A stretch of 64,000 nt of DNA from assembly GCF_005222785.1 (NCBI RefSeq), contig NZ_STGH01000001.1, positions 248,001-312,000 on the forward strand, written 5' to 3'. Below the pieces are notes generated by a model. It saw only the letters and a program-made list of their open reading frames with translations, did not search any database and was not told the origin of the DNA. A program made the position numbers and the translations under genes. Below are positions 1 to 64,000 of the stretch, piece after piece; position 1 is the first letter of the stretch, and the number at the start of each line of letters is the position of its first letter. This DNA comes from Rhodobacter sp. SY28-1. GTDB taxonomy: Bacteria; Pseudomonadota; Alphaproteobacteria; Rhodobacterales; Rhodobacteraceae.

Positions 1-2
1 TT

Positions 3-1979
3 GTCGATGCCACCGAGGGGCTGACGTTGCTGGAAGCCCCCAGCCCGCGATCCGAGGCCGTTGCCATCGCGCTGGTCCTGCGCAAGGCGGCGGAGGATGG
101 CACCCGCGCGGCCCTCATCTCGCCCGACCGCAACCTGACCCGCCGCGTGACTGCCGCGCTTGACCGCTGGGGCATCCGCCCCGACGATTCGGCCGGGCGC
201 CCTCTGGCTCTCTCCGCTCCCGGGCGGCTGATGCGGCAGGTCGCGGCGCTCTTTGGACAGAAGCTGACGTCGGACGCCCTCCTCGCGCTCCTCAAGCACC
301 CGCTTGCCTTCACCGGCGCCGGTCGCGGCCCGCACCTGATCCTGACCCGCGAGCTGGAGCTTCACATCCGGCGCAACGGCCCCGCCTTCCCGACGGCCGA
401 CAGCCTGCGGCACTGGGCCACGCTGTCCGGTCTGTCTCAGGCGGAGGATTGGGCCGGGATCGTCGCCGACACGCTGTGCGGCCACGAAATGCTTGGGCGG
501 CAATCGCTGTCGGATTACGTCGCCCTGCACCTGCGCCTGACCGAGCGTCTGGCAGCAGGGTTCGACACGTCCGGAAGCAGCGCGCTTTGGCAAAAGGCAG
601 CCGGGGAAGAGGCGCAGACGGCGCTGGCCGAATTGCAGCAAGAAGCCTCGGCAGCGGGCGACATGACGCCGATGGACTATGCGGGCATCTTCCTCGGTGT
701 CCTGCAGCGGCACGAGGTGCGCGAAACCGAAAGCGTGCATCCCGGCATAATGATCTGGGGCACGCTGGAAAGCCGGGTTCAAGGCGCCGACCTCGTGATC
801 CTTGGTGGCCTCAACGACGGAACCTGGCCCGCGCAACCACCGCCCGATCCCTGGCTGAACCGGGCGATGCGGAAAGAGGCGGGGCTTCTCTTGCCCGAAC
901 GCCGGATCGGCCTGTCCGCACACGACTACCAGCAGGCGGTGGCCGCGCCTCAAGTCGTTCTCAGCCGGTCCAAGCGCAGCAGCGAGGCGGAAACCGTCGC
1001 CTCACGCTGGCTGAACCGGCTGGTGAACCTGATGGCGGGTCTTCCGACCAGACGTGGCCCGGAAGCCCTGGCAGAGATGCGCAAAAGGGGCGACACTTGG
1101 CTGCAATTGGCTCAGGCCTTCGATGCCCCGCCCAGGGTCGATGCGACCCTGCGCCCCTCACCCCGCCCCCCGGTCGCCGCCCGCCCGCGCAAGCTGTCGG
1201 TGACCGAGATCAAGACCCTGATCCGCGACCCCTATGCCATCTACGCGCGCCATGTTCTCAAGCTGAAACCGCTCGACCCGCTGCGCCCCGAAGCCGACCC
1301 GCGTCTGCGCGGCGTGGTGCTGCACGAGATCCTGGAAATCTTCCTCCGCCAAGGGGGCGGTCCGCGCGAAACGCTGCTGTCCATCGCCGACGCCGTCCTC
1401 GCTGACCGCGTGGCCTGGCCCCTTGCCCGCACGATCTGGCGCAGCCGCATCGCCAAGGCCGCCGACGCCTTCCTCACCTTCTCCGCCTCGACTGGCGGCC
1501 AACCCGTGCTGCTGGAAGAAAAGGGTGCTGTGCAGGTTCCGGGCCTCGACTTCACGCTGACCGGCAAGCCGGACCGGATCGACCGGCTGGCGGATGGTCG
1601 GCTACTGCTCATCGACTACAAGACCGGCGATCCGCCGTCTCCGGCGCAGCAGGAGCATTTCGACAAGCAACTGCTTCTCCTTGCCGCGATGGCCGAAGGC
1701 GGCGGGTTCAAGGGGCTGGGGCCCGAAGAGGTGGCCCGCGTGGTCTATGTGGGCCTCAAGGCCCAGCTGAAGCTGTCCGACATCACCCTCGAACCCGGAC
1801 AAGTCGCCACCGGCTGGGCCGAGTTCGGCAAGCTGATGACGTCCTATGCGCGGCCGACCCAAGGCTACACGGCCCGCCGCGCGCTGGAAAAGACCACGGA
1901 CGCAAGCGACTACGACCACCTCTCGCGCTACGGCGAATGGGAGATGACCGACACCCCGACCCCTGAAAGCCTGACATGA
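3..1979 (+). CDS. addB: Double-strand break repair protein AddB (5' end cut off)
   Basis: This is the C-terminal part of AddB, the partner of the AddA helicase-nuclease that resects DNA double-strand breaks for RecA loading. The frame is open from base 3, so the true start lies outside the window and the TTG at 27 is not the start. The C-terminal third carries a PD-(D/E)XK nuclease signature: KLSVTEIKTLIRDPYAIYA opens the domain near base 1190 and LLLIDYKTGDPP near base 1605 holds the catalytic D and K. The stop codon overlaps the addA start (ATGA, 1976-1979), so the two are translationally coupled. The sequence fits the alphaproteobacterial AddB form rather than RecC or Firmicute AddB. Confidence 0.93.
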   Translation, partial: VDATEGLTLLEAPSPRSEAVAIALVLRKAAEDGTRAALISPDRNLTRRVTAALDRWGIRPDDSAGRPLALSAPGRLMRQVAALFGQKLTSDALLALLKHPLAFTGAGRGPHLILTRELELHIRRNGPAFPTADSLRHWATLSGLSQAEDWAGIVADTLCGHEMLGRQSLSDYVALHLRLTERLAAGFDTSGSSALWQKAAGEEAQTALAELQQEASAAGDMTPMDYAGIFLGVLQRHEVRETESVHPGIMIWGTLESRVQGADLVILGGLNDGTWPAQPPPDPWLNRAMRKEAGLLLPERRIGLSAHDYQQAVAAPQVVLSRSKRSSEAETVASRWLNRLVNLMAGLPTRRGPEALAEMRKRGDTWLQLAQAFDAPPRVDATLRPSPRPPVAARPRKLSVTEIKTLIRDPYAIYARHVLKLKPLDPLRPEADPRLRGVVLHEILEIFLRQGGGPRETLLSIADAVLADRVAWPLARTIWRSRIAKAADAFLTFSASTGGQPVLLEEKGAVQVPGLDFTLTGKPDRIDRLADGRLLLIDYKTGDPPSPAQQEHFDKQLLLLAAMAEGGGFKGLGPEEVARVVYVGLKAQLKLSDITLEPGQVATGWAEFGKLMTSYARPTQGYTARRALEKTTDASDYDHLSRYGEWEMTDTPTPESLT

Positions 1980-4900
1980 CCCAGGCCTTCACCCGCCAGA
2001 TCGCCGCCGCGCATCCCGCCAGCAACACCTGGCTGTCCGCCAATGCCGGATCGGGCAAGACCCGCGTCCTGACCGACCGGGTTGCCCGCCTTTTGCTGTC
2101 GGGCGTCGAACCGCAACACATCCTCTGCCTGACCTACACCAAGGCCGCCGCCAGCGAGATGCAGAACCGCCTGTTCGGCAGGCTTGGCGAATGGGCGATG
2201 ATGCCCGAGGTGAAGTTGCAAGAGGAACTCGCCAAGCTTGGCGAACCCGACAATCCACCAGAACGCCTTGCCCGTGCCCGCCAGCTGTTCGCCCGCGCGA
2301 TTGAGGCCCCCGGCGGCCTGCGCATCCAGACGATCCACAGCTTCTGCGGCAGCCTCCTCCGCCGCTTTCCGCTCGAGGCCGGCGTCTCCCCCGGGTTTGT
2401 CGAGATGGACGACCGCACCGGCAAGCTGATGCGCGCAGAGATCGTCGAGGAAATGGCCGACGGCTCGAACGCCAAGGTCGTGCGTCGCTTGACCGAGGTG
2501 CAGAACGGCGAAAAGTTCGGCGAGTTGATCGAAGAGATCGCCCGACACCGCGCCCGCTTTGCCCAGCCGCTGACCCGGGATCAGGTCTGGCGGCTGTTTG
2601 GCCTGCCCGACATCGTGGATGACGCCTACCTCCTGTCGCTTGCGTTCAAGGGAACCGAAGACTGGCTGATCGCCCAGACCCTGCCGCTGCTGCGCGCGGC
2701 GACCCCGACTATGCAGGACCTTGCGACGGTTCTGGCCGGGATCAACTGGCAGGGACCGGCGCGGGCCGATCTTCAAACCCTTTATGATGCCTTCTTGCTG
2801 AAGAAGGGCGATGTCCGCATTCCCGAGCCCAAGTTTGGCTCGGTCCCATCCCGCAAGGTCAGGACAGCGATGGATACGCTGGTCCATGACTTCGACGACT
2901 TCATGCAGCGCGTGGCCGATGCCCGCCAGACGGAACTCGCCCTATCTGCCGCCGAAAAGACCCTCGCCCTGCATGACTTCGCCGCCGTCTTCCTGCCCGA
3001 ATACGACCGCCGCAAGGCCGCCCGCGGGCTCCTTGACTTCGATGACCTGATCCTGCGCGCCAAGGACCTTCTGACCAACCCTTCGCTGGCCGCCTGGGTC
3101 CTCTACCGCCTCGACGGCGGGATCGATCACATCCTTGTCGACGAGGCGCAGGACACCAGCCCCGAACAGTGGGACCTGATCGAGGCGCTGGCCGCCGAAC
3201 TCATCGCCGGGGAAGGCGCGAACACGCGCGACCGGACGCTGTTCGTGGTCGGCGACAAGAAGCAGTCGATCTATTCCTTCCAGGGTGCCGACGTCGCCGC
3301 CTTCGACCAGATGCGCGATCATTTCGGCTCACGTCTGGCCGGAGGTCGCGGCCTGAACGACAGCGTCCTGGAACACTCGTTCCGGTCGTCACGCGCCATC
3401 CTTGACGTGGTGGACAAGACCTTCACCCCCGCCGAACAGGCAGCCCTTGGCGGCGGGTCGCATCACATCGCGATCAACGACAAGCTTCCCGGACGGGTCG
3501 ATGTCTGGCCCGTTCTGGAAAAGGCTGAAACGCCCGAACCCGGCCCCTGGTACGAACCCGTCGACACCACCCATTCCGAAGACCCGCAGATCCGCCTGGC
3601 CAGGAACATCGCCGAATGGATCCGCGACCGCGTCGAAGGCGGCGAGCAGATCCCCCAGGCGCCAAAGGACGGCGGCCCCACCGAACGCCCCATCCGCTAT
3701 GGCGATTTCCTGATCCTCGTCCAGCGCCGCTCGGGTGTCTTCCACGACATCATCCGCGCCTGCAAGGACCTCAAGCTTCCCATCGCCGGGGCCGACCGGC
3801 TCAAGCTTGGCGGAGTGCTTGCCGTCAAGGACCTGTCGGCGCTGCTGGCCTTCCTTGACACGCCCGAAGACGACCTCTCCCTCGCCGCCGTCCTGCGCTC
3901 GCCCCTCTGCGGCTGGACCGAGGCCGAGCTTTTCCGCCTCGCCCATCCCCGCAAAGGCTATCTGTGGGAGGCCCTGCGCGACCATCCGGGCCACACCGAT
4001 ACCAAGGCCTTCCTCGACGACATGCGCGGCCAGGCCGATTTCCTGCGACCCTACGACCTGATCGAACGCGTCCTGCACCGCCACGACGGCCGCCGCAAAC
4101 TGGTCGGCCGCCTGGGTCCCGAGGCGGAAGACGGCATCGACGAACTGCTCAGCCAGGCCCTTGCCTTCGAGACGGCAGAAGTCCCCAGCCTCACAGGCTT
4201 CCTCACCTGGATGGAGACCGACGATGTCGAGGTCAAACGCCAGATGGACGGCGAGGGCGACCTGATCCGGGTGATGACCGTCCACGGCGCCAAGGGGTTG
4301 GAGGCCGAGATCGTCATCCTTCCCGAATGTGCCGACTATTCGCCGCCCGACCGCGACCAGATCTATCCGCTGCAGAACGGCCCCGCAGTCTGGAAGGTCA
4401 GCAAGGAAGAAAGCCCAGCCTCGCTTGCCGCCGAACGCGAAGCGCGGACCGAGAAGGACGCTGCCGAACGCTTGCGGCTCCTCTATGTGGCGATGACCCG
4501 CGCCCGCTGTTGGCTGGTCGCTTCTGGATCAGGAAAGGTCACCAAAGACACGACCTGGCACCGGCTTATCAGCAATGGCGTCGCGGCCGCAGGGCAGACC
4601 GAACTGACCGACGGCATCGTCCGGCACAGCTTTGGCACCTGGCCCGCCCCCGTGCACCAAGACAAGGTCGCAGCAGTCCCGCTGCACCTTCCCGCATGGA
4701 CCAGCCTGCCCGCCCCCGACGCCCCGCGTCCGGCTCAGGTCCTGTCACCGTCCGACCTGGGCGGTCCCAAGGCCCTGCCCGGCGAACCCGCCTGGCCCGA
4801 GGCCGAGGCCCGCGCCCGGGGCACTGCATTGCACCTTCTTCTGGAACGCCTGCCCGGTCTTGACCCCGTGGATTGGGAAAGCCACGCCGCCGCTCTGATT

Positions 4901-5296
4901 GCCGACAGCGCCTATCGTGCCGACGCCCTCGCCGAGGCCACAAGCGTCCTGCGCCATCCCGACCTGTCGCGCCTCTTTGGTGCGGACAGCCTGACCGAAG
5001 TCGCCGTCACCGCCCCCTGGCAAGGCCGCACCCTGACCGGCTCCATCGACCGCCTCATCATCGGCCCCGACCGCATCCTGGTCATCGACTTCAAGTCGAA
5101 TGCCATTGTCCCCGACCGGTCCGAAAGTGTCCCCGAAGGCATCCTCCGCCAGCTTGGCGCCTATGCCCACATGCTGGCGCAAATCTACCCCGACCGGAGG
5201 ATCGAGACGGCGATCCTCTGGACCAAGGCCCCCCGCCTCATGCCCGTCGATCCCGAGATCGTGAGTGCAGCCCTTACCCGCACCACGATCCCTTGA
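1976..5296 (+). CDS. addA: Double-strand break repair helicase AddA
   Basis: AddA is the UvrD-type helicase and nuclease subunit of AddAB, which processes double-strand ends for recombination repair. At 1106 residues it has the usual length. Visible motifs in order are Walker A (NAGSGKT, residues 23-29), Walker B (ILVDEAQDT), motif III (VVGDKKQSIYSFQGAD), motif V (VMTVHGAKGLEAE) and motif VI (LLYVAMTRAR). A C-terminal PD-(D/E)XK nuclease domain follows, starting near GTALHLLLERLPG and with catalytic residues in RILVIDFKSN. The start overlaps the addB stop by four bases. No terminator is seen in the 57 bases before trxA. Confidence 0.97.
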   Translation: MTQAFTRQIAAAHPASNTWLSANAGSGKTRVLTDRVARLLLSGVEPQHILCLTYTKAAASEMQNRLFGRLGEWAMMPEVKLQEELAKLGEPDNPPERLARARQLFARAIEAPGGLRIQTIHSFCGSLLRRFPLEAGVSPGFVEMDDRTGKLMRAEIVEEMADGSNAKVVRRLTEVQNGEKFGELIEEIARHRARFAQPLTRDQVWRLFGLPDIVDDAYLLSLAFKGTEDWLIAQTLPLLRAATPTMQDLATVLAGINWQGPARADLQTLYDAFLLKKGDVRIPEPKFGSVPSRKVRTAMDTLVHDFDDFMQRVADARQTELALSAAEKTLALHDFAAVFLPEYDRRKAARGLLDFDDLILRAKDLLTNPSLAAWVLYRLDGGIDHILVDEAQDTSPEQWDLIEALAAELIAGEGANTRDRTLFVVGDKKQSIYSFQGADVAAFDQMRDHFGSRLAGGRGLNDSVLEHSFRSSRAILDVVDKTFTPAEQAALGGGSHHIAINDKLPGRVDVWPVLEKAETPEPGPWYEPVDTTHSEDPQIRLARNIAEWIRDRVEGGEQIPQAPKDGGPTERPIRYGDFLILVQRRSGVFHDIIRACKDLKLPIAGADRLKLGGVLAVKDLSALLAFLDTPEDDLSLAAVLRSPLCGWTEAELFRLAHPRKGYLWEALRDHPGHTDTKAFLDDMRGQADFLRPYDLIERVLHRHDGRRKLVGRLGPEAEDGIDELLSQALAFETAEVPSLTGFLTWMETDDVEVKRQMDGEGDLIRVMTVHGAKGLEAEIVILPECADYSPPDRDQIYPLQNGPAVWKVSKEESPASLAAEREARTEKDAAERLRLLYVAMTRARCWLVASGSGKVTKDTTWHRLISNGVAAAGQTELTDGIVRHSFGTWPAPVHQDKVAAVPLHLPAWTSLPAPDAPRPAQVLSPSDLGGPKALPGEPAWPEAEARARGTALHLLLERLPGLDPVDWESHAAALIADSAYRADALAEATSVLRHPDLSRLFGADSLTEVAVTAPWQGRTLTGSIDRLIIGPDRILVIDFKSNAIVPDRSESVPEGILRQLGAYAHMLAQIYPDRRIETAILWTKAPRLMPVDPEIVSAALTRTTIP

Positions 5297-5353
5297 CGTT
5301 CCCGCCCCGCCTCCATACCTTCCTTACCCGACAAATCCCGTAGGAGAACGATC

Positions 5354-5680
5354 ATGGGCGCTGCCACCGTCGCAGTCACCGACGCCACCTTCGACACCGA
5401 AGTCCGCAAGTCGCCGATTCCGGTCGTCGTGGATTTCTGGGCCGAATGGTGCGGCCCCTGCCGCCAGATCGGCCCGGCGCTTGAGGAACTGGCCACCCAG
5501 TACGCCGGTCAGGTCAAGATCGTGAAGGTCAACGTGGACGAGAACCCGGACAGCCCCGCCACCCTCGGCGTGCGCGGCATTCCGGCCCTGTTCATGTTCA
5601 AGGACGGCCAGGTCGTGTCGAACAAGGTCGGCGCCGCCCCGAAGGCCGCGCTGGAAAACTGGATCAAGTCGGCGATCTGA
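5354..5680 (+). CDS. trxA: Thioredoxin
   Basis: This is a small cytoplasmic dithiol-disulfide oxidoreductase of 108 residues, the standard thioredoxin length. The redox motif WCGPC lies at about residues 34-38 in a typical thioredoxin context ([16 protein letters not shown]), and the cis-proline loop is [21 protein letters not shown] ribosome-binding site sits 7 bases before the ATG. It follows addA by 57 bases in the same direction and ends in a strong hairpin terminator at 5702-5735. Adjacency of addAB and trxA is common in Rhodobacterales. Confidence 0.97.
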
Positions 5681-5701
5681 TCCCGTCTCGAACAGTTACC
5701 G

Positions 5702-5735
5702 CGCCCGGCCTCCGCGATACGGGGCCGGGCGTTTT
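5702..5735 (+). terminator. Rho-independent terminator of trxA
   Basis: A 9-bp GC-rich inverted repeat (CGCCCGGCC / GGCCGGGCG) with a short loop is followed directly by TTTT, 21 bases after the trxA stop. It separates trxA from the convergent small gene that ends at 5738. Confidence 0.9.
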
Positions 5736-5737
5736 CA

Positions 5738-5995
5738 TTACCAATTCGTCGCCCGGGCTACAGCCACCTCGGCCAGTTCGCCGGAAGCATCCACCGTCAG
5801 CGGCGACGCCAAGGCTGCCTCGACGTCCTCCGGCATCAGCCCGATGTCTTGCAGCGCCGCCCTCGGGACCGCAATCAGCGCCGCGCGCATCTGCCGGCGC
5901 CGCACCCACTCAGCCAATCTGGTCAGCCCAGCCATGAACGGCGCAATCGCCTTCGCATGCCCGGCAAGGCCCCCGGCGCGTCCCATTCTGTCCAT
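5738..5995 (-). CDS. DUF1127 domain protein
   Basis: This is a small basic protein of 85 residues. The core RRRQMRAALIAVPRAALQDIGL followed by PEDVE is the DUF1127 (YjiS-like) signature: an amphipathic arginine-rich helix and a D-(I/L)-G-L turn. Small DUF1127 proteins in alphaproteobacteria have been linked to RNA binding and to phosphate or carbon metabolism, but longer members such as this one have no assigned role. The ATG at 5995 is chosen because GGAGG lies 7 bases upstream; an open frame continues to 6037 without a better site. The gene diverges from the HxlR regulator. Confidence 0.72.
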   Translation of the reverse strand: MDRMGRAGGLAGHAKAIAPFMAGLTRLAEWVRRRQMRAALIAVPRAALQDIGLMPEDVEAALASPLTVDASGELAEVAVARATNW

Positions 5996-6148
5996 TTCCG
6001 ACCTCCGCCATTTGGTTTCCCTGACCTGAACCTTCACTCGGGCCGCCCTGCCACGGCCAGTTCTAGGATCAAAGCAGACCGCTACGGATTTCGCACTGGC
6101 CCAGAGCGGAACCCCTTTGGTATGATCCCGGCATCAGGAGGCGGACCC

Positions 6149-6898
6149 ATGCCATCCAAACCCTACGGTACGATCTGCGCGCTCTCGAAAGCCTGCGAGA
6201 TCATCGAGCCGCGTTGGACATTGCTGATCCTCAACCAGATGTGGTGCGGCTATACCCGTTTCAGCGACATCCGCCGTGCGGTCGGCAACATTTCTCCCGG
6301 GGTCCTGTCGAAGCGTCTAAGCGAGATGGAGAAGGTCGGCCTCATAGAACGGATCGAGGATCGCGCCAAGGGCAGCATCGACTATATCCGCACCCAGATG
6401 GCCATCGAACTGGAACCCGCTATGGATGCCATCTCGATCTGGGCGCAGCGCCATATCGACGCCGAGGTTGCATTGTCCAATACCAACCTCTCGAACATGA
6501 TGTGGAAGTTCGGCAAGGCGATAAAGCCCGCCCACCTTCCCGCACGCCGTGTGGTGATCCGCCTCCATTTCGCCGACAAGGCCGAACCGTATCCCACCTG
6601 GTGGCTTGTGGCCGATCCCGCTACGCCGCCCGAAGTCTGCTCTGTGATCCCCGACGTTGATGTCGATCTTTTTGTCGAGACGACCAAAATGTCCTGGAGC
6701 GCCCTGTTGCTGGGCCGGTCGACCGTCGCGCGCGAGATCGACTCCGGCCGGTTGTTCATGACCGGGGATCCCGTCCTGATGCGAACGATCAACAACTGGC
6801 TGCCCCGGTCGGACTATGCCCAGACCGACGGCATCCGGATGCTGCCCGCTGCGGAGCGGGTTGCAAAGACGGATGGTCAACAGAAAGTGTCATGCTAG
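6149..6898 (+). CDS. HxlR-family transcriptional regulator with C-terminal extension
   Basis: The N-terminal ~100 residues form an HxlR-type winged helix: CALSKACEIIEPRWTLLILN, then RFSDIRRAVGNISPGVLSKRL and a wing with GLIERIED. HxlR proteins are one-component regulators that often sense reactive electrophiles or redox change, although this one lacks the clear N-terminal redox cysteine context of QorR or HypR. Residues ~110-249 form an extra domain that resembles the SCP2-like ligand pocket seen in some longer HxlR proteins; that assignment is uncertain. The ATG at 6149 has AGGAGG 7 bases upstream. It ends 9 bases before bciA, so the two are probably co-transcribed, which suggests a link to pigment synthesis. 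Confidence 0.85.
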   Translation: MPSKPYGTICALSKACEIIEPRWTLLILNQMWCGYTRFSDIRRAVGNISPGVLSKRLSEMEKVGLIERIEDRAKGSIDYIRTQMAIELEPAMDAISIWAQRHIDAEVALSNTNLSNMMWKFGKAIKPAHLPARRVVIRLHFADKAEPYPTWWLVADPATPPEVCSVIPDVDVDLFVETTKMSWSALLLGRSTVAREIDSGRLFMTGDPVLMRTINNWLPRSDYAQTDGIRMLPAAERVAKTDGQQKVSC

Positions 6899-6905
6899 AG
6901 TGACA
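6888..6905. promoter_or_regulatory. Candidate PpsR/CrtJ-type operator before bciA
   Basis: The sequence reads TGTCA-N8-TGACA, which satisfies the TGT-N12-ACA consensus of the PpsR/CrtJ repressor of photosynthesis genes. It spans the end of the HxlR gene and stops two bases before the bciA ATG. Match and dyad are seen directly; binding is inferred. The short distance to the start codon is unusual for an operator. Confidence 0.4.
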
Positions 6906-6907
6906 GC

Positions 6908-7855
6908 ATGGCCCCATTTTCCATCCTGCTCCTCGGCGGCACCGGCACCATCGGCCGGGCGACTGCGCAGGCTCTGCGGGCCGAGGGTCACCACGTCACT
7001 GCCCTGATCCGCCCGCAGGCCGACGCCAATCTCCTGCTTGGTTGCACAGTGATCCGGGGAAATCTGCCCGACGCCTTTCCCGAGGCGATGATCGGCATCG
7101 ACGCCGTCGTTTCCTGCCTCGCCTCGCGTACCGGCGCGCCCCAGGACGCCTGGGCCGTCGACCATGCCGCCAATTCCGCTGCGCTGAAGGCCGCCGTGGC
7201 GGCAGGGGTCCGCCACTTCACCCTCCTCTCCGCCATCTGCGTGCAGAAACCGCTCCTGGAATTCCAGCGCGCGAAGCTCGCCTTCGAGGCCCAACTGCAG
7301 GCTGCACCGCTCAACTGGACCATCGTCCGCCCCACGGCCTTCTTCAAGTCCCTCTCGGGCCAGGTTCCCCGGGTCGCCAAGGGCCAACCCTTCCTTGTCT
7401 TCGGTGACGGGAAACTCACCGCCTGCAAACCCATCTCGGACGCCGACCTTGGCCGGTTCCTTGCCCTCACCCTGACCGACCCCGACAAGAGCAACCGCAT
7501 CCTGCCCATCGGCGGCCCGGGTCCCGCGATCACCCCCTTGGACCAGGCCGCAATGCTGGAACGCCTTACCGGCCAACCCGTCCGCATCCGCCACGTCCCC
7601 GTTGCACTGATGCACGGGATCGTCGGCCTCCTCACCGCTCTCGGCACCCTGTCGCCGCGTCTGAGGGCCAAGGCCCAACTCGCCCGCATCGGCCGCTACT
7701 ACGCCACGCAACCGATGCTCCTGTGGAACCCCGCGACCCAGACCTTCGACGCCGACGCCACGCCCGAGTTCGGCAGCGACCGGCTGGAGGACCACTACGC
7801 TGCCATGCTGCGGGGCGAAGTGGCGGATGACCGCGGGGCGCATGCGATCTTCTGA
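6908..7855 (+). CDS. bciA: Divinyl chlorophyllide a 8-vinyl-reductase, BciA type
   Basis: This is an atypical short-chain NAD(P)H reductase that reduces the C8 vinyl group of divinyl (proto)chlorophyllide in bacteriochlorophyll synthesis. The nucleotide-binding motif GGTGTIG lies at residues 9-15. Long stretches match the BciA family as I remember it: SCLASRTGAPQDAWAVDHA, LSAICVQKPLLEFQRAKLAF, RPTAFFKSLSGQV, GDGKLTACKPISDADLG and ILPIGGPGPAITP. Its length of 315 residues is near the usual for this type. The neighbour is an HxlR regulator rather than other bch genes. A generic NmrA-like reductase is the alternative, but the extended matches favour BciA. Confidence 0.88.
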   Translation: MAPFSILLLGGTGTIGRATAQALRAEGHHVTALIRPQADANLLLGCTVIRGNLPDAFPEAMIGIDAVVSCLASRTGAPQDAWAVDHAANSAALKAAVAAGVRHFTLLSAICVQKPLLEFQRAKLAFEAQLQAAPLNWTIVRPTAFFKSLSGQVPRVAKGQPFLVFGDGKLTACKPISDADLGRFLALTLTDPDKSNRILPIGGPGPAITPLDQAAMLERLTGQPVRIRHVPVALMHGIVGLLTALGTLSPRLRAKAQLARIGRYYATQPMLLWNPATQTFDADATPEFGSDRLEDHYAAMLRGEVADDRGAHAIF

Positions 7856-7963
7856 CCGGGCTCCCGCATCCGTTCTTTCATTCGCAACGGTTTTCCTGTA
7901 TGGCCCCCGCCATCTGAGACGTGCGGCCCGCCCCCGGGGCACATGCAAAGGATACGGGGGAAG

Positions 7964-7981
7964 GGCGGCAATGGGGCCGCC
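7964..7981 (+). other. Stem-loop in the pnp leader
   Basis: GGCGGC and GCCGCC flank a six-base loop about 50 bases before the pnp start. In enterobacteria the pnp leader forms an RNase III-cleaved hairpin used for autoregulation. This hairpin is much shorter than the E. coli one, so a similar role is only a possibility. Confidence 0.35.
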
Positions 7982-8029
7982 GGATAACGAGGGCACCGGC
8001 AGGGGCCGGGTCCTCAGAGGAAACGATAC

Positions 8030-10171
8030 ATGTTCAATGTGACCAAGAAATCGATCCAGTGGGGCAATGAAACGCTCACTCTGGAAACCGGGAAAGTTGC
8101 GCGTCAGGCCGATGGGTCGGTGATCGCGACGCTGGGCGAAACCCAGGTGATGGCCAACGTGACCTTCGCGAAATCCGCGAAGCCGGGCCAGGACTTCTTC
8201 CCGCTGACCGTTCACTACCAGGAAAAGTACTACGCAGCCGGCAAGATCCCCGGCGGCTTCTTCAAGCGCGAGGCGCGTCCTTCGGAGAAAGAGACGCTGA
8301 CCTCGCGTCTGATCGACCGCCCGATCCGCCCGCTGTTCGTCGACGGCTTCCGCAACGAAGTGCTGGTCATGGCCACCGTGCTGTCCTGCGACCTGGTGAA
8401 TGACCCCGACATCGTGGCGATGATTGCGGCCTCCGCCGCCCTGACCGTTTCGGGCGTGCCGTTCATGGGCCCGATCGGCGCGGCCCGCGTCGGTTTCGTC
8501 GACGGCCAGTATGTGCTGAACCCGGCGATGGACGACATGACGCAGCTGCGCATGAAGCCCGAACAGCGCCTGGACCTCGTCGTCGCCGGCACCAAGGACG
8601 CCGTGATGATGGTGGAATCCGAGGCTTACGAGCTGACGGAAGAGGAAATGCTCGGCGCCGTGGTGTTCGGTCACGAACAGATGCAGCCGGTGATCGACCT
8701 CATCATCGACTTCGCGGAATCCTCCGCCAAGGAACCCTACGACTTCTCGCCGCCCGATTTCTCGGACCTCTACGCCAAGGTGAAAAAGGCCGGTGAAAGC
8801 CTGATGCGCGCCGCCTTTGCGCTGCGTGACAAGCAGGAACGCACCACTGCCATCGAGGCAGCCGTCGCCGCGATCACCGCGAAGATGAGCGAGGAAGACC
8901 AGGCCGACCCGAACCTTTATCCGGCGATCAAGAAGCTGGAATCGGCGGTTCTGCGCGGTGACGTGGTCAAGAAAGGCGCCCGGATCGACGGCCGCGACAC
9001 CAAGACCGTCCGCCCGATCGTCTGCGAAACCGGCGTCCTGCCGCGTGCGCATGGCTCGGCTCTGTTCACCCGGGGTGAAACCCAGGGCCTCGTTGTGACG
9101 ACCCTTGGGACCGGCGAGGATGAGCAGATCATCGACGCGCTGAACGGCAACTACCGGTCGAACTTCCTCCTGCACTACAACTTCCCGCCCTACTCGGTCG
9201 GCGAAGTTGGCCGCGTGGGTTCGCCCGGCCGTCGTGAGATCGGCCACGGCAAGCTGGCCTGGCGCGCGCTGCAGGCGGTTCTGCCCGCGCCCACCGACTT
9301 CCCCTACACCATTCGCGTGGTGTCGGAGATCACCGAATCGAACGGCTCCTCGTCCATGGCTTCGGTCTGCGGCGGGTCCTTGTCGATGATGGACGCGGGC
9401 GTGCCGCTGAAGGCTCCGGTCGCGGGCGTCGCGATGGGTCTGGTGCTGGAAGAGGACGGTGACTGGGCGGTTCTGACCGACATCCTGGGCGACGAGGATC
9501 ACCTCGGCGACATGGACTTCAAGGTCGCGGGCACCGCGGCTGGCATCACCTCGCTGCAGATGGACATCAAGATCGCCGGGATCACCCCCGACATCATGAA
9601 GCAGGCTCTCGCTCAGGCGAAAGACGGCCGTCTGCACATCCTGAATGAGATGGCCAAGGCGCTGACTGCCCCGCAGGGCTTCAGCGAATACGCCCCGAAG
9701 ATCGAGACGATGCAGATCCCGACCGATAAGATCCGCGAAGTGATCGGCTCGGGCGGCAAGGTCATCCGCGAGATCGTCGAGGTTTCTGGTGCCAAGGTCG
9801 ACATCAACGACGACGGCCAGATCAAGATCGCCTCGAACGACCAGAAGGCCATCAAGAAGGCCTACGACATGATCTGGTCGATCGTGGCAGAACCGGAAGA
9901 GGGCCAGATCTACACCGGCAAGGTGGTCAAGCTGGTCGACTTCGGCGCCTTCGTGAACTTCTTCGGCAAGCGCGACGGTTTGGTGCATGTGTCCCAGATC
10001 GCCAACAAGCGCCTGAACCACCCGAATGAGCTTCTGAAGGAAGGCCAGGAGGTCAAGGTCAAGCTTCTGGGCTTCGACGACCGCGGCAAGGTCCGCCTTG
10101 GCATGAAGATGGTCGACCAGGAGACCGGTGAGGAAATCACCGAGAAGAAGGAAGAGCCCGCCGAGGGCTGA
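8030..10171 (+). CDS. pnp: Polynucleotide phosphorylase
   Basis: This is the 3'-5' phosphorolytic exoribonuclease and degradosome component. It has 713 residues, the usual size. It contains two RNase PH domains (the first begins [19 protein letters not shown], the second near residue 315 with [16 protein letters not shown]), a KH domain ([17 protein letters not shown], about residues 567-583) and a C-terminal S1 domain ([17 protein letters not shown], about 628-644). AGAGGAAA precedes the ATG. In most proteobacteria rpsO lies just upstream; here it is replaced by bciA, so rpsO is elsewhere. A good terminator follows. Confidence 0.98.
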
Positions 10172-10196
10172 GACCCTCTGATGGCGTGAACGTGAA

Positions 10197-10224
10197 GGCC
10201 TCGGGGGAAACCTCGGGGCCTTTT
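10197..10224 (+). terminator. Rho-independent terminator of pnp
   Basis: A 10-bp stem starting GGCCTCGGGG (with two G-U pairs), closed by a GAAA tetraloop, is followed by TTTT, 25 bases after the pnp stop. Confidence 0.92.
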
Positions 10225-10298
10225 CCGTCTTGTCTCACGATGTCTTGTGGTGCGCGTGATCCGCAACCCCGCAAGGATCGCAACCAGAGGACAAGTCC

Positions 10299-10880
10299 AT
10301 GATCATCACCCGCCGCAGCTTTATCGTGACCGGCCTCGCCGCCAGCCTGACCAGTCGCGCTTCTGCCCACCAGACCGCTGAAGACTGGGTGATGCCCGAG
10401 GAGTTCCTGCCCCGCCCGGTCCGCTTTGCCGAAGAGCAGTTCCCCGGCACGATCATCGTTGATCCGGATTACTTCGCACTGTACTTTGCGCTGACCCCAA
10501 CGCGGGGCATGCAGTATTCGGTCGGTATTGGGCGCGGCAACCTGTACGAGTCGGGATTTTTCACCGTTGGCGCCAAAAAGGAGTGGCCATCCTGGCGGCC
10601 CACGGACGATATGATCGCGCGCGATCCGGATCATTATGGAAAATGGGCCGACGGCATGCCGGGCGGGCCGGACAATCCCTTGGGCGCGCGGGCGATCTAC
10701 CTGTTCGACGAGGCGGGCAACGACACCTTCCTGCGCATCCACGGCACGCCCGAGCCTTGGACCATCGGGTCGGCGGTGTCGAATGGCTGTGTGCGGCTGG
10801 CGAACGCGGACATTGAGGCGCTGTATGAACAGGTTGAGCTTGGCGCGCCGATCTACCTCTTGCCAAGGTTGGAAAGCTAG
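10299..10880 (+). CDS. L,D-transpeptidase (YkuD domain), Tat-type signal
   Basis: This is a periplasmic enzyme that forms 3-3 peptidoglycan cross-links or anchors proteins to murein. The N-terminus has a twin-arginine motif (TRRSFIV) and a hydrophobic stretch ending SRASA, consistent with Tat export. The YkuD catalytic segment is [20 protein letters not shown] at about residues 147-166, with catalytic His and Cys both present. The protein has 193 residues. The stop codon shares the palindrome CTAG with the stop of convergent ureG, so the two genes overlap by four bases at their 3' ends. Confidence 0.92.
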
Positions 10881-11500
10881 GCGCGGACGTCCAGCCCTCC
10901 CAGTTCCGCCAGCAGCCCCACGATCCGGTCCAGCCCCTTGCCGCTGCGCAGGTCCGACAGCACGAAGGGCCGCCCCGCACGGGCCTTCGCCGCGTCGGAT
11001 TCCAGCATTTCCAGATCGACGCCCACATAAGGCGCAAGGTCGGTCTTGTTCACCACAAGAATGTCCGACCGCATCAGCCCCGGCCCCTTCTTGCGCGGGA
11101 TGTCCTGCCCCGCCGCCGTGTCGATCACATAAATCGTCAGGTCCGCCAGTTCCGGCGAAAACGTCGCCGCCAGATTGTCCCCGCCGCTTTCGATCAGGAT
11201 CAGGTCCAGCGCCGGATGCACCGCGCGCAAGTCCGCCACCGCCGCCAGGTTGATGCTGGCATCCTCGCGGATCGCGGTATGCGGGCAGCCCCCGGTTTCC
11301 ACCCCCCGAATGCGGTCCAGCGGCAGAACCTGCGCCCGCATCAGGAACTCGGCGTCCTCACGCGTGTAGATGTCGTTGGTGATGACCGCCATCGACAGCT
11401 GCGGCGCCAGAACCCGCGACAGAGCCGCCGTCAGCGTGGTCTTGCCCGCACCGACCGGGCCGCCGATGCCGACGCGGAGGGGACCGTTGGGCGATGTCAT
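10877..11500 (-). CDS. ureG: Urease accessory GTPase UreG
   Basis: UreG is the SIMIBI-class GTPase that powers nickel delivery to the urease active site with UreE, UreF and UreD. Seen in the 207-residue protein are the P-loop [10 protein letters not shown] (residues 12-21), the metal-binding CPH in [13 protein letters not shown], the Mg-binding [13 protein letters not shown] segment and the guanine-specificity motif NKTDLA. The start overlaps the ureF stop (ATGA, 11497-11500). It is the last gene of the operon and shares its stop-codon palindrome with the convergent L,D-transpeptidase gene. Confidence 0.98.
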
Positions 11501-12123
11501 GACCGGAAAATCCTCGTTTCCATATGTTCCTGCGCCATCGCCGCGATATCCGCACCGGGGGTGAAGGTGAACAGCGCCTCCTCCCCCGCACCCGAGGCAC
11601 GCCGGGCCGCATCCGCGATCACCGGGGCAAGCGCGGCCAGAATCCGCTGCGTCTCGCCCTGCCCCAGAGGCATGAACCGCACTGCGACCGACAGAAGTTG
11701 CACGGCAAGCGCCTGTAGATACAGGCCCAGAACCTCGACCTCCGGCACGTCGAGAGACGCCGTTTCACGAGCTAAAGCAAGCACATAGGGCAAGTCCGGC
11801 GCAGAAGCATCGGTCAGGGCGCGGAAGCCCCGGGCCAGTTCTGCCGCCTCCAGCCGCCGCCCGACTGCCGGGACGAAGGCGTCGTAAAGTTCGGCCAGCC
11901 GGTCAAGATCCGCCCCCGCCTGGCGACCCATTGACAGAAACACCGCATCGGCAAAGCCCGAGCCACGGCTGATGACCGCCGCCACCCAAGCCTCCATCCC
12001 CGCCCCGTCCCGCACGGCACCCGAAGCAATCGCCCATTCCAACCCCTGCGAATGCGCGAAGGACCCGATGGGGAAGGCCGGCGAAAGGATCTGCGTCAGG
12101 CGCAGGCGGTCAAGCTCAGCCAT
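11497..12123 (-). CDS. ureF: Urease accessory protein UreF
   Basis: UreF is the all-helical scaffold that joins UreD to UreG during urease activation. The family signature is [20 protein letters not shown] near the N-terminus, with SGFADAVFL following. The ATG at 12123 is preferred because it gives a normal N-terminus ([15 protein letters not shown]) and a length of 208 residues; it overlaps the ureE stop by eight bases. An upstream in-frame ATG would add about 20 residues lying inside the His-rich tail of ureE. Confidence 0.95.
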
Positions 12124-12604
12124 GATGCGCCAGCGGAAAGCCATGCGGCCCGTGGTCATGCCCCAGCGTCCGGCCATGGCCATAGGCCCCGCCTTCCGGG
12201 TGGAACGGGCCGATCACGCGCTCAAGCCTAGCCCCCAGCCCGACCAGCATGCCCTCAAGCACATGGTCCTGCCGGATCACCAGCCAGCCCTCTTGCACCT
12301 CGCACGGCGTGTGCCGGTTCCCGATATGCCACGCCAGCCGCGCCAGGTTCGGCCCCGTCACCCGCACCACGGGTTCGTCCGCCGCGCGCACCTCGATCCG
12401 GCGGCCATCGTCGGTTTCCAAAGCATCGCCGGGGTCCAGGTTCGTCGTTTGCGCCAGGTCCACCATCACCGGCTCGCCCGCGTCGGTCATCAGCCGCTTT
12501 CGGCGCAGGAACCGTTCGTCATAGGACAGTGTCACCACGGCGGCGGCGGCCCCGTGCCATTTACCTTTTGGCAGATGCGTGCGGGCGGGAAGCGGGAAGG
12601 CCAT
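12116..12604 (-). CDS. ureE: Urease accessory nickel chaperone UreE
   Basis: UreE is the cytoplasmic metallochaperone that hands nickel to the UreG-UreF-UreD complex. The 162-residue protein has the peptide-binding N-terminal domain (LSYDERFLRRKRL) and the metal-binding core with IGNRHTPCEV and DHVLEGMLVGLGA. The C-terminus is moderately His-rich ([15 protein letters not shown]), a tail type that binds extra nickel. The ATG at 12604 lies one base after the ureC stop, and a longer frame would run back into ureC, so this start is firm. Confidence 0.95.
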   Translation of the reverse strand: MAFPLPARTHLPKGKWHGAAAAVVTLSYDERFLRRKRLMTDAGEPVMVDLAQTTNLDPGDALETDDGRRIEVRAADEPVVRVTGPNLARLAWHIGNRHTPCEVQEGWLVIRQDHVLEGMLVGLGARLERVIGPFHPEGGAYGHGRTLGHDHGPHGFPLAHHG

Positions 12605-12605
12605 G

Positions 12606-14315
12606 TCAGTACAGGAAATAGCGTTGGGCAAGGGGAAGTTCGGTGGCAGGCGCACAGGTCAGCAGCTCACCGTCTGCACGGACCTCGTAGGTCTCCGGAT
12701 GTACCTCGATCATCGGCATCGCGTTGTTCAGCTTTAGGTCCGCCTTCGTCACCGACCGCGTTCCTGAAACCGGCACCAAATCCTTGCGCAGCCCCAGCTG
12801 CCCGCCAACCCCCGCCGCCTCTGCCGCCGCACTCACGAACAGTACCGCCCCCCGTTCCACCGACCGGCCAAAGGCCCCAAACATGGGGCGTGAGAACACC
12901 GGCTGCGGCGTCGGGATACTGGCATTGGTATCCCCCATCTGCGCCATGGCTATCGACCCGCCGACCAGCACCATCTCGGGCTTGGCGCCAAAGAACGCAG
13001 GCAACCACAACACCAGATCCGCCCGCTTGCCGACCTCGATACTGCCGACATTCGCGCTGAACCCCTGCGCCAGCGCCGGGTTGATCGTGTATTTCGCCAC
13101 ATAGCGGCGCACCCGAACGTTGTCGTTGTCCCCCGTCTCCTCGCTCAGCCGACCGCGCTGCTGCTTCATCTTGTGCGCGGTTTGCCAGGTGCGGGTGATG
13201 ACTTCGCCCACCCGGCCCATCGCCTGACTGTCCGACGAGATGATCGAGAACGCCCCCATGTCGTGCAGGATGTCCTCGGCCGCAATGGTCTCACGCCGGA
13301 TGCGGCTTTCGGCAAAGGCCACGTCCTCGGGGATCGAGCGGTCGAGGTGGTGGCAGACCATCAGCATGTCGAGATGCTCTTCGATGGTGTTTACCGTGTA
13401 GGGCATCGTCGGGTTGGTAGAGGAAGGCAGCACGTTCGGCTGGCTGACCACCTTGATGATGTCCGGGGCATGGCCGCCCCCAGCGCCCTCGGTGTGGAAG
13501 GCGTGGATCGTGCGGCCCTTGATCGCGGCCAGGGTGTTCTCGACAAAGCCCGACTCGTTCAGCGTGTCGGTATGGATCATCACCTGCACGTCCATGTCGT
13601 CCGCGACCGAAAGGCAGCAGTCGATGGCGGCGGGTGTCGTTCCCCAATCTTCGTGCAATTTCAACGCACAAGCGCCAGCATTGACCATCTCGACCAGTGC
13701 CTCGGGACGGCTGGCGTTGCCCTTCCCCGACAGGCCGAAGTTGATCGGGAACGCGTCCAGCGCTTGCAGCATCCGCCCGATGTGCCACGGCCCCGGCGTA
13801 CAGGTGGTGGCCAATGTCCCATGCGCCGGTCCGGTCCCGCCGCCCAGCATCGTGGTGATCCCGGAATGCAGCGCGTCCTCGATCTGGCCGGGGGCGATGA
13901 AGTGGATGTGGGCGTCGATACCGCCCGCGGTCAGGATGCGCCCCTCACCGGCGATGACCTCGGTCCCCGGTCCGATGATGATGGTCACGCCGGGCTGAGT
14001 GTCAGGGTTGCCCGCCTTGCCGATGGCATGGATCAACCCCTCGCGCAGGCCGACATCGGCCTTGTATATACCCGTCCAGTCGACGATCAGCGCGTTGGTG
14101 ATGACTGTATCTACAGTCCCGCCTGACCGAGGCACCTGGCTTTGCCCCATCCCGTCGCGGATCACCTTGCCCCCGCCGAACTTGACCTCCTCGCCGTAAG
14201 TGGTCATGTCACGTTCAACCTCGATGATAAGGTCGGTGTCACCCAGCCGGACCCGGTCACCCGTGGTTGGGCCATACATTGCGGCGTAGTCTGAGCGGGC
14301 AATCCGGTGGGCCAT
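12606..14315 (-). CDS. ureC: Urease alpha subunit (catalytic)
   Basis: This is the nickel amidohydrolase subunit that splits urea to ammonia and carbamate. It has 569 residues, the standard length. Visible active-site segments include [14 protein letters not shown] (nickel histidines), [11 protein letters not shown] with the lysine that is carbamylated to bridge the two nickels, [12 protein letters not shown], and the flap segment [20 protein letters not shown]. The ATG at 14315 gives the canonical start [20 protein letters not shown] and has GAAGGA six bases upstream; an open frame continues 51 bases further but with no site. Ten bases separate it from the small gene upstream. Confidence 0.98.
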
Positions 14316-14325
14316 TGGCTGTCCT

Positions 14326-14634
14326 TCAGGGGGTTCCGGGTCCGCGCTTTGCCAGACGCTTGGCATTCGCGCTGGTCCGGCGGCGGATGGGTTTCAGGGC
14401 ATGATCGGCAATGACGGCGGGCGATTTGCCCTGCATCGCCGCGCGGGTGGCAGAGACGGCTGACTGCTGCACGGCGTCCAGCTTCTCGCTGACCATGCGA
14501 ACGTTTTCTGACGGGGTGACGCGCCACAGGCCAGCCATGCCCAGCATGCGCATTCCGATCACCATCTGAGCTTCGGCCAGCATCGTTGCCGTGCGGATCG
14601 ACAGGCTCATCATCTGTATCGGGGTCGGGAACAT
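14326..14634 (-). CDS. Small helical protein of the urease operon (phasin-like)
   Basis: This 102-residue protein lies between ureB and ureC. It is predicted helical: a methionine-rich N-terminal half ([20 protein letters not shown]) is followed by [13 protein letters not shown] and a basic tail ([17 protein letters not shown]). Similar short proteins in Rhodobacteraceae are often labelled 'antifreeze protein' from alanine/methionine composition only, a name with no functional support; phasin-like surface binding is another guess. AAAGGA lies 7 bases before the ATG, and it sits inside the operon with short gaps (34 and 10 bases), so it is a real co-transcribed gene. Its link to urease is unknown. 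Confidence 0.75.
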
Positions 14635-14668
14635 CGGGGTTTCCTTTCAGGGCTGTGTTTGGAACAGC

Positions 14669-14974
14669 CTACAGCGGTCCCATGACAGCTGCGTTGAACC
14701 CATACACATGGCGACGCCCCAGGATCGGAACAAGCCGCACCTCGCGCGATTGCCCCGGCTCGAACCGCACCGCCGTCCCTGCCGGGATGTCCAGCCGCTG
14801 TCCCCGTGCTGCTGCGCGGTCGAAGTCCAGCCCGGGGTTCGTCTCGGCAAAGTGGTAGTGGCTACCCACCTGCACCGGGCGGTCCCCGGTATTCGCGACC
14901 ATCAGCACCGTGACCGGCGCACCCGCGTTCAGCTCGATCTCGCCCGCGGCGGCCAGGATCTCCCCCGGGATCAT
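14669..14974 (-). CDS. ureB: Urease beta subunit
   Basis: This is the small structural subunit of the urease trimer. The 101-residue protein starts MIPGEI and has the family core [19 protein letters not shown] followed by [16 protein letters not shown] and a C-terminal [10 protein letters not shown]. The start codon overlaps the stop of the small membrane-protein gene upstream (ATGA, 14971-14974), so translation of the two is coupled. Confidence 0.98.
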
Positions 14975-15147
14975 CGCCGCGACCGACGCTTGATGACCAC
15001 GCCGACGACAACCACCAGCGCCAGGGCGATCAGCGCCAGGTGGTCCGGCTCGGTCAGGAAATGCGCCGGGCCGGTGGTGGTGTGATCCCCGGGATGAGCA
15101 AGGGCGGGTGAGGCGGAGGCAAGCAGCAGGAGAAGGGAGTGTTTCAT
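14971..15147 (-). CDS. 58-residue exported or membrane protein between ureA and ureB
   Basis: An ATG at 15147 opens a 58-codon frame that ends on the ureB start (ATGA overlap). The product has a signal-like start ([17 protein letters not shown]), a short His-rich segment ([13 protein letters not shown], then LTEPDHL), one hydrophobic helix ([16 protein letters not shown]) and a basic end (KRRSRR). A signal peptide followed by HPG with nearby histidines resembles the start of HupE/UreJ nickel permeases, so a shrunken relative or a small nickel-binding membrane protein is possible. The gap to ureA is seven bases. The coupling to ureB argues that it is translated. Confidence 0.7.
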
Positions 15148-15154
15148 TTGGACC

Positions 15155-15457
15155 TCAACGGATGGGATGGTGGACGGTCACAAGCTTGGTGCCGTCGGGA
15201 AAGGTGGCCTCGACCTGGACCGAATGGATCATCTCGGGCACCCCCGCCATGCACTGGTCGCGGGTGATGACATGGGCGCCGGCCTGCATCAGGTCCGACA
15301 CGCTCCGCCCGTCCCGCGCGCCTTCGACGACGAAATCGGTGATCAGCGCGATCGCCTCGGGGTGGTTCAGCTTGACGCCGCGCGCCAGCCGGCCCCGGGC
15401 GACCATCGCGGCCAGCGAGACCAGCAGCTTGTCCTTCTCCCGCGGGGTCAGGTTCAT
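15155..15457 (-). CDS. ureA: Urease gamma subunit
   Basis: This is the smallest structural subunit of urease, exactly 100 residues here. The start [20 protein letters not shown] and the segment [20 protein letters not shown], then [22 protein letters not shown], are diagnostic. Its ATG overlaps the ureD stop (15454-15457). Confidence 0.98.
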
Positions 15458-16293
15458 GGGGTCACTCCCTGCATCTGCCAGACGCGCGGCAGGGGTCGGC
15501 CCGTCAGCCGCGCCATCGCCGCGCCAAGATAAAGCTTCAGGGGCCAGGGCTCTGCCGCCACCGCCCGCAATAGACAGCGCCCGTTCCAGCCCGACACCGC
15601 AGCCGTGACACCCTCCGGCACCGCCACTGCGCGCAAGCTGTCCACCGCCGCCTCACGCCCCGAACCGCAGAAGGCCAGCGTCGCGAAGGCCGACCCGCCG
15701 CCCAGAACCGCCGCACTGTCCGTCACCGCCCCCGCGTCCAGCCGCAGCTGTTCCACCCACAGGGGCCGCCCCCGCAGCGTCACCCGCCGCCGGTCCGCCA
15801 ATCGGGCTGCCCGGGGCCGTTCGCCCATTGCCCGCCGCCCAAGCACCACCATCTCCAGCAGCAGACAGCCCGCCCCGTCGCCCAGCTCAACCTCGGTCGC
15901 CCGCTCCAGGTTCGAGCCTTCGAACAGAATCGTCTCCTGCGGCAGCCAGACCAGATCCGCACCCGCCCCAGCGCTTAGCGCCACGCGCAGACGCGCCGGT
16001 TCATCGGGCGCCAGATAGGCCCTTTCGGCCGTCTGGGTCGTGGCCGTCACCTTCGCCCGCTCCGCCAGATCCAGCGCAAACCCGATCCGGTCACCCGAGG
16101 TCAGCCCGCCCGAGGTGTTCAGGAAAACCACCTCAGGCCGCTCCGGCGTCGACCGCGGCAGCATCGCCCGGGCCGAGCCCTCCTGCCGCAGGTCTGCCAG
16201 CCGCGTCACCGGCCCTGCCGCCACAAGCCGCACCGACGCCTGCCCGAAGGCACGCTGGCTCTGGGTGCGGATGGCTTGAAAGTCGCGCGGCAT
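15454..16293 (-). CDS. ureD: Urease accessory protein UreD (UreH)
   Basis: UreD binds apo-urease first and forms the nickel-delivery complex with UreF and UreG. The 279-residue protein shows the family segments [40 protein letters not shown] and VLGRRAMGE. The ATG at 16293 is chosen because it gives a normal N-terminus ([20 protein letters not shown]) and has GGGGGAA just upstream. The frame stays open another 114 bases but that part crosses the terminator of the neighbouring peroxiredoxin gene. It is the first gene of the urease operon. Confidence 0.95.
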
Positions 16294-16361
16294 GGTTCCC
16301 CCGTCTCGCGCCCAGATAACGACCCCGCTTCCGGGCCAGCAATTCGGATCGCCCCAAGACA

Positions 16362-16394
16362 GAAAGGGTCGGCACCCCAACCGGATGCCGACCC
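16362..16394 (-). terminator. Terminator of the peroxiredoxin gene
   Basis: Read on the minus strand, GGGTCGGCA and TGCCGACCC form a 9-bp stem with an 11-base loop and are followed by TTTC. It lies 50 bases after the peroxiredoxin stop and upstream of the urease operon. Confidence 0.8.
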
Positions 16395-16443
16395 CCATCA
16401 TGCTCAAAATTCAGGCAGTCTGCCCGAAATCCGGGCTAACCGC

Positions 16444-17100
16444 TCAAGCCGGGGACTTCGCGAAGCGCAGATACGGCAGCTTGATGTCCAGCTCGCCAAA
16501 CCGCTCCTTGGCCTGGTCGTTGTTCAGCGCCAGCGCCACGATCACGTCCTGCCCCGGCACCCAGTTCGCCGGAGTCGCCAGCGGCACCCCATCGGTCTTC
16601 TGCACCGCGTCCAGCGCCCGCAGGATCTCCGCGAAGTTCCGCCCGATCGACATCGGATAGGTCATCGACAGGCGGATCTTCTTGTCTGGCCCGACGATAT
16701 AGACCGTACGCACCGTCGCCGAGTTCGCCGGGGTCCGCCCCTCGGTCGGCAGGTAATAGTCGGCGGGCAGCATGTCATAGGCCTTGGCCACCGTCAGGCT
16801 GGTGTCGTCGATGATCGGGAAATCCGCCGGGGCGCCACCAAAGGCCTCGATGTCGCGCTTCCACTTGCCGTGGTCTTCCACGCTGTCGACCGACACGCCG
16901 ATGACCTTGGTCTTGCGCTTGGCCCATTCCGGGGCAAGCTGGGCGACGGCGGCGAATTCCGTGGTGCAGACCGGGGTAAAGTCGCGCGGGTGGCTGAAGA
17001 TGATGCCATAGCTGTCGCCCAGCCACTCATGAAACTTGATCGTTCCGGCAGTGGACTCGGCAGTGAAATCTGGGGCGATGTCGTTGATGCGGATGGCCAT
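16444..17100 (-). CDS. 1-Cys peroxiredoxin (Prx6 type)
   Basis: This is a thiol peroxidase of the Prx6/AhpC-TSA family that reduces peroxides. The peroxidatic cysteine lies in SHPRDFTPVCTTEFA (about residue 47). The 218-residue length and the long C-terminal domain with VRTVYIVGPDKKIRLSMTYP are typical of the 1-Cys Prx6 group, not of two-Cys AhpC. The start at 17100 gives MAIRINDIAPDF, the normal beginning; an earlier in-frame start has no family match. The gene is monocistronic, with its own terminator. Confidence 0.95.
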   Translation of the reverse strand: MAIRINDIAPDFTAESTAGTIKFHEWLGDSYGIIFSHPRDFTPVCTTEFAAVAQLAPEWAKRKTKVIGVSVDSVEDHGKWKRDIEAFGGAPADFPIIDDTSLTVAKAYDMLPADYYLPTEGRTPANSATVRTVYIVGPDKKIRLSMTYPMSIGRNFAEILRALDAVQKTDGVPLATPANWVPGQDVIVALALNNDQAKERFGELDIKLPYLRFAKSPA

Positions 17101-17251
17101 GAGAACCTCGCTTGGCTTGGAATCCTGTCTGACGGCAAAGATAGGCGAAACGGAACAGGGTTTCATCCCCCCGCGTGATTGGCCGGTTAATTAGGAAATT
17201 CGTTCCATTGCAAATGCCCAGGACAGCGGAAACGTCCCACGAGCCACAGGA

Positions 17252-18289
17252 TCAGTCGAACGTCCCCGTCACCCGCCCGAACAGCATGAAGGCCCGCGCG
17301 GTGCGGGTGTCGGCCAGATCGGCAAGCTCGGCATCGGTGGCATTCGGCTCGAACACGGCCACGGTCTTGTCGAAGGCCCGCAGGAAATGGTGCGCCGCAT
17401 CCCGGAACACCGGGTCGGACTTCATCCGCGCCGCTGTCAGTGCCAGTGAGGTCCGATCCCGGATGCCGCCCAGCGCCGCGATGGACCGTCCACGTTCCCC
17501 CGCCGCGAAGCGCCGCCACAGCTCCGGGTGGCACATGTCCGGCTGCAGGTCGTCCATGTAGATGCCGTCCTGGCTCAGCAGCGTCAGCACGTCCTGGGCC
17601 GCGCGGATCAACTTGGACGAGGTCCGGTCTTCCAGCGCCAGCCGCAGGGCACGAAAGCCTTCCTTGTCTTCGGGGGTTTCCGGGAACTGCAGCGCCCGGA
17701 TGAAATGCGCCACCGACAACGGCGGGCGGAAATCCTCGGCCGGGGTGCCCAGCGCGAGGGTCGGTTCTTCCGCCGCAGGCTCGGGCCGGGGCTGCACCAG
17801 CGCGGCCTTGCGATCAGCCGACGGCACCACATGCGCCGCGTCCCGGCGCGAGGTGAAGGTGGCCAGCACCGTTTCCGCCTGCTTGGTCGAGGCGGCAATC
17901 TCGTCGATCTTCTTCTCGACCGACGGTTTCAGACCTGCTGGCTGCGCTTGCGCCTGTGCCTGCACATAGCTTGACCGCATAGCATCCACCGTCGCCTGCA
18001 ACCGCTTGGCTTCGGCGCGCAACTCGCGGATCGACCGCAAGGTAATGACCACCGCCCAGATCAGCGCAATCGGCAGAAAGACCATGAGCAGCGTCATGAC
18101 CAGTCCCAGCGTCCGGGTCTCGCTGCCCGGTGGGGTGACCAGCACATAGACCAGGATCAGGATCACCCAGACCAGACTAAGGCCGACGCCCGCGATCTCC
18201 ATTCCGCGGCTCGGCTGGTCGTTCAGCTGCGCCAAGGGGCCGGACCCAAGTCCGTTGTCACCTCTGGGCGGTTCGATCACCGGTTTCAC
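17252..18289 (-). CDS. Conserved membrane protein downstream of greA
   Basis: I do not recognise a functional family. The 345-residue product starts at a GTG preceded by GGGGGAAG. It has two hydrophobic helices (about residues 31-53, LSLVWVILILVYVLV, and 61-86, MTLLMVFLPIALIWAVVITL), then a helical, probably coiled-coil stretch (RSIRELRAEAKRLQATVD). A Pro/Glu-rich linker leads to a cytoplasmic helical domain starting near FRPPLSVAHFIRALQFPETP. It begins 20 bases after the greA stop, so it is probably in the same transcript. Similar two-helix proteins next to greA occur in other Rhodobacteraceae as far as I recall. Confidence 0.8.
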   Translation of the reverse strand: MKPVIEPPRGDNGLGSGPLAQLNDQPSRGMEIAGVGLSLVWVILILVYVLVTPPGSETRTLGLVMTLLMVFLPIALIWAVVITLRSIRELRAEAKRLQATVDAMRSSYVQAQAQAQPAGLKPSVEKKIDEIAASTKQAETVLATFTSRRDAAHVVPSADRKAALVQPRPEPAAEEPTLALGTPAEDFRPPLSVAHFIRALQFPETPEDKEGFRALRLALEDRTSSKLIRAAQDVLTLLSQDGIYMDDLQPDMCHPELWRRFAAGERGRSIAALGGIRDRTSLALTAARMKSDPVFRDAAHHFLRAFDKTVAVFEPNATDAELADLADTRTARAFMLFGRVTGTFD

Positions 18290-18309
18290 CTGGGCAACTT
18301 CCCCCCAGA

Positions 18310-18780
18310 TCAGATGTAGCGGATCGACAGGATTTCATAAGACCGGATTCCGCCCGGGGTCTTCACCTCGACCGAGTCCCCTTCGTCCTTGCCGATCAAG
18401 GCCCGCGCCAGGGGCGAGCGCATGTTGAGAAGGCCGTTCTCGATGTCGGCTTCAACTTCGCCGACGATCTGGTAGGTCTTCTCTTCGTCGCTGTCCTCGT
18501 CGACAAGCGTGACGGTCGCGCCGAACTTGATCGCGCCGGACAGCTTGGATGGGTCGATCACCTCGGCCAGGGACAACGTGCCTTCCAGCTCCTTGATCCG
18601 CCCTTCGATGAAGCCCTGTTTTTCGCGCGCTGCATGGTATTCGGCGTTTTCCGACAGATCGCCATGCTCGCGGGCTTCGGCGATATCCCGGATGATCGCC
18701 GGACGGTCCACCGTCTTCAGCTGCTTCAGTTCCGCATCCAGCGCGTCGAACCCACGCCGGGTCATCGGGATCTTTTCCAT
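18310..18780 (-). CDS. greA: Transcription elongation factor GreA
   Basis: GreA rescues backtracked RNA polymerase by stimulating transcript cleavage. The 156-residue protein has the N-terminal coiled coil with the acidic-tip signature [20 protein letters not shown], and the C-terminal FKBP-like domain ending [23 protein letters not shown]. The ATG at 18780 gives [14 protein letters not shown]; another ATG two codons upstream is equally possible because no strong ribosome-binding site separates them. Confidence 0.96.
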
Positions 18781-19059
18781 CGGCATTCCACAGTAAAAGA
18801 AGAAGTCACGGATCGAGGCACGATCCATGACTTCGGGCTAGGCTGCTGTCACCTCACCCGATGAAGCCCTGAATTGCAAGGGGGCATGCCGCGGACAGGC
18901 GGCGTCCGGTCGCCCGGAAGACAGATTGTTTCGCACCCCGATGCGCCTTTGGCGTGATGTTGCGTCATGGTTGACCTTGGGTCGCGCCTGCGGCAACAGG
19001 GAAGCCGCGAAAAGCCAGCGTTTCAGGGCAGGCTGGGGCTGCCCGGGGAAGGACAAGCG

Positions 19060-20706
19060 ATGACCGCCATTCAGCGCGAGAAGATGGATTATGACGTCGT
19101 GATCGTCGGCGCAGGGCCTGCGGGCCTGTCAGCGGCGATCCGGCTGAAGCAACTGGACCCGGAGCGGTCAGTCGTGGTGCTGGAGAAAGGCTCCGAAGTC
19201 GGGGCGCATATCCTGTCCGGTGCAGTGCTTGATCCGTCGGGACTCGATGCCCTCCTGCCCGACTGGCGCAACATGGACGCACCGATCAAGACCGCGGTGA
19301 AAGAGGACAATTTCTACCTCCTCGGCCCCGCCGGTCAGGTCCGCATCCCGAACTGGCCGATGCCGCCGCTGATGTCGAACCACGGCAACTACATCGTCTC
19401 GATGGCCAACGTCTGCCGCTGGATGGCCGGTGTGGCCGAAGGGCTAGGCGTCGAAATCTTCCCCGGCATGGCCTGCTCGGAACTCGTCTTCGAGGATGAC
19501 AAGGTCGTCGGCGTCGTCGCGGGCGAATTCGGCCGCGACCCCGAAACGCGCGAGCCCGGCCCGTCCTACGAACCCGGCATGGAACTGCGCGGCAAGTATG
19601 TCTTCCTCTCCGAAGGCGTCCGCGGCAGCCTCGCCAAGCAGGTGATCGCCAAGTACGACCTCTCCAAAGGCCACTGCCCGCAGAAGTTCGGCCTTGGCAT
19701 GAAGGAAATCTGGGAGATCGACCCGGCCAAGCACCGCGAGGGCACCGTCACCCACACGATGGGCTGGCCGCTGGGCAAGAACGCAGGCGGCGGCAGCTTC
19801 ATCTATCATCTTGAAAACAATCAGGTCTACGTCGGCTTCGTCGTCCACCTGAACTACGAAAACCCCCACCTCTACCCCTACATGGAATTCCAGCGCTTCA
19901 AGCACCACCCGATGGTCGCGGAACTCCTCAAGGGCGGCAAGCGCGTGGCCTATGGCGCGCGGGCGATCAGCGAAGGCGGCTGGCAGTCGATCCCCAAGAT
20001 GGTCGCACCGGGCGTGGCCCTCCTCGGCTGCAGCGCCGGTCTGGTTAACGTCCCCCGCATCAAGGGCAACCACAACGCCATGCTGTCCGGCAAGGCCGCC
20101 GCCGAGGCTGCCCATGCCGCCATCACCGCGGGACGCGCGCAAGACGAACTGACCGCCTACGAGACCGAGGTCCGCACCGGCGCCATCGGCAAGGACCTGA
20201 AGAAAGTCCGCAACGTCAAACCGCTCTGGTCACGCTACGGGCTGACCGCCAGCCTGATGGGCGGCGGCGTCGACATGTGGCTGAACACCTTCGGCCTTAC
20301 CGCCTTCGGCACGCTCCGCCACAAGAAATCCGACGCCGCCTCGACGGGCCTCGCCAAGGACTTCAAACCGATCGACTACCCCAAACCTGACGGAAAGCTC
20401 TCGTTCGACCGGCTCACCAATGTGGCCTTCTCCTTCACCAACCACGACGAAGGCCAGCCCGCCCATCTGGTGCTGAAGGACCCGTCCATCCCGATCCAGG
20501 TCAACCTGCCGAAATATGCCGAACCCGCCCAGCGCTACTGCCCCGCTGGCGTCTACGAAGTCCTCGGCGAAGGCAATGACGCAACCTTCCGGATCAACTT
20601 CCAGAACTGCGTCCACTGCAAGACCTGCGACATCAAGGACCCCTCGCAGAACATCAACTGGACCACGCCGATGGGTGGCGGCGGGCCGAACTATCCCAAC
20701 ATGTGA
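19060..20706 (+). CDS. Electron transfer flavoprotein-ubiquinone oxidoreductase
   Basis: ETF-QO passes electrons from acyl-CoA and amine dehydrogenases, via ETF, into the ubiquinone pool. The 548-residue inner-membrane-associated protein has an N-terminal FAD motif (VVIVGAGPAGLSAAIRL) and a C-terminal 4Fe-4S cluster whose cysteines lie in QRYCPAGVYEV and INFQNCVHCKTCDIKDPSQN. The ATG at 19060 is preceded by AAGGA and gives the expected N-terminus; the frame is open 93 bases further upstream without a site. A long GC hairpin follows at 20748. Confidence 0.97.
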   Translation: MTAIQREKMDYDVVIVGAGPAGLSAAIRLKQLDPERSVVVLEKGSEVGAHILSGAVLDPSGLDALLPDWRNMDAPIKTAVKEDNFYLLGPAGQVRIPNWPMPPLMSNHGNYIVSMANVCRWMAGVAEGLGVEIFPGMACSELVFEDDKVVGVVAGEFGRDPETREPGPSYEPGMELRGKYVFLSEGVRGSLAKQVIAKYDLSKGHCPQKFGLGMKEIWEIDPAKHREGTVTHTMGWPLGKNAGGGSFIYHLENNQVYVGFVVHLNYENPHLYPYMEFQRFKHHPMVAELLKGGKRVAYGARAISEGGWQSIPKMVAPGVALLGCSAGLVNVPRIKGNHNAMLSGKAAAEAAHAAITAGRAQDELTAYETEVRTGAIGKDLKKVRNVKPLWSRYGLTASLMGGGVDMWLNTFGLTAFGTLRHKKSDAASTGLAKDFKPIDYPKPDGKLSFDRLTNVAFSFTNHDEGQPAHLVLKDPSIPIQVNLPKYAEPAQRYCPAGVYEVLGEGNDATFRINFQNCVHCKTCDIKDPSQNINWTTPMGGGGPNYPNM

Positions 20707-20747
20707 CGCCCCTCCGGGCGCGACTCACGAAAGCTTGTCCGAAACAC

Positions 20748-20775
20748 CGGGGCCCGGCCGCAAGGTCGGGCCCCG
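20748..20775 (+). terminator. Strong stem-loop after the ETF-QO gene
   Basis: CGGGGCCCG and CGGGCCCCG extend to a 12-bp stem with a GCAA tetraloop, 41 bases after the stop. No T-run follows, so it may act with Rho or as a 3' mRNA stabiliser rather than as an intrinsic terminator. Confidence 0.6.
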
Positions 20776-20834
20776 CCGCATTGCGCGACAGCGTCAGCCG
20801 GGCTACCTTCCCGCTGATCGGCAAGGAGAGGCCC

Positions 20835-22553
20835 ATGCGTTCCGTCGTTTCCCGCACCTTGTCCGCCCTCGTGTTCGCGGCGGCGATGGGTGCGCCCCTT
20901 CATGCAGACGAAAAGCAGGACTCTGGTGCCTACCTTGCTGCACGGGTCGCCGAAGCCGAAAACGACTTCACCTCTGCAGCCACCTGGTACGGCCGGGCCA
21001 TAACCGCCGATCCCGGCAACCCGACCCTTCTCGACGGCGCCATCCTGGCTGAACTCGGCACAGGCGACTTTGCCCTTGCCATCGAGGTCGCGAAACGGCG
21101 GCAGGACGTGGGCATCGAACTCGGCCTCGACTCCAGCCAGCTTGCCGACATGACCCTTTTGGCCGACGAAGCCAACCGCGAGGACTATGCCGCCATCGCC
21201 ACCGCCGGGCGCGACGTCGGCGATCTTGCGAACCAGCTGGTCCTGGCTTGGGCCAAGGTCGGCGAAGGCAAGATGTCCGAGGCTCTCGCCGACTTCGACG
21301 CCGTCACCCAGAAGCAAGGCTATGAGGCCTTCGGCTATTACCACAAGGCCCTTGCCCTGGCGTCGGTCGGCGACTTCGAAGGCGCCGACGAAATCCTGTC
21401 CGGACGGGCCGCCGGGCCCATCGTGGTGATGCGGCGCGGCGTCTTCGCCCATGCCCAGATCCTCAGCCAGCTGGAGCGCAATGCCGATGCGCTGGCGCTC
21501 CTCGACCGCAGCTTCGGCCCCGGCCCCGACCCCATCGTCGATGCTGTCCGCCGTCGGTTGCAGGCGGGCGAGCCGATCCCCTTCGACACCGTCCGCACGG
21601 CCAAGGATGGGATTGCCGAAGTGTTCTACTCGATCTCGACCGCCCTGAACGGCGAGGCTGATCCGGTCTACACCCTCATCCACCTCCGCGTGGCGGGCTA
21701 CCTGCGTCCGGATCATTCAGATGCACTTCTGCTGACCGCCGATGTGCTGCAGGATCTCGGCCAGCATGATCTGGCAGTCCAGACCTACACGGCGTTCAAA
21801 TCCGACGATCCCGCCTTCGTCACGGCTGAAATCGGACGGGCTGGAGCACTCGGGTTGCAAGGCAAGGCCGATGCCGCCATCGAGGCCTTGCAGACACTGG
21901 CCCGTGCCCATGGTGATCTTGTTTCGGTGCAATTTGCCCTTGCCGATGTCTTGCGCGGAGAGGAACGGTTCGATGAAGCCGAAGTCGCCTATTCCGCAGC
22001 CATCGACCTGACCAAGGCCGCCGGAAACGAGGACTGGGTGCTCTACTTCTACCGTGGCATCTGCCACGAACAGACCAAGGACTGGGCCCCCGCCGAAGCC
22101 GATTTTCGCAAGGCGCTGGAGCTGAACCCAACCCAGCCGCAGGTGCTCAATTACCTCGGCTATGGCCTGGTCGACCGGGGCGAAAAGCTCGACGAGGCGC
22201 TCGGCATGATCGAAAAGGCCGTCGCCGCCGATCCCGAACAGGGCTACATCATCGACAGCTTGGCCTGGGCCTTCTTCAAGCTTGGCCGCTACGCCGAGGC
22301 GCTGGAGCCGATGGAGCGCGCGTCGCTTCTGGAACCGGTCGATCCCATCGTCACCGATCACTTGGGCGACGTCTACTGGATGAACGACCGCAAGCTTGAG
22401 GCGCGCTTTCAATGGCGGCGTGCCCTGTCGTTCAATCCGACGGAAACGGATCAGGCGCGCATCCAGCGCAAGCTGGAGATTGGCCTGGATGCCGTGATGG
22501 TCGAGGAAGGCACCGCCAAGGCTCCGGTCAAGGCCGCCGAGAATGGCAACTGA
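20835..22553 (+). CDS. Exported tetratricopeptide-repeat protein
   Basis: This 572-residue protein has a signal peptide (MRSVVSRTLSALVFAAAMGAPLHA) and a series of TPR helices throughout. The clearest are EEDWVLYFYRGICH-like and AEADFRKALELNPTQPQVLNY, then LGYGLVDRGEKLDEALGMIE and SLAWAFFKLGRYAEALEPME. TPR proteins of this type sit in the periplasm or on the outer membrane as assembly scaffolds; no enzymatic domain is seen. The ATG at 20835 has GGAGAG upstream. Its 3' end overlaps ispE by 11 bases, a coupling common in Rhodobacterales. The exact partner is unknown. Confidence 0.88.
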   Translation: MRSVVSRTLSALVFAAAMGAPLHADEKQDSGAYLAARVAEAENDFTSAATWYGRAITADPGNPTLLDGAILAELGTGDFALAIEVAKRRQDVGIELGLDSSQLADMTLLADEANREDYAAIATAGRDVGDLANQLVLAWAKVGEGKMSEALADFDAVTQKQGYEAFGYYHKALALASVGDFEGADEILSGRAAGPIVVMRRGVFAHAQILSQLERNADALALLDRSFGPGPDPIVDAVRRRLQAGEPIPFDTVRTAKDGIAEVFYSISTALNGEADPVYTLIHLRVAGYLRPDHSDALLLTADVLQDLGQHDLAVQTYTAFKSDDPAFVTAEIGRAGALGLQGKADAAIEALQTLARAHGDLVSVQFALADVLRGEERFDEAEVAYSAAIDLTKAAGNEDWVLYFYRGICHEQTKDWAPAEADFRKALELNPTQPQVLNYLGYGLVDRGEKLDEALGMIEKAVAADPEQGYIIDSLAWAFFKLGRYAEALEPMERASLLEPVDPIVTDHLGDVYWMNDRKLEARFQWRRALSFNPTETDQARIQRKLEIGLDAVMVEEGTAKAPVKAAENGN

Positions 22554-23397
22554 GCCGATCCGCGAACCGGCACCGGCCAAGCTGAACCTCTGTCTCCACG
22601 TTACCGGCCGCCGGGCCGACGGCTATCATCTGCTGGACAGTCTGGTGGTCTTCGCCGATGTCGCCGACCGGATCGAGGTATCTGCCGGTGCAGGGCTGTC
22701 CCTGCATCTGGCCGGTCCCGAAGCTGCCGGATTGCAGGCTGAGCCCGACAATCTGGTCCTCCGGGCGGCCCGTCTCATGGGCGTGACGGATGTGGCGATC
22801 CGGTTGGAAAAGCACCTGCCCGTCGCGTCTGGCATCGGTGGCGGCTCGACCGATGCGGCTGCGACCTTGCGCGCCCTGACGCGGCACGCCGGAAAACCCC
22901 TTCCTGCGGTTCAGGACGCGCTGCGCCTTGGTGCCGACGTGCCGGTCTGTCTGGTCGGCCGCCCAGTGCGGATGTCCGGGATTGGCGAAACGCTGGCCGG
23001 ACTTCCTCCGTTGCCGCCAATGTGGGTGGTCCTGGTGAACCCCCGCGTGGCCGTGTCGACGCCGCAGGTCTTTGCCGCCCTCACCGCGCGGGACAACCCG
23101 CCCCTGCCGGATTTGCCTGCAGCCGCCGTGTCGTCGGCGCAGGGTTTCACCGACTGGCTCGCCACCCATACCCGAAACGACCTTGTCCCCCCGGCGGTTG
23201 CGGTCGCCCCGATCCTGATTGACGTGCAGCAGGCCCTCGCCGGAACGCCGAACTGCCTCCTTGCCCGAATGTCGGGGTCGGGCGGTACCCACTTCGGCCT
23301 TTACGCGACCGTGAAGGCCGCAGACACCGCTGCCCGCCAGCTTGCTGCAAGGCATCCTGACTGGTGGATCTCCAAGGGTCGCATCCTGGACGCCTGA
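22543..23397 (+). CDS. ispE: 4-diphosphocytidyl-2-C-methyl-D-erythritol kinase
   Basis: IspE is the fourth enzyme of the MEP isoprenoid pathway and phosphorylates CDP-methylerythritol. The 284-residue protein has the substrate-binding start APAKLNLCLHVTGRRADGYH and the GHMP-kinase ATP motif PVASGIGGGSTDAAATLRAL (about residues 89-108). The third motif is ARMSGSGGTHFGLY, where the usual GSGATCFG has a Thr-His variation. It is translated from a start inside the end of the TPR gene. Confidence 0.95.
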   Translation: MATEPIREPAPAKLNLCLHVTGRRADGYHLLDSLVVFADVADRIEVSAGAGLSLHLAGPEAAGLQAEPDNLVLRAARLMGVTDVAIRLEKHLPVASGIGGGSTDAAATLRALTRHAGKPLPAVQDALRLGADVPVCLVGRPVRMSGIGETLAGLPPLPPMWVVLVNPRVAVSTPQVFAALTARDNPPLPDLPAAAVSSAQGFTDWLATHTRNDLVPPAVAVAPILIDVQQALAGTPNCLLARMSGSGGTHFGLYATVKAADTAARQLAARHPDWWISKGRILDA

Positions 23398-23758
23398 GGC
23401 GGGCGAGGGTTGGTTCGCCTCCTGTCCCGATGGTTTTCCCGTGGCGGCGTCAAGGACAGGTTGGATGGTCGCTTCTCCGTCTGGCGGGTCTAACCTGGCG
23501 TCATGGACCCGCTGACCGTCCAAGTCTGACTTGGCCGCGTCCAGGCACCACCAGACGCCATCTGCACCGCTGTCACCCTGCGCTCAGCCTGGCCCGTCTG
23601 GTGGGACGGTCCGTACCGCAAACAACGAAAACCCTGCCCGCCAGCGGCCAAGTTCACGGATTAAGAAACGGCAAACGCCCACGGCCAAGTCATTGATATT
23701 GCTGTTACATCAGGTTTTGTCCACCGTGGACACTTTTGCGGCCTCCACTCCGAGGCCC
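23398..23758. other. 361-bp non-coding gap between convergent ispE and fliP
   Basis: No supported gene or RNA is seen. The left part is GC-rich like its surroundings; the right part (about 23640-23735) is more AT-rich and contains a 15-bp palindrome at 23718-23732. No intrinsic terminator with a T-run was found for ispE. Confidence 0.6.
23718..23732. repeat. 15-bp palindrome, first copy
   Basis: TGTCCACCGTGGACA is a perfect dyad around its central base and is followed by CTTTT. Its reverse complement occurs at 53372-53386. With a one-base centre it cannot form a good hairpin, so a protein-binding site is more likely than a terminator. Confidence 0.55.
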
Positions 23759-24484
23759 TCAAAAATAGCCCCTGACCAGCGCCCCCGATACCAACGCCCA
23801 GCCGTCCGCCACCACGAAGAAGATCAGCTTGAAGGGCAGCGCGACAACGGCGGGCGGGACCATCATCATCCCCATCGACATCAGGATCGCCGCGACGACG
23901 AGGTCGATGATCAGGAAGGGCAGGAAAATCATGAACCCGATCTCGAACGCCCGCTGGATCTCGGACAAGAGGAACGATGGGACGAGCAAGGACAGCGGCG
24001 CGTCGGTCGGGGCGACCGGGACTGCCGACCGCAGGTCCTGCAGGGTCTGCAGCGTCTCCGGATCGACCCGCGCGGCCATGAAGACCCGGAACGGCGCGAT
24101 GGCCGCCTGCAGACCCGACCCCACCTCCATCGTCCCGTTCGTCATCGGTTCAATCCCCTTGACCCAGGCTTCGGAGAAGACCGGGTCCATCACATACCAG
24201 GTCAGGAACATCGCCAGGCTGATGATTAGCATATTCGGCGGGGCCTGCTGCAACCCGATCGCCTGCCGCAGGATCGACAGGACCGTGACGATGAAGGGAA
24301 AGCAGGTCACCATCACCGCCAGCCCCGGCACTATCGACAGGACGGTGACCAGCAGCAGCAATTGGACCGACCGCAACGAAAGCGACTCGCCCCCGCTGCC
24401 GCCGAAGTCGATGGACATCTGCTGCGCCAGGGCCGGTCCAGCGAGGAGCATCAGGGCGGCCGCCAGACCGACAGCACCCTTCAC
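23759..24484 (-). CDS. fliP: Flagellar type III export protein FliP
   Basis: FliP is the core export-gate membrane protein of the flagellar secretion system. The 241-residue protein has a cleavable signal (MKGAVGLAAALMLLAGPALA), then the typical segments LLLVTVLSIVPGLAVMVTCF, RQAIGLQQAPPNMLIISLAM and, near the C-terminus, AFEIGFMIFLPFLIIDLVVA and SMGMMMVPPAVVALPFKL. It is complete. Its start overlaps fliN by four bases. Confidence 0.96.
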   Translation of the reverse strand: MKGAVGLAAALMLLAGPALAQQMSIDFGGSGGESLSLRSVQLLLLVTVLSIVPGLAVMVTCFPFIVTVLSILRQAIGLQQAPPNMLIISLAMFLTWYVMDPVFSEAWVKGIEPMTNGTMEVGSGLQAAIAPFRVFMAARVDPETLQTLQDLRSAVPVAPTDAPLSLLVPSFLLSEIQRAFEIGFMIFLPFLIIDLVVAAILMSMGMMMVPPAVVALPFKLIFFVVADGWALVSGALVRGYF

Positions 24485-24750
24485 AGTCCGCCCCGCAGGT
24501 TGGCCACCTCGGTCAGCCGGACCGCCAGCTGTCCCGCATGTTCCCCCTCCAGTTCGGTCAGCTCACCTCGGGCGATCAGGCGATCCCCCACATAGAGTTC
24601 CACCGGGTCATCGACCCGTCGATCCAGCTGCAGCACGGCATCCTTAGACAGCCGCAGCAAATCGCGGACCAGGGGCCGCGCACGACCCACCGAAATGGTC
24701 ACTTCAATCGGCACCTGGCTGAACGGGTTGGTGTCGGCAATGTCTTCCAT
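24481..24750 (-). CDS. fliN: Flagellar motor switch protein FliN
   Basis: FliN is a component of the C-ring switch complex. The 89-residue protein is a single SpoA/FliN domain: VPIEVTISVGRARPLVRDLL, LQLDRRVDDPVELYVGDRL and ARGELTELEGEHAGQLAVRL. It starts eight bases after fliH and overlaps fliP by four bases. Confidence 0.95.
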   Translation of the reverse strand: MEDIADTNPFSQVPIEVTISVGRARPLVRDLLRLSKDAVLQLDRRVDDPVELYVGDRLIARGELTELEGEHAGQLAVRLTEVANLRGGL

Positions 24751-24758
24751 GACGATCC

Positions 24759-25340
24759 TCAGGTGTTGAGGGTGAAAAAGGAGCGGACCGCGATGGCGAT
24801 GTCCGCCGTGGCCTGTGAGAGGTCGACCTTGGTCTCGACCATTCCGAACCGGATGTAGACCTGACCTTCAGGGAGCGAGGGCTCTTCCTCGATCACCATC
24901 GGCAGTCCGGTTGCTTGCCTGACAAGATCTTCAACCTGCCCGCGAACCGCAGGATTGAGCACCAGGCTCAGCGGCGCATCGGCGAGCTCCTCGGCCAGCG
25001 GGGTGATCGCATCAAGGACAGTCGGGGCGAGCGATTCTCGGGCAACCTCGGGCAAAAGCCGATTGATCATTTCCAGGATCAGAGGCCGGATCGCCTGCAG
25101 GACATGGCTTCGGGCGTCCTGAAAGGTGAAGGCCAGGCTTTGCAAGTTGCGCGCCAGATCGGCCCGGATGCGCATCTGGTCGCCCTGCTGCGCAGCAACT
25201 GCGTCATCCCAACCGGCAGAATATCCCTGCTCGAACGAGGCGACCTTGGCTTCTTCGACCAAGGCACCCTCGACCATCGGCTGTGTGGTGCCATCGCCGG
25301 CAATCGCCGTGTCAAAGACTTCCAGACGCAGTGCAGGCAT
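24759..25340 (-). CDS. fliH: Flagellar assembly protein FliH
   Basis: FliH regulates the export ATPase FliI and links it to the C-ring. The 193-residue protein shows the FliH/HrpE/YscL pattern: an N-terminal region with FEQGYSAGWDDAVAAQ, a helical middle (LARNLQSLAFTFQDARSHVL) and a C-terminal V-ATPase-E-like domain (LPEVARESLAPTVLDAITPL, then EGQVYIRFGMVETKVDLSQA). Its start shares a base with the stop of the chimera gene (TGATG at 25338-25342). fliI is not nearby. Confidence 0.8.
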   Translation of the reverse strand: MPALRLEVFDTAIAGDGTTQPMVEGALVEEAKVASFEQGYSAGWDDAVAAQQGDQMRIRADLARNLQSLAFTFQDARSHVLQAIRPLILEMINRLLPEVARESLAPTVLDAITPLAEELADAPLSLVLNPAVRGQVEDLVRQATGLPMVIEEEPSLPEGQVYIRFGMVETKVDLSQATADIAIAVRSFFTLNT

Positions 25341-26722
25341 CAGGCGCGCTCCTCTTCATGCTCCATCCAGCCACGAAGGATCTCGATCGACTCGGTCTGC
25401 CGCTTTTCGATCAGGCGACGCAGACGGGTTGCTGGGTCCTCCTCCTCACCGTCAGCGGCATTTTCGCGGGTGACGTCGCCGCGAACATCCGCAAAAGCGC
25501 CGTAGTCAAAGCCGTTCTCAACCTCTCCGGTCAGGGCGATGCCACCCGGCACTGCGGCAGACGGCAGCGCCAACGGCGGGGTCGGAGCAGGCAGGGCCGG
25601 GCGATTTGCCGACGTCAGGATCGGCCGGATCACGAACAGCCCCAGAACCAGCGCCACCAAGGCAAGAACCACTGTCTGAATGATCGTCATCACATCCATC
25701 TGGCCGATTGGCGGGATCAGGCTGGCGGTTGCTTCTGTCCCTGGAGGCACCGCAGTTTCCTGGAATTCCAGCGATTTGAGGGTCAGGACATCGCCCCGCG
25801 CCTCATCCAGGCCGACGGCAGACGCGACAAGTTCGCGCAGAGCTGCCAGTTCTTCGTCTGGCCGCGCCGCCCAGGTCCTTGTGCCGTCGGCGGCAATTGT
25901 GACGACGCCGTCGACCATTACCGCGACGGTCATGCGCCGCACGGCCCCGGGACTGCGCAGGATCTCGCGCTGAGTTTCCGACACTTCGTAGTTGACCCGC
26001 TCACGCGTTTCGGAGTTCTGGCTTCGGCCCTGACCGCCCCCGGTTGCATCGCCTTCCGGCAGGTTCGACGCCACCGTCACCTCACCTCCGGGTTCGGTGC
26101 TGGACCCGCTGCGTTCTTCCGTTTCCGAGGAAATCGCGACACGGCCCTGTGAGTCGAACTTGCGTTCGGTGATCGCCTCACGTTCGGAGTTCAGCTCAAT
26201 CGACACCTCGACGACGGCCTTGCCATCGCCCACGCGGGCTGCCAGCAGGCGTTCCACATTGCCTTTGATCGCAGCGGCCCGATCATCCGCACTGCCCGCG
26301 TTGAAGCCATCCGGTTCGCTGCCGCCGATCAGCCCCGCGACGGTGTCGATGATCTGGACCGCATCCGGTGTCATTCCCGCAACCGCGCTGGCGACAAGGT
26401 GCCGGATCGCACGCGCCTGAGCCTCGTCAAGGTTGCCGGAAACGGTGGTCAGCGTGACGGAGGCTGTTGGTTTCGCGTCCGGCTGGAACGCACGGGTCGG
26501 CGCGCTTGCGATATGCACGCGGGCGGCCTTGACCTGAGGGAGCGCAAGGAGCGTGCGGGCGATCTCTCCTTCCTTGGCGCGCCAGTAGGCGGCGTTGTCC
26601 TTGGCGCTGGCCACCGACTTGCCGGTAGAAATGTCCGCCTGAGTCTTGTTCAGGCTGGCGTTGATGCCCTTCATCGTCTGCAAGGCAACCATCGCGCTGG
26701 TATTGGTCAGGATCGACGACAT
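25340..26722 (-). CDS. Flagellin-FliF chimera (in-frame deletion scar)
   Basis: Residues 1-47 are the N-terminus of a flagellin (MSSILTNTSAMVALQTMKGI, then STGKSVASAKDNAAYW). From residue 48 the protein is FliF, the MS-ring protein, beginning at RAKEGEIARTLLALPQVKAA; this corresponds to the E. coli segment YQRALEGELART, about residue 140. FliF is then intact, with the second membrane helix (MDVMTIIQTVVLALVALVLG) and the FliG-binding end (RLIEKRQTESIEILRGWMEH). Missing are the flagellin core and C-terminus, FliF helix 1 and its first ring domains. GAAGGA lies 7 bases before the ATG at 26722, so the fusion uses a flagellin leader. Neither flagellin nor MS ring should work. Confidence 0.85.
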   Translation of the reverse strand: MSSILTNTSAMVALQTMKGINASLNKTQADISTGKSVASAKDNAAYWRAKEGEIARTLLALPQVKAARVHIASAPTRAFQPDAKPTASVTLTTVSGNLDEAQARAIRHLVASAVAGMTPDAVQIIDTVAGLIGGSEPDGFNAGSADDRAAAIKGNVERLLAARVGDGKAVVEVSIELNSEREAITERKFDSQGRVAISSETEERSGSSTEPGGEVTVASNLPEGDATGGGQGRSQNSETRERVNYEVSETQREILRSPGAVRRMTVAVMVDGVVTIAADGTRTWAARPDEELAALRELVASAVGLDEARGDVLTLKSLEFQETAVPPGTEATASLIPPIGQMDVMTIIQTVVLALVALVLGLFVIRPILTSANRPALPAPTPPLALPSAAVPGGIALTGEVENGFDYGAFADVRGDVTRENAADGEEEDPATRLRRLIEKRQTESIEILRGWMEHEEERA

Positions 26723-26917
26723 TACATAGTCCTTCACACAGGGCCGCAGGTTTCACGGCCGGGGAAGCCACAGATCGTGGCAGAAGGGGCGTTCTATCCG
26801 TGCTTGCCGGGGATCCGGAAAGCGCCGCCTCGTCATGAGGCGCACGACCAATCAGGCGATAAAGGCCCTAATCATTCCCTAATCCGGAGAGACCAAATGC
26901 CCCGAATTTGATTCACT

Positions 26918-27229
26918 TCACACACGACGAGACCGGGTCTCGGCGAGCGCGCTGATCTGGGCCTTCTGACCTCGCGAATCGTAGGTGGTCAGCGTTGGGC
27001 CTCGGACGACCTCGGAAAACCGCAGGCTGGCGGCCTTGACGCCCCGTGCGGCCGCATCAAGCAGGCGCTCGTTCCTAAGTGCCTTTTCGCGCAAGGCTTC
27101 AGCGGCGGGACGATCCCTTCCCGCCAGGCTTTGCGCTTCGATCTGTGGTGCAAGTCGGGCCAAGGCAGCAAAATCCCCGGCAATCAGCGCCGCTGCGACT
27201 TGGTCGAGAAGCGTCTCAAGCCTTTCCAT
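26918..27229 (-). CDS. Small helical flagellar protein, FlgN-like
   Basis: This 103-residue protein is nearly all helix (MERLETLLDQVAAALIAGDF, then AAEALREKALRNERLLDAAA) and ends SRGQKAQISALAETRSRRV. The size, the leucine spacing and the position next to flgJ suggest an FlgN-type export chaperone for hook-associated proteins, but the sequence match I can see is weak. It overlaps the rod-binding gene by 14 bases. A 195-bp leader separates it from the chimera gene. Confidence 0.55.
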   Translation of the reverse strand: MERLETLLDQVAAALIAGDFAALARLAPQIEAQSLAGRDRPAAEALREKALRNERLLDAAARGVKAASLRFSEVVRGPTLTTYDSRGQKAQISALAETRSRRV

Positions 27230-27488
27230 TTTCAGCCTCGGTCATCGAATTGAAGATGAGTTCGGCAAGACCGAGGCCGCCGTGTTGAACGATCAGCCTG
27301 GCCTGCTCCTGGCGGAGGAAAGAGGTGAACTGCGCCTCTCCTTGACCGCCTCCGAACGCGCCCTGCAGCTCGGACATGCCCGAGTGGGCCAGCATTTCCG
27401 AAAGGAAGGTGGCCTCCAGCTCCTCTGCCTTTGACATGAGTTGCTGCCGCCGTTGCGGTGTAAGCGAGGAGACGGGTGAAAGGTCCAT
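27216..27488 (-). CDS. Rod-binding protein, FlgJ N-terminal type
   Basis: The 90-residue product matches the rod-binding domain of FlgJ without a muramidase domain: LMSKAEELEATFLSEMLAHS, GMSELQGAFGGGQGEAQFTS and FLRQEQARLIVQHGGLGLAE. This short form is usual in alphaproteobacteria, where it helps rod assembly in the periplasm. The ATG at 27488 has GGAG eight bases upstream; the frame is open further but that part lies opposite fliK. It diverges from fliK. Confidence 0.82.
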   Translation of the reverse strand: MDLSPVSSLTPQRRQQLMSKAEELEATFLSEMLAHSGMSELQGAFGGGQGEAQFTSFLRQEQARLIVQHGGLGLAELIFNSMTEAENGKA

Positions 27489-27597
27489 TGCTTGCTCCGG
27501 AAAGTTCGGATTTTCGGCAACCATCTGGCAAGCGGGTAAAGATTGGGTAACTTCTGTTCGCGAGAAATGGGTCTGTTGCGGCAGAAGTCGTGGATCA

Positions 27598-29484
27598 ATG
27601 CAGAACCCTCTTGCTTTCCTTTCAGCAATCCCGCCCACAAGCGAGGGGCTCAGCGCGCCCCAGCCGGTCGAACCGGGCGATGGTTCCTTTGCCGAGGCAT
27701 TCGGCGACATTGCCTCGACCCAGGATACCGGGGCTCTGGCGATTGATGCCACAGGGACGGCCTTTCCAGGTCCAATGATCTTGGCCTGGCCGTTTCCGGG
27801 GCCTGCAATACCTGCGTTGGCGACGGGGTCGGCATCTGCCGTAGACATGTCTCTTAAGACTGAGGGGGAAAACGTCGAAGCCAAGCATAGCGTTTCGGAA
27901 GCGGTTTTGGGTGATGCCGGAAGCGACCCACTCATTGCGCTGCTGACCGACGAACCGGGCACACCGCCTGGTCTTCAGCCGTCCCTAGGATCGATGGTGG
28001 CGGAGTTTGCCGTGGGTAGGGAAGTGGGGTCAGTCAGCGACAATCCTGAAGTCCTATCAGGGCGGACAAGCCCTCCTGATCTGGCCAAGGAGGGATCAAC
28101 AACGGTCGACGGCCGCCCATTGCCCGAACCTGTTTCTGGAAAGTCAGTCTCCAGTCCGGCTGCGATTGCTGCTGCGCTCATCGTGCCGACAGAAGCTTCG
28201 AAGCCGGGCAATGCCGGAGTACCGCATGACATGTCGCGGCCCCTTGGCAGCAATTCTCCGTCTGATGAGAGTTCCATTGCATGCAGGGCCAGCAACAGCC
28301 AGCTCGTCGAGGAATACGGATCGACGCCAGTGCGGCCTCAGGCGAGTTCAATCGCGGACGTTTCGGAAGCGATGGAAGGTGCAATCACGCCGGGACGCGC
28401 TCCCTCCTCCCTGGTGAATGAAGGCCTTACCGAGTTGGAGCGAAGCGACAGCCCATTTGCTGGTCACCAGCCTCCGATGGCACAATTGCATCCTTCGCTG
28501 GATTCGCCAGGCCAGGTTCAGCGCACCCAAGTGTTGTCCGTGCCCCCCCAACCACCGGTTGCGCTTCAGCATTCACCCGAAAGTAGCCGGATCCTCGCTT
28601 CGGTCCTGTCGGTTGCTTCACGAGCCGAAATCAAAGCCGAACCCGACAAGCCGACGACAAGCTTTTGGGAGCGGTTCTTCTCGACACCAGATTCGCTCAC
28701 GTCGTCGAATTCCGGATCTGCGGTTAGTGGTTTGCAGACTTCCATTGCAATCGAAGCGGGACCTGTGGTCGAAGGCGGCGCGAACGATGGCCCGGCAGTC
28801 CCGATGTTTGTTGCGTCTGCGGGCGAGAAGGAACAGCCCGATACGACCTCGACCAAAGACCGGCCCGCGGAAGGACCAAAGCTCACCGCTTCGGGATTGT
28901 CGACGAACCTTCCCGAGGTCGGGGCCAGCAATTTCAATGGGTCCGTCTCCGGCTTGTTGTTCACGCCTTGGGTCGCCGATCATCCCTCAAGCGCCGGATG
29001 GACACAGGTGGCGGAGTCTCTTGCTTTGATCTCGCCGACCCATACTCCATCGACCATGCACAGCGGGTCGAACAACGCCCATGCACTGCATATCCCACAG
29101 GTCGCGTCACAGCTCTCGGATGTGCTGGTCCGCAATTCAAGCACGATGACTGAATTGGCCCTGGCACCTGAGGAGCTTGGCCACGTCCGACTTCGGATGG
29201 AGCCCGATTCCGCAAACCCGGATCGAATGATGATAATGATCAGCGTCGAGCGGCCAGAAACGCTTGATCTTTTCCGACGGCACGCTGGCGAGCTGGTCGA
29301 CGCCCTGCGGAATGCGGGCTACTCGGGTGCCGACATCGGCTTCAGCCAGGGCGGTCGGGAGGAGAGGTCTGAACATCAGAGAGAGCCCCGCGCTCTTGGA
29401 ACAGCCCTACCTTTCGACGACGCCAACCAGGCAGAAGTAACCCCGATGCGGTCGGTTGGCGCATCTCTCGATCTCAGACTGTGA
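27598..29484 (+). CDS. fliK: Flagellar hook-length control protein FliK
   Basis: The 628-residue protein has the FliK layout: a long, poorly conserved, Pro/Ser/Thr-rich N-terminal ruler and a compact C-terminal domain. The latter reads MTELALAPEELGHVRLRMEP and then VERPETLDLFRRHAGELVDA, the Flg_hook signature. The ruler is of low complexity, and its codon use is visibly less GC-biased than that of the neighbours. The ATG at 27598 is the first that fits, but its ribosome-binding site is poor, so the exact start is uncertain. It is followed seven bases later by flgD. Confidence 0.85.
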   Translation: MQNPLAFLSAIPPTSEGLSAPQPVEPGDGSFAEAFGDIASTQDTGALAIDATGTAFPGPMILAWPFPGPAIPALATGSASAVDMSLKTEGENVEAKHSVSEAVLGDAGSDPLIALLTDEPGTPPGLQPSLGSMVAEFAVGREVGSVSDNPEVLSGRTSPPDLAKEGSTTVDGRPLPEPVSGKSVSSPAAIAAALIVPTEASKPGNAGVPHDMSRPLGSNSPSDESSIACRASNSQLVEEYGSTPVRPQASSIADVSEAMEGAITPGRAPSSLVNEGLTELERSDSPFAGHQPPMAQLHPSLDSPGQVQRTQVLSVPPQPPVALQHSPESSRILASVLSVASRAEIKAEPDKPTTSFWERFFSTPDSLTSSNSGSAVSGLQTSIAIEAGPVVEGGANDGPAVPMFVASAGEKEQPDTTSTKDRPAEGPKLTASGLSTNLPEVGASNFNGSVSGLLFTPWVADHPSSAGWTQVAESLALISPTHTPSTMHSGSNNAHALHIPQVASQLSDVLVRNSSTMTELALAPEELGHVRLRMEPDSANPDRMMIMISVERPETLDLFRRHAGELVDALRNAGYSGADIGFSQGGREERSEHQREPRALGTALPFDDANQAEVTPMRSVGASLDLRL

Positions 29485-29491
29485 GGAAAGC

Positions 29492-30148
29492 ATGGACGTC
29501 TCTTCGGTCAATCCTGTTGCGGCCTCGGCCAACAGTGCCGCCGCTCCGTCGAAGATCACTTCGGACTTCAACACCTTCCTGCGGATGCTGACGGTTCAGA
29601 TGCAGAATCAGGATCCGCTGAACCCGATTGATTCCGCCGACTATGCCGTCCAGTTGGCGACCTTTTCAGGGGTCGAGCAGCAAGTGCGCACCAACCAGTT
29701 GCTTGCCGATCTTCAAGGCAGGTTCCAGCAGCTGGGCATGGCCGAAATGGCAAGCTGGATCGGCAAGGAAGCCCGGTCGAATGCGCCGATCCTGTATGAG
29801 GGGACTCCGGTCACGCTGTCGCCCAATCCAGCCGTGGGGTCGACCCGGGCGGTGCTGGCGGTTCGGGACAGCGCTGGCAACCTTGTATCCCGGGAGGAGA
29901 TCCCCGTCAGCACCGAGCCCTACCAATGGCTTGGGGGCGGAACCGACGGCTCGCCACTTCCGCCCGGCATCTACACCATCGAACTGGAGAGTCTGAACGG
30001 CGAGACCCTGCTCGATTCCCGTCCCGTAGAGCATTACGCGCGGGTGGTGGAAGCCAAGGGCGGCAGCGCTGGCACGACGCTGGTTCTGGCTGGCGGGATC
30101 GAGGTACTTGCGACGAACGTCACGGCCCTCCGCAGCCCGACGAACTGA
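29492..30148 (+). CDS. flgD: Flagellar hook assembly scaffold FlgD
   Basis: FlgD caps the growing hook. The 218-residue protein has the diagnostic N-terminal segment FNTFLRMLTVQMQNQDPLNP, followed by DYAVQLATFSGVEQQVRTNQ, and a C-terminal FlgD Ig/tudor-like region (LAVRDSAGNLVSREEIPVS). GAGGAA precedes the ATG at 29492. It is complete and in one transcript with fliK. Confidence 0.95.
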   Translation: MDVSSVNPVAASANSAAAPSKITSDFNTFLRMLTVQMQNQDPLNPIDSADYAVQLATFSGVEQQVRTNQLLADLQGRFQQLGMAEMASWIGKEARSNAPILYEGTPVTLSPNPAVGSTRAVLAVRDSAGNLVSREEIPVSTEPYQWLGGGTDGSPLPPGIYTIELESLNGETLLDSRPVEHYARVVEAKGGSAGTTLVLAGGIEVLATNVTALRSPTN

Positions 30149-30208
30149 ACGGTAGATGCCTTCAGCGTGCAGTGTTGTCCGACCCGTTCGCCGTCGCACG
30201 CCAGCAGG

Positions 30209-30928
30209 TCAGGCTGCGGGCCCGAGCGTGACGAAAGATGCGTCCTTCAGGTAATTCTGCGTCATGTAGGTGATGAAGTTGTCGCGGAACTGCCGGGTGT
30301 GGGCATGTGCAAGTGCATCGGCCCGCGCCACATCCCGGTCACGGATCGCTGCCAGCATTTCGTCATGCTCGTCTGTCAGCAGAACTTCCTCATTTCCTTG
30401 TTCAAGATAGGCGAAATGGAGATGAAGCATCCGTCGTCCCTGGTTCAGAAGTCGTTCGTAGAACGCCGCGAGGTAAGGGTTGCGGCCCGCATGCGCGATC
30501 GACATGTGGAACGCCTTGTTCGCTTCGGACATGGCCAGATGTTCCCCTTTGTGGACGGCTGCCACAAACTCTCTCTGGCGGCGGGCGATTGTCTTGAGGT
30601 CAAGGTCGGTCCGCAACTCTGCCGCCAAGCGCGTGTTCATCCGCTGCGCGACGTCCAGGGCTTCGACGTATTTGGGGAAGCTTTGCACGTCGATTGGCGC
30701 GACCACCGTCGACCGGTTTGACAGCGTCACGACAAGGTCATCACCCGCCAGACGGATCAACGCCTCTCGCACCGGAGAGCGCGACATCGAAAAGCGCTCG
30801 GCGAGTGACGTTTCATCCAGCACCGCACCGGGTTGAAGATCGAGCGAAAGGATTTCGTCCCGCAGCGTCTCATAGGCATATCGGACGCCGGTACCCTTCA
30901 GCCGTTTTGGTTCAGACTCTTCGCGCAA
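30209..30928 (-). CDS. GntR-family regulator (FadR/FCD type)
   Basis: This is a 239-residue DNA-binding repressor. The N-terminal winged helix reads AYETLRDEILSLDLQPGAVL and then LAERFSMSRSPVREALIRLA; the C-terminal FCD helical domain includes ANKAFHMSIAHAGRNPYLA with the metal or ligand histidine. The start is set to the TTG at 30928 because AGGAGG lies six bases upstream; an earlier TTG at 30982 has no site. It diverges from the DapA-family gene and most likely controls it in response to a sugar acid. Confidence 0.85.
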   Translation of the reverse strand: MREESEPKRLKGTGVRYAYETLRDEILSLDLQPGAVLDETSLAERFSMSRSPVREALIRLAGDDLVVTLSNRSTVVAPIDVQSFPKYVEALDVAQRMNTRLAAELRTDLDLKTIARRQREFVAAVHKGEHLAMSEANKAFHMSIAHAGRNPYLAAFYERLLNQGRRMLHLHFAYLEQGNEEVLLTDEHDEMLAAIRDRDVARADALAHAHTRQFRDNFITYMTQNYLKDASFVTLGPAA

Positions 30929-30970
30929 ATCCAGCCCTCCTTCTGAACCCTGGGGCAACCTTAGACCAAA

Positions 30971-31030
30971 TGACGTCAACAAGTCGACACTGTCTATTTT
31001 TGATTTGACGTGTCGTCATCGTGTCGTCAT
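30971..31030. promoter_or_regulatory. Candidate operator cluster of the GntR regulator
   Basis: The divergent gap contains TGACGTCA (30971-30978), the dyad TGACG-TGT-CGTCA (31006-31018) and a tandem repeat GTGTCGTCAT (31010-31019 and 31021-31030). All share the half-site TGACG/CGTCA. The repeats are seen directly; assignment to the GntR protein is inferred from position. Confidence 0.5.
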
Positions 31031-31164
31031 AAGTGCAGCTATCAAAAGCCCTTCGTAGGCGTTGCGTCCGCGTCGGCCGACCGTTTGGATCACGATCTGC
31101 ACCCGCTGAAGTCCAAGCGCGGGCTTCCGCAACAGCCCGATGTCAGCGCTCGAAAAGGATCATC

Positions 31165-32049
31165 ATGCTAAAGCTTTCCGGGGTATTGCCCGCCTTGATT
31201 ACGCCCTTCAGCCCTGCGGGCGATATCGACTTTGCCGCCCTCGACCGGCACTTGCGGTCATTGCGCGCGGCGGGGGTGGCCGGATGGGTGCCTTGCGGGT
31301 CTTCTGGCGAATACAACCTGATGAGCGATGACGAGCGCGATAGCGTGCTGCAGTTCGTCAAGGACTTTGCACGCCCCGACGAACTGCTGATCGCCGGAAC
31401 TAACGCGCCTTCCACCGCCGGTGTGATCGCCAACACCTTGCGCGCAAAGGCGATGGGGTATCATGCCGTCCTGCTTGCCGTTCCGTTCTACACCAAGCCA
31501 AGCCAGGCCGAGATCGTCCAACACTTCACCAAGGTCATCGACGCCACGGACACGAACATCGTACTCTATTCCTACCCGGGTAAGGATGGGGTCGAGATCG
31601 GGTATGAGGCATTGGATGCCTTGGCCGACAATCCGCGGATCATCGGGATCAAGGAGAGTTCCGGAGTTCTTCAGCGCGCGATCGGTATCTCCACCCGATA
31701 CGCCGGGCGGATTCAGCTGGTTTCCGGCTCGGATGACATCGCTTGGGACTTCATGCAGTGGGGCGCGGACAGCTGGATCTGTGGCCCGGCCAACTGCATG
31801 GCCAAGCCGGTCTGCGAGATGGACGCGGCGTTCCGCAGGGGCGATCACGCACGCGCCAGGGAAATCATGCAGATGCTTTGGCCCGCAATGAACGTTCTGG
31901 AGTCCGGAAAGTTCGTGCAGAAGCTCAAGTATGGCTGCGAGCTTCAGGGCAATCCGGTCGGAACCTGCCGTATGCCGTTCGGCCTGCTAACGGACGAAGA
32001 AAAGGCGGAGTTCGCAGCCACGATGCAGCCGGTTCTGAATTGGAACTAG
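31165..32049 (+). CDS. Dihydrodipicolinate synthase/N-acetylneuraminate lyase family enzyme
   Basis: This is a class I aldolase or dehydratase with a TIM barrel and a Schiff-base lysine. The 294-residue protein shows GVLPALITPFSPAGDIDF, the GSSGEY substrate loop (residues 48-53), the tyrosine in YSYPGK and the lysine in IIGIKESSG. As it sits beside an oxidative sugar cluster, 2-keto-3-deoxy sugar acids are likely substrates: 2-keto-3-deoxy-L-arabonate dehydratase would complete the arabinose route. It is not close to the Azospirillum AraD sequence as I recall it, so the substrate is open. AAAAGGA lies before the ATG. Confidence 0.85.
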   Translation: MLKLSGVLPALITPFSPAGDIDFAALDRHLRSLRAAGVAGWVPCGSSGEYNLMSDDERDSVLQFVKDFARPDELLIAGTNAPSTAGVIANTLRAKAMGYHAVLLAVPFYTKPSQAEIVQHFTKVIDATDTNIVLYSYPGKDGVEIGYEALDALADNPRIIGIKESSGVLQRAIGISTRYAGRIQLVSGSDDIAWDFMQWGADSWICGPANCMAKPVCEMDAAFRRGDHARAREIMQMLWPAMNVLESGKFVQKLKYGCELQGNPVGTCRMPFGLLTDEEKAEFAATMQPVLNWN

Positions 32050-32248
32050 GGTCGGCGCCTAAAGGTGCTTGGTGCGTTCCTTCGCTCGGCGGTGCGGCGC
32101 ATTGACGTGGGCTACCAAGACAGCAAGATATCGCTCGAAGGGATCACCAGAACTTTGCCTTCGCTTCTCTGCCCGGCACTATTTCCATATTTCACCTTGG
32201 GCCGCCTGAGACCGTTCACCCGCATCAACCCTGTCCGAGGATAAAGCC

Positions 32249-32947
32249 ATGACGCAGAAGGTCTGTCTTGTTACTGGAGGAGGGCGCGGCATCGGTGCCG
32301 CCATTGCCCGCGAAATGCACGGGCGCGGGTATGCGCTTGTTCTGATGTCCCCGTCTGAGAGCTGCGAGGCTCTTGCTGCTGAACTGGGCGGCGTCGCGCA
32401 TCGCGGTGTCGCGCAAAGTGCCGATGACCTGAAGGCCGTGGTCGATCTTGCCATGTCCACTCATGGTCGGATCGATGCTGTCCTGAACCATACCGGCCAT
32501 CCGCCCAAGGGCGATCTGCTGTCCATTCCAGACGAGGGCTGGGACCTCGCGCATGACATGATCCTGACCTCCGTCATCCGGATGGCGCGTCTGGTAACCC
32601 CGATGATGGAAAGACAGAAGTCAGGGTCCATCGTCAACATCACCACCTACGCCAGCCACGAGCCGTCACTTTGGTTCCCCGCGTCGTGTACCTATCGGGC
32701 GGCTGTTTCGACGTTCACGAAGCTCTACTCCGACCGATACGGACCGGTGAACATCCGGATGAACTGCCTTGCCCCGGGCTTCACCGACAGTCTGGATGTC
32801 GCCAAGTACGGCGAACTCGCCGCACTCAAGCGCATCGGGACGGTGCAGGAACAGGCCAAGGCCGCAGCCTTCCTTCTGTCGGACGACAGCAGCTATGTGA
32901 CGGGCCAGACGCTGCGCGTCGACGGCGGACTCACGAGATCAGTCTAG
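32249..32947 (+). CDS. Short-chain dehydrogenase-like protein without catalytic lysine
   Basis: The 232-residue protein has the SDR cofactor motif TGGGRGIGAAIAREM (residues 9-23) and a C-terminal LLSDDSSYVTGQTLRVDGG typical of the family. At the YxxxK position it reads TYRAAVSTFTK: Tyr149 is present but the lysine four residues later is valine. Members with an R-A-A/G pattern at this place are known in the SDR group and may have different chemistry or no redox activity. It lies 199 bases after the DapA-family gene, in the same direction, and probably acts in sugar-acid metabolism. Confidence 0.82.
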   Translation: MTQKVCLVTGGGRGIGAAIAREMHGRGYALVLMSPSESCEALAAELGGVAHRGVAQSADDLKAVVDLAMSTHGRIDAVLNHTGHPPKGDLLSIPDEGWDLAHDMILTSVIRMARLVTPMMERQKSGSIVNITTYASHEPSLWFPASCTYRAAVSTFTKLYSDRYGPVNIRMNCLAPGFTDSLDVAKYGELAALKRIGTVQEQAKAAAFLLSDDSSYVTGQTLRVDGGLTRSV

Positions 32948-33054
32948 CCGGCAGGATTCCAGAGAGGTCATCGCAGCCAGAGACAAACGTGAGCCTACGC
33001 TCAGATTTGGCACGCATCGGACACAAACTGAGAAAGGTTTGCCGCCTTAGGTGA

Positions 33055-34077
33055 TCAGGCGGGCGTGAAGTCAAACTGCATCAGGTGTCGATAGACCTGA
33101 CCGGGGTCCAGCCGTGCTGACGGAAAGTGCGGGGTGTTCGGCGAGTTCGGGAAGCGCTGGGTCTCTGCCGCAAATCCGGCGAACTTCGGATAGCGCGCGC
33201 CGGACTTGCCCGGCGTCCCGTCGAAATGCGCCCCGGTATAGATCTGCACGCCAGGCTCGGTCGTCGAAAGCTGCATCTTTCGGCCTGAAACCGGGTCTTC
33301 GGCGCGCAGGCATCGCCGCAGGCCTTTCTCGTCGGTCGTCGAGGAAAGGCAGAAGTTGTGGTCAAATCCACCCGGACCCGGCATCTCTGCCCCGATCGGC
33401 CGGACCGTCCGGAAGTCGAACGGTGTCCCGGAGACCAGGCGCACTTCGCCGGTCGGAATCAGACGGTCATCGACCGGCAGATAGTACCCGGCATCGATCT
33501 GCAAGTGCTGGCCGAGCACGTCGCCAGAAGCATGACCGGCAAGGTTGAAATAGGCGTGGTTGACTAGGTTGACGACCGTGGGCGCGTCGGTGCGAGCTTC
33601 CAGTTCGATTGTCAGCCCCAGGCCCTCGACCCGGTAGGTCACACGCGCGGTCATCACGCCCGGATAGCCCATCTCGCCATCCGGCGACGAGGTTTCCAGG
33701 GTGACATGGCTGTCGGAATGGTCGACGATCGTCCAGTGCTTCGTGTCCAGTCCTGATCGGCCGCCGTGCAGATGCTGCTGTCCCTCATTGCGGTCAACTT
33801 GGACCGTGCGCCCGTCCAGGCTGAAACGACCGTCAGCAATGCGGTTCGAATACCGGCCGCACGTCGCCCCAAGATAGCCACCTCGACCTTGCCAATCGGT
33901 CAGAGTGTCAAAGCCGAGGACAATGTCCGCCAGCTTGCCATCGCGGTCCGGCACCCAAAGTGCCGCCAATCTTGCGCCGTTGGTCAGGATTTCAGCCTGA
34001 AGCCCCCGTTCGCCGGAAAGGGTGACCCGCCGGACATCCTGCCCATCTAGCTGCCCGACTGTGACAAGCCCTGCCAT
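33055..34077 (-). CDS. galM: Aldose 1-epimerase (mutarotase)
   Basis: GalM interconverts alpha and beta anomers of aldoses, supplying the anomer used by sugar 1-dehydrogenase. The 340-residue protein has the family segments NRIADGRFSLDGRTVQVDRN, the catalytic histidine regions QQHLHGG and VNLVNHAYFNLAG, and the catalytic glutamate near the C-terminus. It is the last gene of the chvE-ggu operon. The stop of the aldehyde dehydrogenase (34080) lies two bases before the chosen ATG; a TTG two codons earlier is possible. Confidence 0.93.
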   Translation of the reverse strand: MAGLVTVGQLDGQDVRRVTLSGERGLQAEILTNGARLAALWVPDRDGKLADIVLGFDTLTDWQGRGGYLGATCGRYSNRIADGRFSLDGRTVQVDRNEGQQHLHGGRSGLDTKHWTIVDHSDSHVTLETSSPDGEMGYPGVMTARVTYRVEGLGLTIELEARTDAPTVVNLVNHAYFNLAGHASGDVLGQHLQIDAGYYLPVDDRLIPTGEVRLVSGTPFDFRTVRPIGAEMPGPGGFDHNFCLSSTTDEKGLRRCLRAEDPVSGRKMQLSTTEPGVQIYTGAHFDGTPGKSGARYPKFAGFAAETQRFPNSPNTPHFPSARLDPGQVYRHLMQFDFTPA

Positions 34078-34079
34078 GA

Positions 34080-35588
34080 TCAAGCCAACCAGTTCCGCGG
34101 CAGCAGTTCATCCGGCATGTTCTGATAGGCCACGGGCCGCAACCAGCGGCGAATGGACAGCGTCCCCACCGAGGTCGCCCCGAAGTTGGTTGATGCAGGA
34201 TAGGGGCCACCATGGACCTGTGCATCGACGACTTCGACCCCGGTCGGGAAACCGTTGGCCAGAACCCGACCGGCCTTGCGCTCCAGAAGCGGCATCAGCA
34301 GGCGTGCAAGATCCATGTCCTCTGCTTCCAGATGCAGGGTGCAGGTCAGCTGGCCCTCCAGGCTGCGGGCAATGGCCTGCATCTCGCTGGCATGACGCAC
34401 ACGGACAATCAGCCCAAGCGGACCGAACACCTCTTCGGCAAGATTGTGGTCAGCCAGCCAATCAGCCCCCGAGACCTCGAAGAGATAGGGTGTCGCATTT
34501 CGCAGGTCGCAGGTACTGGTCAGCACCGACCGGACCCCGGACCCACGGGCAACGCGGTCCCGACCCGCCCGGAACGCCTCGGCTATCCCGTCGGTCAGCA
34601 TGGTCTGCGGACCCACCGCACCAACAGCCGCCTTCGCGGCCTCGACGAAGGCATCGGCGTCCGGACCATCAATGACGACGGCGATTCCGGGGTTGGTGCA
34701 GAACTGGCCGGCACCAAGGGTCAACGATCCGGCCCATCCCTTGGCGATTGCCTCGCCGCGCGCGGCAAGTGCGGCAGGCAGCAGGAACATCGGGTTGACC
34801 GATCCAAGTTCGCCGAAGAACGGGATCGGCTCGGGGCGCGCGGCACACAGGTTGAACAGAGCGCGTCCCCCGGCAAGCGAGCCGGTAAAGCCGACCGCCT
34901 TGATGAAGGGGTTCTGCACCAGCGCCTCGCCCACATCGCGCTTGCCACCTTGGACAAGGCTGAACGTGCCTGCCGGACTGCCCGTCGCCTTGATTGCCGC
35001 ATCAATGGCCTGGGCGACAACCTCTCCCGTCCCCGGATGGGCAGAATGGCCTTTGACGACCACCGGGCAGCCCGCGGCCAGGGCCGATGCCGTGTCCCCG
35101 CCGGCGACCGAGAAGGCAAGCGGGAAGTTTGACGCGCCGAAAACCGCAACAGGACCGACCGGGCGCTGGATCATCTTCAGGTCGGGGCGCGGGGCGGGTT
35201 GCCGCTCCGGAAGCGCCGGATCATGCCGCCGGTCAAGCCAGCCACCGGCCTGAATATGCGTAGCGAAAAGGCGCAGCTGCCCGACGGTCCGGCCCCGCTC
35301 ACCATCCAGGCGCGCGGCGGGAAGGCCGGTTTCCTGCGTGCCGATTTCGGTGATCTCGGCCCCTCTGGCCTCGATTTCATCCGCGATGCGGTTCAGGAAC
35401 GCCGCGCGCTCGCAGTTCGAGGTGGTCGAATATGCGGGGAATGCTGCTTCTGCCGCTTCGCAAGCCGCGTCGACATGCGACGGGGTCCCGGCTGAAAAGG
35501 TGCGTGCAGGACCATGGGCTGGCGAAGATTGAAAGCTTTGGGCCGAACCAAGCCATTCGCCAGCAATGAGGTGTTTTCCGGTCAGCAT
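34080..35588 (-). CDS. Aldehyde dehydrogenase, 2-oxoglutarate semialdehyde type
   Basis: The 502-residue NAD(P)-dependent enzyme belongs to the AraE/KdgSADH group that oxidises 2-oxoglutarate semialdehyde to 2-oxoglutarate, the last step of oxidative pentose and sugar-acid routes. The catalytic cysteine is in LGAGQFCTNPG, the general-base glutamate in IPFFGELGSVNP, and the cofactor segment is VFGASNFPLAFSVAGGDTAS. Enzymes of this type also accept other short aldehydes, so the name rests partly on its position between sugar dehydrogenase and mutarotase genes. Confidence 0.88.
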   Translation of the reverse strand: MLTGKHLIAGEWLGSAQSFQSSPAHGPARTFSAGTPSHVDAACEAAEAAFPAYSTTSNCERAAFLNRIADEIEARGAEITEIGTQETGLPAARLDGERGRTVGQLRLFATHIQAGGWLDRRHDPALPERQPAPRPDLKMIQRPVGPVAVFGASNFPLAFSVAGGDTASALAAGCPVVVKGHSAHPGTGEVVAQAIDAAIKATGSPAGTFSLVQGGKRDVGEALVQNPFIKAVGFTGSLAGGRALFNLCAARPEPIPFFGELGSVNPMFLLPAALAARGEAIAKGWAGSLTLGAGQFCTNPGIAVVIDGPDADAFVEAAKAAVGAVGPQTMLTDGIAEAFRAGRDRVARGSGVRSVLTSTCDLRNATPYLFEVSGADWLADHNLAEEVFGPLGLIVRVRHASEMQAIARSLEGQLTCTLHLEAEDMDLARLLMPLLERKAGRVLANGFPTGVEVVDAQVHGGPYPASTNFGATSVGTLSIRRWLRPVAYQNMPDELLPRNWLA

Positions 35589-35630
35589 GGGGTGTCTTTC
35601 CTGAATGGGCGCTACACGCGCCGTCTTGGG

Positions 35631-36554
35631 TCAGAAATGAAAGGCTGCAGTCGTAATGCGTGAGCCCAGGGTCAGCGCATCCGCAACGTGGACCATGGGC
35701 GACAGATCAACATCGGACGCACGGACGCGAACCAGTTCGGCCATGCGGGCATAAAGGGACGGGTACTCACCCATGATCGAATTCTCGCCCGCCGTGGCTT
35801 CACCGTTGATTTCAAGGACATTCCCGCCCATGCGAAGGGCGAGCTCGCCCTTGTCAGTGCTGACGGCGATATCCCAGGTCTGGGGCCCTTCCTGCCGCCA
35901 ATCGAAATCTGCAGTAACGTTGCCGCTGAAGGTCAGCTGTGCCGCGATAGGTGTCTGGCGGTTCTCGGGAAACTCCAGCCGAGCCTTGGTCAGGTGGACA
36001 GGCTGCGGCAGGATCTCGGTCAGAATTGACAGCGCGTTGATGCCTGGATCGAAGACCCCCATTCCACCTGGCTCGAAGACCCAGTCTTGGCCTGGGTGCC
36101 ATTTCCGCACATCCTCGCGCCAGGTTATGTGGGCCTGCTTCACGGTCGCACCCCGCAGCCAGGCCTTTGCCGGGGCGACGGCATGCGCCATCCGGCTGTG
36201 CCAGGTGGCAAACAGGGACAGTCCGCTCTGGCTGGCGATCGCCTGCAACTCATGAACTTCGGCCAAAGTGGCTCCGGGCGGCTTTTCAAGGATCACATGT
36301 CGCCCGGCCAACAGGGCCGCCTTTGCGTAGTCAAAGCGCGGAACCGGCGGCATGCACAGCGAGACGACCGGGATGTCGGAACGCTCCGCCAGAAAGGCCG
36401 CGAAGTCGGTAAAGGCAGGCACCCCAGACACGCTGCCCTTGCGGCTTACGGTCGCCGCAAGCTCCCAGTCGGCGCTGGCCGCAATCGCGGGGACATGCTG
36501 GTCGAGGGCGATCTTGCCGATCCCGACAAGCGCGACCTTGGTCTTCCCGGCCAT
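35631..36554 (-). CDS. L-arabinose/D-galactose 1-dehydrogenase (Gfo/Idh family)
   Basis: This enzyme oxidises the sugar C1 to the lactone. The 307-residue protein starts VALVGIGKIALDQHVPAI (Rossmann fold) and has LEKPPGATLAEV with the catalytic lysine, then FATWHSRMAHAV, WHPGQDWVFEPGGMGVFDPG and INALSILTEILP. These segments match the Azospirillum L-arabinose 1-dehydrogenase closely from memory. Its start shares one base with the dehydratase stop (TGATG at 36552-36556). Confidence 0.9.
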   Translation of the reverse strand: MAGKTKVALVGIGKIALDQHVPAIAASADWELAATVSRKGSVSGVPAFTDFAAFLAERSDIPVVSLCMPPVPRFDYAKAALLAGRHVILEKPPGATLAEVHELQAIASQSGLSLFATWHSRMAHAVAPAKAWLRGATVKQAHITWREDVRKWHPGQDWVFEPGGMGVFDPGINALSILTEILPQPVHLTKARLEFPENRQTPIAAQLTFSGNVTADFDWRQEGPQTWDIAVSTDKGELALRMGGNVLEINGEATAGENSIMGEYPSLYARMAELVRVRASDVDLSPMVHVADALTLGSRITTAAFHF

Positions 36555-38299
36555 CAGTGGCTCTCCCGCGCGACGGCGTTGCCACGGCAGCCAACCAGAA
36601 AGTCCATGTCAGCCCCCCGGTCAGCGCCCTGGACGTGGTCGTGGTACAGCTTGGCATAGCCGCCCGATGGCGGTTCAACGGCGGGTTTCCACGCTGCAAG
36701 ACGGGTCTTCAGTTCTTCGTCGGAGATGTCGAGGTGCAGCCGGCGGTTCGCCACATCCAGTTCGATCATGTCCCCGTTGCGGACCACGGCCAGCGGGCCA
36801 CCCCGCGCGGCTTCGGGCGAGGTATGCAGGACAACGGTGCCATAGGCAGTACCGGACATGCGCGCGTCGCTGATCCTGACCATGTCCGTGATCCCCTTGC
36901 GCAGGACCTTTGGCGGCAGGCCCATGTTGCCGACCTCGGCCATGCCGGGATAGCCGCGCGGTCCGCAGTTCTTCAGGACCATCACGCAGGTCTCGTCGAT
37001 GTCCAGGCTCTCGTCCTCGATCTTCGCCTTGTAGTCGTCGATGTCTTCGAACACGACGGCGCGGCCCCGGTGCTGCATCAGGGCCGGGGTAGCGGCAGAA
37101 GGTTTCAGAACCGCGCCATCGGGCGCGAGGTTGCCTTTGACGACGACGATGCCGCCCGACTGGGTGAGGGCTTTTTCGGCTGGAAGGATCACGTCGTCAT
37201 TGTGGCTGCGGACGTCCTTGACCTCATCCCAGACACCGCCGCCGGAGACGGTAAGCGCGTCCTTGTTCAGAAGGCCCGCCTCACCCAGCCGCTTGATGAC
37301 CGCAGGCAGGCCACCGGCGTAGAAGAACTCCTCCATCAGGTATTTGCCCGACGGCATCAGGTTGACGATGGTCGGGACATTGCGGCCCCATTCGTCCCAG
37401 TCGTTCAGGGTGAGGTCAATGCCACAACGGCCCGCGATGGCGAGGAGGTGGATCACGGCGTTGGTCGAGCCGCCGATGGCCGCATTGGCGCGGATGGCGT
37501 TCTGGAAGGCTTCCCGCTTCAGGATGTCCGACGGCTTCAGGTCGTCCTTCACCATCTGCACGATGCGGCGGCCGGTGAGGTGCGCCATGACGCGGCGGCG
37601 TGAGTCGACGGCCGGGATCGCGGCGTTGCCGGACAAGGTCATCCCCAGTGCCTCGACCATGCTGGCCATGGTCGAGGCCGTGCCCATCGTATTGCACGAC
37701 CCGGGCGAACGGGACATCGAGGCTTCGGCTTCGACGAATTCCTCTGCGGTCATTTCACCGGCCTTGACGGCTTCGGAGAACTTCCAGAGATGTGTGCCCG
37801 AGCCAACCCGTTCACCCCGGTAATAGCCGTTCAGCATCGGGCCGCCAGAGACCATGATCGTCGGCAGGTCGACCGAAGCCGCGCCCATCAGAAGCGAAGG
37901 CGTGGTCTTGTCGCAGCCGACCAGGCACACAACGCCGTCCATCTGCTGGCCACGAATGGTTTCCTCGACCGCCATAGCTGCGAGGTTGCGGAACATCATT
38001 GCCGTGGGGCGGAAGCCGGATTCCGAAACCGAGAAGACCGGGACGATGACCGGGAAACCGCCAGCCTCGTAGACCCCGTGCTTCACCCGCTCGGCCAGGT
38101 CGTTCAGATGGGCATTGCAGGGGTTGAGTTCGGAGAAGGTGTTGAGGATGCCGATCACCGGGCGGCCGTCGAACAGGTCGGCGGGAAGGCCCTGGTTCTT
38201 CATCCAGCTGCGATGGTAGATCGCATCTTTTGACGTGCCAGCGAACCATTCCTGCGAACGGAGCTTGCGGGGCCACGGGGCGGGCGTGAATTTTGACAT
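36554..38299 (-). CDS. Sugar acid dehydratase, IlvD/Edd family (L-arabonate dehydratase type)
   Basis: The 581-residue iron-sulfur dehydratase converts L-arabonate (or D-galactonate/D-fuconate) to the 2-keto-3-deoxy acid. Cluster cysteines are visible in VGCDKTTPSLLM and SRSPGSCNTMGTAST, with a third in the N-terminal NPCNAHLNDL; AIGGSTNAVIHLL and the C-terminal SDARMSGTAYGTVVLH are family marks. The start WPRKLRSQEWFAG is typical of the sugar-acid branch rather than of IlvD itself. AAGGAG lies eight bases before the ATG at 38299. It sits 12 bases after gguC. Confidence 0.92.
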   Translation of the reverse strand: MSKFTPAPWPRKLRSQEWFAGTSKDAIYHRSWMKNQGLPADLFDGRPVIGILNTFSELNPCNAHLNDLAERVKHGVYEAGGFPVIVPVFSVSESGFRPTAMMFRNLAAMAVEETIRGQQMDGVVCLVGCDKTTPSLLMGAASVDLPTIMVSGGPMLNGYYRGERVGSGTHLWKFSEAVKAGEMTAEEFVEAEASMSRSPGSCNTMGTASTMASMVEALGMTLSGNAAIPAVDSRRRVMAHLTGRRIVQMVKDDLKPSDILKREAFQNAIRANAAIGGSTNAVIHLLAIAGRCGIDLTLNDWDEWGRNVPTIVNLMPSGKYLMEEFFYAGGLPAVIKRLGEAGLLNKDALTVSGGGVWDEVKDVRSHNDDVILPAEKALTQSGGIVVVKGNLAPDGAVLKPSAATPALMQHRGRAVVFEDIDDYKAKIEDESLDIDETCVMVLKNCGPRGYPGMAEVGNMGLPPKVLRKGITDMVRISDARMSGTAYGTVVLHTSPEAARGGPLAVVRNGDMIELDVANRRLHLDISDEELKTRLAAWKPAVEPPSGGYAKLYHDHVQGADRGADMDFLVGCRGNAVARESH

Positions 38300-38311
38300 G
38301 GCCAAAGCTCC

Positions 38312-39295
38312 TTACAGCGGGCGAACTTGCGTCAGGCCCTTGGTCTTGGGCGCAAACGTCAGAGTATTGCGAAGCGGTTGACCGAAGTCGGGCACCGAAA
38401 TCTCGAAGACATCTCCGTTCTCGGTCTTGATCCCGTCCGCAAAGGACAGGGTTGCCGTGCCGAAGTAGTGCACATGCAGGTCCCCGGGCTGGCGGAAGAT
38501 GTCGTACTTGAAGTGGTGGTGTTCCAGGTTGGCAAAGCTGTGCGACATGTTCGCGTCGCCTGACAGGAAGGGCTTTTCCCACAGCGTCTTTCCACCGCGA
38601 ATGATGGCGCTGGTGCCCCTGACATCAGCTGGCAGGTCGCCGACCAGAATCTCCGGACCATAGGACGCGACCCGCAGCTTCGAATGTGCCAGCCACAGGT
38701 AGTTCACCCGCTCGGTGACGTGATCCGAAAACTCGTTGCCCAGCGCCCAGCCGATGCGGTGCGGGGTGCCGTCGGGTCCGATCAGGTAGATGCCCGCAAG
38801 TTCCGGCTCCTCACCCCCGTCCTCTGCAAATCCGGGGGCCTCAAGCGCTGCGCCGGGCGCAACGGCAGCATATCCGTTGCCCTTGTAGAACCATTCCGGC
38901 TGCGCACCGACCTCACCGGCAGCCGGCCGACCACCCTCCAGCCCCATCCGGAACATCTTCATGCTGTCGGTCAGGGTCTCTGCGCCCGCAAGCTTTGCGT
39001 GCATCGCATCGCGAGCAGAGGCACTGCCAAGGTGGGTCAGCCCGGTTCCGGTCAGGTGAAGGTGGGCCGGATCAGGGTGACTGACCGGAAGCTCGAACTC
39101 GGCCCGGGACAGGTCGACCGTCTCGCCAAGCTCACGGCGCGAGACCTCGGCGGCTAGACCCTGGCCAGAGGCGATCGCTGCAGTGGCCAGTTCATAGACC
39201 GACCCTGTGTTCCGCAGGACGCGCGCTTCGCCCGACTGGCGAACGACCACGCCCACGCCCTTCACGGTAGAAAGATGCAACATCGCCAGCCTCAC
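38312..39295 (-). CDS. gguC: GguC/AraD1 family protein (fumarylacetoacetase-like fold)
   Basis: The 327-residue protein belongs to the GguC group found after gguB in Agrobacterium and relatives. The C-terminal part has fumarylacetoacetate hydrolase-like features (EPELAGIYLIGPDGTPHRIG, GNEFSDHVTERVNYLWLAHS). Biochemistry is not firmly known; FAH-fold enzymes act on 2-keto-3-deoxy acids or hydrolyse C-C bonds. In this operon it could process the keto-deoxy acid or stand in for the missing lactonase. Its ATG overlaps the gguB stop by four bases. Confidence 0.85.
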   Translation of the reverse strand: MRLAMLHLSTVKGVGVVVRQSGEARVLRNTGSVYELATAAIASGQGLAAEVSRRELGETVDLSRAEFELPVSHPDPAHLHLTGTGLTHLGSASARDAMHAKLAGAETLTDSMKMFRMGLEGGRPAAGEVGAQPEWFYKGNGYAAVAPGAALEAPGFAEDGGEEPELAGIYLIGPDGTPHRIGWALGNEFSDHVTERVNYLWLAHSKLRVASYGPEILVGDLPADVRGTSAIIRGGKTLWEKPFLSGDANMSHSFANLEHHHFKYDIFRQPGDLHVHYFGTATLSFADGIKTENGDVFEISVPDFGQPLRNTLTFAPKTKGLTQVRPL

Positions 39296-40464
39296 TTGTT
39301 CTTGTTGTAGACGTCGAAGATCACGGCAAGCAGAAGCACCAGACCCTTGATCATCTGCTGATAGTCGATGCCGACGCCCAGGATCGACATGCCCATGTTC
39401 ATCACGCCCATGATCAGAGCCCCGATCACCACGCCGATGATCTTGCCCGACCCGCCGGTCATCGAGGCGCCGCCGATGAAGACGGCCGCAATGGCGTCCA
39501 GTTCAAACCCTGTCCCGGCTTTCGGAGTTGCCGAGTTCAGGCGTGCCGTCACCATCATGCCGGCGAGCGCGGCCAGGACGCCCATGTTGACGAAACAGGC
39601 GAAGACGAGCCGTTCGGTGTTGATCCCCGATAGTTTGGCCGCCTTTTCATTCCCGCCCACTGCGTAAATGCGCCGCCCTTGCACCGTATTCTCGGTGAAA
39701 AAGGCGTACAGCACGATCAGCACCGCCAGAACCACCAGCACGTTCGGCAGGCCACGGAAGCTTGCAAGCTGCCAGCCGACAAAGGCCATGGCTGCGGCGA
39801 TAATCAGCGTGCGTCCCCAGAACAGGCCCGACGGTTCCGGGATGATGCCGAACTCAGCGTCGCGCTGCCTGGATCGCAGGCCGATCCAGACAACAACTGC
39901 GATGGCAACCGCGCCGATGATGAGGGTCAGGCCATGCGGTTTCATCAGGCCGGTAAGGTCAGGAATGAAGCCCGAGGACATCGCCTGGAACTCTTTCGGG
40001 AACGGGCCGATGTTCTGCCCGCCCAAAAGCCAAAGCGTCGCGCCTCGGAAGACCAGCATCCCGGCCAGCGTCACGATAAAGCTCGGGATGCGCCAATAGG
40101 CCACCCAATAGCCCTGCGCAGCCCCGATCAGGCCTCCAACGATCAGCGTAAGCGGAATAACAGCGTAGACTGGCAAATCCAGATCGACAGTCAGCCATGC
40201 AGCCACCGCACCGGTGAACGCGGCCACCGACCCGACGGACAGGTCGATATGCCCGGAGACGATGATGAGAAGCATCCCAAGCGCCAGGATGATGACGTGG
40301 CCGTTCTGCAGGAAGATGTTGGTGATGTTCGGCGCCTGCAGGAACATCGGCTTGCCCTGCATTGCAACCAGCACCGAGAACAGCGCCACGATGGCGACCA
40401 GCGCCAGCAGCATTCCATTCTCGCGCAGATGCCCCCCCAAAGAACTTTGCTTGTCCGCCATCAC
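39292..40464 (-). CDS. gguB: Sugar ABC transporter permease GguB
   Basis: The 390-residue inner-membrane permease has about ten hydrophobic helices and the BPD_transp_2 signature (GHVIILALGMLLIIVSGHID followed by LSVGSVAAFTGAV; YAVGGNEKAAKLSGINTERL; VFIGGASMTGGSGKIIGVVI). It is of the MmsB/XylH size class, with a long extracytoplasmic insert. It is overlapped by four bases on both sides by gguA and gguC, so translation is tightly coupled. Confidence 0.95.
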   Translation of the reverse strand: MMADKQSSLGGHLRENGMLLALVAIVALFSVLVAMQGKPMFLQAPNITNIFLQNGHVIILALGMLLIIVSGHIDLSVGSVAAFTGAVAAWLTVDLDLPVYAVIPLTLIVGGLIGAAQGYWVAYWRIPSFIVTLAGMLVFRGATLWLLGGQNIGPFPKEFQAMSSGFIPDLTGLMKPHGLTLIIGAVAIAVVVWIGLRSRQRDAEFGIIPEPSGLFWGRTLIIAAAMAFVGWQLASFRGLPNVLVVLAVLIVLYAFFTENTVQGRRIYAVGGNEKAAKLSGINTERLVFACFVNMGVLAALAGMMVTARLNSATPKAGTGFELDAIAAVFIGGASMTGGSGKIIGVVIGALIMGVMNMGMSILGVGIDYQQMIKGLVLLLAVIFDVYNKNK

Positions 40465-41996
40465 GCCACCTTCCCCTTGCCGACGTCCCGCACGATCATA
40501 GCCATGATCTTTTCTTGGCTTGCTTCCTCGCGCGTCAGTTCACCCACGATCCGACCTTCGTTCATCACATAGATCCGGTCACACATGCCCAGCAGCTCGG
40601 GCATTTCCGACGAAATCATCAGCACCCCGCGTCCCTGTTCCGCGAGATCCTTCATGATCGTGTAGGTTTCGAACTTCGCACCGACGTCGATGCCGCGGGT
40701 CGGTTCGTCCAGGATCAGAAGCTGCGGGTCGGTGAACAGCCACTTCGACAGCACGACCTTCTGCTGGTTGCCGCCGGACAGGTTCACGACCTTCTGCTGC
40801 ACGCCGGGGGTCCGGATCGCAAGTTGGGTGCGATAGCCCTCTGCTACCTGGGCCTCGCGCCGCTTGTCCAGGATCGACCGGCGCGCAATCCCGACCAGGT
40901 TTGCCAGGCTGATGTTCTTGAGGATCGGCTCTTCCAGGATAAGGCCCAGCGCCTTGCGGTCCTCGGTGACGTAGGAGATTCCGGCAGCGATCGCTTTCGT
41001 GACCGTCGAGACATCGACCGGCTTCCCGTGCATCCGCACGCTGCCCGCGTGGCTCTTTCCGTAACTGCGGCCAAAGATCGACATCGCCAGCTCGGTTCGC
41101 CCGGTCCCCATCAGTCCGGCGATCCCGACGATCTCGCCCTTGCGGACATTCAGCGACACGCCCTTTATCATCTGGCGTCCCGCCTGTTCGGGGTGCCAGC
41201 AGGACCAGTTCTCCACCTCGAACAGCACCTCACCCGGGTTAAAGGTGCGCTCTGGATAGCGGTGCGCCATGTCGCGGCCGACCATGTCGCGGATGATACG
41301 GTCTTCGGAAATCTCGGCCTTGGACAGGGTGGACACCGAGGTGCCGTCACGGATCACGGTGATCCGGTCGGCCACACGGGAGATCTCGTTCAGCTTGTGG
41401 CTGATGATGATCTGCGTAACGCCCTGGGCCTTCAGCTCCAGCATCAGGTCCAGAAGACGGTCGGCGTCAGCTTCCTGCAAGGCGGCGGTCGGTTCGTCCA
41501 GGATCAGAAGGCGAACGTTCTTCGACAGAGCCTTGGCGATCTCGATCAGCTGCTGCTTTCCGACACCCAGTTTGCCGACGATGGCGCTGGGGGGTTCGTT
41601 CAGGCCGACCTGCCGCAGCAGGTTTCCGGTCTTCTGCATCGCGAGGGGCCACGAAATCACGCCCTTCGCCGCGACCTCGTTGCCCATGAACAGGTTCTCG
41701 GCGATCGACAGCAGCGGGATCAGCGCAAGTTCCTGGTGAATGATGATGATGCCCTTTTCCTCGCTGTCGCGGATGCCGCGATTGTGCAGAGGCTGGCCGT
41801 CATAGATGATTTCGCCGTCATAGCTGCCATGCGGGTACACACCCGACAGGACCTTCATCAGCGTGGACTTTCCGGCGCCATTTTCGCCGCAGATCGCATG
41901 GATCTCTCCGGCTTCGACGTTCAGGCTGACCCGGTCCAGTGCCTTGACGCCCGGGAAGATCTTGCTGATCTCCCGCATTTCCAGAAGTGTCGACAT
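40461..41996 (-). CDS. gguA: Sugar ABC transporter ATP-binding protein GguA
   Basis: The 511-residue protein has two fused ABC domains, the usual form for CUT2 sugar importers. The first has a full Walker A (GENGAGKSTLMKVLSG) and LLILDEPTAAL; the second has a degenerate Walker A (GLMGTGRTELAMSIFG) but a full signature (NLSGGNQQKVVLSKWL) and LLILDEPTRGIDVG. It follows chvE after 62 bases that contain a stem-loop. Confidence 0.96.
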   Translation of the reverse strand: MSTLLEMREISKIFPGVKALDRVSLNVEAGEIHAICGENGAGKSTLMKVLSGVYPHGSYDGEIIYDGQPLHNRGIRDSEEKGIIIIHQELALIPLLSIAENLFMGNEVAAKGVISWPLAMQKTGNLLRQVGLNEPPSAIVGKLGVGKQQLIEIAKALSKNVRLLILDEPTAALQEADADRLLDLMLELKAQGVTQIIISHKLNEISRVADRITVIRDGTSVSTLSKAEISEDRIIRDMVGRDMAHRYPERTFNPGEVLFEVENWSCWHPEQAGRQMIKGVSLNVRKGEIVGIAGLMGTGRTELAMSIFGRSYGKSHAGSVRMHGKPVDVSTVTKAIAAGISYVTEDRKALGLILEEPILKNISLANLVGIARRSILDKRREAQVAEGYRTQLAIRTPGVQQKVVNLSGGNQQKVVLSKWLFTDPQLLILDEPTRGIDVGAKFETYTIMKDLAEQGRGVLMISSEMPELLGMCDRIYVMNEGRIVGELTREEASQEKIMAMIVRDVGKGKVA

Positions 41997-42018
41997 GTTC
42001 CCTCCCCCAAGGGAACCC

Positions 42019-42041
42019 GCCTGCGCGGGAGCGGCGCAGGC
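42019..42041 (-). other. Stem-loop between chvE and gguA
   Basis: GCCTGCGC and GCGCAGGC form an 8-bp stem with a seven-base loop in the 62-base gap. No T-run follows. Hairpins after binding-protein genes commonly protect the upstream mRNA and so raise binding protein over permease. Confidence 0.6.
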
Positions 42042-42058
42042 AGGCCCTTCGGCTCAGC

Positions 42059-43129
42059 TTACTTCAGCTGGTCCGCAGTGTAGTAGCCCGAACCCACGAG
42101 GATTTCTTCGTAGTTCGAGATGTTCACCGAGACGGGTTCCAGAAGGTAGGACGGAACAACCTTCACACCGTTGTCGTAGGTTTCGGTGTCGTTGATTTCC
42201 GGCTCGCCGCCTGCAAGGACCGCGTCCACCATCTTGACGGTGACCTTGGCCAGTTCGCGGGTGTCCTTGAACACGGTCGAATACTGCTCGCCTGCGATCA
42301 TCGACTTGACCGAGGGGATCTCGGCGTCCTGACCGGTGACGATCGGCATCTTCAGGTCGCCCGAGCCGTAGCCCACGCCCTTCAGCGACGACAGAATGCC
42401 GATGGACAGCCCGTCATAGGGCGACAGCGCGCCGTGCAGCGCCTTGTCGCCATAGTTCGACGACAGAAGGTTATCCATCCGGGCCTGCGCCACCGCGCCG
42501 TCCCAACGCAGGGTGCCGACCACGTCCATGCCCATCTGGCCCGACGGGATGGCGATCTCGCCGCTGTCGATCATCGGCTGAAGAACCGACATCGCGCCGT
42601 TGTAGAAGAAGAAAGCGTTGTTGTCGTCGGGCGAGCCGCCGAACAGTTCGACGTTCCACGGCTTCACGTCGGCAAAGCGCTCTTTCAGACCGACAACCAG
42701 CGATTCCGCCTGCTGCACGCCGACCTTGAAGTTGTCGAAGGTCGCATAGTAGTCGACCGAGCCCGAGTCGCGGATCAGACGGTCGTAGGCGATGACCTTG
42801 ATGCCCTGCGCGGCAGCGTTGTCCAGCGCGTTCGACAGCGTCGTGCCGTCGATGGCCGCGATGACCAGCGCCTTGACGCCCGAGGTGATCATGTTCTCGA
42901 TCTGGGCAAGCTGCGTCGGGATGTCGTCCTCGGCATACTGCAGGTCCGCAGTGTAGCCGGCTTCGGTGAAGGCCTTCACCATCGACTCACCGTCCGAAAT
43001 CCAGCGCGAAGAGGATTTGGTCGGCATCGCAATGCCGACAGCGCCCTTGTCCTGGGCAAAGGCCGGCAAGGCGGAAAGGGCGGCGGTGGTTCCGGCAAGG
43101 GCCATTAGGCCGCGACGGGTCAAAATCAT
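42059..43129 (-). CDS. chvE: Periplasmic sugar-binding protein ChvE/MmsA type
   Basis: ChvE binds aldoses such as L-arabinose, D-galactose, D-glucose and D-fucose, and in Agrobacterium also signals to VirA. The 356-residue protein has a signal peptide with a twin-arginine start ([20 protein letters not shown]) and mature segments [59 protein letters not shown] and [20 protein letters not shown], all typical of the ChvE group. GGAGGAAA sits before the ATG at 43129. It is the first gene of the operon, and the gbpR gene diverges from it. Confidence 0.94.
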
Positions 43130-43225
43130 CTGTTTCCTCCCGATGATATTTGGTTTGCATCCGCATTGAGCACGTTGACACGGCCCTTGCTTACGGACGA
43201 AGCGCACATTGCGCAGAAGACCCAT

Positions 43226-43240
43226 ACCTGTCAAATAGGT
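43226..43240. promoter_or_regulatory. Candidate GbpR binding site in the chvE-gbpR gap
   Basis: ACCT-N7-AGGT is a dyad six bases before the chosen gbpR start in the 116-base divergent gap. It roughly fits the T-N11-A pattern of LysR-type operators. Assignment to GbpR is inferred. Confidence 0.35.
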
Positions 43241-43245
43241 CTTGG

Positions 43246-44223
43246 ATGTCTTTTCATAACAGAATCGCCATGATTCCGACAGCCTCCGCCCTTATGACCC
43301 AGCTTCGCCGCCTGAAGCCCGTTCAGTTGCGCCTGCTCGCCCATTTGGCCGAAGAAGGCGCCCTCGGCGCAGCGGCCAGCAAGATCGGCATTGCGCAGCC
43401 AGCCGCCTCTCGACTCCTGGCAGAGATGGAAGCCGCCCTCGGCCTCAGCCTGCATGAGCGTCAGGGACGGGGGTTGCGACTGACCCATGTGGGTGCAGCT
43501 CTGGCACGCCGGGCCGCCCGGATCGAGATGGAGCTGTTCGACGCCGCGCAGGAAGTGGCCGAAGCTGCGACCGGACGGGCGGGCATCGTTCGCGTCGGCG
43601 CGGTGACGGGCCCCGCACTCAGCCTCATCTTGCCGACCTTGACCGCCATGCAGAAGAACCTTCCCGATTTCCGGGCCGAGGTAACCGTCGCGACTTCGAT
43701 CAACCTGTGCGACTTGTTGCGGGACGGACGGCTGGACTTCGCCCTGGCGCGCGTTCCCGCCGGGGAAACCCAGCTCGACGCGGACGTGATGGCCACCGAG
43801 CCTCTGTCGTTGGTCGTCCGCCGCGGCCACCCCCTTCTGGTGCGGCCCAAGATCACCGCCGCAGACCTTCTTCAGTATGATTGGGTCATGGGCGACGACG
43901 AAACGCTGTTGACGCAGACCGTGATGTCCCGTCTGGCCGAGATCGGCATGCCAGTTCCCAACCGCCGCATATCGACCTCGTCTTTCCTCTTCACTCTGGC
44001 GATCTTGAACCAGACCGACGCCATCGCCCCTCTGGCAACCCCCGTGGTCGACAGCCTGTCCGGCAACCCTTCGGTCCCGTTCGTGTCACTGCCAATCGAC
44101 CTCGGCCTGACAGTTGCACCATTCAGCCTGGTTACCCGCATCGGGTCACAACTGACTCCCGCAGCGCAACGCCTGGTCGACAGCATCAAGGCAGCCCTCC
44201 GGACGGCTATCCCGTCAGGCTGA
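43246..44223 (+). CDS. gbpR: LysR-family regulator, GbpR type
   Basis: The 325-residue protein has a LysR helix-turn-helix ([20 protein letters not shown] followed by [20 protein letters not shown]) and a periplasmic-binding-like effector domain ([28 protein letters not shown]). GbpR controls chvE in Azospirillum and Agrobacterium in response to galactose, arabinose or fucose; divergent placement beside chvE supports the same role here. Three ATGs (43246, 43270, 43294) could start it; the first has the best, though weak, upstream AGG. Its 3' end overlaps the convergent PanB-like gene by nine bases. Confidence 0.85.
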
Positions 44224-45012
44224 CCTGTCCAGCCAGTCACGGAAGGCTTCGACAACATCGGACTCGCAGTCCACCAGATACTGCGGGGCAGGATAGTCGC
44301 CCGCGTGAACATCGGCTGCAAAGCGGCTCATCGCATCGATCCGCAGGGTCTGCAGCCGGTCATGCTCGGCAGCAAAGTCGGCATAGACCTTCGCATGTCT
44401 CGGCACCCGCCCGCGGTTCTGTCCCAGCACATCGTCGCTGAACAGATACTGTGCGTGACCCGCCGCACCGGCACCCATCGAGATCAGAAACAGGCTCGTC
44501 CGTTCCGCAATCGCCTGCGTGATGGAATGTGGCACCACCTCGATCTCGACCGCAAAGGCCCCCGCCTGTTCCAGCGCCACGCACTGGTTCCAGACAAGTT
44601 GCGCGGTTTCCAAGGTCTTGCCCACCGCCTTGAATCCGCCGGTCCAGGTCCGCTTTGACGGGATCAGCCCCACATGACCACAGACCGGCAGACCGTGGTC
44701 CGCCATCGCGCGGACGGTGGCCAGCGAACCCGAACAGTAGAAGCCATCGGCTCCGTGCTTGAACAGCGGAAAGGCCCAGCGCAGGAAATCATCCGTCCCG
44801 CCGATCTCGTAGAAATTGTCGCCGGGGAAGGCGAAGGCATCCGGAGCCACGTCGCGGAAGCGACGGTCCATCACCATCGAAGGGGGAACCGACAGAAGCT
44901 CGACCCCAGCCTTCGCGGCAGCCTCTGCCTCCTCCAGCGTCTCGACCCGCAGCATCGCAAACTGGTGCTTGCCGCGGGCATCCATCAGGTCCCTTACGGT
45001 AGGTGGGGCCAT
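44215..45012 (-). CDS. Ketopantoate hydroxymethyltransferase-like protein with altered metal site
   Basis: The 265-residue TIM-barrel protein matches PanB in its second half: GHVGLIPSKRTWTGGFKAVG, then ALEQAGAFAVEIEVVPHSIT and LISMGAGAAGHAQYLFSDDV, where the catalytic glutamate is kept. In the first half the canonical metal-binding VGDSLG is replaced by SVPPSM (residues 41-46), so the Mg-binding aspartate is lost. It is translationally coupled to the Rieske ferredoxin gene (TGATG at 45010-45014), far from any panC. A distinct C1-transfer or lyase function in this island is more likely than pantothenate synthesis. Confidence 0.75.
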   Translation of the reverse strand: MAPPTVRDLMDARGKHQFAMLRVETLEEAEAAAKAGVELLSVPPSMVMDRRFRDVAPDAFAFPGDNFYEIGGTDDFLRWAFPLFKHGADGFYCSGSLATVRAMADHGLPVCGHVGLIPSKRTWTGGFKAVGKTLETAQLVWNQCVALEQAGAFAVEIEVVPHSITQAIAERTSLFLISMGAGAAGHAQYLFSDDVLGQNRGRVPRHAKVYADFAAEHDRLQTLRIDAMSRFAADVHAGDYPAPQYLVDCESDVVEAFRDWLDRSA

Positions 45013-45323
45013 CACTCCACCTCGACAAAGACGCGGTCGCCTTCGACCTTCACCGGGAAGGTCCGCAGGTTCACGCAGACAGGGGCGCGCTTGGCTTCGC
45101 CCGTGCGATAGTCGAACTGACCGTTGTGCTTGGGGCATTCGATCAGGTGACCCATCACCAAGCCCTCACACAGATGGACGTTCTCGTGGGTGCACAGACC
45201 TGCCGTCGCAAAGAACTCTCCTTCCGGCGAATGATAGATGGCAAAGGTCTTTCCACCATGATCCCAGCGGATCAGGTCTTCTTCATCGATGTCGTCGGTC
45301 GAGCAGGCGTCAATCCAGGGCAT
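45012..45323 (-). CDS. Rieske-type 2Fe-2S ferredoxin, MocE-like
   Basis: This is a soluble 103-residue electron carrier. The cluster ligands are C44-x-H46 in AGLCTHENVHLCEG and C63-xx-H66 in IECPKHNGQF, a standard Rieske pair. Such ferredoxins are paired with MocD-type di-iron oxygenases in rhizopine catabolism and elsewhere. It lies ten bases after the oxygenase gene and is coupled to the PanB-like gene. The reductase partner (MocF) is not in the window. Confidence 0.88.
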   Translation of the reverse strand: MPWIDACSTDDIDEEDLIRWDHGGKTFAIYHSPEGEFFATAGLCTHENVHLCEGLVMGHLIECPKHNGQFDYRTGEAKRAPVCVNLRTFPVKVEGDRVFVEVE

Positions 45324-45333
45324 GGTCCGTCCT

Positions 45334-46425
45334 CTATTCTGCGGCGCCGGGCTGCATCATCCCGGGAACATAGTGATGGAAATCCTCGCGGTAGGGCCTT
45401 GCCGTCGGAGGCAGGTCTCGCTTGACGAAGTAGTCCTCGTTCATGACCTGACGCTTGATCGCGGGCCACATCTCGGCAAAGGCCTCGACGATGGACCGGT
45501 TCGGAGGCGGTAGATCGCCCATGATGACCTCATGCAGGCGCGGCAAAGCGTGGTAGGGGACCATCGGGAACATGTGGTGTTCGACGTGGTAGTTCATGTT
45601 CCAGTAGATGAACTGTGAGATCGGGTTCATGTACACGGTGCGGCTGTTCAGCCGGTGGTCGATCACGTTGTCCGCCAGCCCGCCGTGCTGAAGCAAGCCA
45701 GTCATGATGTGATGCCATGCGCCGTACATCCGGGGCAGCCCGATCACCATCAGGGGCAGGATCGAGCCCCAGAAGACCGCCGCAAGGATCGTGACGGCAT
45801 AGATCGCGACGTAGATGATGGCGACACGCTGGACCTTGCCCCATTCGCTTTGGGGAACGTAGGTGCGCTCTTCGGCCGTGGGGCCAGAAATTGCGTTGCG
45901 CAGGATGCGTGGGACAAAGGCGATGACGTCCAAGATACCGAAGAAGTTGAGGATCAGCTTTGCGACCTCCGGCGGACGCATCACGGCAATCTCCGGGTCA
46001 CGACCGACGAAGTAGGTCTCCGAATGATGTCGCGCGTGGCTCCAGCGCCAGGTCGCCGAATTTCGCATGATCATGAAGCTGGCGATCTCGTAGACCACAT
46101 TATTCATCCAGGGCGTCTTGAACGCGGTGCCGTGGCCGCATTCATGCCAGCGCGAATCCGAAGCCGAGCCGTAAAGGACCCCGTAGGCCAGCCAGAACGG
46201 GACTGACCAGAGCGAGGGCCAAAGTGCGATGCCGATTCCCGCCAGGACGATCATGCTGCCGTAGTAGATCATCGTGTCGCGGATCGCCGGACCGTCGCTG
46301 CGCGCCATCAGGTCCTTCATCACCTTCCGCGGCACCTCGGTGTGATACCACTCGGCCGCCGTCAGACCGCTTTCGACGGCGCGTTTGGCGTCAGGGCCGA
46401 AAAGGCTGTAGTCCCGCTTGCTCAT
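45334..46425 (-). CDS. Membrane di-iron oxygenase / fatty acid desaturase fold, MocD-like
   Basis: The 363-residue integral membrane protein has the three histidine boxes of the desaturase/hydroxylase superfamily: HECGH (94-98), HARHH (130-134) and HVEHH (about residue 285), which bind the two irons. Hydrophobic pairs lie between boxes. In rhizobia MocD with MocE and MocF is required to use O-methyl-scyllo-inosamine, probably by demethylation; many relatives hydroxylate or desaturate lipids, so substrate is open. The ATG at 46425 has GGAGG 11 bases upstream; a GTG at 46434 is an alternative. It diverges from the LacI gene. Confidence 0.82.
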   Translation of the reverse strand: MSKRDYSLFGPDAKRAVESGLTAAEWYHTEVPRKVMKDLMARSDGPAIRDTMIYYGSMIVLAGIGIALWPSLWSVPFWLAYGVLYGSASDSRWHECGHGTAFKTPWMNNVVYEIASFMIMRNSATWRWSHARHHSETYFVGRDPEIAVMRPPEVAKLILNFFGILDVIAFVPRILRNAISGPTAEERTYVPQSEWGKVQRVAIIYVAIYAVTILAAVFWGSILPLMVIGLPRMYGAWHHIMTGLLQHGGLADNVIDHRLNSRTVYMNPISQFIYWNMNYHVEHHMFPMVPYHALPRLHEVIMGDLPPPNRSIVEAFAEMWPAIKRQVMNEDYFVKRDLPPTARPYREDFHHYVPGMMQPGAAE

Positions 46426-46523
46426 CTCGTTCACATCCTCCTTGGCCTTGGATGACCAGGGCCGGCTCCTCGTGCCGTGGATAAGTCGGGGCCGGGCAAA
46501 TCTCCAATAGCCTTGCTTGCAGG

Positions 46524-46573
46524 TTTCGTCATGATCCATCATCATTCCGGCAGAGCATGATGGATTTTCGTCA
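46524..46573. promoter_or_regulatory. Candidate LacI-family operators in the mocD-lacI gap
   Basis: Two TTTCGTCA repeats (46524-46531 and 46566-46573) flank an inverted repeat ATCCATCAT (46534-46542) / ATGATGGAT (46556-46564). The cluster ends five bases before the lacI start, so it would allow autoregulation and control of the divergent oxygenase operon. The same octamer recurs on the other side of the gene. Confidence 0.55.
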
Positions 46574-46578
46574 GACCG

Positions 46579-47610
46579 ATGGCCAACCGACCTACAATTC
46601 ATGATGTCGCCCGAGAGGCAGGCGTTTCCAGCGCCACGGTGGACCGCGTTCTGAACGGCCGCGAAAAGGTCCGGGAAGAGACGGCCCGCAAGGTCTATGA
46701 GGCTGCGCGCCTGATTGGCTACCATGCCGCTCCGCTGATCGGGCAGCGGGTTCAGGCCGACTTGCCGCGCCTGCGGCTGGGGCTGGTTCTGCACAAGGAG
46801 AGGCAGTCCTTCTATCAGCAGTTCAGGCTCGAAGCCGAGCGCGCGGTCACACAGGCAGTCGGCGTACGCGCCTCGCTTCAGGTGGCTTTCGCGTCATCGC
46901 AGTCGCCGAAGGACTTCACCGAACTGATGGAAGGCATGGCGGGCCGTGTCGATGCTGTCGCCGCGACCGCCGTCACGCATCCCGAAGTGACCGAAGCGGT
47001 GATGCGCCTGAACGCGAAAGGCATACCGTGCTTTTCGCTGCTGAACGATTTTGGCCAGGGCGTCCGACAAAACTACCTTGGGCTCAATAACCTGAAGGTT
47101 GGCCGTATTGCTGCTCACATGATCGCCACGGCCGCTCATCACGCCGGAAAGATTGCGGTCTTCGTCGGGGGTTATCGCTGGCACGGGCACGAGTTGCGCG
47201 AAACCGGGGTGCGCAGCTATTTCCGTGAGCACGCGCCGCAATTCCAGGTGCTCGATACCCTGATCAATCTGGAAACCCGGCAGCTGACCTATGAGGCGAC
47301 GCTGGATCTCCTGTCACGCCACCCAGACCTGCGCGGCATCTACTGCGCTGGCGGCGGTATGGAGGGCGCGATCGCCGCTGTGCGCGAGGCGCGGCAGCCG
47401 GGCGAGGTCGCACTGGTGGTGAACGAGCTGACACCTGAAAGCCGCGCCGCCTTGATCGGGCGGCACGTCACGATGGTCATCGCCACTCCGCTTGCCCGAC
47501 TGTGCGAGGACCTCATCCGGCTGGCGACAGAAGCCGTCAATGGAGGAATGATCCCGGTCCAGGGCCAGCACTTCCTGCAGCCCGACCTTTACCTTCCTGA
47601 AAGCGTCTGA
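46579..47610 (+). CDS. LacI-family transcriptional regulator
   Basis: The 343-residue repressor has a textbook LacI headpiece (TIHDVAREAGVSSATVDRVL followed by NGREKVREETARKVYEAA) and a sugar-binding periplasmic-type core with PVTEA-like substitutions, ending in LARLCEDLIRLATEAVNGG. It lies between the divergent oxygenase operon and the plus-strand transport operon and is flanked by shared repeats on both sides, so it probably controls both. The ligand is probably a polyol such as an inositol. Confidence 0.92.
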   Translation: MANRPTIHDVAREAGVSSATVDRVLNGREKVREETARKVYEAARLIGYHAAPLIGQRVQADLPRLRLGLVLHKERQSFYQQFRLEAERAVTQAVGVRASLQVAFASSQSPKDFTELMEGMAGRVDAVAATAVTHPEVTEAVMRLNAKGIPCFSLLNDFGQGVRQNYLGLNNLKVGRIAAHMIATAAHHAGKIAVFVGGYRWHGHELRETGVRSYFREHAPQFQVLDTLINLETRQLTYEATLDLLSRHPDLRGIYCAGGGMEGAIAAVREARQPGEVALVVNELTPESRAALIGRHVTMVIATPLARLCEDLIRLATEAVNGGMIPVQGQHFLQPDLYLPESV

Positions 47611-47652
47611 CGAAAACAAATCACGTTCGTGCGTGGCATTTCGTCAGAAATG
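47608..47652. promoter_or_regulatory. Candidate LacI-family operators before the isomerase gene
   Basis: TGACGAAAA (47608-47616, the reverse of TTTTCGTCA) and TTTCGTCA (47639-47646) face each other; the second is centred in the dyad CATTTC-GTCA-GAAATG (47637-47652). They lie in the 131-base gap before the transport operon. Confidence 0.5.
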
Positions 47653-47741
47653 ATGGTTTCGCCCCGCGACGGATTGACGCGATGGGAGAGTCTCGGGGAT
47701 GGTCCGGCCAACCACGAATGCCGTGATTGGGGAGACCACGA

Positions 47742-48560
47742 GTGATCCACTTCGCATTGAACCACATGACGGTGGCGCGGCTTTCGTTCCACGACCTCGT
47801 TGCCCTGTCGGCAAAGCTCGGTTGCGTCGGGATCGAAGTCCGCAACGACCTGCCGCAGCCCCTGTTTGACGGATTGGATCCTGCCGAAGCAAGGGCCGTC
47901 GTCCGAGACAACGGCCTTCGCCTTCTGGCCGTGGCCGAGGTCAAGCGCTTCAACGACTGGTCCGCGGACAAGGAAGCCGAGGCGTTGGCGCTGATGAAGA
48001 TCGCCAGGGCTGCGGGTGCCGAGGCCGTCAGCCTCATCCCGCGCAACGACAACCTGGGCATGGGCAACGGCGAGCGGCAGGCGAACCTACGCGTTGCGCT
48101 GAAGGCGTTGAAGCCGATGCTGGAGGACCACGGGCTGGTCGGGATGGTGGAGCCGCTGGGCTTCGAGATCTGCGCGCTGCGCTACAAATCCGAGGCGGTG
48201 GAAGGGATCGAGGCGGTCGGTGGCAAGGGCCGGTTCAAGCTGGTGCATGACACCTTTCACCACACGCTGGCGCACGGCGGCCCGCTCTTCCCCGAACACA
48301 CCGGGATCGTCCATGTCTCGGGCGTGGTCGACCAGGAGGTGGGCCTGTCCGACATGCGCGACCCGCACCGCGTGCTGGTCACCAAGGGTGACCGGCTGGG
48401 CAATGTGGAGCAGATTGCCGCCCTGCAAGCGGCGGGCTGGAACGGGCCGGTCAGCTATGAGGCGTTTTCACCCGAGGTGCACGCCTACACCGATCCGGGC
48501 GCCGAACTGGCCAAGTCGTTCGAATTCATCCGATCCGGCCTCGCCGCGCGCGCGGCCTGA
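47742..48560 (+). CDS. TIM-barrel sugar isomerase/dehydratase, MocC/IolE-like
   Basis: The 272-residue protein is an AP-endonuclease-2-fold (xylose isomerase-like) enzyme. Segments include LGCVGIEVRNDLPQPLFDGL, the metal-ligand region MVEPLGFEICALRYKSEAVE, KLVHDTFHHTLAHGG and VSYEAFSPEVH with the final glutamate. Such enzymes isomerise or dehydrate ketoinositols and keto sugars; MocC of rhizopine catabolism belongs here. The GTG at 47742 is chosen because GGGGAG lies just before it and the family start IHFALNHM follows directly. It opens the plus-strand operon. Confidence 0.83.
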   Translation: MIHFALNHMTVARLSFHDLVALSAKLGCVGIEVRNDLPQPLFDGLDPAEARAVVRDNGLRLLAVAEVKRFNDWSADKEAEALALMKIARAAGAEAVSLIPRNDNLGMGNGERQANLRVALKALKPMLEDHGLVGMVEPLGFEICALRYKSEAVEGIEAVGGKGRFKLVHDTFHHTLAHGGPLFPEHTGIVHVSGVVDQEVGLSDMRDPHRVLVTKGDRLGNVEQIAALQAAGWNGPVSYEAFSPEVHAYTDPGAELAKSFEFIRSGLAARAA

Positions 48561-48635
48561 TATCTGACCCGGGAGGAAACGGGTCTTTCCGGCACAATTC
48601 AGGATGCCGCCGGACATCCAAATAGGGAGAGAGAC

Positions 48636-49577
48636 ATGAAAAAGACGCTTCTTGCTGCAGGCCTCGTTTCGCTGATGGGCACCACCGCAATGGCGGAAGG
48701 GATCGGCGTGTCGATGGCACTGTTCGACGACAACTTCCTGACCGTTCTGCGTAACGGCATTCAGGAACAGGCCGATGCCGCCGGCCTTTCGGTGCAGATC
48801 GAGGACGCGCAGAACGACGTCGCCAAGCAGCTGGACCAGATCAACAACTTCATCGCCAGCGGAGTGGACGCGATCATCGTGAACCCGGTCGACACCTCGG
48901 CCACTCAGGCGATGTCGGATGCCGCGGCCGCTGCGGGCGTACCGCTGGTCTATGTGAACCGCCAGCCAATCAACGTGGACACGTTGCCCGACAACCAAGC
49001 CTTCGTCGCCTCGAACGAATCCGAATCCTCGCGCCAGGGATTCATCGAGCAGTGCAACCAGTGGAAAGCTGCCGGCAAGGAAGAAGTCAGCGTCTACGTC
49101 ATGCAGGGTGAACTGTCGAACCAGGCCGCCGTCCAGCGCACGCAGAACTACACCGACGTCATCAACGAGGGCCTCTGCGCCGTGAAGGTCAACGTGATCG
49201 ACCAGCAGACCGCCAACTGGTCGCGGGATCAGGCCCAGTCGCTGATGACCAACTGGCTGTCGACCGGCGCGGCATTCGACGGCGTTCTGGCCAACAACGA
49301 CGAGATGGCGCTGGGTGCGATCCAGGCGATGAAGGCTGCGGGGATCGACATGGGCTCGGTCATCGTCTCGGGCGTGGATGCGACGCAGGATGCGCTCGCC
49401 TCGATGCAGGCCGGGGAACTGGACATCACCGTGTTCCAGAACGCTGCTGCCCAGGGTGGCGGCGCACTGGATGCGGCGGTGAAGCTCGCCGCGGGCGAGG
49501 CGGTGGACCAGAAGGTCTACATTCCGTTCGAACTGGTGACGCCCGCGAACATCGACGGCTACCTGTCGAAGAACTGA
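48636..49577 (+). CDS. Periplasmic sugar/polyol-binding protein (FrcB/MocB-like)
   Basis: The 313-residue protein has a signal peptide (MKKTLLAAGLVSLMGTTAMA) and a type I periplasmic binding fold (IGVSMALFDDNFLTVLRNGI, EDAQNDVAKQLDQINNFIAS, AIIVNPVDTSATQAM, VYVNRQPINVD, NNDEMALGAIQAMKAAGID). It belongs to the CUT2 ribose/inositol/fructose group. The partner genes suggest a polyol or methylated inositol as ligand, but the sequence alone does not decide this. GGGAGAGAG precedes the ATG, and a strong stem-loop with a T-run follows the gene. Confidence 0.9.
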   Translation: MKKTLLAAGLVSLMGTTAMAEGIGVSMALFDDNFLTVLRNGIQEQADAAGLSVQIEDAQNDVAKQLDQINNFIASGVDAIIVNPVDTSATQAMSDAAAAAGVPLVYVNRQPINVDTLPDNQAFVASNESESSRQGFIEQCNQWKAAGKEEVSVYVMQGELSNQAAVQRTQNYTDVINEGLCAVKVNVIDQQTANWSRDQAQSLMTNWLSTGAAFDGVLANNDEMALGAIQAMKAAGIDMGSVIVSGVDATQDALASMQAGELDITVFQNAAAQGGGALDAAVKLAAGEAVDQKVYIPFELVTPANIDGYLSKN

Positions 49578-49597
49578 CGCCCCTTCCGGGCACCCTT

Positions 49598-49627
49598 GGG
49601 GCGGCTGGCGACAGTCGCCCCGTTTTT
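49598..49627 (+). terminator. Terminator-like hairpin after the binding-protein gene
   Basis: A 10-bp stem (GGGGCGGCTG / CAGTCGCCCC, one G-T pair) with a GCGA tetraloop is followed by GTTTTT. It lies between the binding protein and its permease, so it probably acts as a partial terminator that keeps permease and ATPase expression lower. Confidence 0.85.
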
Positions 49628-49686
49628 CTGGCGCGGATGGGGTAACATCGGCCAACCTGATTGCATCCTGGGGGAGGGACGGCGAC

Positions 49687-50799
49687 GTGGCAGAAGCAAC
49701 GCATGGTCTGGGCGGCTTGAAATACGATCCGGCAAAGCGCACCCGCGCGCCTGAATGGAACGTATTCGGCGCGCTGGTGCTGATCGTCCTGATCTTCGAG
49801 ATCCTGAACCGGCTGCAGGGCGGGTCGTTCCTGTTCAACATGCGCGACAACGTCGACGCCATCTTCAACCAGCAGCGACTGGACATCATGATCCTGCAGG
49901 TCGCAATCATCGGAATCATCGCTTTGGGGGTGACGCAGGTCATCATCATTGGCGGGATCGACCTGTCCTCGGGGTCGGTGGTGGGTGCGACCGCAATGAT
50001 CGTGATGAGCTTCGCGCAGACCGCGATGGTCAACGGCAACCCGAACCCGAAGGCGATCTTCGGGGAATGGGCGATGGACCTGCCAGTGATCGTGCCGATT
50101 GTCGTGGGCCTGGCCTGCGGGCTGGTCGCGGGGCTTATCAACGGCTTGCTGGTGGCCTACACCAAGATCCCGCCCTTCATCGCCACGCTGGGCGTCATGG
50201 TCAGCGCCCGGGGCGTCGCCCGCTGGTGGTCGAACGGGCAGCCGGTCAGCTTTCCGACGGAAACCTATGGGACGCTGGCAAATGGCGACCTTCTGGGCGG
50301 AATGACCTTTGGCCTTCTCTCCTGGCAAGGCCAGAACCCGGCCGTGATCTTCGTCCTGCTGGCGATCCTGTTCCACGTCATCATGACCTACACGCTTTAC
50401 GGCAAGCGCTCTTATGCCATCGGCTCGAACGAGGCCGCCGCGCGGATGTCGGGGATCAACGTCGATCGGCACAAGGTGCTGGTCTATGCCATCGCCGGGT
50501 TGCTGGCGGCAGTGGCGGCGGTGCTGCTCACATCGAAGAACCTGACCGCACAGGCGGGCATGGGGGTAATGTACGAACTCGACGCCATTGCGATGGCGGT
50601 GATCGGGGGCGTTTCGTTGGCCGGGGGGCGCGGGTCGATTCTTGGCACGGTGCTGGGGGCCGCTATCTTCTCAGTGATCATCTCGGGCTTCACCTCGATC
50701 AAGCTGGACGCCTACTACCAGGAGATGGTGAAGGGCGCGATCATCGTCGGCGCCGTGGTTCTGGACCAGTGGCGTCAACGCAAACGGACCCGGGGGTAA
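49687..50799 (+). CDS. Sugar ABC transporter permease (FrcC-like)
   Basis: The 370-residue membrane protein has BPD_transp_2 features: MILQVAIIGIIALGVTQVII, GGIDLSSGSVVGATAMIVMS, YTKIPPFIATLGVMVSARGV and YAIGSNEAAARMSGINVDRH followed by AVIGGVSLAGGRGSILG. The start is a GTG at 49687 with GGGAGGG upstream. With the short ATPase that follows it forms an FrcBCA-type importer. Confidence 0.93.
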   Translation: MAEATHGLGGLKYDPAKRTRAPEWNVFGALVLIVLIFEILNRLQGGSFLFNMRDNVDAIFNQQRLDIMILQVAIIGIIALGVTQVIIIGGIDLSSGSVVGATAMIVMSFAQTAMVNGNPNPKAIFGEWAMDLPVIVPIVVGLACGLVAGLINGLLVAYTKIPPFIATLGVMVSARGVARWWSNGQPVSFPTETYGTLANGDLLGGMTFGLLSWQGQNPAVIFVLLAILFHVIMTYTLYGKRSYAIGSNEAAARMSGINVDRHKVLVYAIAGLLAAVAAVLLTSKNLTAQAGMGVMYELDAIAMAVIGGVSLAGGRGSILGTVLGAAIFSVIISGFTSIKLDAYYQEMVKGAIIVGAVVLDQWRQRKRTRG

Positions 50800-50804
50800 C
50801 GGCC

Positions 50805-51572
50805 ATGTCGAAGATCATTCTGGAAACCCGCGGCCTGACCAAGCACTACGGTGGTGTCCATGCGCTGGAAGACGCCAACTTCATCCTGCACGACGGCGAG
50901 CATGTCGCAGTGGTGGGCGACAACGGCGCAGGGAAATCCACTTTCGTGCGCCAGGTTACGGCGGTGGAGCAGCGGACTTCCGGCGATATCATCTTCGATG
51001 GTCAGCCGGTAAGTTTTGCGGGGCCTTTGGAGGCGCGGCAGGCCGGGATCGAGACGGTGTTCCAGACCTTGGCGCTGGCCGACGATCTGGACGTGCCCTC
51101 GAACCTGTTCTTGGGGCGCGAGCTTTTCAAGTTCAAGCTTGGGCCGTTTTCCTGGCTGGACCGCAAGACGATGCGGGACCGGACGCTGGAGGCCTTGAAG
51201 ACCACGGCGGTGAAGATTCCCAACGTCGACAACCCGATCCGCAACATGTCGGGCGGTCAGCGGCAGTGCGTCTCCATCGCGCGAACGGCGGCCTTTGCGT
51301 CAAAGCTCGTCATCATGGACGAACCAACGGCGGCGCTGGGGGTGCAGGAGACGGCTCAGGTGGAGAACATCATCCGGGGGCTGAAGGATCGGGGCATCCC
51401 GATGATCCTGATCAGCCACAACTTGCGGCAGGTCTTCGATCTGGTGGACCGGATCGTCGTCTTCCGGCGCGGTCGGATCGTCGCCTCGCTGCGGAAGGAT
51501 GAGACAGACGGGAATGACATCGTCAGCTACATCACTGGCGTCAAAGGCGGAACGGATGCGGCTTATGCCTGA
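50805..51572 (+). CDS. Sugar ABC transporter ATP-binding protein, single domain (FrcA-like)
   Basis: The 255-residue ATPase has only one ABC domain, as in FrcA, unlike the double-domain GguA of the other importer in this window. Walker A is GDNGAGKSTF, the Q-loop region EARQAGIETVFQTLALADDL, the signature MSGGQRQCVSIART and Walker B KLVIMDEPTAALG. It starts five bases after the permease stop. The next gene begins inside its last codons. Confidence 0.94.
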   Translation: MSKIILETRGLTKHYGGVHALEDANFILHDGEHVAVVGDNGAGKSTFVRQVTAVEQRTSGDIIFDGQPVSFAGPLEARQAGIETVFQTLALADDLDVPSNLFLGRELFKFKLGPFSWLDRKTMRDRTLEALKTTAVKIPNVDNPIRNMSGGQRQCVSIARTAAFASKLVIMDEPTAALGVQETAQVENIIRGLKDRGIPMILISHNLRQVFDLVDRIVVFRRGRIVASLRKDETDGNDIVSYITGVKGGTDAAYA

Positions 51573-52347
51573 CCACAAGGATACCATCGCCGTCATCGCG
51601 GGCGGCACTCAAGGGCTCGGCCTTGCGATTGCCGAGGCGCTGGTGGCGGATGGATGCTCCCGGCTGGTCGTCGCGGGCAGACGGGTGGCCGAGGGCGAAG
51701 CGGCGGTGCATCGCCTTCGGGCGCTTGGGGTCGACGTACATTTCCGGCGGGCCGACATGGGGGTCGTCGAGGATGCCATCGCGGTGGTGGACGATGCGGC
51801 GGCGCGGTTCGGGCGGGTGACCGCGCTGGTCAACGCGGCGGCGACGACCGAAAGGGGCTCGATCCTCGATTGTTCGCCCGCAGATTTCGACAAGCACATT
51901 GCGGTGAACACGCGGGGGCCGTTTTTCGGCTTGCAGCGCTTCGCCCAGTTGGCGGTAGCAGGGAAGTATCCCGCCAGTGCCGTGAACATCTTGTCGATGG
52001 TGGTGCACTGCGGCCAATCCTACCTCGCGCCCTATTCGGCGTCGAAGGCCGCCCTTGCGAACATCACCAAGAACGCCGCTCAGGCCCTGCGGGGGCATCG
52101 CATCCGGGTCAACGGAATCAATTGCGGCTGGATGGACACCCCCGGCGAAGATGAGACGCAGCGCCGGTTTCACGGCGCGCAGGACGGCTGGTTGCAGGCC
52201 GCCGAGGCGCGGCAGCCGATGGGAATGCTGGTGAAACCCGCCCATGTCGCGGGGCTGGCCAGCTACTTGCTTTCCGACGCGTCCGGCGTGATGACCGGCG
52301 CGTTGGTGGATTTCGATCAGAACGTCGCCGGGGCCTACCCGGAGTAA
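51556..52347 (+). CDS. Short-chain dehydrogenase/reductase
   Basis: This is a 263-residue NAD(P)-dependent oxidoreductase with a full catalytic set: cofactor motif AGGTQGLGLAIAEAL, NAAATTERG, the active-site serine in VNILSMVVHC and YSASK in LAPYSASKAALANITKNAAQ. The ATG at 51556 overlaps the ATPase gene by 17 bases; an ATG three codons later is also possible. In this operon it probably oxidises a polyol or keto-polyol hydroxyl. Confidence 0.88.
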   Translation: MRLMPDHKDTIAVIAGGTQGLGLAIAEALVADGCSRLVVAGRRVAEGEAAVHRLRALGVDVHFRRADMGVVEDAIAVVDDAAARFGRVTALVNAAATTERGSILDCSPADFDKHIAVNTRGPFFGLQRFAQLAVAGKYPASAVNILSMVVHCGQSYLAPYSASKAALANITKNAAQALRGHRIRVNGINCGWMDTPGEDETQRRFHGAQDGWLQAAEARQPMGMLVKPAHVAGLASYLLSDASGVMTGALVDFDQNVAGAYPE

Positions 52348-52355
52348 GGAGAAAG

Positions 52356-53357
52356 ATGACGATCAGGTTCGGGCTTCTGGGTGCGGGGCGCATCGGGAAG
52401 GTTCATGCGAAGGCGGTGACGGGCAACCCGGCCGCGAAGCTGGTGGCGGTGTCGGATGCGATGCCTGCGGCGGCGCAGGCGATTGCGGACCAGTATGGCT
52501 GCGACGTGCGGACCATCGAAGCCATCGCGGCGGCGAAGGATATCGACGCGGTGGTGATCTGCACGCCTACGGATACCCATGCCGATCTGATCGAGCAGTT
52601 CGTGAAGGCCGGGAAGGCCGTGTTCTGTGAAAAGCCCATCGATCTGAGCCTGGCCCGCGTGAAGCAGTGCCTGGAGGTCGTCCGCGCCCACAAGGGCACT
52701 CTGATGGTCGGCTTCAACCGCCGCTTCGACCCGCATTTCCAAGCGGTCCGGGGCGAGATTGACAAGGGGACGATCGGATTGGTGGAGATGGTGGTCATCA
52801 CCAGCCGCGACCCGGGTGCGCCGCCGGTCGATTATATCAAGCGGTCGGGCGGGATCTTCCGGGACATGACGATCCATGACTTCGATATGGCCCGCTTCCT
52901 GTTGGGGGAGGAAGTGTCCGAAGTCTCGGCGATGGCGGCGGTTCTGGTGGACCCGGCGATTGGCAAGGCGGGGGACAGCGATTCCGTTCAGGTGATGCTG
53001 AAGACGGCCACAGGGAAGATGGCGGTGATCTCGAACTCGCGTCGGGCGACCTATGGCTACGACCAGCGGATCGAGGTGCACGGGTCGGGAGGGTCGGTCG
53101 CGGCGGAGAACCAGCGGCCGGTTTCGATCGAGGTCGCGACGGGTGCGGGGTATACCCGGCCGCCGCTGCATGACTTCTTCATGACCCGCTATACCGAGGC
53201 CTATGCGGCCGAGATTGCGGCCTTCATCGATGCGATGGGGGGGAAGGCCCAGGCTTCTCCGTCCGGGGAGGATGGGTTGCTGGCCCTGGCGCTCGCCGAG
53301 GCGGCGCTGAAGTCGGTCGCCGAGGGTCGGGTCGTGAAGATGAGCGAGATTCTCTGA
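52356..53357 (+). CDS. Inositol 2-dehydrogenase-like oxidoreductase (Gfo/Idh family)
   Basis: The 333-residue NAD-dependent enzyme has the Rossmann start RFGLLGAGRIGKVHAKAV, the catalytic lysine in FCEKPIDLSLARV and the inositol-dehydrogenase marks MVGFNRRFDPHF, SGGIFRDMTIHDFDMARFLL and SRRATYGYDQRIEV. IolG/IdhA oxidise myo-inositol, and MocA of rhizopine catabolism is a relative; the match supports an inositol or inosamine substrate. AAGGAGAAAG lies before the ATG. It ends the operon, with a terminator about 90 bases later. Confidence 0.92.
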   Translation: MTIRFGLLGAGRIGKVHAKAVTGNPAAKLVAVSDAMPAAAQAIADQYGCDVRTIEAIAAAKDIDAVVICTPTDTHADLIEQFVKAGKAVFCEKPIDLSLARVKQCLEVVRAHKGTLMVGFNRRFDPHFQAVRGEIDKGTIGLVEMVVITSRDPGAPPVDYIKRSGGIFRDMTIHDFDMARFLLGEEVSEVSAMAAVLVDPAIGKAGDSDSVQVMLKTATGKMAVISNSRRATYGYDQRIEVHGSGGSVAAENQRPVSIEVATGAGYTRPPLHDFFMTRYTEAYAAEIAAFIDAMGGKAQASPSGEDGLLALALAEAALKSVAEGRVVKMSEIL

Positions 53358-53371
53358 TCCGAGACACAATC

Positions 53372-53386
53372 TGTCCACGGTGGACA
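53372..53386. repeat. 15-bp palindrome, second copy
   Basis: TGTCCACGGTGGACA, the reverse complement of the copy at 23718-23732, lies 14 bases after the inositol dehydrogenase stop and is followed by TTTT. Confidence 0.55.
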
Positions 53387-53448
53387 TTTTCTGGATTCTA
53401 AATGAAATCAGAATGTTGGTCGCGGACGTATACGGAAAATTAACACCT

Positions 53449-53470
53449 GGCCGACCCCCTGGGGTCGGCC
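53449..53470 (+). terminator. Hairpin terminator between the polyol operon and secB
   Basis: GGCCGACCCC and GGGGTCGGCC form a perfect 10-bp dyad separated by two bases, followed by ATTTCC. It sits 91 bases after the operon and 83 before secB. Confidence 0.7.
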
Positions 53471-53553
53471 ATTTCCGTCCCGCACAACCGCAGCATTGAG
53501 AGCAGGCCCCCGACCTGATAGAAGGCGGCAAATCCGCCCAAGGAGACCCGGAT

Positions 53554-54084
53554 ATGGCAGACGAAACCCCGGCAGGGAATGGCGCGGCAGCGGCAGCGGC
53601 CCAAGCACCGGCCCAGATCAAGATGCAGGTGCTGGCCCAGTATGTGCGCGACATGTCGTTCGAGAACATGGTGGTCCAGAAGGGCCTGAGCGCCGGAGAG
53701 GTCCAGCCGGACATCCAGGTCGCGGTCAGCCTTGATGCGCGCAAGCGCCCGGTGGCCAACCAGTTTGAAGTCATCACCAAGTACAAGGTGACCTCGAAGA
53801 ACAAGGTCAACGGCGATGTCCTGTTCCTGCTGGAACTGGAGTACGGCGGCACCTTCCACATCGAGGGCGTGGCAGAGGAACAGCTGCATCCGTTCCTGCT
53901 GATCGAATGCCCGCGCCTGATGTTCCCGTTTGCCCGCCGGATCATCTCGGACCTGACGCGTGACGGTGGCTTCCCGCCGCTGAACATCGACACGGTCGAT
54001 TTCATGGCGCTTTACCGTCAGGAACTTGCGCGGCGCGCGCAGGCACAGGCGGCCTCGGCTGCTCCGACCGAGAACGTCAACTGA
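53554..54084 (+). CDS. secB: Protein-export chaperone SecB
   Basis: SecB holds preproteins unfolded and passes them to SecA. The 176-residue protein has the family segments IKMQVLAQYVRDMSFENMVV, VAEEQLHPFLLIECPRLMFP and FARRIISDLTRDGGFPPLNI, and short Ala-rich tails at both ends that are typical of alphaproteobacteria. It marks the edge of the conserved origin-proximal block. Confidence 0.97.
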   Translation: MADETPAGNGAAAAAAQAPAQIKMQVLAQYVRDMSFENMVVQKGLSAGEVQPDIQVAVSLDARKRPVANQFEVITKYKVTSKNKVNGDVLFLLELEYGGTFHIEGVAEEQLHPFLLIECPRLMFPFARRIISDLTRDGGFPPLNIDTVDFMALYRQELARRAQAQAASAAPTENVN

Positions 54085-54096
54085 CGCGGCGTTTCG

Positions 54097-54126
54097 CAGG
54101 GTGAGGCGGTCTGCCCCCTCACCCTG
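54097..54126 (+). terminator. Hairpin after secB
   Basis: CAGGGTGAGG and CCTCACCCTG form a 10-bp stem with a ten-base loop 12 bases after the secB stop. There is no T-run. Its right arm is part of the repeat at 54113-54153. Confidence 0.5.
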
Positions 54127-54153
54127 ACCCTCTCCCCCAAGAGGAGAGGGGAC
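54113..54153. repeat. Widespread palindromic intergenic repeat
   Basis: The stretch contains CCCTCACCCTGACCCTCTCC and then CCAAGAGGAGAGGGGACG; CCCTCTC and GAGAGGG form the inner stem. Sequences of this 'ccctcaccctgaccctctcc' type are scattered between genes in many proteobacterial genomes. The origin of this repeat family is not settled. Confidence 0.6.
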
Positions 54154-54187
54154 GCGGGTTGCAGCGGCGGCTCCCGTATGACGTCCG

Positions 54188-54925
54188 TCAGACGTCCTTC
54201 TTCCAGATCGCGGCATCACCCAGCTTGGCAACCATCGCGGCATGGGCGGCAAGTTCGTCCTCGTTGATGCGGGGCGGCAGGGGCTCTGGCCGCGGCCGTG
54301 GTCGCCAGGTGATCGCTTCACCCGTGGCGCTGCGCGCAGGGGCGGGGGCGGCGCTGCCCAGCACAAGGTCGGGCTGCCGGCCGCCGATCAGTTCCAGATA
54401 GACTTCGGCCAGGATTTCGCTGTCCAGAAGCGCGCCGTGCTTTTCCCGCATCGAGTTGTCAATGGCAAAGCGGCGGCAAAGCGCATCGAGCGAAGCTGGC
54501 GAGCCGGGAAACTTGGTCCGTGCGATGGCCAGAGTGTCGGTCGCGCGGCTAAAGGGCAGGCCAGGCAGGCCACAGCGTTCCAGTTCGAAATTGAGGAATT
54601 TCATGTCGAAGGCAGCATTGTGAATCACAAGCTGCGCATCGCCGATGAAATCGAGAAAGGCCTGTCCGATGCGGGCGAAAACCGGCTTGTCCTTCAGTGT
54701 CACACCGCCAGGGACCGGTTTGCCGGGTGTTTCAAGGATGTCATGGCCAATGCCATGCACCTCGAACGCGCCGAGAGGCATGCCGCGTTCAGGGTTGATA
54801 TACTGGTGGTAGGTGCGCCCGGTGGGGAGATGGTTGAAAAGTTCGACCGCGCCGATTTCAACGATGCGGTGGCCCTCGGCGGGTTCAAAGCCGGTGGTTT
54901 CGGTATCAAGAACAATTTCACGCAT
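54188..54925 (-). CDS. dnaQ: DNA polymerase III epsilon subunit (3'-5' proofreading exonuclease)
   Basis: The 245-residue DEDDh exonuclease has ExoI ([14 protein letters not shown], with the catalytic D and E), ExoII ([20 protein letters not shown]) and ExoIII ([20 protein letters not shown], with the catalytic H and D). The ATG at 54925 gives the canonical start [12 protein letters not shown]; it overlaps coaE by eight bases. The C-terminus carries an Ala/Pro/Arg linker before the short end that should bind the polymerase. Confidence 0.96.
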
Positions 54926-55520
54926 GCTCTGCAATCCGGCGCTGGATATCGGCCAGCACATCCTTGACCGCCGTTTCGGCGGCTTCAAGGCTGGTGGTCG
55001 GAATGATGTAATCGGCCCGCTTGCGCTTTTCGGCATCGGGCATCTGGCGGGCAAGGATCGTTTCGAACTCGGCCTCGGTCATCGCGCCGCGGGACAGGAC
55101 GCGGTCACGCTGCACCTCGGCCGGGGCGGACACCACGGCGACGGCATCGCAGGCATGGTCCAGCGAGATTTCGTACAAAAGCGGCACGTCGAGAAGGACG
55201 ATGGGCGCCGCGTCATGCGCCATCAGGAACGCCGCGCGGTCGGCCGCGACCAGAGGGTGGACGGCAGTGTTCAGGCGATCAAACACGGTAGGATCAGCCT
55301 GGATCAGCGCGCGCAGGTTTGCGCGGTTCACGCTGCCGTCCGCGTCAATGGCCGAAGGGAAGAGGGCGCCTATGGTCAGTGCCGCCGGTTGGCCCGGGGC
55401 ATACAGCCGATGAACGGTCGCGTCAGCATCCCAGACCGGAATGCCCTTATCGGCGAACATCCGGGCCGTCGTCGACTTGCCCATGCCGATTGATCCGGTG
55501 AGGCCCAGCACAAAGCTCAT
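54918..55520 (-). CDS. coaE: Dephospho-CoA kinase
   Basis: CoaE phosphorylates dephospho-CoA, the last step of coenzyme A synthesis. The 200-residue P-loop kinase has [40 protein letters not shown] and the lid region [15 protein letters not shown]. Its start overlaps the aroE stop (ATGA) and its end overlaps dnaQ. Confidence 0.97.
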
Positions 55521-56356
55521 GCTGCGAGGGCAGCCTTGCGGGCCGCGTCATCGACTTCGGGCCGGACGCCGAACCAGCGCTCAAAGCCGGGAGCGGCCTG
55601 GTGGAGGAGCATACCCAGCCCGTCGACAATGATGCCACCGCGGTCCTCGGCCTCGATCAGGAACTGGGTCTTGAGCGGGGTATAGACGAGGTCGTTGCAG
55701 ACGGCACCCGGGTTCAGGCGGTGCATCGGGACGTGGAATTCGGCCTTGCCGGTCATGCCGAGCGAGGTGGTGTTGATGACGGTAACCGCATCGTCGAGAA
55801 GGTTCGGGGCCTGCACCCATTCGTGGACATGGATCTTCGCCCCGAAGTCCTGGCGGATGGCGTCGGCCCGGGCGCGCGTGCGGTTGGCAAGGTGGATTGC
55901 AGGGACACCGACCTCGATCAGAGCAGCGACGACGGCGCGGGCGGCCCCACCAGCACCAAGGACGACGGCGGGGCCGGAGGCGGGTTTCCAGTCCGGGGCG
56001 TTCTGGCGAAGGTTGGCAATGAAACCCGAGCCGTCGGTGTTGTCGGCGTGGATCTTGCCATCCTTGCGGAAGATCAGGGTGTTGGCGGCCCCGATCAGCG
56101 CGGCGCGGTCGGTGACGACATCGGCGATCTGCAGGATCGCCTCCTTGTGCGGGATGGTGACGTTGCAGCCGACAAACCCCAGTTCCGGCAGAGTGCGGAG
56201 GAGGCGGGGCAGATCGACGGGGGCGATGTCGATGGGGATATAGTGCCCTTTGATGTTGTAGCGCTTCAGCCAGTAGCTGTGCAGCGCCGGGCTGCGGCTG
56301 TGGGCAATCGGATGGCCGATGACGGCGGCAAGCGGAATGCGGGGATGGTCGGTCAT
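55517..56356 (-). CDS. aroE: Shikimate dehydrogenase
   Basis: AroE reduces 3-dehydroshikimate with NADPH in aromatic amino acid synthesis. The 279-residue protein has the shikimate site ([48 protein letters not shown]) and the cofactor loop [15 protein letters not shown] followed by ANRTRARAD. The ATG at 56356 overlaps the maf stop; an upstream ATG would add ten residues inside maf. Confidence 0.97.
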
Positions 56357-56952
56357 TGCGCGATCATGCCCTTTGTGCCTGCCCAAGCCAACAGGGGTAA
56401 AAGTGGCAGGCCAAGAATGGTGAAATGGTCACCCTGGATCGACGAGAACAGGCGGACGCCTTCCTCCTCGATCTTGTAGCCACCGACGGAGTGGCGAATG
56501 GAGTCCCAGTTTTGGGTGACGTAGTCGTCCAGATAGGCGTCGGAGAAATCGCGCATGGTCAGCCGGGCCTCGGCGACGTGGCGCCAGACGGGTTCGGCGT
56601 TTTCATAGGCGACGGCGGCCGAGAGGAGCTTGTGGGTCTTGCCCCGAAGCTGTCGCAGCTGGGCACGAGCGTCGTCCGGGGTTTTGGGTTTTGCGAAGGT
56701 CTGGCGGTCGAGCGCGAGGACCTGGTCGCAGCCAAGGACGAGCGCCTCGGGGTGTTTCTCGGCAACCTTGCGGGCCTTCATCTCGGCCAGCGCATCGGCG
56801 ATGTCGCGGGGGCTGGCGCCTTCGGCGATGAGTGCGTCGCGGATGGTGGCCTCATCGACCCTTGGCGCGATGGCGATGGGATCCAGGTTGGCGGCACGGA
56901 GCATCTGGAGACGGGTTGGCGAGGTGGACGCGAGGATGAAGGGCTGGGGCAA
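56353..56952 (-). CDS. maf: Maf-family nucleotide pyrophosphatase
   Basis: Maf proteins hydrolyse non-canonical or standard nucleoside triphosphates and affect septum formation. The 199-residue protein starts [19 protein letters not shown] and has [20 protein letters not shown] and [20 protein letters not shown], the family active-site segments. It is the first gene of the minus-strand maf-aroE-coaE-dnaQ operon, reading away from the candidate origin. Confidence 0.96.
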
Positions 56953-57361
56953 GGCTGTGCATATCCTCGGTTTGTTCCTGGGTCCCCGATGGGGGCGTCT
57001 GGTGGTCCTGGGTCGGTCTTGTGGGCAGGGGAAGGTTGCCAGAGCGACTGGGTCAGAGATATCCCGCTGTGCGCAGGTTTGTCACGCGGGACGGGAAAAC
57101 AGGTTGTGCCCGGGGTGGGGACGGCGCCTGCCTGTGGATTATGTGCGGCGAGATCTTCATGTAAGCATTTGATAGAAAATAACTTTCCAGGAGTATTCAC
57201 CTTCCGGCGCGGGTTTTCCCTGATTTGTCCCCAGCCTCCTCCTTGTGGACGGTTCCGGGGATGGGCTGGAGAATCCCGTTTTCCACAGGCCCAACATCAT
57301 CAACATTCTTTCTTTTCATTTAACTTTATAGAAGAAGGCGCAAGGCGCAGCGGGTGAGACC
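56953..57361. other. Candidate chromosomal replication origin (oriC)
   Basis: This 409-bp gap separates divergent maf and hemJ and carries no gene. DnaA-box-like 9-mers (consensus TTATNCACA) are seen at 56956-56964 (TGTGCATAT), 57133-57141 (TGTGGATTA), 57244-57252 (TGTGGACGG) and 57279-57287 (TTTTCCACA), most with one mismatch. Two AT-rich tracts, 57164-57190 and about 57290-57332, stand out against GC-rich surroundings and could be the unwinding element. In Caulobacter and relatives the origin lies in this gene neighbourhood. parS sites and parA lie 4-6 kb away. Confidence 0.6.
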
Positions 57362-57823
57362 ATGCTTGAGACGATCAGCGATTTTCTGGCCGACTGGTAT
57401 CTGGTGACGAAGTCCCTGCATATCGTGTCGGTGATCTCGTGGATGGCGGGGATTTTCTACCTGCCGCGGTTGTTCGTCTACCATGTGGAGCAGGTCGAGG
57501 CCGGGTCACCGACAGACAAGATGTTCCAGACGATGGAGCGTCGGTTGCTGCGGGGGATCATGAACCCGGCGATGGTGGCGACCTGGGTCTTTGGCCTTGC
57601 GCTGGTGTTCACGCCGGGGGTGGTGGATTGGTCCTTCGCCTGGGCCTGGGTCAAGGCCGCAAGCGTGCTGGCGATGACATGGTTCCACCACTGGCTTGGC
57701 CTGCGCCGGAAAGAGTTTCTGGCAGGGACCAACACGCGGAATGGCCGGACCTACCGGCTGATGAACGAGGTACCGACCGTGCTGATGGTCGTCATCGTCT
57801 TCTCGGTCATTCTAAGATGGTGA
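57362..57823 (+). CDS. hemJ: Protoporphyrinogen IX oxidase HemJ
   Basis: HemJ is the membrane enzyme that oxidises protoporphyrinogen IX to protoporphyrin IX for haem and bacteriochlorophyll. The 153-residue protein has four hydrophobic helices and the conserved start WYLVTKSLHIVSVISWMAGI then FYLPRLFVYHVE with its histidines, plus MTWFHHWLGLRRKEFLAG. It overlaps the next gene by seven bases. Confidence 0.95.
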   Translation: MLETISDFLADWYLVTKSLHIVSVISWMAGIFYLPRLFVYHVEQVEAGSPTDKMFQTMERRLLRGIMNPAMVATWVFGLALVFTPGVVDWSFAWAWVKAASVLAMTWFHHWLGLRRKEFLAGTNTRNGRTYRLMNEVPTVLMVVIVFSVILRW

Positions 57824-58716
57824 GGCTGGTCTGTCTTCTGGCGCTCTGCGCCGCTCCCGCCTTTGCGGACCTGTTGCCCGAGGGGCAGGATCGGCGCGAC
57901 ATTCCCTTTGCGGTCGTTGATGGCAAGCCGATGCTTGAGGTGAGCATCAATGGTCAGCCCGGCCAGATGATGCTGGACAATGGCACACCCGAGCTCGCGA
58001 TGCTGAACCGCGATGCGGCCGACCTTGCCGCGGGGCAAGAGGTTGCGCGGGGGAATGCGGCCTCGGGTCAGCCGATCATCGTGATGCTGCACGACGCACC
58101 GGAGCTGCAAGTTGACGGTCAGGTCCTGGCTTTGCCTGCAAAAGTGGTCAGCGGGGATTTCGGCTTTGTCGAAGCTGGCTTTGGCGAAGGCTTCATGGGG
58201 TTTCTCGGCTCTCCTGCCGTAGAACCGCACCCGTTCCTGGTGGATTATGCGCGGAATCGGCTGGTTATCCTGCGGGAGGGGACCTTTGCGCTGACCCCGG
58301 AAGATGTTCGGGGCGAGGTGGTCTTTTCCTACTGGAAGGGCGAGCAGCCGACCTTGGCGGTTCAGATCGGTGACCAGGCGATGCTGGTCGATGTCGATAC
58401 AGGCGACAACGGGACGCTGTATCTGCGACCTGAGACGCAAGAGGCGCTGGTGGCGTCAGGGCTTTTGACCGGAGGGCCCGATATTTGGGACCTGTCCACC
58501 ATCCGGCTGGGGGAAACCGAGTTCGGACCGATCACAGTGTCGCTGGTAGTGGCGGGTGGTCCGATGGATTTCCGCCGCAGTGGCCCGTCCGACTTTCTGC
58601 GGCTTGGGGCAAAGTTTCTGGCCGATACCCCGACACTGTGGGATTTTCCGCAGAACCGGCTGGTCTTTTTGGCCCCCGGCGCGACGCTGTTAGCCGATCC
58701 CGGTCTGCCAGATTGA
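57817..58716 (+). CDS. Exported aspartic-protease-like protein (retropepsin fold)
   Basis: The 299-residue protein has a signal peptide (MVRLVCLLALCAAPAFA) and two retropepsin-like halves. The first has GQMMLDNGTPELAML, where the catalytic DTG is DNG; the second has AMLVDVDTGDNGTLYL with an intact DTG. A protein with two lobes in one chain should be pepsin-like in layout, and the odd first motif leaves activity uncertain. It starts at an ATG inside the hemJ end (57817); a GTG follows directly. Its function next to hemJ and rho is unknown. Confidence 0.75.
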   Translation: MVRLVCLLALCAAPAFADLLPEGQDRRDIPFAVVDGKPMLEVSINGQPGQMMLDNGTPELAMLNRDAADLAAGQEVARGNAASGQPIIVMLHDAPELQVDGQVLALPAKVVSGDFGFVEAGFGEGFMGFLGSPAVEPHPFLVDYARNRLVILREGTFALTPEDVRGEVVFSYWKGEQPTLAVQIGDQAMLVDVDTGDNGTLYLRPETQEALVASGLLTGGPDIWDLSTIRLGETEFGPITVSLVVAGGPMDFRRSGPSDFLRLGAKFLADTPTLWDFPQNRLVFLAPGATLLADPGLPD

Positions 58717-58831
58717 CTCGGGCTGTTGCAGCGGTGTAAACGGGCGCCGCAGGGCCGTCCGGCCCAATGCATCTCCCGTCCCAAATCCGCTGAGACCCCC
58801 CTGACGGGCGTGGTCCGCCCAAAGGTATTCC

Positions 58832-60103
58832 ATGAACGTCGAACGCTTGAATCTTGCCGAACTGAAGGCGAAGACCCCCGCCGATCTGCTGGCCATGGCC
58901 GAGGAGTGGGAGATCGAGAACGCCCCGTCCATGCGCAAGGGCGAGATGATGTTCTCGCTGCTGAAGGAGCACGCCGAGGAAGGCTGGGAGATCGGCGGCG
59001 ACGGCGTTCTGGAAGTGCTGCAGGACGGGTTCGGGTTCCTCCGCTCACCCGAGGCGAACTACCTGCCGGGTCCGGATGACATCTACGTCTCGCCCGAAAT
59101 GATCCGCCAGTTCTCGCTTCGCACCGGGGACACCATCGAGGGTGTCATCAAGGCCCCGCAGGACAACGAGCGCTACTTCAGCCTGACCAAGGCCACGAAG
59201 ATCAACTTCGACGATCCGGAAAAGGCCAAGCACAAGGTCCACTTCGACAACCTGACGCCGCTGTATCCCGACGAGCGGCTGAAGATGGAAGTCGAGGACC
59301 CGACGATCAAGGACCGCTCGGCCCGGATCATCGACCTCGTCTCGCCCATCGGGAAAGGCCAGCGTGGGCTGATCGTGGCCCCGCCGCGGACCGGCAAGAC
59401 GGTGCTTCTGCAGAACATCGCCCATTCCATCGCGACGAACCATCCGGAGTGCTATCTGATCGTCCTTCTGATCGACGAACGCCCCGAGGAGGTCACCGAC
59501 ATGCAGCGCACGGTGAAGGGCGAGGTCGTGGCCTCGACCTTCGACGAACCGGCCACGCGGCACGTCGCGGTCGCGGAAATGGTGATCGAGAAGGCCAAGC
59601 GCCTGGTTGAACACAAGCGCGACGTGGTGATCCTGCTCGACTCGATCACCCGTCTGGGCCGCGCCTTCAACACCGTGGTTCCGTCCTCGGGCAAGGTGCT
59701 GACCGGCGGTGTGGACGCGAACGCCCTGCAGCGCCCGAAGCGGTTCTTCGGGGCTGCCCGGAACATCGAGGAAGGCGGGTCGCTGACCATCATCGCCACC
59801 GCCCTGATCGACACCGGCAGCCGGATGGACGAAGTCATCTTCGAAGAATTCAAGGGCACGGGTAACAGCGAAATCGTGCTGGACCGCAAGGTTGCCGACA
59901 AGCGTGTCTTCCCGGCGATGGACATCCTCAAGTCCGGCACCCGGAAAGAGGACCTTCTGGTCGACAAGATGGACCTGCAGAAGACCTACGTCCTGCGCCG
60001 GATCCTGAACCCGATGGGCACGACGGATGCGATCGAGTTCCTGATCTCGAAGTTGAAGCAGACGAAGACGAACTCGGAATTCTTCGAGTCGATGAACACC
60101 TAA
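58832..60103 (+). CDS. rho: Transcription termination factor Rho
   Basis: Rho is the hexameric RNA helicase that ends transcripts without intrinsic terminators. The 423-residue protein has the N-terminal RNA-binding domain ([40 protein letters not shown]), Walker A ([17 protein letters not shown]), Walker B ([15 protein letters not shown]) and the Q/R-loop segments [14 protein letters not shown] and [20 protein letters not shown]. The leader of 115 bases could carry the usual Rho autoregulation. mnmE follows 12 bases later. Confidence 0.98.
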
Positions 60104-60115
60104 GGGCCGCAGGCG

Positions 60116-61399
60116 ATGGACACGATCTATGCCCTCGCCACGGCGCGGGGTCGGTCGGGCCTCGCCGTGGTACGGATCTCGGGACCGGACGCGGTGGCGG
60201 CCGGTCTTGCGCTTTGTGGAACGCTGCCAGCGGTGCGGGTGGCGGGGCTGCGGCGGCTGGTCTGGGACGGCGTGCTTTTGGACGAGGCGTTGGTGCTGAC
60301 CTTTGCCGAGGGGGCGAGCTTCACTGGCGAGATGGTGGTGGAACTGCACTGCCACGGTGGCCCGGCGGTGGTGGTTGCCGTGCTGCGGGCCTTGTCTGCG
60401 CAGCCGGGGCTGCGGCTGGCTGAGCCTGGGGAGTTCACCCGGCGGGCGCTGGAGAACGGCGTGCTCGACCTGGCGCAGGTCGAGGGCTTGGCCGACCTGA
60501 TTGACGCCGAAACCGAGGCGCAGCGGCGGCAGGCAGTGCGAGTGCTGTCGGGGTCCGTGGGTCAGAAGGTCGAGGGCTGGCGCCGCGATCTGATCCGGGC
60601 GGGGGCATTGATGGAGGCCACGATTGATTTCGCCGATGAGGACGTGCCGGTGGACGTCTCGCCCGAGGTGCTGGCGCTGATCGACGGGCTGATGGCGGAC
60701 CTCGGGCGCGAGGCGGCGGGGGTTGCTGCGGCAGAGCGGATCCGGGACGGGTTCGAGGTGGCGATTGTCGGCGCGCCGAACGCGGGGAAGTCGACGCTGC
60801 TCAATCAGCTTGCGGGGCGCGAAGCGGCGATCACGTCGGAGATTGCCGGGACGACGCGCGACGTGATCGAGGTGCGGATGGAAATCGCCGGGCTGCCGGT
60901 GACCGTCCTGGACACTGCGGGCCTGCGAGATACCGAGGATCGGCTGGAACGCGCCGGTATCGAGCGGGCCTTGGCCAGGGCCGAGGCGGCGGATTTGCGG
61001 CTGTTCCTGACCGATGGGTCGCCTCTGCCGCTGGAGCCAACGGGCGACGATCTGGTGGTTCTTGGAAAAGCGGACACCAAATCTGGTTGGTCTGGTTTGG
61101 CTGTGTCGGGCAAGACCGGACTCGGTGTGCCAGAACTGATGGCGCGGATCGGCGAAATCCTGGGCGAACGCGTCGGGTCGGCAGGCGCGTTGGTGCGCGA
61201 ACGGCATCGCGTGGCTGTGACAACAGCGATTGCCGCTCTGGCCGAGTCACGGGCGGAAGTGGTAAGACCTGACTCGCGCGTCGAGCTGGCGGCGGAGCAT
61301 CTGCGGCAGGCGGTCCGGGCACTGGATGCCTTGGTCGGCCGCGTGGATGTCGACGACCTGCTGGGCGAGATTTTCGCCAGCTTCTGCATCGGTAAGTGA
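60116..61399 (+). CDS. mnmE: tRNA modification GTPase MnmE
   Basis: MnmE with MnmG installs carboxymethylaminomethyl groups on U34 of certain tRNAs. The 427-residue protein has the tetrahydrofolate-binding N-domain ([20 protein letters not shown]), the G-domain P-loop ([18 protein letters not shown]), the G2/G3 region [10 protein letters not shown] and [10 protein letters not shown], and the C-terminal CIGK with the catalytic cysteine. Confidence 0.97.
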
Positions 61400-61400
61400 G

Positions 61401-61416
61401 GGTTTCACGTGAAACA
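61401..61416. other. parS centromere-like site at the mnmG start
   Basis: GGTTTCACGTGAAACA matches the parS consensus TGTTTCACGTGAAACA at 15 of 16 positions. It spans the gap between the mnmG ribosome-binding site and the first codons, so the GTG start codon (61409) is inside the site. Confidence 0.85.
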
Positions 61417-63271
61417 CTACGACGTCATCGTGATCGGCGGCGGCCATGCGGGCGCTGAAGCTGCTGCTGCTGCAGCCCGGATGGGGGTGTCGACAGCCCT
61501 GGTGACGCTGCGCGTAGAAACGCTGGGCGCGATGTCCTGTAACCCGGCGATTGGCGGGCTGGGGAAGGGCCATCTCGTGCGCGAGATCGACGCGCTGGAT
61601 GGGGTCATGGGGCGGATGGCGGACAAGGCGGGGATCCAGTTCCGCCTCTTGAACCGCCGGAAGGGGCCTGCCGTACAGGGGCCGCGGGCGCAGATCGACC
61701 GGCGTTTGTATCGGGAGGCGATGCGGGCCGAATTGCTCGCGACGCCGGGGCTGGACGTGATCGAGGGCGAAGTCGCTGGGTTGAAGCTGGTTGGCGGTTC
61801 GGTGGCGGGAGTCGTTCTCGCCTCCGGCGTGGAACTGGCGTCGGGCCGGGTCGTTCTGACGGCCGGGACGTTCCTGAACGGGGTGATTCACATCGGCGAC
61901 CGGCGGATGTCAGGTGGTCGGATGGGTGATTCGCCGTCGAAGCTGCTCGCGGCGCAACTGGCGGATCTGGCGCTGCCCGTGGGGCGGCTGAAGACAGGCA
62001 CCCCACCGCGGCTGGACGGCCGGACAATCGACTGGGCGCGGCTGGAAAGCCAGCCTGGGGATGAGGTTCCGTCGGTGTTTTCCTTCTTGAACCGGGTGCC
62101 GGAGGCGCGGCAGATCTCTTGCGGAATCACCCATACCTCTGAGGCGACCCACCAGATCGTGCGGGACAACCTTGGCCGCTCCGCAATGTATGGGGGTCAC
62201 ATCGAAGGCGTGGGCCCGCGCTATTGCCCGTCGATCGAGGACAAGGTGGTGCGCTTTGCCGACAAGACGTCGCATCAGGTCTTCCTGGAACCTGAGGGGC
62301 TGGACGACCATACTGTCTATCCGAATGGCCTGAGCACCTCGCTGCCCGAAGAGGTTCAGCACGCCTACATCCGCACGATTCCAGGGCTTGAGCGGACTGA
62401 AATCCTGCAGCCTGGCTATGCCATCGAATACGACTACTTCGATCCGCGCGGCCTGCACCGAACACTTGAAACCCGCGCGGTGGCCGGCTTGTACTTTGCT
62501 GGCCAGATCAACGGGACAACAGGGTATGAGGAGGCTGGGGCACAAGGGATTGTAGCTGGCCTGAATGCAGCAGCTGCTGCTAGTGGGCTTGACCCGGTGG
62601 AGTTCAGCCGCACGGAAAGCTACATCGGCGTGATGATCGATGACCTGACGTCGCGCGGAGTGACCGAGCCTTACCGCATGTTCACCTCTCGCGCCGAGTT
62701 CCGGCTGACTGTGCGGGCGGACAACGCAGACCGCAGACTGACGCCGGTAGGGTTGACCTTGGGCTGCATCTCTGGTGCGCGCCGCAGGGCCTTTGACGCA
62801 AAGCTGGAAGCGCTGGAGTCCGGACGGGCGGAGCTGTTGGGCGTCACGATCGGACCGAAAGCGCTGAACGATGCCGGAATTGCAGTCAGCAGGGACGGTG
62901 GCAAGCGGACAGCCTATGACGTCCTGTCCCTGCCGGGGGTCGATCTGGATGTTGTAGTAAAGGCGTTTCGCACCTACCAGAACTTGGACCCTGACGTCCT
63001 CACCCAGCTCCAGATCGATTCGACCTATGACCAGTACTCGGATCGGCAAGCGAAGGAAGTTGCGGATTTGCGCCGCCAGGAAACACAGCGAATTCCCGGG
63101 GATTTCGAGTATGGCGGGATCTCCGGCCTGTCGAACGAGCTGAAGCAGAAGCTTTCACGCGCGAGGCCTGATTCGATTCTCCAGGCATCACGGATCGAAG
63201 GTGTTACACCGGCAGCGCTTCTTCTAGTGCTTTCGCACTTGCGCAAGACGTCAGAGCGGCTTGCCGGATGA
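61409..63271 (+). CDS. mnmG: tRNA uridine 5-carboxymethylaminomethyl modification enzyme MnmG
   Basis: MnmG (GidA) is the FAD and NADH-dependent partner of MnmE. The 620-residue protein starts at a GTG and shows the FAD motif [20 protein letters not shown], then [34 protein letters not shown] and [18 protein letters not shown] with [20 protein letters not shown]. The start is fixed by GAGGG six bases upstream and by the family N-terminus. It overlaps rsmG by four bases. Confidence 0.97.
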
Positions 63272-63900
63272 CTGATGCCGAACAGCTTTCGGTCGGGGGC
63301 GTCGATGTTTCACGTGAAACATTCGATGCTTTGAAAGCCTACGAAGATCTAGTTCAGCGCTGGACGCCAGCAATCAACCTTGTCAGCAAAACTACAGTTG
63401 GCAACCTCTGGCAGCGACACATCCTTGACTCGGCTCAGATCTTCTCACTTTGCCCTCCATCGGCGCAGACTTGGGTCGACCTTGGCTCTGGTGGGGGTTT
63501 TCCGGGGATTGTTGTCGCTATTCTTGCGAAAAGCGCGAAGCACGACTTGCGTGTCACGCTTGTCGAGTCAGATCTTCGCAAAGCGACATTCCTTCGGCAA
63601 GCAGCACAGGCATTGGCCTTGCCAGTTACTGTTCTCAGCAAGCGAATCGAGGCAGTGAGCCCGCTCCACGCCGATGTCCTTTCAGCACGGGCACTTGCGC
63701 CTCTCACTGCGCTTCTTGGATTCGTCGAGACTCACTTGTCGAAAAGCGGCACCGCGATCTTTCCGAAAGGCGCACGGTTTCAGGATGAGATTGCAGAGGC
63801 ACGCAAGACTTGGGCGTTCGACGTTGACATCAAGCCCAGCCTGTCCGAAGCGGGCGCAGCAATTCTTGTGATCAGGGATATCCATCGTGTCCAACACTAA
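63268..63900 (+). CDS. rsmG: 16S rRNA (guanine527-N7)-methyltransferase RsmG
   Basis: RsmG (GidB) methylates G527 of 16S rRNA; loss gives low-level streptomycin resistance in other bacteria. The 210-residue protein has the SAM motif [18 protein letters not shown], the second motif [20 protein letters not shown] and the C-terminal [11 protein letters not shown]. The codons for VSRET near the N-terminus encode a perfect parS site. The gene is less GC-biased than its neighbours. Confidence 0.96.
63306..63321. other. Perfect parS site inside rsmG
   Basis: TGTTTCACGTGAAACA is identical to the 16-bp consensus bound by ParB/Spo0J. It lies in rsmG, about 580 bases before parA. Confidence 0.93.
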
Positions 63901-64000
63901 CTCAACGCACCCGCACATCCTCGCTCTTGCGAACCAGAAGGGTGGAGTTGGCAAGACGACAACTGCGATCAACCTGGCTGCGGGCCTTGCAGAACTGGGG
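63887..64000 (+). CDS. parA: Chromosome partitioning ATPase ParA (3' end cut off)
   Basis: Only the first 38 codons are present. From a GTG at 63887 the protein reads [20 protein letters not shown], then [18 protein letters not shown], which is the deviant Walker A box (KGGVGKTT) of ParA/Soj. The start overlaps the end of rsmG by 14 bases. Order rsmG-parA(-parB) and nearby parS sites identify it as the chromosomal segregation ATPase. Confidence 0.95.

Follow-up and report, generated by a model that had tools for sequence, protein, structure and literature searches.

An identical in-frame fusion of flagellin and FliF recurs in the genus Tabrizicola and marks flagellar loss at a putative deletion hotspot

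In the genus Tabrizicola, one and the same in-frame fusion of flagellin and the flagellar ring protein FliF is present in several species, and in the genomes that carry it the flagellar genes that lie between fliC and fliF in intact relatives are missing. It is very probable that this is a real and recurrent deletion. We propose that the flagellum is lost again and again at a putative deletion hotspot that is specific for this genus, and we assign a probability of about 0.45 to this statement as a whole. According to this idea, a large deletion would occur between fliC and fliF, which in most intact relatives point the same way and bound the main flagellar cluster on either side, and would leave a non-flagellated cell with an in-frame gene for residues 1-43 of flagellin and for FliF from RBM2 onwards. 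A process of breakage, joining or recombination would repeatedly link these two places; the chimera would be a by-product, and the loss of motility would be tolerated or favoured for a while. The first-pass annotation of this DNA, which is partly supported by our work, had omitted the main point: the same fusion recurs across the genus and is not a single event.

Results

The window (the whole stretch of 64,000 nucleotides that was analysed) stems from a genome that was placed in the genus Tabrizicola and that is called G000 here; the other G numbers designate genomes of relatives, and P numbers designate protein clusters. The features of the flagellar island are listed in Table 1. According to Pfam, the chimera contains Flagellin_N at residues 4-48, YscJ_FliF at residues 29-129 (with the profile matched from position 69) and FliF_C at residues 160-320. 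On the flagellin side, the N-terminal D0 helix is present (PF00669, positions 1-45 of 139), and D1 as well as the C-terminal D0 helix are missing: the sole PF00700 match of G000 is the gene at the flgL position (C1:709901), in agreement with the earlier claim that flagellin has lost its core and its C-terminus. On the FliF side, the FliF_C and RBM3 region is present (PF08345, 1-147/147, E 2.6e-37), and the N-terminal membrane helix and RBM1 are missing, as had also been claimed: PF01514 is matched only from profile position 69, and a query with the FliF N-terminus had no match in G000. The retention of the flagellin leader and its ribosome-binding site is borne out by the resemblance of this segment to the leaders of intact fliC genes.

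Table 1. Features of the flagellar island in the window
Feature	Positions	Strand	Basis and remarks
fliP, 241 aa	23759..24484	(-)	Pfam
fliN, 89 aa	24481..24750	(-)	Pfam
fliH-position gene, 193 aa	24759..25340	(-)	overlaps chimera stop; position conserved in relatives; no Pfam match
flagellin::FliF chimera, 460 aa	25340..26722	(-)	open frame from the flagellin ATG; same fusion in G005, G009, G018
FliF-derived part from Y46: RBM2, RBM3, second membrane helix, C-terminal tail	25340..26587	(-)	by homology; RBM1 and the first membrane helix are absent
junction, two alanine codons GCC GCC (A44-A45)	26588..26593	(-)	common to fliC (KDNAAVW) and fliF (FDAAYW)
flagellin-derived codons 1-43 (MSSILTN...KDN)	26594..26722	(-)	same frame and closely similar codons compared with intact fliC of the genus
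fliC leader with ribosome-binding site, retained	26723..26900	(-)	resembles leaders of intact fliC; tree of leader and flagellin start groups G000 with G021
FlgN-like gene	26918..27229	(-)	weak Pfam match below cut-off; by synteny, upstream of fliC in intact relatives
rod-binding (FlgJ/CheL-like) ORF	27216..27962	(-)	true start probably well downstream, compare G008, G021
fliK ORF	27376..29484	(+)	true start uncertain
flgD	29456..30148	(+)	Pfam

The position of the join can be given to the codon. Flagellin of the intact relatives reads KDNAAVWAISKVM with small variants (KDNAAVW or RDNAAVW among the intact flagellins of the genus that were read), and their FliF reads SQMFDAAYWRAKEGE, again with small variants (FDAAYW or FDAAYL). 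Thus, Y46 and W47 belong to FliF, and the join falls on two shared alanine codons, which are GCCGCC in all four fused genomes (G000, G005, G009 and G018). The earlier division of the protein into 47 residues of flagellin and a remainder of FliF is therefore correct as to the fusion as such, with its open frame and the Pfam domains of both partners, but not as to the border: the flagellin portion comprises residues 1-43. Y46 of the chimera aligns with Y132 of the solved FliF structure 6scn, which we take to be the Salmonella protein, and the join corresponds to about residue 129-131 there. An entry of the same sequence, 6SD1, serves as the FliF structure in PMC8786727, and the domain limits stated there are 50-124 for RBM1 and 124-229 for RBM2. 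The chimera thus starts just inside RBM2, without membrane helix 1 and RBM1.

The other genes of the island, i. e. fliP, fliN, the fliH-position gene, the rod-binding gene, fliK and flgD, are all open, as the first-pass annotation had stated. The ORFs of the rod-binding gene and of fliK overlap by about 590 bases on opposite strands; by comparison with the sequences of G008 and G021, both starts have probably been called too far upstream.

The same fusion, open throughout, was found in three of 40 relatives (G005, G009 and G018) with 83-84% identity. Within the genus Tabrizicola, 4 of 32 genomes are fused and 27 have an intact or contig-cut fliF; there was no match in G010, which is 59% complete. 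Two protein searches listed 146 FliF clusters, 19 of them fused, 124 intact and three other, a share of fusions that is biased upward by the use of fusions as queries and for which 4 of the 31 genus genomes with any match is the fairer figure. All 19 fused clusters have the identical amino-acid join. The three other clusters are P0013 and P0110, which start at the FliF site or close to it, and P0245, a variant of the intact protein. P0013 is a FliF protein of 422 aa that starts with MSPSF and is joined at the same AAYW, possibly a second partner at the same FliF breakpoint. The second of the protein searches, which started from a distant fusion, gave the same 19 fusions and none further among its best 120 matches. 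The family was surveyed with one genome per genus (218 genomes, threshold for a FliF match 1e-60), and 147 genomes had a match: G000, G001 and 145 genomes from other genera. Start positions and frame lengths indicate the fusion in none of these 145, with G055 and G166 too incomplete to judge. The fusion is neither unique nor an assembly error, and the same join in three other species assemblies and in 18 other protein clusters (two sets that overlap, as at least P0009 is one of those assemblies) confirms that it is real and far beyond chance. The search for a carrier of the chimera gave nothing among viral contigs and phages; among plasmids, 221 records matched, and the 12 that were listed show either ordinary FliF or a distant match without annotation.

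What has been lost becomes visible by comparison with intact clusters. There, the fliF and fliC sites are in direct orientation and 18,769 (G008), 18,869 (G014), 22,567 (G015) or 38,116 bases (G021) apart. In 12 of the 14 intact genomes that have fliF and fliC on one contig, order and orientation are the same; the exceptions are G002 with another order and G004 with the genes on opposite strands. Where the flanks are present, G000, G005 and G009 share with these four intact genomes the same gene order from the housekeeping genes beyond fliP to flgD, and the interval is missing; the contig of G018 is too short for this comparison, and the flank of G021 differs beyond fliP. These syntenic flanks and the missing interval uphold the earlier reading of a deletion scar within a flagellar island. 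In G008, the interval contains fliL-like genes, motA, flhA, fliR, flhB, flgH, flgA, fliQ and fliI, and in addition two rod genes of the FlgE/F/G type, a small rod gene, a DUF1217 gene and several genes matching nothing. The DNA from flhA to fliI (11.6 kb, a span that leaves motA outside) was found in all four intact genomes searched; among the fused genomes, G009 has a distant match and the other three have none. Likewise, the four fused genomes yielded no FliF N-terminus except the distant FliF of a second system in G009, and no flagellin C-terminus except matches at the flgL position in G000, G009 and G018.

A hook or filament cannot be built without the export gate, and the fused strains should therefore not swim. 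As far as the genome sequence can tell, this holds for G000, and the earlier expectation that the cell should lack flagella is supported: in the genome (4.28 Mb, 11 contigs, 98.9% complete), the searches found no second FliF, no second flagellin N-terminus, no flhA-to-fliI stretch and, apart from one match at the flgL position, no flagellin C-terminus. The fused cell would be unable to build a flagellum. A second flagellar system that might keep the leftover genes of G000 alive was not found in the searches of the genome with FliF, flagellin and the flhA-to-fliI stretch. The proposed check of the genome for other copies of fliC, fliF, flhA and fliI hence gave none, and flgE is retained at a second, open locus (C1:705390-711207) that contains motB, flgE, flgK, flgL and flgI at full length, names that were assigned by length, position and Pfam matches. 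G005 is without this locus, which is lost or absent in an assembly that is 94% complete; this may be a later step of decay. Distant second FliF proteins are encoded in G009 (C5:28383-29975) and G022 (C29:55843-56934) with 35% and 38% identity, respectively, G009 being the only one among the fused genomes. An flhA-like match is located on the same contig as the second FliF of G009, and a flagellin-like match is present in G022; a second flagellar system is likely in both.

Two further observations concern the flagella of the genus. In G021 (T. thermarum), the flagellar cluster is enlarged by about 20 kb of DNA, located between fliI and the genes that adjoin fliC (L110:11862-20000 and L111:1-10762), which by eye resembles sulfur-oxidation genes with transposase-like ORFs at both ends. 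This DNA is not at the junction, and a mobile island was rejected as the cause of the deletion. No CheW domain was found in any of the nine genus genomes searched (G000, G005, G009, G018, G021, G008, G015, G011 and G006), and the flagella of the genus may run without the classical chemotaxis pathway. The cells of Rhodobacter calidifons 'appear to be motile', in the words of the description in PMC9231093.

Several lines of evidence bear on the number of events. In a tree of the FliF part with 41 sequences (19 fused, 22 intact), the state changes 15 times, and 11 of these changes are forced by supported branches; a single fused clade is rejected (delta lnL 833, p-AU 1.7e-12). A FliF tree with 120 sequences also requires 15 changes, 10 of them forced. 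If lost DNA does not return, these changes are separate losses. In a tree of four housekeeping genes, G000, G005 and G009 are on three supported branches among intact species; this tree omits G018, which has too few genes, and G021, and stop codons in some of the pieces cut by tblastn were treated as gaps. On both kinds of trees, plain vertical inheritance from one origin is rejected. The evidence from the flagellin side is ambiguous and does not by itself show that the events are independent: its tree pairs G000 with the intact G021, and G005 with G018, but does not resolve G009, and the fusion label needs only two changes there, as few as in 9 of 500 shuffles. Moreover, in the 135-nt flagellin part, the nearest neighbour of every fused genome is one of the other three. 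However, in the 29 genomes compared, the first 45 flagellin codons (26588-26722 in the window) are conserved at silent positions, with third-position differences of 0.04-0.22 as compared to about 0.12-0.64 in neighbouring genes, which suggests a constraint on RNA or expression. As the silent sites of this stretch hardly vary among intact species either, nearest neighbours in it are of little informative value. If one allele had spread by recombination, a zone of similarity would be expected around the join. In the FliF part, however, third-position differences at the join are as high as elsewhere, and G000, G005 and G009 have no peak of similarity. For lack of such a peak, the idea that the junction was moved between species by recombination was rejected. 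In addition, two fusions with AAYL sit in a clade whose intact FliF proteins (P0098 and P0103) also have AAYL. Taken together, the data point to about ten or more independent deletion events, with P0011/P0017, P0037/P0061, P0045/P0057 and perhaps G005/G018 as pairs that may each share one event.

The leftover genes have hardly decayed. In pairwise NG86 comparisons, in which some dS values are near saturation, the dN/dS ratios of fliF-C, fliH, fliN, fliP, flgN, the rod-binding gene and flgD (where available) are close to each other in fused and intact pairs; for fliF-C, the ratio is 0.12 for G005-G018 as compared to 0.06-0.14 between intact pairs. The same is true for motB, flgE, flgK, flgL and flgI of G000, G009 and G018. 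A few values exceed the intact range: flgN has 0.31-0.45 in some pairs with G005 or G009 (intact pairs: 0.15-0.29), and flgE reaches 0.109 in fused pairs (intact pairs: 0.042-0.070). Sites that are invariant in intact proteins are broken at a rate of 72 per 1000 in the fused FliF parts and of 75 per 1000 in the intact controls (summed over 19 sequences). Unique changes number 346 in the fused FliF parts and 287 in their nearest intact relatives, a gap that is mainly due to P0027 (49 vs 8). With open frames and these ratios, the genes do not look like decayed remnants. Hook and filament-junction proteins are useless without the export gate, yet they are constrained, and each deletion should therefore be young on the scale of species divergence. 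This fits the earlier suggestion of a recent event, no examined leftover gene being broken.

The DNA at the two sites offers little that could single out this join. In 24 intact species, the two sites are exactly identical over 2-8 nt. In 20 of these species, the surroundings of both sites contain longer in-frame matches, the species without a longer one being G004, G006, G020 and G041; the best local microhomology can thus have chosen the join in at most four of the 24. Counted along the whole fliC and fliF genes, exact pairs of at least 8 nt number 58-87 in 11 intact species and 16 in G006, where a contig end truncates fliC, and in 10 of 12 intact species about 2,000 or more pairs of 14-mers are as good as the junction. 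No long direct repeat was found between fliC and fliF. At both sites, silent positions vary between the species, so that no conserved or fixed DNA site, as expected for a locus of site-specific recombination, is visible at the join. As all four fused genomes have GCCGCC at the join, their parents may have shared an identity of 7-8 nt, and ordinary microhomology may then have a larger share than we allow; a homology of 7-8 nt does not single out the observed join.

Discussion

Four other explanations were weighed against the deletion hotspot, and the main rival is selection for the chimera. Flagellar deletions would then be random, and only those that create this in-frame protein of the flagellin N-terminus, RBM2, RBM3 and the second membrane helix would be retained, for example as a deregulated FliF fragment under the flagellin promoter. 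The identical amino-acid join in all 19 fused clusters despite the short DNA identity in intact species and the undiminished constraint on the FliF part are in favour of this idea, and the best argument is the position of the join at the boundary of RBM1 and RBM2: membrane helix 1 and RBM1 are removed, and RBM1 is reported to block the oligomerisation of RBM2 (PMC8786727). However, flgE, flgK, flgL and flgD, which are useless without the export gate, are about equally constrained, pointing to youth rather than to function. Moreover, selection at the protein level would tolerate neighbouring codons, and no such join is present among the 19 fused clusters. Without membrane helix 1 or a signal peptide, RBM2 and RBM3 should remain in the cytosol. 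We regard selection as possible but rather unlikely. The hotspot is favoured over it for two reasons: judging from genes that have nothing to do with the chimera, the state seems too young for a function to be demonstrated, and nearby in-frame joins, which should give equally good proteins, have not been seen. A stricter form of the hotspot, in which a dedicated process of the genus excises the flagellar cluster at one fixed codon pair and acts as a programmed one-way switch from swimming to non-swimming lineages without a conserved site or useful homology, seems clearly unlikely to us.

It would also be conceivable that one old fusion allele was passed between species, e. g. by gene transfer agents, and replaced the intact locus each time. 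The confinement of the fusion to one genus with the same join everywhere, the mutual proximity of the fused genomes in the flagellin part with its two label changes, and the fact that G005 and G018 are closest in the chimera and not clearly so in fliH, fliN, flgN and flgJ would be in line with such a spread. But intact species, too, show little silent variation in the flagellin stretch, similarity between G000, G005 and G009 does not peak on the FliF side of the join, the fusions are dispersed over the housekeeping tree and the FliF tree, and clade-specific residues (AAYL; GEI/GEL; GKN) are found only about 9-30 nt from the join, so that transfer tracts of less than about 60 nt would be needed, repeatedly; we judge this spread to be improbable. 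A reversible or programmed excision, with the interval leaving as a circle that bears the reciprocal junction of the FliF N-terminus and the flagellin C-terminus and that can return, would let both forms coexist. It would account for fusions that are scattered at the tips with little or no decay, and in P0013 these FliF residues are joined to a different partner. Moreover, the contig G046:C167 (L129:1) of a metagenome-assembled genome that also holds fliC begins exactly at the FliF site. The assembly may have forked here between the intact and the deleted form; the partner contig, however, ends about 85 codons away as estimated by eye, which makes the evidence weak. No reciprocal chimera was present among the best 120 of 7890 matches, these 120 being flagellins, G000 is without the flhA-to-fliI stretch, and the nearest examined intact cluster is 6-25% away for each of the 19 fused clusters. 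Reversible excision is thus quite improbable. Finally, three of the four fused genomes match metagenome-assembled records, which would favour an assembly artefact, and the first-pass annotation had considered an error at the join. The presence of the same join in four genome assemblies and in protein clusters of several origins (NCBI, JGI, ENA and one more source) makes this very unlikely, and the identity at the join is too short to mislead assemblers; in the window, the join is inside a contig of 1.8 Mb. We give an artefact next to no chance.

The parallel loss of motility is common, and the loss of flagella is ordinary. It is the recurrence of the fusion, beyond the deletion scar itself, that is of interest, since it points to a process or an advantage that remakes the same cut. 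If the hotspot is true, it would represent a directed deletion process of a new type; if selection is true, a new gene would have been born repeatedly where two FliF domains meet. Simple experiments in an environmental genus can tell hotspot and selection apart. To our knowledge, there is no precedent for parallel loss via one exact in-frame fusion in about ten or more lineages of one genus, and no case was described in the open-licence literature found on such fusions or deletions or on the flagella of the genus.

Deletion hotspots occur at short direct repeats. As in these hotspots, two short similar sequences in direct orientation are joined in register in Tabrizicola; unlike there, the identity is as short as 2-8 nt (24 intact relatives) over 18.8-38.1 kb, and longer repeat pairs are not used. 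The flagellar loci of Brucella ovis carry many different small frameshifts and deletions (PMC7410920). Both cases have in common that flagellar loci are damaged and that the loss of a working flagellum is expected, whereas in Tabrizicola one identical large deletion recurs and the examined leftover genes are open. Fusions of FliF and FliG build rings (PMC6079021 and PMC11481574). They resemble the chimera in that a flagellar ring protein is fused to another flagellar protein. In contrast to these ring-building fusions, the chimera has a flagellin leader and is devoid of RBM1 and the first membrane helix.
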